Positions 1 through 20,800 of a DNA stretch of 20,800 bases are shown here, piece by piece (positions within the stretch are counted from its first letter, which is position 1; every line of letters starts with the position of its first letter). The notes below the pieces were generated by a model. That model saw nothing but the letters and a program-made list of their open reading frames with translations, was not told the DNA's origin and did not search any database. Origin of the DNA: a virus; the IMG/VR virus record IMGVR_UViG_3300034119_000290, positions 1-20,800 of that record. One strand, given 5' to 3'. A program made the translations under genes and the position numbers.

Positions 1-877
1 GATCGACGATGACCAGTTCGCACTGGCACAGACTGCTGGCCAAGGTGAAAGCTACCGCTTGGCCAAGAGCCTGGTGCAGATGCGCAAAGGCTTTGAAGAT
101 GACATGACTTCCCTGTTTGGCCGTCAGCTCGATCAGAGCCTGGTCAGCAAACTGGAGTCGGCCACCATGTCCCTGTCCAAAGGCGACGCCGACAAGCTGG
201 CCAAGATTCTGACCGCCATTCCAAAGGATATGCGCCAGATGGTCACGGCATCAGCCCTGAACACCGCATTTGGCAAGGCCACCCAAAACGGCGCTCTGAA
301 CTTCAACACCTATGCCAAGTGGTACGAAGGCCTGCTGGCCAACAAGCAGGCCTATGCCGCGCTGATGGCTAACCTTCCACAGCCTGCACGCAAGCAGCTG
401 TCTGATCTGTACCGCGTAGCCAGCAACGTAAGCAAGGCCACCCGCGAGCGCATCACCACCGGCCGCATCCAAGCCGTCCAGCAGGAGCTGCAGGGCGCTG
501 ACAACATGCTGTCGAACATCTACGGCCTGGCCAAGCGTGCAGCCGTCGGTGTGCCCATCGAGGCAGCCACAAGCCTTGTCGGCCTGCCTGGTGCTGGTAT
601 TGCATCCGGTTTGACAGCAGCACTGACCAAGGGCAAGACAAATGCCCTCAAGGCTGCCGACGATCTGATCGCCTCACCTGAGTTTCAGCGCCTGGCTGTT
701 GAGGCTGTTTCCACCAACAGCAACCCGTCAAAGGCTACCGTAAAGGCCGTCTTGATGTCACAATCTTTCCAAAAGTTTGCCGATGCGGTGAAACTCCCAC
801 GCGAAATGAGTGCGCGTGAGAAGTTCATCGTTCAATCGCTGCAGGCCCAGGAGCAATTTGAACAGGAGAACCAGTAA
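1..877 (+). CDS. Internal virion / DNA-ejection-type protein, C-terminal part (5' end outside window)
   Basis: The reading frame (codons starting at base 2) is open to the left edge, so the gene begins outside the window; a TTG at 59 is not needed as a start. About 291 residues are visible. They are alanine-, glutamine- and lysine-rich and mostly helical, with one glycine/alanine-rich weakly hydrophobic stretch near VGLPGAGIASGLTAAL (around 560-630). This fits the C-terminal end of the large ejection or internal virion proteins of podoviruses, which sit inside the capsid and enter the host envelope with the DNA; in many such proteins an N-terminal muramidase domain lies upstream, but none is visible here. 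The stop TAA overlaps the tailspike ATG (TAATG). Its place just before the tailspike fits a P22-like late order. Exact family is uncertain; a tail-needle or scaffold role is less likely. Confidence 0.6.
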   Translation, partial: IDDDQFALAQTAGQGESYRLAKSLVQMRKGFEDDMTSLFGRQLDQSLVSKLESATMSLSKGDADKLAKILTAIPKDMRQMVTASALNTAFGKATQNGALNFNTYAKWYEGLLANKQAYAALMANLPQPARKQLSDLYRVASNVSKATRERITTGRIQAVQQELQGADNMLSNIYGLAKRAAVGVPIEAATSLVGLPGAGIASGLTAALTKGKTNALKAADDLIASPEFQRLAVEAVSTNSNPSKATVKAVLMSQSFQKFADAVKLPREMSAREKFIVQSLQAQEQFEQENQ

Positions 878-2508
878 TGTCCGCACTCTCGATCCAACCC
901 ACATTTCCGATCTTTACGGACATCGATGGCCAACCTCTTGAGGCTGGCTATGTCTGGATCGGAACAACAAACCTTGATCCGCAGGTCAACCCGATCAACG
1001 TGTATTGGGATGCGGCATTGACCATAGCAGCCCCGCAGCCAATTCGCACGCTGGCTGGCTACCCGTCACGCAACGGAACACCTGCTCGCCTTTACGTGGA
1101 CAGCGATTACAGCATCCGAGTGATGAACCGCAACGGCAGCACTGTTTACAGCGCACCTGCTGCGACTGAGCGTTACAGCGAATCCGTGATAACCAGCATT
1201 TCAGCTGGTGCTGTTTCTTTCAGTCAGGCAGTCGCCTATCCAGCAGGGTCTGTTGGTGCGCATCTTCGACAGATGCTTATCAACGTCAAAGACGCTCCTT
1301 ACAACGCTGCTGGAGACGGATCGACAGACGACACGGCTGCTTTTGTCGCAGCTGCAGCAACAGGCAAGCCATTGTGGATGCCACAGGGTGACTATTTAAT
1401 CAGCCAACCTGTGACGATCCAATCAGGCCTGTTCGGCGCAGGCGCTGGTGACGCAAACACGGCTGGAAAAACAAAAATCACCCTGACCGGCTCCGGCCAG
1501 TTGATTGTTGGTGACTGGTATTGCCAGTGGGATGGTTTTGAAGTCCGTTCGGCCATCAACAACAAAACGCTGATTGTGAATCCAGGCAAGAGCTACTGGA
1601 CATTCACAAACTTCGTTGTCAACAAAATCGGCACAGCCTCCAACCAGATCGGCATTGAGTTCAACACGTCGTCTGCCAGTATTTACTTTAACAGGCTCGA
1701 CAACATCAACATCCGTTGCGACTATCCAGTAAAGGTTACTGGCAACAGCACGCAAGTTTTCAACGCCAACAAAATCGGCATGGGCGTTGGCGGCAATAAG
1801 TGGTTCGACTTCTTGTCCGCGATCACAGTTGAACCAGGCGTGCTGGCGTGCGATGCAAACGAGTTTGGCGGGTATTTTGAATCCGGCACAAACATGCTTA
1901 CGTTTGATGGCGTGGCACTGCGCCAGAATCGCTTTCGCTTAATCATGGACTTGGTGACTAGGGTTTGGAACAGCACTGTTGCTGTGACAGACACCAACCT
2001 CTGGGAAGTATTGGATGGCGGTTTCACATTCCAAGGAACGTACCCACAAAATCAAATCTTTATTGGCCCAGCTCAAACTGAAGTTCGGGCAACCGACACA
2101 GGCAGCACCATTGTTATTCCCAATGCGACCGCAGTGACGATGACATTTGACACAGAGGACTTTGACACTCTGTCCGAATTCACGCCAGGACTTGGAACCT
2201 TCCAGCCTAGGAATGCTGGCTACTACCAGGTGGATGCTCAAGCGCTGACGCAAGCCTACACTTGGCCTTCTGGCACTCGATTTGAGGTGCAAATTTACAA
2301 GAATAGCGTTTTGTATGCCTCTGGGATGTACAACGCTTCTGAAACTGGTTCAGCTGTCAGTATTCAGCGGTCGGGGTCGGTGACGTCTATTCTTTACATG
2401 AACGGCACAACAGACACCATGACGATCAAGCTCCTGCATAACAGGGGCGGGAACGTAAGCCTTGACACATCTCCAAGCTACAACTTCATCAACATCACCC
2501 GAGTCTGA
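877..2508 (+). CDS. Tailspike protein (P22-type head-binding domain, beta-helix, C1q-like end)
   Basis: 543 residues. Residues 1 to about 110 match the head-binding domain of P22-family tailspikes (FPIFTDIDGQPLEAGYVWIG, then a repeated short-strand pattern up to YSAPAATERY). After a linker, DGSTDDTAAF near residue 147 is the usual opening of a right-handed pectate-lyase-like beta-helix, which normally binds or cleaves surface polysaccharide. From about residue 400 the sequence changes to a jelly-roll C1q/TNF-like fold (TEDFDT, GYYQVDA), which resembles the protein encoded next. The role is host recognition at the virion tail; no catalytic residues can be assigned by eye. The start ATG overlaps the previous stop, with AGGAG about 10 bases upstream. 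A run-on fibre without enzymatic activity remains possible. Confidence 0.85.
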   Translation: MSALSIQPTFPIFTDIDGQPLEAGYVWIGTTNLDPQVNPINVYWDAALTIAAPQPIRTLAGYPSRNGTPARLYVDSDYSIRVMNRNGSTVYSAPAATERYSESVITSISAGAVSFSQAVAYPAGSVGAHLRQMLINVKDAPYNAAGDGSTDDTAAFVAAAATGKPLWMPQGDYLISQPVTIQSGLFGAGAGDANTAGKTKITLTGSGQLIVGDWYCQWDGFEVRSAINNKTLIVNPGKSYWTFTNFVVNKIGTASNQIGIEFNTSSASIYFNRLDNINIRCDYPVKVTGNSTQVFNANKIGMGVGGNKWFDFLSAITVEPGVLACDANEFGGYFESGTNMLTFDGVALRQNRFRLIMDLVTRVWNSTVAVTDTNLWEVLDGGFTFQGTYPQNQIFIGPAQTEVRATDTGSTIVIPNATAVTMTFDTEDFDTLSEFTPGLGTFQPRNAGYYQVDAQALTQAYTWPSGTRFEVQIYKNSVLYASGMYNASETGSAVSIQRSGSVTSILYMNGTTDTMTIKLLHNRGGNVSLDTSPSYNFINITRV

Positions 2509-2516
2509 GGATCAAC

Positions 2517-2954
2517 ATGTTAAAAACTGTTCAAAAAATAGATGGGCCTGCATTCAGCGCCTATTTAGGCACTGACACAACGATCACCGCCAACGCTTTC
2601 ACAAAAGTTGCAATCAACACAGAAGACTTCGACACGAATGGCGCGTTCGACACCACGACTAATCGCTTCACACCAAAAGTTCCTGGTTACTACCAAGTTT
2701 CTGCGGCTGTGAACTTCGGCGGATCAACAACTCCAACTCGATGCATTGGCCTGATTTACAAAAACGGCGGCGAGTTCAAGCGCATCGGTGACTTGGTTGC
2801 GGAGGGTAATCAGGTCTGCGGTTCTTGCTTGGTTTATTTGAACGGAAGCACAGATTACATTGAGCTGTTCACGCGCATCTCTGCAGCAGTTGCTGTTATT
2901 GCTTCCGGAACAAGCTCTACCTATTTCCAAGCAGCTCTCATTCGTCAAGGTTAA
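2517..2954 (+). CDS. C1q/TNF-like jelly-roll protein, probable tail fibre accessory
   Basis: 145 residues, starting at an ATG with GAGG six bases upstream and only 8 bases after the tailspike stop. The core INTEDFDT... followed by GYYQVSAAVNF and LIYKNGGEF is the strand pattern of phage C1q-like domains, which form trimeric jelly rolls at fibre tips. The same pattern occurs in the C-terminal part of the tailspike just upstream, so the two genes carry related domains. With no separate head-binding region it may attach to the tailspike, act as a trimerisation or receptor-binding tip, or be a second decoration. Assignment of fold is fairly safe; the precise role is inference. Confidence 0.6.
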   Translation: MLKTVQKIDGPAFSAYLGTDTTITANAFTKVAINTEDFDTNGAFDTTTNRFTPKVPGYYQVSAAVNFGGSTTPTRCIGLIYKNGGEFKRIGDLVAEGNQVCGSCLVYLNGSTDYIELFTRISAAVAVIASGTSSTYFQAALIRQG

Positions 2955-2966
2955 GGAGAAAAGACC

Positions 2967-3320
2967 ATGTCCACAAATTCACAAATTGCATTCAACCCAC
3001 AAGGAGAGACCATCGTCGTCGCAGCTGATGCGGTCGCTCCTGCTGGTATCCAAGCCCCTGTCTACGAGAAGTTCAACCCACAAAATGCTGGTCAGTACCG
3101 CTTCGTGAACGCTGGAAGCAATACCGTGTTCTTGGGCACTGGAGCAAGCGCAGCAGAGGCGACAGCCAATGCCGTGGCTCCGGTGGCCGGAAACCCGTCT
3201 CCAGCTGTCGTGCTGGTGCCTGGTGCTGTCGAAATCTTGCGCTTCAACAAGGACACTTTCTTCAGCGGTCTGGCCTCTGGCGCGACCACCGTCTACGTCA
3301 CGCCCGGCCAGGGCATCTAA
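2967..3320 (+). CDS. Conserved phage protein, probable virion decoration/structural protein
   Basis: 117 residues with GGAG eight bases before the ATG and 12 bases after the upstream stop. The sequence is rich in alanine, valine, glycine and proline with alternating hydrophobic residues, suggesting a beta-sandwich. It includes QAPVYEKFNPQNAGQYRFVN, VFLGTGASAAEATANAV, VLVPGAVEILRF and a C-terminal VYVTPGQGI. I recognise this as a recurrent phage family placed between tail fibre and lysis genes, without an established function. No signal peptide or membrane segment is visible. A small capsid or tail decoration role is inferred from position and composition only. Confidence 0.5.
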   Translation: MSTNSQIAFNPQGETIVVAADAVAPAGIQAPVYEKFNPQNAGQYRFVNAGSNTVFLGTGASAAEATANAVAPVAGNPSPAVVLVPGAVEILRFNKDTFFSGLASGATTVYVTPGQGI

Positions 3321-3338
3321 ATGTTGGAGGCCGATGTC

Positions 3339-3548
3339 ATGGCGGATGGAGAGATCGACTTGGTTAAGTACGGCGTGCTCTGGCAAAAAGTGCAGGACAT
3401 GGATCGAAAGGTCGACAAAATGGAGCGCCAACTTGAAGAGTTGCTGGCATTGGCCAATCGCTCCAAGGGTGGGCTTTGGATTGGCATGAGCATCGCCTCG
3501 GCGTTTTCGGCCTTCGTTGGCTTTGTGGCCAGCCACTGGAAAAGCTGA
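3339..3548 (+). CDS. Small coiled-coil, single-TM protein (XhlA/holin-like) of the lysis cassette
   Basis: 69 residues from ATG 3339, chosen because GGAGG (3326-3330) lies eight bases upstream; an in-frame ATG at 3321 has only a weak site. Residues about 12-40 form an amphipathic helix of coiled-coil type (VLWQKVQDMDRKVDKMERQL), followed by one hydrophobic segment (WIGMSIASAFSAFVGFVA) and a short polar tail. This layout is that of XhlA/haemolysin-type accessory holins, which work with a second holin to release an endolysin. The stop overlaps the endolysin start (TGATG). It could instead be an antiholin or a membrane-anchored regulator of lysis timing. Confidence 0.6.
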   Translation: MADGEIDLVKYGVLWQKVQDMDRKVDKMERQLEELLALANRSKGGLWIGMSIASAFSAFVGFVASHWKS

Positions 3549-3928
3549 TGTACAAGCTCGGAGCACGTTCAAAGCAGCGTCTCAAAGGCGTGCACGATGA
3601 CCTGGTGAAGGTTGTCGAGCGTGCCATTGAGATCACCACTGTGGACTTCACAGTCCTGGAAGGATTGCGCGATCCTGAGCGCCAGAAAACGCTGATGGAG
3701 TCGGGTGCAAGCCAGACCCTCAACTCGCGCCACATCACCGGCCACGCGGTCGATCTTGGGGCTTGGGTGGACAACCAGGTGGACTGGTCTTGGCCGCTGT
3801 ATCACAAGATCGCGGCCGCCATGAAAGAGGCGGCCCAGGAGCTGGATGTGGCCATCGTTTGGGGCGGCGACTGGCGCACCTTCAAAGACGGCCCTCACTT
3901 CGAGCTTGATCGAAAGGCATACCCATGA
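3548..3928 (+). CDS. Endolysin, M15-family zinc peptidase (L-alanyl-D-glutamate type)
   Basis: 126 residues. The zinc site of M15 peptidases is visible: SRHITGHAVDLG gives the H-x6-D pair, and DGPHFEL near the end gives the third histidine. DFTVLEGLRDPERQ is the typical family opening. Such enzymes cut the peptide stem of peptidoglycan (usually L-Ala-D-Glu) at the end of infection. There is no signal peptide or membrane anchor, so export should depend on a holin. The gene sits between two candidate holin genes, joined by TGATG and ATGA overlaps. Length fits the single-domain phage M15 enzymes. Confidence 0.88.
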   Translation: MYKLGARSKQRLKGVHDDLVKVVERAIEITTVDFTVLEGLRDPERQKTLMESGASQTLNSRHITGHAVDLGAWVDNQVDWSWPLYHKIAAAMKEAAQELDVAIVWGGDWRTFKDGPHFELDRKAYP

Positions 3929-4338
3929 TCTGGCAAGCACTTATCCCCGTGATTGGAACCGTGCTAGAGAAGGTGCTGCCCGACCCACAAGCCAGCGCAG
4001 AAGCAAAGATCAAGCTCATGGAGCTGGCCCAGAAAGGCGAGCTGGCCGTCCTCGACGCAGAGACAAAGATGGCGCTTGGCCAGATCGAGGTCAACAAGGT
4101 CGAGGCAGGCACAGACATGTTCCGTGGCGGCTGGCGTCCAGCAACCGGCTGGGCGTGCGTTTTTGGCCTGGTGTACCAGTTCATCCTGCAGCCTCTTTTG
4201 CCGTGGCTGGTGGCCGTTTTTGGTGGCTCCGTGCCGCCTTTGCCACCGATCGACAACGAGACCCTGATGGTCTTGCTGACCGGCATGTTAGGCTTGGGTG
4301 GCCTTCGCACATTTGAACGCATCAAAGGCAAGGCTTAA
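3925..4338 (+). CDS. Holin of the 3-TM superfamily
   Basis: 137 residues, ATGA overlap with the endolysin gene. The N-terminal half is amphipathic and charged (IKLMELAQKGELAVLDAETK) and the second half has hydrophobic segments: around residues 70-100 (PATGWACVFGLVYQFILQPL then LPWLVAVFGG) and around 112-128 (LMVLLTGMLGLGGL). The motif FRGGWRPATGW is the signature I associate with the Holin_3TMS family. It would form inner-membrane lesions that let the endolysin out. It is the last gene before a strong terminator. An assignment to a structural membrane protein is unlikely given its place. Confidence 0.78.
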   Translation: MIWQALIPVIGTVLEKVLPDPQASAEAKIKLMELAQKGELAVLDAETKMALGQIEVNKVEAGTDMFRGGWRPATGWACVFGLVYQFILQPLLPWLVAVFGGSVPPLPPIDNETLMVLLTGMLGLGGLRTFERIKGKA

Positions 4339-4351
4339 CGCAGTTGTCTCC

Positions 4352-4394
4352 GTGGCTTCGGCCACCTTGCCCGGCCACGTGCCGGGTCTTTTTT
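4352..4394 (+). terminator. Tandem-hairpin rho-independent terminator of the late operon
   Basis: First hairpin: GTGGC-TTCG-GCCAC (4352-4365), a perfect 5-bp stem with a UUCG tetraloop. Second hairpin: CCCGGC-CACGT-GCCGGG (4370-4386), a perfect 6-bp GC-rich stem, followed at once by TCTTTTTT (4387-4394). It lies 13 bases past the holin stop, so it ends the late/lysis message. The T-tract runs straight into the ATG of the next gene. Confidence 0.88.
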
Positions 4395-4610
4395 ATGACC
4401 GACGTTTCCGACCAAGCCACCATCCGAGAAGAGCAAGAGCGCGAGGCCTGCCTTACCACCGCCAGGCAGCCACACCAGCGACTTGAGCCGACTGGCCTGT
4501 GCCACTACTGCGAAGAGCCTGTGGCCGCTGACAGGCGCTTCTGCGGCCCTGAGTGCCGCGATCAGTGGCAGGCTGATACCAACGCAAGACAACGGGCTGG
4601 AAGGCGCTGA
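4395..4610 (+). CDS. Small zinc-ribbon protein (DUF2116-like)
   Basis: 71 residues. Four cysteines are spaced as a zinc ribbon: C36-x2-C39, then C50-x3-C54 (CHYCEEP and FCGPECRDQW), after a charged helical N-terminus. This is a common small phage zinc protein of unknown function, perhaps binding nucleic acid or protein. The ATG starts right at the end of the terminator T-tract and there is no normal ribosome binding site, so expression would need readthrough or a promoter I cannot see. It converges on the leftward operon with 7 bases between stop codons. The conserved cysteine pattern is the main support for it being real. Confidence 0.68.
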   Translation: MTDVSDQATIREEQEREACLTTARQPHQRLEPTGLCHYCEEPVAADRRFCGPECRDQWQADTNARQRAGRR

Positions 4611-4617
4611 TCTTTAT

Positions 4618-4737
4618 TTACCTGCTGCGTCTTTGTAGGATAAGCGTCCAGCACCTTGCGCAAACCCACCTTGTCGGCGTCAGCCTGATGCCACCATCTG
4701 GCAGCCTGTCGCGCTTGCAGTCGTCGCAGTGGGTCAT
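4618..4737 (-). CDS. Tiny zinc-finger-like protein (39 aa), last gene of the leftward operon
   Basis: ATG at 4737-4735 overlaps the stop of the upstream gene (ATGA). The 39-residue product has two CxxC knuckles, C4-x2-C7 (HCDDCKRD) and C26-x2-C29 (VCARCW), separated by 18 residues, and a basic C-terminus (LQRRSR). This is the pattern of a minimal zinc ribbon able to bind nucleic acid. It is shorter than usual gene-calling cut-offs. The overlap, the paired cysteines and the lack of any other gene in this 120-base stretch support it. Function unknown. Confidence 0.62.
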   Translation of the reverse strand: MTHCDDCKRDRLPDGGIRLTPTRWVCARCWTLILQRRSR

Positions 4738-4955
4738 TGCTCGTCCACCTCTACCGTCAGCAGGCGCAGCTTCATGCGCTCCAGCAGCCAAAGAACATCG
4801 CCACCGTCTGCATAGGTGCTGGCGAAATACTCCTGGCCGTCTTTGTCGTGCCCGCAGATGAAAAAGCCTTCCAGCTTGCCCTTGGTGTTTTCCAGCACGA
4901 TGTCAGGATTGAGGTCGAGCTTGGTGATGCCGTTGAATGGGATGACGTTGCTCAT
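4734..4955 (-). CDS. Conserved phage protein, unknown function
   Basis: 73 residues, opening MSNVIPFNGITKLDL and containing GHDKDGQEYFASTYADGGDV and LWLLERMKLRLL. I recognise this as a widespread small phage family without a known role. It is predicted to be a small alpha/beta protein with a C-terminal amphipathic helix; no membrane segment. GGAG lies upstream and the start overlaps the previous gene's stop (4952-4955, ATGA). Confidence 0.72.
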   Translation of the reverse strand: MSNVIPFNGITKLDLNPDIVLENTKGKLEGFFICGHDKDGQEYFASTYADGGDVLWLLERMKLRLLTVEVDEQ

Positions 4956-5323
4956 GCGTTTTTCTCCTTCAAAATTCGCTCAATCTCGCAGGCAAACTTG
5001 CCATATGACCAAGTTGCCGTCCAGTCGATCATGTGCTTCAGTTTGTCGATGTCGTCTTGATCCAATCCCACCCACTCACGCTGTGCTGCCTTCAGGCGAT
5101 CTACTTCGTTGCTCAACCTCAGCCGATCATCGTGATAAATAAGAATCTCGGCGCGAAGGCGTCGCAGTTCTACGGAAGCATCATGGCAAAGCCGACCAAC
5201 AGGATGCCAAGTCGTTCCAGCTTTCCAGTCGTTGACGTCATCCACGCCAACTCGAATGTCTGCCGGAACGGCGGAAAGCAACTCCACCAGCGGCACTTGT
5301 TGTTCGGCTTGAACATCTTTCAT
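4952..5323 (-). CDS. Conserved phage protein with coiled coil and C-terminal helix-rich motif
   Basis: 123 residues. The middle (VELRRLRAEILIYHDDRLRL and onward to KAAQ) is a heptad-like coiled coil. The end, REWVGLDQDDIDKL... FACEIERILKEKN, resembles a C-terminal module seen at the end of many unrelated phage accessory proteins (a W-x-x-L start and an AIExxLKEKN-type ending). Start and stop both lie in ATGA overlaps. Function unknown; the coiled coil suggests self-association. Confidence 0.68.
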   Translation of the reverse strand: MKDVQAEQQVPLVELLSAVPADIRVGVDDVNDWKAGTTWHPVGRLCHDASVELRRLRAEILIYHDDRLRLSNEVDRLKAAQREWVGLDQDDIDKLKHMIDWTATWSYGKFACEIERILKEKNA

Positions 5324-5544
5324 TGCATGCCTGCCTTGATCTCGTCAGCATCGACCTTCATCATTTGCTGAAAATAAATGGAAAAGCTGGCCTTGGTGTC
5401 GTTGCCAAACGGCATGGCCTGCACACGCTTCATGGCCTCCTGCATGGCGCTGTTCCAGCCGGAGATAAACACCCACTTGGCTGCGTCGTTTGGTGACAGG
5501 CCCAGATCACCATAAAGCTGGTCGTAATGTTCGAGCGCGTCCAT
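5320..5544 (-). CDS. Conserved small phage protein, unknown function
   Basis: 74 residues. Contains FISGWNSAMQEAMKRV and MPFGNDTKASFSIYFQQM, a pattern I associate with a recurrent small phage family (GW-x-A-x2-EA-x-KRV followed by DTKASF). Predicted all-helical and soluble. Its ATG overlaps the upstream stop by one base (TGATG) and its stop overlaps the downstream start. No catalytic motif is visible. Confidence 0.66.
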   Translation of the reverse strand: MDALEHYDQLYGDLGLSPNDAAKWVFISGWNSAMQEAMKRVQAMPFGNDTKASFSIYFQQMMKVDADEIKAGMQ

Positions 5545-5804
5545 CAGTACGAGTCCTCAGTCATGGCTTCCTCGATCTCGCGCTCAATGCGGCAGCGGTC
5601 GGCTCCCGTCAGCTTGCGATCCAGCCAGGCGGCTGGTCGACCACGTCGGTCGAGCACCTCCCAGCAGCTTTCGGTGTACCCGTAATAATCCATGTCGCTG
5701 GGCGCGTTGTAGCTGTACGAGCCGCGCACGCTGCTGAACTCCGTCACACCGATCAGACAAGGTATGCCTGCGACTTTGCTTTCGATTTCGGCCAGGTATG
5801 TCAT
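5544..5804 (-). CDS. Conserved small phage protein, unknown function
   Basis: 86 residues. Begins MTYLAEIESKVAGIPCLIGV and ends with EVLDRRGRPAAWLDRKLT and an acidic helical tail. The LDRRGRPA-AWL-x-R-x-LT segment recurs in phage accessory proteins of this size. The first half is beta-rich, the end helical. Translation is coupled on both sides (ATGA upstream at 5801-5804, TGATG downstream). Confidence 0.66.
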   Translation of the reverse strand: MTYLAEIESKVAGIPCLIGVTEFSSVRGSYSYNAPSDMDYYGYTESCWEVLDRRGRPAAWLDRKLTGADRCRIEREIEEAMTEDSY

Positions 5805-5989
5805 GCGGTCACCTTCAATGCTGTGTCTTCGTCTTCGCTGTTGCTGTAAAGCTCAAGCGTGTGGCTGTGGCCATCTTCGTCGGTCACTGTGATGCTGCGG
5901 CACCAGAATGGGCTTGTCGAGCTGGCGTGGAAGCGGCGCTCGCCAATCTCGATCTTGGCCACCCGGTGGATGCTGGTCTCGGTCTTCAT
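5801..5989 (-). CDS. Small phage protein, unknown function
   Basis: 62 residues from ATG 5989. A GTG six bases further upstream (5995) was rejected because GAAGGGG lies seven bases before the ATG but almost touches the GTG, and because the ATG forms an ATGA overlap with the upstream stop. The product (KTETSIHRVAKIEIGE..., SITVTDEDGHSHTLELYSNS) is mostly beta and acidic. I do not recognise a family with a known function. Confidence 0.62.
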   Translation of the reverse strand: MKTETSIHRVAKIEIGERRFHASSTSPFWCRSITVTDEDGHSHTLELYSNSEDEDTALKVTA

Positions 5990-6177
5990 TTGCACACCCC
6001 TTCACCGTTGTAAGCTGGCCACCCGGCCTGGCCTTTGGTTTGTTTCCAGAGCTTGACCATCTCGCAGTATTGCTCTGCCTGGGCCTGCTCGTCCTCGAAG
6101 TCTGACTGGCCAACAATGCCCATGGCTGCGATCAGGGCGATGATGGCCAGAATTACTTGGTAGCGTTTCAGTTGCAT
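5986..6177 (-). CDS. Small N-terminally membrane-anchored protein, first gene of the lower leftward unit
   Basis: 63 residues from ATG 6177, supported by AAGGAG six bases upstream; a GTG at 6204 is not needed. Residues 6-24 (YQVILAIIALIAAMGIVG) form one membrane helix or uncleaved signal anchor, without a lipobox cysteine. The rest is a soluble tail with YCEMVKLWKQTKGQAGWPAY and a C-terminal GVCK; the two cysteines could pair if the tail is periplasmic. This tail (CEM-VxLWK-x3-G-x-AGWP-x-Y) recurs in small phage proteins of unknown role. Candidate functions are superinfection exclusion or envelope modification, by inference from topology only. Confidence 0.68.
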   Translation of the reverse strand: MQLKRYQVILAIIALIAAMGIVGQSDFEDEQAQAEQYCEMVKLWKQTKGQAGWPAYNGEGVCK

Positions 6178-6200
6178 GCTGTTCTCCTTGGTTGCGATGA

Positions 6201-6230
6201 CCACATATTACCACGAACGCCCACAAGTAA
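6201..6230. repeat. Three 10-bp-phased CCAC direct repeats, candidate operator
   Basis: CCACATATTA (6201), CCACGAACGC (6211) and CCACAAGTAA (6221) start exactly 10 bases apart, so the CCAC boxes lie on one face of the helix. They sit just downstream of the predicted start of the leftward promoter at 6242-6269 and upstream of the first gene of the lower unit. A related pair of CCAC boxes lies at 11926-11936. Tandem short direct repeats are typical sites of ribbon-helix-helix proteins, one of which is encoded at 7825-7977. Confidence 0.45.
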
Positions 6231-6241
6231 TGCAAGATTAT

Positions 6242-6269
6242 TTTATAGGGGTTTCTACTAATCCATCAA
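6242..6269 (-). promoter_or_regulatory. Predicted sigma-70-type promoter of the lower leftward unit
   Basis: On the minus strand TTGATG (6269-6264), 16-base spacer, TATAAA (6247-6242): four of six and five of six consensus bases. It overlaps the 3' end of the gene at 6258-6740 and would start transcription near 6235, ahead of seven genes ending at 4618. The 80-base gap here is the only sizeable break in the leftward gene array. Confidence 0.5.
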
Positions 6270-6740
6270 CTCAATGTCGTGCGGCCCACGCTTGCCATCT
6301 AGGATTTCATGCAGGCGCTTTTCGGTCAGCCTGTGGCAGCGCACCATCACCCTGGCTGGCAGCACGTCGATCAGCTCCGCATAGTCGCTCAGGATGGAGC
6401 GCACGGCCACAATGCCTTCACCGTCTAGGCGCAGGCTTTGCCCTGCCTTGCTGCGCCTGCCTGCCTTGGCCATGGCGGTGATGGCGTCCATGAGCAGGCC
6501 GCTGCCGTCCTCGCAGACCTTCATCTCCTGCACCAGTGTTTCCACTAGGTTGATGGCGTCCGACACCAGCCGCCAGTCGTTTGGCTGCGGGTTTTCGCCT
6601 TGCTCGAGTTGGTGCAGGCCTTGGTACATCTTGGTGAGCTGGTGCGTCCGCCAAGCCTGTGGCAAAGGCTCGGTCGGACTTGCGGTCATCTCGTCGAGCA
6701 AGGTGTACCGCTTCGGGCGTGGCTGGCGCTTTTTCTTCAC
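6258..6740 (-). CDS. Conserved phage protein, unknown function (GTG start)
   Basis: 160 residues. The start is a GTG at 6740-6738, chosen because it forms a GTGA overlap with the upstream stop; the longer frame upstream is a shadow of that gene. The N-terminus is very basic (KKKRQPRPKRYTLLDEM), the rest helical: QLTKMYQGLHQLEQGENPQP, INLVETLVQEM and VRSILSDYAELIDVLPARVM. Proteins with this arrangement (basic start, LxxLxxGE, then a helical bundle ending in a region with E-x2-LHEI) occur beside replication genes of Burkholderiales phages, without a known role. Could be DNA-binding because of its basic tail. It ends the upper leftward unit. Confidence 0.62.
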   Translation of the reverse strand: MKKKRQPRPKRYTLLDEMTASPTEPLPQAWRTHQLTKMYQGLHQLEQGENPQPNDWRLVSDAINLVETLVQEMKVCEDGSGLLMDAITAMAKAGRRSKAGQSLRLDGEGIVAVRSILSDYAELIDVLPARVMVRCHRLTEKRLHEILDGKRGPHDIELMD

Positions 6741-7285
6741 ACGAACCCCGACAGGTCTGGAGCCTTCCAGCCCTCTGGTTTGCCGATCTTGCCGCCTGGC
6801 AGGATCACCGGCTTGCCGTCCACCAACTTGGCGTCGTTGCTGGCCAGCACGGCCTGGTCGGATCCACGCTTGTCGAAGCCTGCCAGGTATGCCACACCGT
6901 TGCCGGTAACCTCGCTGTCGCACAAAGCGTCGAGCGCCTCGATGCGGTCGCTAGGGTTGATGCTGGCCATAACCAAACCCTTCTTCAGCCCGGCAGCCAC
7001 GTGCAGCATGTCGGCCACGCACGACTCCAGGTTTTCCAGGTCTTTGGCCGAATCGAAATCGATGCACATCAGGAACTCGACAAACTCCTCTATGTGGCAG
7101 CCGATCTGAACCGACAGCGCAGCAGGCCCAGGAACCTTGCCGCAAGCCTTCAGCCAGGCCGCTGTGCGCTCAAAGTTGCTTGTCTGGGCCTCGGATACCA
7201 GTCGCTCGTTTCTGGCCCGTAAAAGCCGGTTCTCGTATTCCAGTTCGGCCACCAGCATGTCCAGCTTCATCTCGTCTTCGGTCAT
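6737..7285 (-). CDS. MazG/PRA-PH-like nucleotide pyrophosphohydrolase with N-terminal coiled coil
   Basis: 182 residues. An N-terminal leucine-rich coiled coil (MLVAELEYENRLLRARNERL) precedes an all-alpha NTP pyrophosphohydrolase domain. HIEEFVEFL near residues 64-72 provides the EExxE-type metal-binding helix, DLENLESCVADMLHVAAG a second helix. The C-terminal part, IEALDALCDSEVTGNGVAYL and then KLVDGKPVILPGGKIGKPEG, matches the phage PRA-PH group, which ends in a D-G-x-P-x(n)-GK-x-x-K-P segment. Such enzymes hydrolyse nucleoside triphosphates or signalling nucleotides to monophosphates; phage copies may act on altered dNTPs or on (p)ppGpp-type signals. The second acidic pair normally found in the family looks weak here, so activity is not certain. 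ATGA overlap with the upstream gene. Confidence 0.72.
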   Translation of the reverse strand: MTEDEMKLDMLVAELEYENRLLRARNERLVSEAQTSNFERTAAWLKACGKVPGPAALSVQIGCHIEEFVEFLMCIDFDSAKDLENLESCVADMLHVAAGLKKGLVMASINPSDRIEALDALCDSEVTGNGVAYLAGFDKRGSDQAVLASNDAKLVDGKPVILPGGKIGKPEGWKAPDLSGFV

Positions 7286-7548
7286 GTGTTTTTCTCCAAG
7301 ATGTTTTTGATCTGCTCGTACACATCGTTTCTCACGTAGTTGTCGGCTTCACGCTTATCCCACCCCGCGTAACGCATCTCGTTTTCGCAGTGTTGAAACA
7401 ACACATACATCTCACGCAAGCAGTCTGCAGCCTTGCCGTGCAAAGGCCACTGCATTGTCTTTTCAAGCATGGCGGCAATGCGTAGAGGCTTTGGCATCTT
7501 TCCGATGCGCAACAGTTCTTCGGTGTCATCTTCGGACGCGTATGTCAT
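7282..7548 (-). CDS. Conserved small helical phage protein, unknown function
   Basis: 88 residues from ATG 7548, which forms ATGA with the stop of the upstream gene; the longer open frame to 7806 overlaps two better-supported genes. Contains GKMPKPLRIAAMLEKTMQWP, REMYVLFQHCENEM and DNYVRNDVYEQIKNILE. Predicted all-helical, acidic, soluble. No known function or catalytic motif recognised. Confidence 0.64.
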   Translation of the reverse strand: MTYASEDDTEELLRIGKMPKPLRIAAMLEKTMQWPLHGKAADCLREMYVLFQHCENEMRYAGWDKREADNYVRNDVYEQIKNILEKNT

Positions 7549-7700
7549 GGCTTGAACTCCAAAATGCTGAATGTTTTTTCCACTCGGTCGAAAAAGACCG
7601 CCAGCGCGGGACGGCACCCGCAGCCAGCGGCCTTGCAGACGGCCAGGTGCATTTTCGATGGCTTGAGGTACGCCATGAGCATGTGCCTGTTTTTGTCCAT
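7545..7700 (-). CDS. Very small cysteine-containing protein (51 aa), unknown function
   Basis: Starts at ATG 7700 with GGAG six bases upstream; a GTG at 7733 lies inside the upstream gene. The product has MHLAVCKAAGCGCRPALAVF, with C22, C27 and C29, followed by a beta-strand-like region. Three close cysteines could hold a metal. Overlaps both neighbours (TGATG upstream, ATGA downstream), which supports it as a real coupled gene. No family recognised. Confidence 0.58.
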   Translation of the reverse strand: MDKNRHMLMAYLKPSKMHLAVCKAAGCGCRPALAVFFDRVEKTFSILEFKP

Positions 7701-7828
7701 CAGTATCTCCAGACAGTGATCTCGACCACCCACAAACGCAGGATGAATTCATTGTCCTCGATGCCGACGGCGAACAGTGGCCAGCGACGCTTGAACCACT
7801 CCACATCGAATTGCCATCCGCGCTTCAT
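7700..7828 (-). CDS. Tiny aromatic-rich basic protein (42 aa), unknown function
   Basis: ATG 7828 gives an ATGA overlap with the stop of the ribbon-helix-helix gene, and the stop TGA overlaps the next ATG (TGATG). The 42-residue product (KRGWQFDVEWFKRRWPLFAV and ending in LWVVEITVWRY) has six tryptophans and alternating hydrophobic residues, suggesting a small beta sheet. It fills what would otherwise be a gap in the array. Shorter than normal gene-calling limits; function unknown. Confidence 0.6.
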   Translation of the reverse strand: MKRGWQFDVEWFKRRWPLFAVGIEDNEFILRLWVVEITVWRY

Positions 7829-7977
7829 GACTTCACCTTGTCCAGCTCAAGCCGGATGTAGTGAAGCACCTGGGCGCTCAGGCTGCGAGTGTTACGCTCG
7901 GCCTCGGCCTTGAGCTTGGCCATGATCTCGTCCGGCAGGCGGACGGTCACGTATTGGGTTTTGTTCTTGCTGGTCAT
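7825..7977 (-). CDS. Arc-like ribbon-helix-helix DNA-binding protein
   Basis: 50 residues from ATG 7977, with AAGGAG six bases upstream and an ATGA overlap. The strand TQYVTVRLPDEIMAKL followed by two helices (KLKAEAERNTRSLSAQVLHY) is the ribbon-helix-helix fold of Arc/CopG-type repressors: the strand contacts DNA and the R-S-L-S turn starts the second helix. It probably acts as a dimer or tetramer repressor of early phage transcription. Candidate targets in this window are the CCAC repeats at 6201-6230 and 11926-11936; that pairing is inference. Confidence 0.82.
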   Translation of the reverse strand: MTSKNKTQYVTVRLPDEIMAKLKAEAERNTRSLSAQVLHYIRLELDKVKS

Positions 7978-8408
7978 TGTTCGCTCCTTACAGGGTTCAT
8001 GTCTGCGTTGACATACCAATCTCGCAGACCCCAAGCGTCGTACAGCGCATGGTGAGGATTGCTGGAAACTGTGTCAACGCGCAAAACTTGCATCGTCAAA
8101 GGTGGTGTGTCGAGCCGCGTTCCTGGGCCAGTGATCAACACTTTGCAGAACCACATGATGTCTTCCGGCCAGTCGGCAATCAGACGAACCGATTCGAACT
8201 GACGCAGGAAGATTTCAAGCTGCTCTTGCAGACTTTCAAACGTGATCCACGGCTTTCCAAGTTTCGGCATCACGTTCTCAGCGATCCATGGCTCTGGGTT
8301 ATCGCAGCCAAGCACCTCATAAAACGACTGGCCATCTTCTGCAACCAGCGCCAGCGAGATCAACTCTCCACCGTAGCCATTCCACTCTCCGTCGATGAAA
8401 ATCCTCAT
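7974..8408 (-). CDS. DEDDh 3'-5' exoribonuclease-like protein (Rv2179c/RNase T fold)
   Basis: 144 residues. D6-x-E8 in IDGEW, D79 in LIADWPED, and H119-x4-D124 in HHALYDA give a complete DEDDh metal-binding set. ELISLALVAEDGQSFYEVL and AENVMPKLGKPW match the Rv2179c-like exoribonuclease family, which degrades RNA 3' overhangs. In a phage early operon it may act on host or phage RNA, or on nucleic-acid signals of defence systems; those roles are inference. Length is slightly short of cellular relatives. Stop overlaps the ribbon-helix-helix start. Confidence 0.75.
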   Translation of the reverse strand: MRIFIDGEWNGYGGELISLALVAEDGQSFYEVLGCDNPEPWIAENVMPKLGKPWITFESLQEQLEIFLRQFESVRLIADWPEDIMWFCKVLITGPGTRLDTPPLTMQVLRVDTVSSNPHHALYDAWGLRDWYVNADMNPVRSEQ

Positions 8409-8776
8409 GCCTCCTCCTTCGCGTCATCGACAGGCGCTGTCTGGCGCAAAGCGTGAACCACAGCTCGGAAAATGAAGTCCTTGGCCTGTTGCTCACGTGG
8501 CAGCATGTCAAATGGCACGATGCAATGATGGGTCTTGGCGTCTGGGTTTTTCTCTGGGCCATACACCCAGCCTTCGGCAACTTTCTGGGCCATCCAGCTT
8601 TCATGGCTGGCTTCAGGCCCGACATTGTTTTCGGTGTGCAACTTGACGCCAAGCATGGCGCTGTCTTTTTGCCACTGAGGTGCGTCCTCCCATGCTGGCT
8701 GGCTCATGTCACCAAGCGCTTGGCAATAGGCTCGGTTCACTTCATGGCAAACGCGTGCGATCTGTTCGTTGTTCAT
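8405..8776 (-). CDS. RyR-domain protein
   Basis: 123 residues, essentially one RyR (ryanodine receptor repeat) domain: IARVCHEVNRAYCQALGD, SQPAWEDAPQWQKDSAMLGV, ASHESWMAQKVAEGWVYG and CIVPFDMLPREQQAKDFIF. The order and spacing fit the family closely. RyR domains recur in phage early regions; the biochemical role in phages is not established, though a ligand-binding or regulatory role is often considered. ATGA overlaps on both sides put it in one message with the exoribonuclease-like and DNA-binding genes. Confidence 0.83.
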   Translation of the reverse strand: MNNEQIARVCHEVNRAYCQALGDMSQPAWEDAPQWQKDSAMLGVKLHTENNVGPEASHESWMAQKVAEGWVYGPEKNPDAKTHHCIVPFDMLPREQQAKDFIFRAVVHALRQTAPVDDAKEEA

Positions 8777-9000
8777 GCTGTCTCCTTTGCATCTTCAAAC
8801 ATATCTGCTGTTGCAGGGCCACCGGCCAGCTCGACCGGAATGCCACTGGTCAGCAGGCTCACCAGATCATCCTGGCCAGCCACCTCGATGTCGAAGCGCG
8901 TCTGCGCTGCGTGCCGGATGGCCTGGGCCTGGTTGCCTGCGCGGATCAGGCGGTGCTTGTTGGTCTCCACGTCGGTGACCAGGTAAATGCGTGTGCTCAT
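8773..9000 (-). CDS. Conserved small phage protein, unknown function
   Basis: 75 residues with GAGGAG five bases before the ATG. MSTRIYLVTDVETNKHRLIR followed by AGNQAQAIRHAAQ and FDIEVAGQDDLVSLL is a pattern I associate with a common phage family (an opening strand, an R-A-x-NxAQA helix, then A-x-x-D-x-V). Predicted small alpha/beta fold. Function unknown. The 9 bases before the upstream gene's stop are the only non-overlapping junction nearby. Confidence 0.68.
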   Translation of the reverse strand: MSTRIYLVTDVETNKHRLIRAGNQAQAIRHAAQTRFDIEVAGQDDLVSLLTSGIPVELAGGPATADMFEDAKETA

Positions 9001-9009
9001 GGTTGCTCC

Positions 9010-9246
9010 TCAAAATTTCCAGGTGGCTGCTTTGACTGCCCACATCTGTCCGGTCTGGATTTCTGTGATGGCAATGCTGGCCATGCGTGCGATCTCGCTG
9101 TTGGGCTGGTTGGTGCGCAGCTCGTGAATCTCGTTGATCAAGTCGGCGCACTTGCGTTTGATCGCTTCGACTGTTGGGTCTCCGCTTGGGTTGAATGTCA
9201 GGCCGACGGCCTTTTCTCCGAAAGTCAGTTGACGTTGTTCTTGCAT
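9010..9246 (-). CDS. Probable Acb2/Tad1-hairpin-domain protein (cyclic-nucleotide sponge candidate)
   Basis: 78 residues with GGAG before the ATG. LTFGEKAVGLTFNPSGD is followed by two helices: VEAIKRKCADLINEIHELRT and EIARMASIAITEIQTGQMWA, ending in VKAATWKF. The two-helix hairpin with a closing (Q)xxMWAVKA segment is what I recall for the Acb2/Tad1 hairpin family (formerly a DUF). Characterised members bind cyclic oligonucleotide or ADP-ribose-type signals and block CBASS or Thoeris defence. Recognition is from memory of the motif, not a search. This broad subfamily includes many uncharacterised members, so activity cannot be assumed. Its start overlaps the end of the upstream gene by 22 bases. 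Confidence 0.55.
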   Translation of the reverse strand: MQEQRQLTFGEKAVGLTFNPSGDPTVEAIKRKCADLINEIHELRTNQPNSEIARMASIAITEIQTGQMWAVKAATWKF

Positions 9247-9731
9247 GGTTGCTCCATTGGGGTTGTTGAATCAAAAAGGTCTGGTGGCCCTTCGAGAAGG
9301 ACGTTTGTTTCGTCTTGCACCAGCTTGGCCAGTTGCGATACTTCTGGCGCGGTGGGGTAAATGGTCACGCTGCAGGTCAATGCGATCACGCCACCGTCAC
9401 GTGGTGTGATGCTGAACTTCTTGATCTCAGCGCCGACAAATGTTTGGCTGCCGATCTCAACGGTGGCCGATGACACCAGGTTGCCGTACTGCACAGGCGT
9501 GAGCCAAAGATTGCGGACGATCAAGGCATTGGTATCACCTCTCCACAAGAAGGCCTCCAAGGCGTCGTCAAAGTACCCGCACAGCGCCCTGTCTATTCCT
9601 TTGATCTCCATCTTGATGTCCACGGCCAGAATCTTCTCGTCGTCTGGCCCTTCCTTGCGCACGTTCAGGTGCTTGATCGCTGCCGAGCCGGACACCTTGA
9701 ATGGTGGCCGCTTTGGTTGTTGCTCTTCCAT
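9225..9731 (-). CDS. Conserved phage protein beside SSB, unknown function
   Basis: 168 residues from ATG 9731, preferred because GGAG lies six bases upstream; an ATG at 9743 overlapping the SSB stop is the alternative and adds four residues. Contains FKVSGSAAIKHLNVRKEG, EKILAVDIKMEIKGIDRALC, IVRNLWLTPVQYGN and GGVIALTCSVTIYP. Mostly beta strands, suggesting a beta-sandwich or barrel. It recurs next to recombination and SSB genes in related phages, so a role in ssDNA handling is possible but unproven. No catalytic motif seen. Confidence 0.66.
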   Translation of the reverse strand: MEEQQPKRPPFKVSGSAAIKHLNVRKEGPDDEKILAVDIKMEIKGIDRALCGYFDDALEAFLWRGDTNALIVRNLWLTPVQYGNLVSSATVEIGSQTFVGAEIKKFSITPRDGGVIALTCSVTIYPTAPEVSQLAKLVQDETNVLLEGPPDLFDSTTPMEQPCKNNVN

Positions 9732-9742
9732 TTTTGTCTCCA

Positions 9743-10159
9743 TCAGAAGGGAATATCATCATCCATGTCGTCAAAGCCGGAGCCATGCGACTGTGGTGCT
9801 GCTTGCGGTTTCGGCTGCGGCTTAGGCTGGCTGCTTGCCTGCTCACCACCGGACACAAACTCCAGATCGACCAGGCGTGCGACCATCTTGGTGGCCTGCG
9901 TGCCGTCGCCTTTGGTGAAAGTCTGGATGCTCACATCCTCAAGGTATGCCACGATCTGGCCACCCTTCTTGATGTACGGTGCCAGCGACTCTGCGCGTTG
10001 GCCCCACAGCGAGGCATCGACCCACTGCGTCGGGCGCTTGCCGTCGTCGCCTTTCTTGCCGTAAGTGAACGCCAGCGAGACGTTGGCCACCGCTGCTCCG
10101 CCTGGTGTGTACCTAATTTCAGCATCACGCCCAATGCGTGCCAGTCCGTTTGCTTTCAT
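9743..10159 (-). CDS. ssb: Single-stranded DNA-binding protein
   Basis: 138 residues from ATG 10159 with AAGGAG eight bases upstream. Residues 1-105 form the OB fold (LARIGRDAEIRYTPGGAAVA, QWVDASLWGQRAESLAPYIK, GGQIVAYLEDVSIQTF). A glutamine/proline-rich linker (QPKPQPKPQAAPQ) leads to the acidic tip DDMDDDIPF, the conserved docking tail for recombination and repair partners. It coats ssDNA during recombination and replication and should work with the annealase and exonuclease encoded upstream in the same unit. Confidence 0.94.
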   Translation of the reverse strand: MKANGLARIGRDAEIRYTPGGAAVANVSLAFTYGKKGDDGKRPTQWVDASLWGQRAESLAPYIKKGGQIVAYLEDVSIQTFTKGDGTQATKMVARLVDLEFVSGGEQASSQPKPQPKPQAAPQSHGSGFDDMDDDIPF

Positions 10160-10446
10160 ACCGTGCTCTCCTTCAGTTTGTAAATGCGTACGACACGAGC
10201 ATGTGCCGATGCATGGGTTGCTTGACAAAAGCCGATTGCTTGGAAGGCATTACCGCGAAGCACTGCCCCCCATGTGTTGGGATGAAAGTCGTCTGGCAGC
10301 TCGATGAACTTCCGAACATCATTGATGGTCACCTGGCCAGCACGCCTTGCGATTGCAATCGCAGTTCCGCGTGCCTTGGCGATCCATTCCTCGCGGCCAA
10401 TGGACACGCGAGCGATGCCTGCATCTCGAAGGTCGCGCCCGTTCAT
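10156..10446 (-). CDS. Conserved phage protein, possible winged-helix fold
   Basis: 96 residues from ATG 10446 (ATGA with the upstream stop). RRAGQVTINDVRKFIELPDD followed by HPNTWGAVLRGNAFQAIGFC and ending ARVVRIYKLKE is typical of a small phage family where a predicted helix-turn-helix and a beta wing carry the HPN-x-WGA signature. Related proteins occur in recombination or replication operons and are presumed to bind DNA. No direct functional evidence known to me. ATGA overlap with ssb. Confidence 0.66.
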   Translation of the reverse strand: MNGRDLRDAGIARVSIGREEWIAKARGTAIAIARRAGQVTINDVRKFIELPDDFHPNTWGAVLRGNAFQAIGFCQATHASAHARVVRIYKLKESTV

Positions 10447-10655
10447 GCGTCCCTCGCTTTCAGCATGGCGTCTGCAACAAAATAAGCGTCTCGTGCGTAC
10501 AAGTCCGCGCCGGACTGCGGCTGCACGGGGCACGCCAGCATGCCCTGCATCGCCTTGGCCGCAAAGTAGTCGCGCATGGTCATGCCTTGCAAATTGCGAA
10601 TCAGTGCTTCTTCGCCAACGGGAAACGCTGGCCCACCTGTGTTTGTGTTGCTCAT
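10443..10655 (-). CDS. Conserved small phage protein (GGPAFP ... MTMRDYFAAKAMQG family)
   Basis: 70 residues. GGPAFPVGEE, GMTMRDYFAAKAMQGMLA and YARDAYFVADAMLKARD are hallmarks of a very common phage protein of unknown function found beside recombination genes. The opening is flexible, the rest two helices. ATGA overlaps on both sides. Nothing unusual in length. Confidence 0.78.
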   Translation of the reverse strand: MSNTNTGGPAFPVGEEALIRNLQGMTMRDYFAAKAMQGMLACPVQPQSGADLYARDAYFVADAMLKARDA

Positions 10656-11278
10656 GCTGCGTCCTTGTAAGACTGGATGAACTCGACCTCGCGCTCGATG
10701 TCTCCTAGGAACTTGATCACCTCAATCTCCAGCTCGTTGATGGCTTTCTCATCGCGCATCACCCTGCGAATGATGAGCTGGGCATTTTCTGGAAAATCTG
10801 GGTTGTAGGACACGAAGTCGCACCACTCGCGCTCTGCAATCCAAAGCTGGCCTTGCACCTGCCAGCGGTAAGCTGTCGGGCACTTTCCTGCCTCCAGGCG
10901 CAAATACTCCAGGTGGGTCTTTGGCATCGGGCACTTGTATTCGGTCATGCCGTTTTTGCCGACCAGACCGTCTGGGCTGACCCCGACCTGCATGGTGTTG
11001 TGCATGCAGAAGCCGATTTCCTCCACAAGCTGGCCTGTGCTGGCTTCATACGCCAGCCTGGCCAAAGGCTCGCGCTCTGTGCCCTGCTCCATTGCAAATG
11101 TGGTCTTGAACTCGTCACGCACCCCGGTGATGCGCTCCAAGGCCAAGGCCGTCAGGTAGGTGGCGCGGGTTGCTCCACCACCCTTGGCCATGATGTCGCT
11201 AAACTTGGAGCCGGATGGCACGCCCACACGCGCCTGCTTCCACTCGTCGGTGCCTTGATCTGCTGTGATGACTCTCAT
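10652..11278 (-). CDS. YqaJ/lambda-exonuclease-type recombinase nuclease
   Basis: 208 residues. The nuclease core is visible: EQGTEREPLAR at about 64-74, the catalytic aspartate in SPDG (D103), E113 and K115 in TEYKCP, and RWQVQGQLWIA (138-148) as the following helix. N-terminal GTDEWKQARVGVPSGSKFSD is the typical YqaJ start. It would resect double-stranded ends 5'-3' to give 3' single strands for the annealase encoded just upstream. ATGA overlap with that gene (11275-11278). Confidence 0.92.
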   Translation of the reverse strand: MRVITADQGTDEWKQARVGVPSGSKFSDIMAKGGGATRATYLTALALERITGVRDEFKTTFAMEQGTEREPLARLAYEASTGQLVEEIGFCMHNTMQVGVSPDGLVGKNGMTEYKCPMPKTHLEYLRLEAGKCPTAYRWQVQGQLWIAEREWCDFVSYNPDFPENAQLIIRRVMRDEKAINELEIEVIKFLGDIEREVEFIQSYKDAA

Positions 11279-11862
11279 TCTGCTGCCCCTTGTGTGTCGG
11301 CGGTCTTGGCTGCCTTCTTGAGGGCAGGGCCTTGGGCTTGCCAGAAGGCTGCCTTGTGGGCTGACTTTGGCAGGGCCATGAACGCATCGGACAAAGCCTT
11401 CTCGCCTTGCATGGCTGCCTCGCGCATGGCTGGCAGTGTCTGCGCTTCATATTCTGGGTAACCGTCCAGCTGCTTCGGTGTTTTTTTGCTTGTGGCCTGG
11501 CCATCATCGTCCTCTGGTGCAATGCCGCAGGCTGCCATCAGGCTGTAGCGGCGTGCATAGGTCAGGGCGCTGCCGTACCCTTGGGCGTCGTGCTTGACCG
11601 CTGGAACGTGCAGTTTGCCTGCTGAGAACACCTCGCCAGATTCGTGAATGAAGAGGGTTTCAATCAAGATGCCAGATTCACATTCGTGCGTCTGCTGCAT
11701 CAACATGATGCCGTTGTTGTTCAGGCCATCAATGACCGCTTCGACGCAATCACCAAGATCCGCATACTTGGCCTTGAGGTGTGGGTTGTTCTTTGTCTTC
11801 AGGGCTGGCCCGAACTCTCGCTGGGCTTTCACCAGGGCTGCTGCTATCTGCTTGATTTCCAT
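11275..11862 (-). CDS. erf: ERF-family single-strand annealing protein
   Basis: 195 residues from ATG 11862, with AAAGG about nine bases upstream; a GTG-type extension to 11904 runs into the promoter and was dropped. LVKAQREFGPALKTKNNPHL, KYADLGDCVEAVIDGLNNNG and the conserved GSALTYARRYSLMAACGIAP followed by an acidic DDDG are the ERF core (residues 10-121). The C-terminal third is alanine/lysine-rich and variable. It anneals complementary strands in phage recombination, perhaps to circularise terminally redundant genomes, paired with the YqaJ nuclease and SSB. First gene of the leftward unit. Confidence 0.93.
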   Translation of the reverse strand: MEIKQIAAALVKAQREFGPALKTKNNPHLKAKYADLGDCVEAVIDGLNNNGIMLMQQTHECESGILIETLFIHESGEVFSAGKLHVPAVKHDAQGYGSALTYARRYSLMAACGIAPEDDDGQATSKKTPKQLDGYPEYEAQTLPAMREAAMQGEKALSDAFMALPKSAHKAAFWQAQGPALKKAAKTADTQGAAE

Positions 11863-11899
11863 CGTGTTTACCTTTCGTGGGTGGTTGTTGGTGAAACGA

Positions 11900-11908
11900 A
11901 TCATAGCA
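11900..11908 (-). promoter_or_regulatory. Extended -10 promoter for the leftward early operon
   Basis: On the minus strand TGC-TATGAT: -10 hexamer at 11905-11900 (five of six consensus) with the TGn extension. No good -35 is seen at 16-18 bases. Transcription would begin near 11893 and give a leader of about 30 bases before the annealase ATG. The -35 zone is covered by the CCAC boxes at 11926-11936. Confidence 0.55.
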
Positions 11909-11925
11909 CAGTAAAAGAAAATCTA

Positions 11926-11953
11926 CCACGCACCACGATAAAAAATCTTTTAT
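11926..11953. promoter_or_regulatory. Candidate operators between the divergent early promoters
   Basis: Two elements: CCACGCACCAC (11926-11936), two CCAC boxes seven bases apart, and an AT-rich inverted repeat ATAAAA-AATC-TTTTAT (11938-11953). The first covers the -35 zone of the leftward promoter, the second the -35 zone of the rightward one. Likely binders are the Cro-like protein encoded at 11986 and the ribbon-helix-helix protein at 7825-7977; which binds which is unknown. Confidence 0.4.
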
Positions 11954-11969
11954 TTTTTTGTTGGATGTG

Positions 11970-11978
11970 TGCTACAGT
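11970..11978 (+). promoter_or_regulatory. Extended -10 promoter for the rightward early operon
   Basis: TGC-TACAGT, with the -10 hexamer at 11973-11978 (four of six) and a TGn extension. The expected start site is about 11984-11986, which coincides with the ATG of the regulator gene at 11986. The message would then be leaderless; no ribosome binding site precedes that ATG at normal spacing. Confidence 0.45.
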
Positions 11979-11985
11979 CACGGAC

Positions 11986-12198
11986 ATGAACAAAGACGAC
12001 CAATACTATGCACAGGTCTTGGCCTTTGCCCGAAAGAGCCTTGGCTCCTACAAGGCAGTGGCCAAGGCCATCGGTGCCCCAAGTGGCCCGGCTGTCCAAG
12101 CCTGGCTGATCAATGGCGTGGCCTTCCGGTGGCGTCCAGCCCTTGATAAAAGGTTTGGTGCCATGTACCGCAAGAGCTTGAACGACGTTGTGGTCTGA
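11986..12198 (+). CDS. Cro/YdaS-like helix-turn-helix regulator
   Basis: 70 residues. SYKAVAKAIGAPSGPAVQAWLINGVAF (about 21-47) is a Cro/CI-type helix-turn-helix: A-x-A-x-A-I-G before the turn and V-x-x-W in the recognition helix, close to the YdaS/Cro group. No oligomerisation or protease domain, so it is not a full CI repressor. It is the first rightward gene and faces the annealase gene across 123 bases, the normal place for a lambdoid early regulator. The ATG is the likely transcription start; only GGA lies near it, one base away, which is too close to serve as a normal ribosome site. Confidence 0.75.
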   Translation: MNKDDQYYAQVLAFARKSLGSYKAVAKAIGAPSGPAVQAWLINGVAFRWRPALDKRFGAMYRKSLNDVVV

Positions 12199-12207
12199 GG
12201 TAAAGTG

Positions 12208-12330
12208 ATGCAAGACCCGGCTAGGGTGGGAGTAGCTACCCACTCGAAGAGCGAACCTCCCGCCTGCCGTAAGTCTTTTTTCTGGAGGGTTTGCGAGGAA
12301 GTGCCATGCACTATTACAAAAGAAACCTAG
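12208..12330 (+). CDS. Possible tiny leader gene (40 aa) before the DUF1376 gene
   Basis: ATG 12208 has GAGG seven bases upstream, overlapping the regulator's stop region. The 40 codons include KSEPPACRKSFFWRVCEE and run 25 bases into the DUF1376 gene in another frame. The ribosome site is better than chance would suggest, and I have a vague memory of similar EPPACRKS-like text ahead of DUF1376 genes. It may be a real micro-protein, a translational leader, or chance; the segment also folds (see 12254-12291). Confidence 0.35.
   Translation: MQDPARVGVATHSKSEPPACRKSFFWRVCEEVPCTITKET
12254..12291 (+). promoter_or_regulatory. Candidate RNA hairpin over the ribosome site upstream of DUF1376
   Basis: AACCTCCC (12254-12261) can pair with GGAGGGTT (12284-12291): six Watson-Crick pairs, one G-U and one mismatch, with a 22-base loop that includes TTTTTT. 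It would bury the purine-rich GGAGG while leaving GAGGAA (12295-12300), nearer the ATG, free. Translation control is possible; stability is modest. Confidence 0.25.
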
Positions 12331-13001
12331 GCGACTACGCCAAAAAATGCGGACGGCTGTCCATGTTGCAGCACGGTGCGTACACGCTTCTGATCGATTC
12401 GTGCTACGACCGTGAGAAGTTCCCAACGCTTGAAGAGGCCATCGAGTGGACTTGGGCCAGCACCGAGGCCGAGATTGAGGCCGTCAAGTTCGTGCTGACC
12501 AGGTTTTTCAAGCTGGATGACGATGGCCAGTATGTACAAGATCGCATCCTTGCCGAGCTGTTGGACTATCACGCCAAAGCAGACACAAACAAACGGATTG
12601 CCTTGGATCGTGAGACGAAGCGTAAAGAGAAAAGCACGAACCGTGCACAACCCGTAAACGAAGCGCCACCTAACCAAGAACCAAGAACCATAAACCAAGA
12701 ACCAAGAACAACAAAGACGCAGCGCGGCACGCGCCTGCCAACAGGTTTTGAATTGCCAGGCGAGTGGATTGGGTTTTGCAGGCAAGAACGCGCAGACCTT
12801 GACCCGCAGACGGTGTTTGCTGAATTCCTGGACTACTGGATTGCACAGCCTGGCCAGAAGGGCGTCAAAACCGATTGGCCAGCCACTTGGCGAAACTGGG
12901 TGCGCAGGCAGACCGCAACGCGCAGCGCACAAGGTCGGAACGAGCACAAACACGCTGCAGCCTCCCGCGCAATTTTTGATGGGGTGTTCGACAATGAATA
13001 A
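12306..13001 (+). CDS. DUF1376 (YdaU-type) phage replication protein
   Basis: 231 residues from ATG 12306, chosen over TTG 12291 because GAGGAA lies five bases upstream and MHYYKRNLGDYAKKCGRLSM is the standard family start. LQHGAYTLLIDSCYDRE completes the winged-helix-type DUF1376 core (about 1-100). A lysine/asparagine/glutamine-rich linker (around 105-140, with two NQEPRT units) follows, and then a C-terminal domain (GFELPGEWIGFCRQERADLD, WPATWRNWVRRQ), as in other initiator-like proteins. It likely plays the lambda O role: origin recognition and recruitment of the helicase loader encoded next. The linker DNA carries iteron-like repeats. Stop overlaps the next start by 8 bases. Confidence 0.82.
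   Translation: MHYYKRNLGDYAKKCGRLSMLQHGAYTLLIDSCYDREKFPTLEEAIEWTWASTEAEIEAVKFVLTRFFKLDDDGQYVQDRILAELLDYHAKADTNKRIALDRETKRKEKSTNRAQPVNEAPPNQEPRTINQEPRTTKTQRGTRLPTGFELPGEWIGFCRQERADLDPQTVFAEFLDYWIAQPGQKGVKTDWPATWRNWVRRQTATRSAQGRNEHKHAAASRAIFDGVFDNE
12672..12709. repeat. Iteron-like direct repeats, candidate replication origin
   Basis: A 17-bp unit AACCAAGAACCAAGAAC occurs at 12672-12688 and again, identical, at 12693-12709, a 21-bp offset (two helical turns). Each unit contains two CCAAGAA heptamers, four in total. They lie in the linker-coding part of the DUF1376 gene, as iterons do inside lambda gene O. Confidence 0.45.
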
Positions 13002-13524
13002 CCTCGCTGAAATGGCAAGCCAGGCCATCCAGAACGCTGGCCAACAACCCGCACCCCGTGGCGACAACCCGACGATCCGCAAGCTGTTCATCGTCTTGCA
13101 CGGGTCTTACGGCAGCCTGTTCACCACCAAGTTTTCCACCGGTGAGCGCGACGCCAACGGCAAGGACAAGGGCATTCGTGCTGCCATGCTGGTCTGGGAG
13201 GCAGCCTTGGCCAAGTATTCACCGGACACCATCGAGACGGCAGCCAAGCGCCTGGCCGACGAGTGCCCTGCCTTCCCGCCAAACCTTCCGCAGTTCGAGG
13301 CGATCTGCAAGGCTGTGATGCCGCGCAAGACTTTCAGCGACGACCAGCCGCGCAGACTTCCACCACCAGAAGCTAAGCCCATCGGCCCGGTGGAGTTTGT
13401 TGCCATGAACGACGGCAAAGACTGGGCACGCAAGCTGCTGGCCAGGCAGGCTGCTGGCGACCGAGTGAACATCGGCAGCCTGGAGTGCGCAAAGAAGGCG
13501 CTCAGAATCCAGGAGGGCGAATGA
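12994..13524 (+). CDS. Lambda P-like replication protein (probable DnaB helicase loader)
   Basis: 176 residues. IRKLFIVLHGSYGSLFTTKF opens the domain, WEAALAKYSPDTIETAAKRL forms the middle helices, and CPAFPPNLPQFEAICKAV is the conserved FPPNLP-x-F end of the P/helicase-loader group. It would bring host DnaB to the origin defined by the DUF1376 protein. The C-terminal quarter (DWARKLLARQAAGDRVNIGS) is helical and basic. Position directly after the initiator, as in lambda O-P, supports the call. The start overlaps the upstream gene by 8 bases and the stop forms ATGA with the next gene. Confidence 0.66.
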   Translation: MNNLAEMASQAIQNAGQQPAPRGDNPTIRKLFIVLHGSYGSLFTTKFSTGERDANGKDKGIRAAMLVWEAALAKYSPDTIETAAKRLADECPAFPPNLPQFEAICKAVMPRKTFSDDQPRRLPPPEAKPIGPVEFVAMNDGKDWARKLLARQAAGDRVNIGSLECAKKALRIQEGE

Positions 13525-13784
13525 CATGCACAGCCTGCCAAGCCCACGCACAGAACCCGCTGTCCGGCCAGTATCACTTTGGGTGCCTGTCGTGCTGCAC
13601 CCGGCTGGTGATCAGCACCAGGCCGAACAAACAAGCAGCAGCAGGGATGCTGGCAGCGATTGCCCGATACCCACAGAACCCTGGCCGGGAGCGCATCTTG
13701 GCATCCGTCGCCCAGGCATTGACGAAACCCCCCTCAGCCTCGACGAGTGCTGGATCGCAGTCCGGGAGGGAATCAAATGACTGA
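13521..13784 (+). CDS. Small zinc-binding protein, unknown function
   Basis: 87 residues with AGGAGG nearby and an ATGA overlap. C3-x2-C6 (CTAC) and C22-x2-C25 (CLSCC, C26 extra) form a zinc ribbon at the N-terminus, followed by a helical segment (AAGMLAAIARYPQNPGRERI). The second frame open here (13526-13780) lacks such a pattern and was not chosen. It overlaps ninB by 8 bases. Similar zinc proteins sit between replication and nin genes in other phages; function unknown. Confidence 0.62.
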   Translation: MTCTACQAHAQNPLSGQYHFGCLSCCTRLVISTRPNKQAAAGMLAAIARYPQNPGRERILASVAQALTKPPSASTSAGSQSGRESND

Positions 13785-14214
13785 GCGCCAACGATTCACC
13801 CTCTGGGAGCCGGTGCAGGCCCACAAAGTCCTGACCCAACAGATCTGGCCACTGCTCAAGTCCCTGCTGATGGCTGGCCACCGCATGGTGGTGGAGATCA
13901 AGCCAGAAACCCGCACGCTCGCACAAAATGCGCGTTTGTGGGCGATGTTGACAGATTTGGCCAAGCAGGTCGACTGGTACGGCCGCAAACTGAGCGCCGA
14001 GGAATGGAAGCACGTGATGACCGCATCGATGACCAAGCAGGACGTCGTGCCTGGCATTGATAGAGGATTTGTGGTGCTCGGCAAGTCCACCAGCAAGATG
14101 ACCAAGCCTGAGATGAGCGAGCTACAGGACTTGATCGAAGCCTTCGGTGCGCAGCAGGGCGTGCGCTTCACAGCGCCTGAGTACGTTGACCCAGAGACTG
14201 GAGAGATCACATGA
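13777..14214 (+). CDS. ninB: NinB recombination protein
   Basis: 145 residues from ATG 13777. TLAQNARLWAMLTDLAKQVD, RKLSAEEWKHVMTASM and GFVVLGKSTSKMTKPEMSEL are the NinB hallmarks; the ending FTAPEYVDPETGEIT is also typical. NinB of lambda (Orf) binds SSB and ssDNA and helps load the annealase, replacing host RecFOR. Length equals that of lambda NinB. Stop overlaps the next start (ATGA). Confidence 0.9.
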   Translation: MTERQRFTLWEPVQAHKVLTQQIWPLLKSLLMAGHRMVVEIKPETRTLAQNARLWAMLTDLAKQVDWYGRKLSAEEWKHVMTASMTKQDVVPGIDRGFVVLGKSTSKMTKPEMSELQDLIEAFGAQQGVRFTAPEYVDPETGEIT

Positions 14215-14336
14215 AACTTACAGAGGCAGACAAGGCAGGCATTTGGGCTTTGGTTTGGCTTGGGATTGCAGGCGTCGGTGCATGGTTCACGATTGCTGCG
14301 ATTGTCTTTGCGCACATCAAAAGGTGGTTTTCATGA
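14211..14336 (+). CDS. Tiny single-TM protein (41 aa), unknown function
   Basis: ATGA overlaps at both ends (14211-14214 and 14333-14336). After MKLTEADKAGIW, residues about 11-35 (ALVWLGIAGVGAWFTIAAIV) form one strong membrane helix, ending with a basic KRWFS. Small inner-membrane proteins in this position are unassigned; superinfection or lysis-timing roles are speculation. Below the usual gene-calling length. Confidence 0.6.
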   Translation: MKLTEADKAGIWALVWLGIAGVGAWFTIAAIVFAHIKRWFS

Positions 14337-14587
14337 GCAACATCACAGCGCTTCGTGGCGCAACCGTGCCAACAAATGAGCCGAACGCGGCCTTGGTGGC
14401 TGCGCTCAAAGACATCCTGGCCGATGCTGAATCTGGCCGACTGCAGTCATTCTTTGCCGCAGGCTTCCTGGCCGATGGCTTGCGAATGTCCTGCGTGCTC
14501 GGTGACCATTCCAACGTCTACGAGGTGATCGGCTCAATTGAGATGCTGAAGCACCACTACATCACCAACCACACGGAGAGGCTATGA
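14333..14587 (+). CDS. Small phage protein, unknown function
   Basis: 84 residues, bounded by ATGA overlaps. NAALVAALKDILADAESGRL followed by GLRMSCVLGDHSNVYEVIGS and IEMLKHHYI resembles a recurrent phage family in which a helical start is followed by a short sheet and a helix. No catalytic or metal motif seen; function unknown. Confidence 0.64.
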   Translation: MSNITALRGATVPTNEPNAALVAALKDILADAESGRLQSFFAAGFLADGLRMSCVLGDHSNVYEVIGSIEMLKHHYITNHTERL

Positions 14588-15285
14588 CAACAGCACACGT
14601 TCGCTGCATCATGAAGTCGGTCATTGCATCCGGCCTTGACCCGACTGAAATGCAGTGGTTTGACATTTCAGGCGCCGACCTGTCCACCGGCATCAAGATC
14701 AACAACTTAACCACCCATCGGCCACCGTTTGAAAAAAGCCTGGTGCTCTGGGCTGGCCAAACCTCAAGCCATGAGCGCTACGAGATGATGATGCTGGCTG
14801 CCGGAGATGATCCAGAGGAAGGCATCGTGCTCGACTTGAGCAAGGGACAGCCTGGAAAATACACCACCTTTCCGCCGATGGTTTACGCCATCGTGGATGG
14901 CCAGATCAAGTACGGCCCCGTCGATGAAGGCCAAGACCTGCCAAGAGATGTGGCCGAGATCATGCTGGCCACCATGTCCAAGTGGCTGGAAAGCATGGAC
15001 ACCGGCTGCGAGTGTTATCAGCCCGTGATAACCGACACCTTCACGAACAGGCGCAAAATCGCTGCAGGCAAAACGCCGACCTACGACTGGCGCACCGTCA
15101 AGATCAGCCCAAAGACCGCCAGAGGCGAATCGAAAGGCGGCACACACGCATCCCCAAGGCTGCACGACCGTCGCGGCCATATTCGCAGGCTGGCCAGCGG
15201 AAAAAACGTCTGGGTCAAGGCTTGCAAGGTTGGCGATGCCAGCCTGGGCACCGTGTTCCACGATTACAAGATAGAGGCGAAATGA
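14584..15285 (+). CDS. Conserved phage protein with C-terminal HASPR-H-RRGHIR motif
   Basis: 233 residues. The N-terminal 180 are mixed alpha/beta with no family I recognise (YEMMMLAAGDDPEEGIVLDL). The C-terminal 45 contain HASPRLHDRRGHIRRLASGK then NVWVKACKVGD and FHDYKI, a motif I have seen in other phage accessory proteins without known function; its arginines and histidines suggest nucleic acid contact. Neighbours are the tiny membrane gene cluster and the Ref-like nuclease. ATGA overlaps on both sides. Confidence 0.64.
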   Translation: MTTAHVRCIMKSVIASGLDPTEMQWFDISGADLSTGIKINNLTTHRPPFEKSLVLWAGQTSSHERYEMMMLAAGDDPEEGIVLDLSKGQPGKYTTFPPMVYAIVDGQIKYGPVDEGQDLPRDVAEIMLATMSKWLESMDTGCECYQPVITDTFTNRRKIAAGKTPTYDWRTVKISPKTARGESKGGTHASPRLHDRRGHIRRLASGKNVWVKACKVGDASLGTVFHDYKIEAK

Positions 15286-15569
15286 CCACAATCGCAGAAC
15301 GCAAGCACATGAGCCGCGTGGCCGAGCTGGGATGCGCTGTGTGCTGGCGCATACACGGCCCACATGAGCCAGGCCCGGTGGAGCTGCATCATCCTCGGCA
15401 CGGCACCGGCATGGGCCAGCGTGCCAAGCACATGGATGTGATCGGCCTTTGCGTGCCACACCACAGGGGAAACCTTGGCGTGCACGGCCTGGGCACCAAG
15501 GGCTTTGCCAAGCACTACGGATTCAACGAGGCCGACCTGCTGGCCGATACACTGGAGCGACTGAAATGA
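15282..15569 (+). CDS. Ref/DUF968-like HNH-type nuclease
   Basis: 95 residues. C18-x2-C21 (CAVC), H36-H37 in ELHHPRHGTG, and C57-x2-H60-H61 in CVPHHRGNLGVHG form the Zn-knuckle and HH core of the Ref-type recombination-associated nucleases (RecA-dependent in phage P1). The GTKGFAKHYG end is also typical. It would nick or cut DNA during recombination; a RecA requirement is known for P1 Ref, not for this one. Lies among nin-region genes, as expected. Confidence 0.72.
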   Translation: MTTIAERKHMSRVAELGCAVCWRIHGPHEPGPVELHHPRHGTGMGQRAKHMDVIGLCVPHHRGNLGVHGLGTKGFAKHYGFNEADLLADTLERLK

Positions 15570-15847
15570 CCAACGTCAACGAAATGCTGGAAGGACGCCA
15601 GGCCAGATACGGCAGCTTCCAAGGACACGCCGAGATCAGCCAGGTGCTCAAGCAGGTTATCCACGCAGCGGCCAAAGCACGCAACAAAGAGCTGGAGCAT
15701 GACCAACTGGAGGCGCTGGACATGATCGCGCACAAGATCGCACGGGTCATCAACGGCGACCCGAACTATGCCGACAACTGGATTGACATTGCAGGCTACG
15801 CCACGCTGGTGGCCAACCGGCTGGAAGGCGGCAATGGAACAGCTTGA
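15566..15847 (+). CDS. Conserved phage protein (DUF6378-like)
   Basis: 93 residues. EGRQARYGSFQGHAEISQVL, LEALDMIAHKIARVINGDP and DNWIDIAGYATLVANRLEGG match a phage family often near dNTP or replication genes (RYGSF start, then a helix with HKIARI and D-x-W-x-DIAGY-A). The D/E-rich helices and DIAGYA are reminiscent of MazG-type pyrophosphohydrolase folds, so nucleotide hydrolysis is possible but unproven. ATGA overlap with the Ref-like gene. Confidence 0.75.
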   Translation: MTNVNEMLEGRQARYGSFQGHAEISQVLKQVIHAAAKARNKELEHDQLEALDMIAHKIARVINGDPNYADNWIDIAGYATLVANRLEGGNGTA

Positions 15848-15950
15848 AAATGGCCTGTTAATCACCTTGACCATTGTGCTTGTTGCACTTGGCCAGTGGT
15901 GGGGCGTCGTTGCGCTGTGGCTTTGGCTGATCTGGACGAGGTGGAAATGA
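15834..15950 (+). CDS. Tiny tryptophan-rich membrane protein (38 aa)
   Basis: ATG 15834 lies inside the end of the upstream gene (14-base overlap) and the stop overlaps rusA (ATGA). After MEQLENG the product is a single hydrophobic helix (LLITLTIVLVALGQWW, VVALWLWLIW) ending in TRWK. Six tryptophans. Second tiny membrane gene of this operon; function unknown. Confidence 0.58.
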   Translation: MEQLENGLLITLTIVLVALGQWWGVVALWLWLIWTRWK

Positions 15951-16294
15951 TCATCAAGCTGCCCTGGCCACCCACCGGCCTATCCCCAAACGCCAGAAAC
16001 CATTGGGCCAAGATCGCCAAGCTCAAAAAGCAGTACCGCGAGTCCTGTTTCTGGCATGCCATGGAGCAAGGCGCACGCCCGATCCAGTCCGCCAGCCTGC
16101 ACCTGACCCTGACGTTCTACCCGCCAACCCGCAGGCAGTACGACCTGGACAACGCCCTGGCACGCATGAAAGCCGGGCTCGACGGCCTGGCCGACGTGCT
16201 GAAGGTAGACGACAAACACTGGACGCTGACCATCCGCAAGGGCGAGACGGTCGGCGGATTCGTAGAAGTTCACATCGAAAGGCCCACAGAATGA
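15947..16294 (+). CDS. rusA: RusA Holliday junction resolvase
   Basis: 115 residues. YDLDNALARMKAGLDGLADV holds the catalytic aspartates D66 and D68; D88/D89 in KVDDKHW are the third position; PWPPTGLSPNARNHW is the usual N-terminus. It cuts Holliday junctions formed by the annealase/exonuclease system and by branched replication before packaging. Length fits the family. Overlaps both neighbours by ATGA. Confidence 0.92.
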   Translation: MIIKLPWPPTGLSPNARNHWAKIAKLKKQYRESCFWHAMEQGARPIQSASLHLTLTFYPPTRRQYDLDNALARMKAGLDGLADVLKVDDKHWTLTIRKGETVGGFVEVHIERPTE

Positions 16295-17538
16295 AACTCC
16301 CAGACCATCTCGAAGTCATCCAGATCGATGCGCTGATACCCTACGCACGCAACAGCCGGACGCACTCCGACGCGCAGGTGGCGCAGATCGCCTCATCCAT
16401 CAAGGAATTCGGATTCACGAATCCTGTGCTGATTGATGGGGGGGGGGGAATCATTGCCGGACATGGCCGAGTGCTCGCTGCACGCAAGTTGGGCATGAGC
16501 GAAGTCCCGTGCATCCGATTGGAGCACCTGACCGACGCACAAAAACGCGCTTATGTGATCGCAGACAACCGGCTGGCGCTGAACTCAGGCTGGGACACTG
16601 AAATGCTGAAGGTGGAGTTTGCCGACCTGCAGGAGCTCGGTTTCGACCTCGAGCTGACCGGCTTCGACCTTGACGAGATCAAGGAGCTACTGGCACCCGT
16701 TGGCACCGAAGGCCTGACCGACCCCGACGACGCCCCACCGCTGCCAGAACACCCGCGCACCGTACCCGGCGACATTTGGGTGATGGGAAAGCACCGCCTC
16801 CTGTGTGGAGACAGCACCAGCATGGACGACCTGGCCAAGCTCTGCGAAGGGCAGCTGGTCGACATGTGGCTGACCGACCCGCCTTACAACGTGGCCTACG
16901 AGGGCAAGACAAAGGACGCGCTCAAGATCAAGAACGACGAGATGGGCGACGACCAATTCCGACAATTCTTGCGTGATGCTTACACGGCAGCCGACACGGT
17001 CATGAAGCCAGGCGCTGTGTTCTACATCTGGCACGCAGATAGCGAGGGCTACAACTTCCGAGGCGCGGCCAAGGACGCTGGCTGGACTGTCCGCCAGTGC
17101 CTGATCTGGAAAAAGTCCAGCATGGTCATGGGACGCCAGGACTACCACTGGAAGCACGAGCCATGCCTGTACGGCTGGAAGGAAGGAGCCAGTCACCTCT
17201 GGGCGGCCGACCGCAAGCAGACCACCATCCTGGAGTTCGAGAAGCCCTCCCGGAACGGTGAGCACCCGACCATGAAGCCCGTTGCCCTGTTTGAGTACCA
17301 GCTCCTGAACAACACCAAGGGCGGCGATCAAGTCCTGGACAGCTTCGGAGGCTCCGGCACCACCCTGATCGCAGCCGAGAAGAACGGCCGCGTCGCTCGA
17401 ATCATGGAACTCGATCCGAAGTATTGCGATGTGATTGTGAAGCGTTGGCAGGATTTCACAGGCAAAATAGCAACTCACGCAGAAACTGGCGAACCTTTCG
17501 CGGAGGTTACAAATGGCAACAACGAAACAAAAACTTGA
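16291..17538 (+). CDS. ParB-like domain fused to beta-class adenine DNA methyltransferase
   Basis: 415 residues. Residues 1-100 form a ParB/Srx-like domain (IDALIPYARNSRTHSDAQVA, then IIAGHGRVLAARKLGM). The methyltransferase follows: DPPY at 196-199 (motif IV, adenine-N6 type), a central target-recognition region (about 205-345), and FGGSGTT at 352-358 (motif I). Motif IV before motif I means class beta. Modification of the phage genome against restriction is the usual role. Residues G50-G53 are encoded within an 11-G tract (16438-16448); the frame is intact and gives the length expected of the family. It overlaps rusA by 4 bases and the small terminase gene by 26. Confidence 0.93.
   Translation: MKLPDHLEVIQIDALIPYARNSRTHSDAQVAQIASSIKEFGFTNPVLIDGGGGIIAGHGRVLAARKLGMSEVPCIRLEHLTDAQKRAYVIADNRLALNSGWDTEMLKVEFADLQELGFDLELTGFDLDEIKELLAPVGTEGLTDPDDAPPLPEHPRTVPGDIWVMGKHRLLCGDSTSMDDLAKLCEGQLVDMWLTDPPYNVAYEGKTKDALKIKNDEMGDDQFRQFLRDAYTAADTVMKPGAVFYIWHADSEGYNFRGAAKDAGWTVRQCLIWKKSSMVMGRQDYHWKHEPCLYGWKEGASHLWAADRKQTTILEFEKPSRNGEHPTMKPVALFEYQLLNNTKGGDQVLDSFGGSGTTLIAAEKNGRVARIMELDPKYCDVIVKRWQDFTGKIATHAETGEPFAEVTNGNNETKT
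16438..16448. repeat. 11-base poly-G tract inside the methyltransferase gene
   Basis: Eleven consecutive G follow GAT at 16435-16437 and encode Gly-Gly-Gly plus the first two bases of a fourth glycine codon, in the ParB-like domain. Tracts of this length are prone to slippage in replication, transcription and sequencing. In the given length the frame is open. Confidence 0.95.
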
Positions 17539-17992
17539 AAAATCGGTTCCAAAAAAGGAATTGAAGCAAAAAGAACACGGCGGCGCACGTGAAAACTCTG
17601 GCCGTAAGGCTTTTGAACCCACCGATGCCGAGCGCAAACAGGTGGAAGCCATGTCCGGCTACGGCCTACCGATTGAGCAGATTGCCGTGCTGGTTCGAGG
17701 CGGCATTGACACCGACACCCTGCGCAAGCACTTTGCCAGGGAGTTGATTGAGGGCAAAGCCAAGGCCAACGGCCAGGTCGGGAAAACCCTGTTCCAGAAG
17801 GCCATGGGCGGCGACACTACCGCAGCCATTTGGTGGAGCAAGACCCAGATGCGCTGGAAAGAGGTGCAGGCCCATGAGATCACTGGCAAGGACGGCGCAC
17901 CGATTACCGTGGCCACCCTGGACGTTTCCAAACTGGGCACCGAGGTGCTGGCGCAGATCATGGCCGCAAAAGATGCAACTGACGCAAGCTGA
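17513..17992 (+). CDS. terS: Terminase small subunit
   Basis: 159 residues. A lysine-rich start with GARENSGRKAFEPTDAERKQ precedes a helix-turn-helix (QVEAMSGYGLPIEQIAVLVR, DTDTLRKHFARELIEGKAKA) and a helical oligomerisation region (AMGGDTTAAIWWSKTQMRWK). This is the common TerS-like layout of phages whose large subunit follows directly. It recognises packaging sites and controls the motor. It begins inside the methyltransferase gene and ends 20 bases inside terL. A general DNA-binding role is the alternative. Confidence 0.8.
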   Translation: MATTKQKLEKSVPKKELKQKEHGGARENSGRKAFEPTDAERKQVEAMSGYGLPIEQIAVLVRGGIDTDTLRKHFARELIEGKAKANGQVGKTLFQKAMGGDTTAAIWWSKTQMRWKEVQAHEITGKDGAPITVATLDVSKLGTEVLAQIMAAKDATDAS

Positions 17993-19439
17993 TCTTCTGG
18001 CCATCGAGCGCGAGCTGTGCAGGAGAAGCCTGGCCGAGTTTGCCAAGCGTGCATGGCGCGTGCTTGAACCGGCTGCCGAGCTGAAGTGGGGCTGGGCGCT
18101 CGATGCCATCTGCCTGCACCTGGAGGCCGTGACTAAGGGCGATATCAACCGCCTGCTCATGAACGTGCCACCCGGCTCCATGAAGTCCCTGTTGACCGGC
18201 GTGATCTGGCCAGCCTGGGAGTGGGGGCCAATGAACCTGCCAGAGATGCGCTTTGTTGGCACGGCCCACGAAGAGCAGCTGGCCATTCGAGACAGCCGAC
18301 GATGCCGCGACCTGATCAAGTCCGAGTGGTATCAGAAGCTCTGGCCCATCGAGCTGCTGGCCGATCTGGACGGCAAGCGCGAGTTCGGCAACACAAAGAA
18401 GGGCATCCGGCAGGCCCGAGCCTTTACCAGCATGACCGGCGTGCGCGGCGACAGGGTTATCCTGGACGACCCGATCAGCGCCGACAACGCCAACAGTCAG
18501 GCCAAGCTGGAGGCAGCACGCATTGCCTTCACTGAGACCCTGCCGACCCGTGTCAACTCCGACAAGTCGGCCATTGTTGTGATCATGCAACGCCTGAACG
18601 AGAAGGACATTTCAGGCGTCATTAAGGAGATGGGCCTGCCGTATGTGCACCTGTGCATCCCGATGCGCTTCGAGCCAGCCTTCCGCTGCACCACCAGCAT
18701 CGGCTGGACAGACCCGCGCACCGAGGAAGGCGAGCTGATGTTCCCCGAGCGCTTTGGTGAGGTGCAGGTCACCGAGCTGGAGCAAACCCTTGGCACCTAC
18801 GGCACAGCCGGACAGCTGCAACAGCGGCCAGCACCTAGAGGCGGCGGCATCATCAACACCGACTGGTTCAAGTTCTGGTCAAGCATCCCGCAGCTTGAGT
18901 TCCGATTCCTGACCGTGGACACGGCCCAAAAGACTGCCGACCACAACGACTGGACGGTGCTGCAGTGTTGGGCACGCTCAAGCATTGGCCAGGCGGTCAA
19001 GCTCGACCAGGTGCGCGGCAAGTGGGAGGCCCCCGAGCTGCTGGTGCAGGCCAGGGCTTTCTGGCTCAAGCACCTGAACGACCAGCGGCCCGTGGCCCAA
19101 GGCTCCGCCATGCGCGGCATGTACGTCGAGGACAAGGTGTCGGGCACCGGCCTGATCCAGACCTTCCGGCGCGAGGGCATCCCAGTGGTGGCCGTGCAAC
19201 GCAACAAGGACAAGATCAGCCGAGGCTATGACGCAGCCCCGTTTATTGAATCCGGCAACGTCCTGCTGCCGCACGACGCGCCCTGGCTGTCCGATTTTCT
19301 GGCCGAGGTGGCCGCTTTCCCGTCTGGTGCACACGACGACCAGCTTGATCCCATGTTCGACGCCATCAACCTGGTGCAGCGGCTTCCGGCCAACAAGGCT
19401 GCCAGCTTCAAACCGCTGCCGGTTGTCAATCGATGGTGA
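17973..19439 (+). CDS. terL: Terminase large subunit
   Basis: 488 residues from ATG 17973; an open frame to 17748 is a shadow of the small subunit gene. ATPase: Walker A-like VPPGSMKS (65-72) and Walker B VILDD (162-166). Nuclease: D316 in LTVDTA, E386 in YVEDKVSG, and HDDQLD (454-459). GNVLLPHDAPW is also typical of this group. It pumps DNA into the prohead and cuts concatemers, docking on the portal encoded next. The gene is complete, and 34 bases separate it from the portal gene. Confidence 0.95.
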   Translation: MQLTQADLLAIERELCRRSLAEFAKRAWRVLEPAAELKWGWALDAICLHLEAVTKGDINRLLMNVPPGSMKSLLTGVIWPAWEWGPMNLPEMRFVGTAHEEQLAIRDSRRCRDLIKSEWYQKLWPIELLADLDGKREFGNTKKGIRQARAFTSMTGVRGDRVILDDPISADNANSQAKLEAARIAFTETLPTRVNSDKSAIVVIMQRLNEKDISGVIKEMGLPYVHLCIPMRFEPAFRCTTSIGWTDPRTEEGELMFPERFGEVQVTELEQTLGTYGTAGQLQQRPAPRGGGIINTDWFKFWSSIPQLEFRFLTVDTAQKTADHNDWTVLQCWARSSIGQAVKLDQVRGKWEAPELLVQARAFWLKHLNDQRPVAQGSAMRGMYVEDKVSGTGLIQTFRREGIPVVAVQRNKDKISRGYDAAPFIESGNVLLPHDAPWLSDFLAEVAAFPSGAHDDQLDPMFDAINLVQRLPANKAASFKPLPVVNRW

Positions 19440-19473
19440 TCGGTGCGAAAATACTTGAAACGAGGGCAAAAAT

Positions 19474-20800
19474 ATGGCACGCATTTCAAAAGATCAGCGA
19501 CTAGCAAATGTTCACGCAGAAGCGCTGGCTCAATTCGACAACGTCCAGACGGCGCTGCGCGACGAACGGCTGCAATGCCTTCAAGACCGACGCTTCTACA
19601 GTTTGTCCGGCGCTCAGTGGGAAGGCCCCCTGTGGGAAATCTACGAGAACAAGCCGAAGTTTGAAGTCAACAAAATCATGCTGTCGGTCATTCGTATCAT
19701 CAACGAATACCGCAACAACCGCATCACCGTGGACTACGTGTCTAAGGACGGCAGCATGTCCGACAAGCTGGCCGAAACCTGCGATGGTCTGTACCGTGCC
19801 GACGAGAAGGACAGCGTGGCCGACGAGGCATACGACAACGCCTTCGAGGAAGCAGTGGGCGGTGGCTTTGGTGCCTGGCGTCTGCGCACCACCTACGAGG
19901 ACGACGAGGACGAGGACAACGAGCGCCAGCGCATCCAGATCGAGCCGATCTTTGATGCCGACAGCTCGGTGTTCTTTGACCTGAACGCCAAGCGCCAGGA
20001 CAAGGCCGATGCCCGTTTCTGCTACGTCATCTACTCGATGACCTACGAATCCTACAAGGAAGAGTGGGGCGACGACCCGACCAACTGGCCAAAGATCGTG
20101 CACCAGTACGAGTTCGACTGGGCCACGCCAGATGTGGTTTACATCGCGGAATACTACAAGGTCGAGGACGTCACCGAGACCATTCGCATCTTCCGCAACA
20201 TCGACGGCACCGAGGAACGCTATCGCTCCAAGGACTTCGAGGAAGACCCAGAGCTGGAGAACACCCTGGCAGCCATTGGCAGCCAAGAGGTGCGCCAGCG
20301 CAAGATCAAGTCGCGCAAGGTGCACAAGTACATCATGTCCGGTGGCCGCATCCTTGAGGACGCTGGCTACATCGCAGGCAAGTGCATTCCGATCATCCCG
20401 GTTTACGGCAAGCGCTGGTTTGTGGACAACGTGGAGCGCTGCATGGGCCACGTGCGCCTGGCCAAGGACGCGCAGCGCCTGAAGAACATGCAGCTGTCCA
20501 AGCTGGGCGAGATCAGCGCCCTGTCCAGCGTCGAGAAGCCAATCCTCACGCCTGAGCAGGTCGCAGGCCACCAGGTCATGTGGGCAGAGGACAACCTCAA
20601 GGATTACCCTTACCTGCTGATCAACCCGATCACCGGCCCCGACGGCAGCCAAAGCATCAGCGGCCCCGTGGCCTACACCCGCAGCCCACAAATTCCACCG
20701 GCCATGGCAGCCCTTCTGCAGGTGACCGAGCAGGACATGCAGGACATTCTGGGCAACCCTTCTGGCGCTGACAAAATGGTCAGCAACATCAGCGGCAAGG
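19474..20800 (+). CDS. Portal protein, P22 gp1-like (3' end outside window)
   Basis: ATG 19474, GAGGG seven bases upstream. 442 codons are visible and the frame runs off the right edge; P22-type portals have about 700 residues. RRFYSLSGAQWEGPLWEIYE, KPKFEVNKIMLSVIRIINEY and RITVDYVSKDG are hallmarks of this portal family, and DLNAKRQDKADARFCYVIYS and RWFVDNVERCMGHVRLAKDA fit the stem and wing regions. It forms the dodecameric DNA channel at the capsid vertex. Its place after terL and its family suggest a podovirus head. Confidence 0.92.
   Translation, partial: MARISKDQRLANVHAEALAQFDNVQTALRDERLQCLQDRRFYSLSGAQWEGPLWEIYENKPKFEVNKIMLSVIRIINEYRNNRITVDYVSKDGSMSDKLAETCDGLYRADEKDSVADEAYDNAFEEAVGGGFGAWRLRTTYEDDEDEDNERQRIQIEPIFDADSSVFFDLNAKRQDKADARFCYVIYSMTYESYKEEWGDDPTNWPKIVHQYEFDWATPDVVYIAEYYKVEDVTETIRIFRNIDGTEERYRSKDFEEDPELENTLAAIGSQEVRQRKIKSRKVHKYIMSGGRILEDAGYIAGKCIPIIPVYGKRWFVDNVERCMGHVRLAKDAQRLKNMQLSKLGEISALSSVEKPILTPEQVAGHQVMWAEDNLKDYPYLLINPITGPDGSQSISGPVAYTRSPQIPPAMAALLQVTEQDMQDILGNPSGADKMVSNISGK

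Follow-up and report, generated by a model that had tools for sequence, protein, structure and literature searches.

A phage Acb2/Tad1-type hairpin protein paired, and in places fused, with a RyDEP-like RyR protein: a candidate counter-signalling module

Does the 78-residue product of a small phage gene intercept the messenger nucleotides of bacterial immunity, and if so does it act alone or with a partner? Hairpin proteins of the Acb2/Tad1 family neutralise the signals of CBASS and Thoeris, and a sequence-only reading of the locus had placed the protein in this family as a candidate inhibitor. The gene lies in a 20,800-base IMG/VR virus record, called the window here. The window carries the gene set of a tailed phage, with terminase, pectate-lyase-like, NinB, RusA-like, ParB-N/DNA methylase, ERF, YqaJ and SSB genes. 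The ParB and methylase domains share a single frame (16003-17538, plus strand), with the ParB N-terminal domain first and the N6/N4 DNA methylase after it, which probably serves self-modification of the phage.

The open reading frame for the small protein has 78 codons and occupies exactly positions 9010-9246 on the minus strand, with a Shine-Dalgarno-like GGAG upstream. Comparison with its relatives places most of the nucleotide differences at third codon positions (36 of 53 in the case of contig L025), from which we conclude that the gene is real, translated and under purifying selection. Genes on the same strand follow each other in the order ERF, YqaJ, two small genes, SSB, 172-aa protein, hairpin protein, 75-aa protein, RyR protein and RNase H-like protein (Table 1). 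Several of these genes end 4-22 bp inside the next, so the run from the ERF gene to the RNase H-like gene reads as one operon.

Table 1. The hairpin gene and its neighbours in the window, listed in the direction of reading
Feature	Position	Strand	Evidence
SSB, two small ORFs, YqaJ exonuclease and ERF annealing protein (upstream early recombination block)	9743..11904	-	Pfam SSB, YqaJ, ERF; PHROGs
172-aa protein, function unknown, directly upstream of the hairpin gene and overlapping its start by 22 bp	9225..9743	-	
Acb2/Tad1-hairpin protein, candidate nucleotide-signal sponge, 78 aa	9010..9246	-	PF24729, PHROG 717, AF2 fold, purifying selection
75-aa protein between the hairpin and RyR genes, overlapping the RyR start by 4 bp	8773..9000	-	Coordinates, synteny
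RyR-domain protein, 123 aa, RyDEP-like	8405..8776	-	PF02026, DyoEdafos gp78/RyDEP alignment, PDB 35TM
RNase H/exoribonuclease-like gene directly downstream of RyR, 4-bp overlap	7974..8408	-	PHROG 2259 'Rnase H' E=7e-30

Is the protein a member of the Acb2/Tad1 family? It matches the Pfam profile Acb2_Tad1_hairpin (PF24729) at 45.9 bits (E=6e-12, profile positions 8-57 of 58) against a curated cut-off of 27 bits, and the match was recovered again in a genome search; T4 Acb2 (Vs.4), used as a positive control, scored 71.4 bits. The protein also matches PHROG 717 (E=1.2e-7), as do all 38 of the aligned viral homologues. PHROG 717 contains Vs.4 homologues and was used to define the T4 Acb2/Vs.4 family (Jenson et al. 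2023, PMC10097602). Neither PADLOC nor NCBIfam matched the protein, and a phmmer search of the PDB gave designed helical proteins only; sequence-profile searches of the PDB reached T4 Vs.4 (7uq2) at no better than E=0.11 and 0.046. The profile similarity on which the proposed family assignment depended is thus present, and membership of the Acb2/Tad1 hairpin family, judged from sequence, is well supported. Taken on its own, the protein adds one new member to a family already known.

The subfamily is a large one. The N-terminal motif LTFGEKAVGLTFNPSGD (residues 7-23) and the MWAVKA motif (residues 68-73) are conserved across the 38 aligned viral homologues, and the MWAVKA block is strictly conserved in unrelated phages. 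A search with the single sequence gave 139 close relatives; counted with a motif taken from a wider alignment, the family is encoded at no fewer than 585 viral loci. Phages of Flavobacterium, Enterobacter and Pasteurella also carry members of the subfamily, annotated there as 'hypothetical'. MWAVKA had been described as closing the protein; the motif is indeed there, but near the C-terminus rather than at the end, since ATWKF follows it.

The AlphaFold (AF2) model of the monomer has helices at residues 9-13, 24-45 and 50-75 with a pLDDT of 93.6, and the two long helices correspond to the two-helix hairpin that had been anticipated. The Acb2 protomer is made of a short helix and two long helices (review, PMC10419184), and the model predicts the same layout for the window protein, with the short helix at the N-terminus. 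Acb2 (T4 Vs.4; Pseudomonas phage PaMx33 gp24) and the window protein have PF24729 and PHROG 717 in common, but Acb2 is longer (88-94 residues against 78), and the sequence similarity between them is detectable by profile only and within the hairpin. When the T4 Acb2 family was aligned by hhalign, 21 residues were paired (window 54-74 with T4 61-81, 47% probability), all in the C-terminal block. In this 47%-probability alignment MWAVKA pairs with MWACRA of T4 Acb2, A59 and A70 stand opposite the hexamer-interface alanines A66 and A77, and the invariant K72 stands opposite R79, which contacts the ligand.

How much of the ligand pocket is kept? The cyclic dinucleotide pocket of T4 Acb2 includes Y8, H11, K23, R79 and F82, of which R79 has K72 of the window protein opposite it in the alignment and F82 has T75/W76. 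The Y8/H11 segment lies outside the PF24729 match, which begins at profile position 8, and where T4 Acb2 has the segment bearing Tyr8 the window protein has GEKAVGLTFNPSGD. Neither the Pfam match nor the profile-profile alignment gave clear counterparts of the stacking residues Tyr8 and Phe82. Because the Tyr8 pocket segment cannot be aligned, the ligand and target of the hairpin protein are not readable from its sequence. A Foldseek search with the monomer model returned no Acb2 entries and nothing at E<=0.001.

Tad1 is a different case. Loops of its N-terminal beta-sheet domain help to form the gcADPR pocket, whereas no strand is predicted in the window protein, in which just 23 residues precede the first long helix (AF2). 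Tad1 (SBSphiJ7, C. botulinum prophage) shares with it the Pfam hairpin domain and the general idea of a sponge; it differs, by its published architecture, in the N-terminal beta-sheet. The Acb2/Tad1 assignment accordingly holds for an Acb2-like layout and not for a full Tad1.

The RyR gene of the operon, which the sequence-only reading passed over, bears on function. Against PF02026, whose cut-off is 27.4 bits, the RyR protein (8405-8776) scores 42.3 bits, and it also finds the solved structure of RyDEP (PDB 35TM) at E=2e-10. According to a May 2026 preprint (PMC13232231), RyR-domain proteins of phages act on the 2'/3'-cADPR signals of Thoeris, either degrading or sequestering them, and the catalytic or ligand residues of RyDEP are H75, W78, H100 and D117. 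All four are kept in the window protein, as H58, W61, H83 and D100, and each is kept in at least 71 of 72 aligned RyR homologues. By profile, by these residues and by the 35TM match it is a member of the RyDEP/phage R12-domain family. Is it a glycosidase or a sponge? The four residues cannot separate the two, because sponge-type homologues of RyDEP bind without cleaving (PMC13232231). Identity of the window protein to DyoEdafos gp78, the founder with catalytic activity, is about 40% over 72 residues, and to a RyR protein from a Pectobacterium phage it is 56%; sponge-type homologue 7 of the preprint likewise comes from a Pectobacterium phage, although it is possibly another protein than the 56% match (PMC13232231). 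We infer that a sponge is likelier than a glycosidase. No NARP1 genes were seen adjoining the window RyR gene. What distinguishes the window from the RyDEP of the preprint is that the RyR gene shares an operon with an Acb2/Tad1 hairpin gene, an arrangement absent from the preprint text (PMC13232231). The RyDEP-like gene in the same operon provides the strongest contextual support for reading the hairpin protein as an inhibitor, a role for which it is a candidate.

The 75-aa protein (8773-9000) that separates the two gave no Pfam or PHROGs matches. In the phage clade of the window its gene (81-100% identity) is the next one after the hairpin gene, and it also precedes RyR genes that have no hairpin gene beside them (contigs L122, L126 and L128 and phage MW202867).

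Is the association of RyR and hairpin genes confined to this operon? RyR genes and Acb2/Tad1-type hairpin genes were found together on 24 contigs, a total that combines a scan of 80 RyR loci with further scans, and the hairpin domains of these contigs cluster into 14 groups when cut at 80% identity, whereas single linkage at 60% leaves five. The RyR scan was blind to the hairpin, and a hairpin gene lay within 0.9 kb in 17 of its 80 loci, some of which come from related phages and are hence partly non-independent; of the 65 loci flanked by at least 600 bp on either side, 13 had one. Both gene orders occur. The hairpin gene comes first in L132, L133, L134, L139, L142, L149, L396 and L303 (a Rickettsiales MAG), and the RyR gene comes first in L156, L209 and L210. 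On three contigs the two are fused in a single open reading frame, RyR then hairpin (L196/L204, L205, L206). The spacing is short in lineages whose hairpins are as low as 25-45% identical. A RyR match on L079 was left out of the count, being weak, partial and more than 1 kb away.

The fusions escape an ordinary Pfam search, which finds only their RyR part; their diverged hairpins were recognised by a custom profile derived from the family, and the unfused hairpin of L209 is also below the Pfam cut-off. The model of the L204 fusion (pLDDT 90) has a four-helix RyR domain, a short helix and a long hairpin, and its best fold matches in the PDB are RyR-domain structures (top E=2e-3). In L206 the fusion frame (140-871, plus strand) continues without a stop into an upstream DUF5522 (PF17653) segment; this protein could thus have three fused parts, or its translation could begin at an internal ATG at 281. 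Families that are fused in some genomes and tightly paired in others give a classical sign of joint function. A literature search for papers joining RyR/RyDEP with Acb2/Tad1 found none, and Acb2 is unmentioned in the text of the RyDEP preprint (PMC13232231). The pairing, natural fusions included, looks like a variant of phage anti-signalling systems that has not been described. In a further setting, Yersinia phage TG1 (KP202158.1, H118) has a RyR gene and the 162,101-base IMG/VR contig L114 has a T4-type acb2; if L114 is phage TG1, the two genes probably co-occur unlinked in this T4-like phage.

What, then, would the hairpin protein do? We consider it probable that it is a nucleotide-signal sponge in a recurrent counter-defence module with the RyDEP-like protein. 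It would be made as a small early protein of the phage and, to judge from Acb2 and Tad1, which assemble as hexamers, would form a multimer of helical hairpins. The multimer would bind a host immune messenger nucleotide tightly, and the CBASS- or Thoeris-type effector that depends on the messenger would not be switched on. The RyR partner would bind, or less likely cleave, 2'/3'-cADPR. Between them the two proteins would deal with more than one messenger, or jointly with a single one, and together they may protect the phage from abortive infection of the CBASS or Thoeris type. Counting against this reading are the thin resemblance to T4 Acb2 outside the hairpin and the position of most relatives of the window hairpin gene, which have no RyR gene beside them. 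A bolder proposal, to which we give a little under an even chance, is that RyR and hairpin make up a single counter-signalling unit, as a tight pair or a fusion; the hairpin multimer would then present several RyR pockets, or both parts would bind one messenger jointly. Such a bivalent or dual-specificity sponge is not known to have been described before. The natural pairing and fusion point to which proteins work together, and the fusions L204, L205 and L206 and the window pair are ready constructs for testing sponges of this kind.

Which messenger would the hairpin bind? It could be the same cADPR-type Thoeris signal that the RyR partner takes, rather than the cyclic oligonucleotides of CBASS, in which case joining the two, as neighbours or in one chain, would increase avidity or let one domain pass the ligand on to its partner. 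We find this possible but doubtful. The protein is without the beta-sheet domain that supplies the gcADPR pocket loops of Tad1, and many hairpin genes occur without RyR. In its favour are the fusions and short-spaced pairs, the binding of gcADPR by Tad1 in the same Pfam family (PMC12043709), and the failure to recognise, in the window protein, the N-terminal segment that contributes to the CDN pocket in T4 Acb2. The candidate host genus gives a further hint. The closest cellular copy of the hairpin, 90% identical, is in a Limnohabitans MAG, and the GTDB genus of this MAG has targets of both kinds, with ThsB_TIR somewhat commoner (5/60 genomes) than CD-NTases over the cut-off (2/60). The host assignment is weak, however: the window terminase was not found in 90 genomes of the candidate host genus, and no integrated copy confirms Limnohabitans as host. 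An apparent CD-NTase (SMODS) close to the hairpin of L283 was discarded, as L317 has no 40-mers in common with L283 and the overlapping frame of L283 is a terminase.

Could the two genes instead be mere co-cargo of a hypervariable early-region counter-defence locus, with no joint function? Within the window's phage clade the hairpin and 75-aa genes remain side by side, but RyR is present in some members and missing from others, and RyR also adjoins other small genes, such as Phage_gp49_66; both observations favour a locus of this type. We nevertheless think co-cargo unlikely, since fusions on three contigs, occurrence in both orders and short spacing between such diverged hairpins and RyR exceed the needs of a shared island, and the pair recurs in the Rickettsiales MAG and in unrelated viral contigs. 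A purely structural or regulatory role for the helical hairpin, with no tie to signalling, is improbable: short helical hairpins easily give chance matches, the PDB sequence search gave designed helical proteins and the fold search nothing significant, but the Pfam E-value over the curated cut-off, PHROG 717 in all members, the conserved MWAVKA block and the pairing with a RyDEP-like protein all speak against it.

The linkage of hairpin and RyR genes also provides a guilt-by-association tool for further anti-signalling genes, and the 75-aa protein is a candidate for one. RyR genes without a hairpin neighbour often adjoin a Phage_gp49_66 (PF13876) gene, which lies upstream in L137, L144, L151, L152, L153, L185, L188 and L190 and downstream in L136, L140, L147, L167 and L189. 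Gp48 of phage N4, numbered next to gp49, is the sponge Acb4 (PMC12657230), and a shared anti-defence neighbourhood of Phage_gp49_66 and RyR is possible. The C-termini of the RyR proteins of L133 and L134 and of the gp49_66-like protein of L136 have a common tail close to FPLGKACDLSGEGTCEACQ, which suggests that protein bodies have been swapped upstream of it.

Follow-up and report, generated by a model that had tools for sequence, protein, structure and literature searches.

The window analysed here, a stretch of 20,800 bases that makes up a complete virus record, carries a gene (positions 16,291 to 17,538, plus strand, as are all features below) for a 415-residue protein in which a ParB-like domain is fused to a beta-class amino DNA methyltransferase. 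Both halves are covered by the profile phrog_498, which matches residues 4–412 (597.7 bits, E 5e-179) and is described in PHROGs as DNA methyltransferase and nothing further. The ParB_N-like domain (16,309 to 16,560; residues 7–90) falls just below the cut-off of Pfam PF02195 (24.7 against 26.3 bits), weakly matches the Noc chains 7ng0 and 7nfu (E 7e-4) and contains the G tract that is the subject of this analysis. The N6_N4_Mtase domain (16,858 to 17,439; residues 190–383) scores above the cut-off of PF01555 (84.6 bits), and its PDB matches include CcrM. Amino DNA methyltransferases of the beta class carry the DPPY motif ahead of an FxGxG motif, and in the window enzyme DPPY (16,876 to 16,887; residues 196–199) precedes FGGSG (residues 352–356); presumably DPPY favours m6A over m4C as the product. 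Unlike in many relatives, the loop preceding DPPY holds no G tract here.

The upstream neighbour, a RusA-like Holliday junction resolvase gene (15,947 to 16,294; phrog_34, E 4e-26; start chosen from the sequence), runs four bases into the methyltransferase gene, and the genes that follow encode the terminase small subunit (17,513 to 17,992; phrog_309) and large subunit (17,973 to 19,439; phrog_38; start likewise chosen from the sequence). Profile matches place NinB, primosomal, Erf, exonuclease and SSB genes on the same contig, and the gene layout appears to be of the lambdoid kind. Among the nine window neighbours scanned with PADLOC there was no match to a defence family, the res restriction subunit included. 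The closest named phage record is MW202867, with 78.6% protein identity and no G run of seven or more in its gene.

The tract is a run of 11 Gs at 16,438 to 16,448, with GAT directly on its 5' side and an A directly on its 3' side; together with A16,449 it codes for Gly50–Gly53, in a hairpin turn before GHGR. A preliminary description of the sequence had reported this run, and the 415-residue reading frame does continue through it as LID-GGGG-IIAGHGR, the open (ON) state that had been assigned to the window. The expectation that gain or loss of a single G would end the protein early also holds, as both shifted frames are closed by a stop, 19 or 53 codons downstream of the tract start. The family spacing had been given as LID-x2-GG-IIAGHGR; the homologue alignment bears out the four residues but not the glycine pair, which is common without being fixed, and the spacing is better written LID-xxxx-IIAGHGR, with four variable residues. 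The run exceeds every other homopolymer of the window by four bases or more (the runners-up have 7), and about 0.007 G or C runs of 11 or more would be expected from the dinucleotide frequencies of the window. In 16 coding sequences of the window, GGG is the least used codon for glycine (20 of 299 glycine codons, tract excluded). In an AlphaFold model the tract-coded turn lies between strands at residues 46–48 and 53–56, and a glycine run would be tolerated there because the residues of this hairpin turn are free to vary.

The same site was searched in viral contigs for eight or more Gs before IIAGHG, which returned 32 contigs. L164, L162 and L163 are identical to contigs that also appear as L002, L004 and L057, respectively, and each such contig was counted once here and in the pair and DPPYN counts below; L184, a poly-G pattern match that proved unrelated, was removed from the counts. 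Tracts of G8 to G14 occupy the same hairpin in 31 viral contigs other than the window. With the window included, the frame is ON in 22 and closed (OFF) in 9 of the 31 that could be assessed, L185 being unassessable. ON forms include GAY-G11-A, G12 and CA-G10, as well as G14-A with one extra glycine, and OFF forms include G13, G10-A and G11 without the A; where the tract takes the form GC-G(n)-C, n = 9 is ON and n = 8 and n = 10 are OFF. In five off-frame relatives the predicted products in the ParB frame have 68 (L177, L190), 96 (L163) or 103 (L162, L173) residues. On a 28-row tree, from which five swapped-core sequences were left out and in which support is weak for 12 of 23 inner branches, the ON/OFF state changes at least seven times for eight OFF rows, so that the OFF rows are scattered, and tract presence changes at least twice. 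The occurrence of same-site lengths in all three frames across 32 sequences argues, at the level of sequence, for the phase-variable reading first suggested for this locus.

A second pattern search, blind to the tract, found 69 contigs, 27 with the tract and 42 without. Of the 29 contigs in that search that share at least 80% identity with the window over the first 49 residues, 27 carry it (L003 and L194 do not), and the close relatives L003 (95%) and L082 (94%) are without it. Retention within this close clade is what would be seen if the glycines, or a G-rich structure of the DNA, were conserved for a function of their own and length variation were incidental. We consider this very improbable, as the tract occupies different loops in different lineages and none of the 168 assessable homologues that are tract-free at this loop, all of them in frame there, has an all-glycine loop. 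These homologues, together with the 31 further contigs in all three frames, also speak against a tract peculiar to one assembly in a family that codes the same glycines with mixed codons, the outcome that had been named as telling against phase variation. A separate observation at the same motif concerns L047 (2495–2620, set against L009, 1074–1150), in which the DNA coding for IIAGHGR repeats every 50 bases; one extra copy is present and the gene is out of frame beyond it, possibly a second kind of repeat switch.

Further G-tract sites were present in the first loci ahead of HRLMCGDS, ahead of DPPYN and close to the C end, and in the AlphaFold model (mean pLDDT 82.7) the three main sites are the loops at residues 49–52, 166–167 and 186–189. 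Eight or more Gs before DPPYN occur in at least 120 viral contigs by pattern search, compared with 1 contig for the control pattern of eight or more Cs before DPPYN and 3 for eight or more Gs before Walker-A GTGKT (raw counts, unscaled to the frequency of the bare motifs). Ten or more Gs precede DPPYN in 76 contigs (40 ON, 30 OFF and 6 unassessable), and all 156 loci in hand with at least eight comprise 103 ON, 43 OFF and 10 unassessable. Before HRLxCGD the G8-or-longer pattern occurs in 8 contigs, 1 of which is ON, a proportion biased by the lower limit of the pattern; the five HRLCGD loci with G8 are all OFF and cannot serve as a rate because their ON length is below that limit of 8. In one fast tree of 252 methyltransferase parts the tract before DPPYN changes at least 23 times, a rough result because the searches enriched tract rows and branch support was not considered. 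In cellular genomes the corresponding patterns were found in 0 of 369 (same site), 0 of 391 (DPPYN) and 0 of 4 (a further pattern search).

Enrichment within the gene was also seen in 160 loci among the protein-similarity matches listed, ranked by similarity to the window: G or C runs of nine or more number 8 in 194 kb of gene against 4 in 1,030 kb of flank (p 1e-4), and A or T runs of that length number 0 in the gene and 11 in the flank. Of the eight runs within the gene, three (L002, L004 and L057) belong to the tract type of the window; among the four counted as flank, that of L005 is inside the gene and those of L049 and L117 lie no more than about 140 bases upstream of it. The latter two (G10 at L049:122 and C12 at L117:4861, about 90–140 bases upstream of the methyltransferase match) are perhaps promoter-type switches. 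Other runs were observed as C10 within the gene ahead of the methyltransferase domain (L113:2441), as G15 about 2.5 kb upstream of the methyltransferase match (L048:496) and, in Castellaniella sp. S9 (L127:6246), as G11 near the C end of the gene, where the following frame differs from that of the homologous tail.

OFF states are frequent, at 30 of the 70 assessable loci with ten or more Gs before DPPYN, as they would be if a dispensable gene were neutral or decaying and its mononucleotide runs were drifting. The ON share at these loci nevertheless exceeds the one in three expected from random frames (p 4e-5, for contigs that are not independent), no stop was seen in the upstream frame of 35 OFF loci, the tblastn scan of the tract contigs showed no other frameshift, and the runs are Gs in loops and not other bases, all of which makes decay improbable. 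Lesions of other kinds do occur among homologues. Three Streptococcus pyogenes prophage homologues without a G tract (L363, L364 and L365) are annotated in two pieces. Annotation of this kind in the S. pyogenes prophages Javan476, 492 and 447 resembled OFF states and was rejected as such; the match length of these loci is the same as that of Javan486 and they contain no G run of seven or more, so that theirs is a different lesion. On a Providencia rettgeri plasmid (L360:4001–6052) the homologue matches as two pieces over 2,052 bases in which no gene is listed, and something may lie between them.

All tract lengths are taken from assembly consensuses, and the main alternative, raised already in the preliminary description, is that sequencing, PCR or assembly error produced the OFF states as consensus errors of a true length that is always in frame. 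There are signs that the tract is difficult to assemble: L005 is garbled and G/C-rich at 3050–3100 beside a G12 run, probably an assembly fault due to the tract, and is elsewhere 99.6% identical to L180; moreover, the whole-contig loci L185, L215, L288, L312 and L340 start or stop at the tract or within 10 bases of it, and therefore the tract does break assembly. Runs of 8–9 Gs are usually assembled well, however, and OFF states with only 8 or 9 Gs, at the same site in L168 and L191 and at 13 DPPYN loci, would be hard to blame on sequencing. An isolate record, the Roseomonas marmotae plasmid p1318-3, holds a prophage copy with G9 before DPPY and a frame broken at the tract, a locus at which the (incomplete) gene table lists no gene. 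No frameshifts were found by tblastn in 83 kb of aligned neighbouring coding sequence of the tract contigs, in a scan that took in the rest of the gene (32 contigs), RusA (16), TerS (30) and TerL (25) and that could miss a shift close to a gene end; homopolymers of eight or more other than the tract number five in 294 kb of these contigs. Error would also leave unexplained the recurrence of G tracts in several loops and the contrast with the control patterns, and as a full account we regard it as unlikely, though it is the strongest of the alternatives.

Length differences were then sought among 37 contig pairs with at least 99% identity across a tract (224 kb aligned). Tract length agrees in 31 pairs and differs in 6, and 6 of the 9 indels in the whole alignment lie inside the tract, a clustering with a chance probability of about 2e-15, or 3e-10 when taken by strain cluster (4 of 7). 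The six differing pairs fall into four strain clusters, in two of which both members of every differing pair are OFF. L199 (OFF) and L226 (ON) share 5,896 nt with zero mismatches and one gap, a single G in the tract; L239 and L311 also show an ON/OFF flip, and both members of L260/L307 and of L248/L391 are OFF with lengths two Gs apart. Within the clade of the window itself, none of the four comparable pairs at this identity differs in tract length, a fifth (L005/L180) not being comparable because L005 is garbled at the tract, and for that clade the case for switching draws on differences between lineages. In these assembly comparisons the length of the repeat varies and sets the frame, as in repeat-driven phase-variable genes.

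A different role for the run would be programmed slippage of RNA polymerase or the ribosome, which would yield a short ParB product and the fusion at any DNA length. The downstream frame is open in the OFF contigs among those listed, as if some enzyme were still made. Programmed slippage predicts a conserved length, though, and the observed lengths span 8 to 18 and take in every frame; of the 160 homologues among the similarity matches listed, most have no G or C run of nine or more. It is an unlikely substitute for switching in the DNA, a shade less so than decay and a shade more so than error, and it could coexist with such switching. These assessments overlap more generally, in that some of the alternatives can hold jointly with the preferred explanation, in which slippage in the tract turns the gene on and off.

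The enzyme also varies by replacement of its core (16,810 to 17,349; about residues 174–353, limits approximate as identity was taken in 30-residue bins). Three other core alleles stand behind the same tract and ParB region, in L176/L190, L182/L186 and L193, with 12–60% identity to the window per 30-residue bin and a tail kept at 63–100%; in L193 the change starts sooner, at about residue 144. L190 (OFF) and L176 (ON) share a core allele and are 97.8% identical to each other. Type III mod genes have a swappable core flanked by conserved ends, and the same arrangement, known from the mod genes of phasevarions, is found here.

Taken together, the window gene is likely a phase-variable phage methyltransferase, a contingency locus, and the viruses carrying these tracts probably switch the enzyme by copying slips, as judged from their sequences. 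Replication slippage would gain or lose a G, one third of lengths leaving the ParB-methyltransferase frame open and the rest ending the protein after about 68–103 residues, and additional slips could undo the change. The ON enzyme, a predicted beta-class amino-methyltransferase, would mark the phage's own DNA ahead of packaging, and a core swap would change its target site. A mixture of ON and OFF genomes may thereby hedge both against hosts that cleave DNA lacking the modification and against hosts that cleave DNA bearing it. The broadest form of this reading seems to us evenly poised between right and wrong: that solitary phage methyltransferases switched by slippage and with swappable cores evolved repeatedly and independently, as a counterpart of phasevarions that keeps modified and unmodified genomes in a mix as a hedge against opposite kinds of restriction.

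Switching by poly-G in phages has a precedent in the Fletchervirus phages of Campylobacter, where it acts on receptor-binding proteins (Sorensen et al. 2021, Cell Rep 35:109214, as relayed in sections of PMC11868660 and PMC8713573). The two systems share, as far as those sections describe, a phage gene with a poly-G tract, ON/OFF switching and diverse phage populations; they differ in that the gene here encodes a DNA methyltransferase, is known mostly from metagenomic viral contigs and has tracts in several loops. Phase-variable bacterial methyltransferases are well known (PMC12003011 and PMC13076061, in part), and, as in the Type III mod phasevarions covered in part of PMC13076061, a repeat tract would switch a methyltransferase. 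Unlike those, the present gene is phage-borne and a ParB fusion, with no defence-family match in the nine window neighbours scanned, and it also stands apart from other phrog_498 members, most of the 160 among the matches listed being without a G or C run of nine or more. No report of a phage-encoded phase-variable methyltransferase was found in open-licence PubMed Central papers, a scope with most subscription journals outside it, and within it poly-G switching in phages is prior art for receptor-binding proteins and not for a methyltransferase. Histophilus somni prophage methyltransferases with repeats were set aside, as the repeats lie in glycosyltransferase genes instead according to the relevant portion of PMC3339403, and a term search of a paper on gut phage methylation (PMC10477858) gave no mention of phase variation, ParB, homopolymer or frameshift.

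Switching driven by repeats is known best from pathogenic bacteria, and a 2025 review, in the passages concerned, leaves its distribution across phage phylogenies to later studies and raises the question of why switching at multiple loci seems confined to pathogens (PMC11868660). Here, a family of phage enzymes bears the marks of such switching in several loops of one gene. If this reading is true, phage DNA modification would be heritable and yet changeable. The interpretation of restriction data, host range and phage methylomes would then be affected, and some genes of this kind may have been filed as broken though they are merely OFF.
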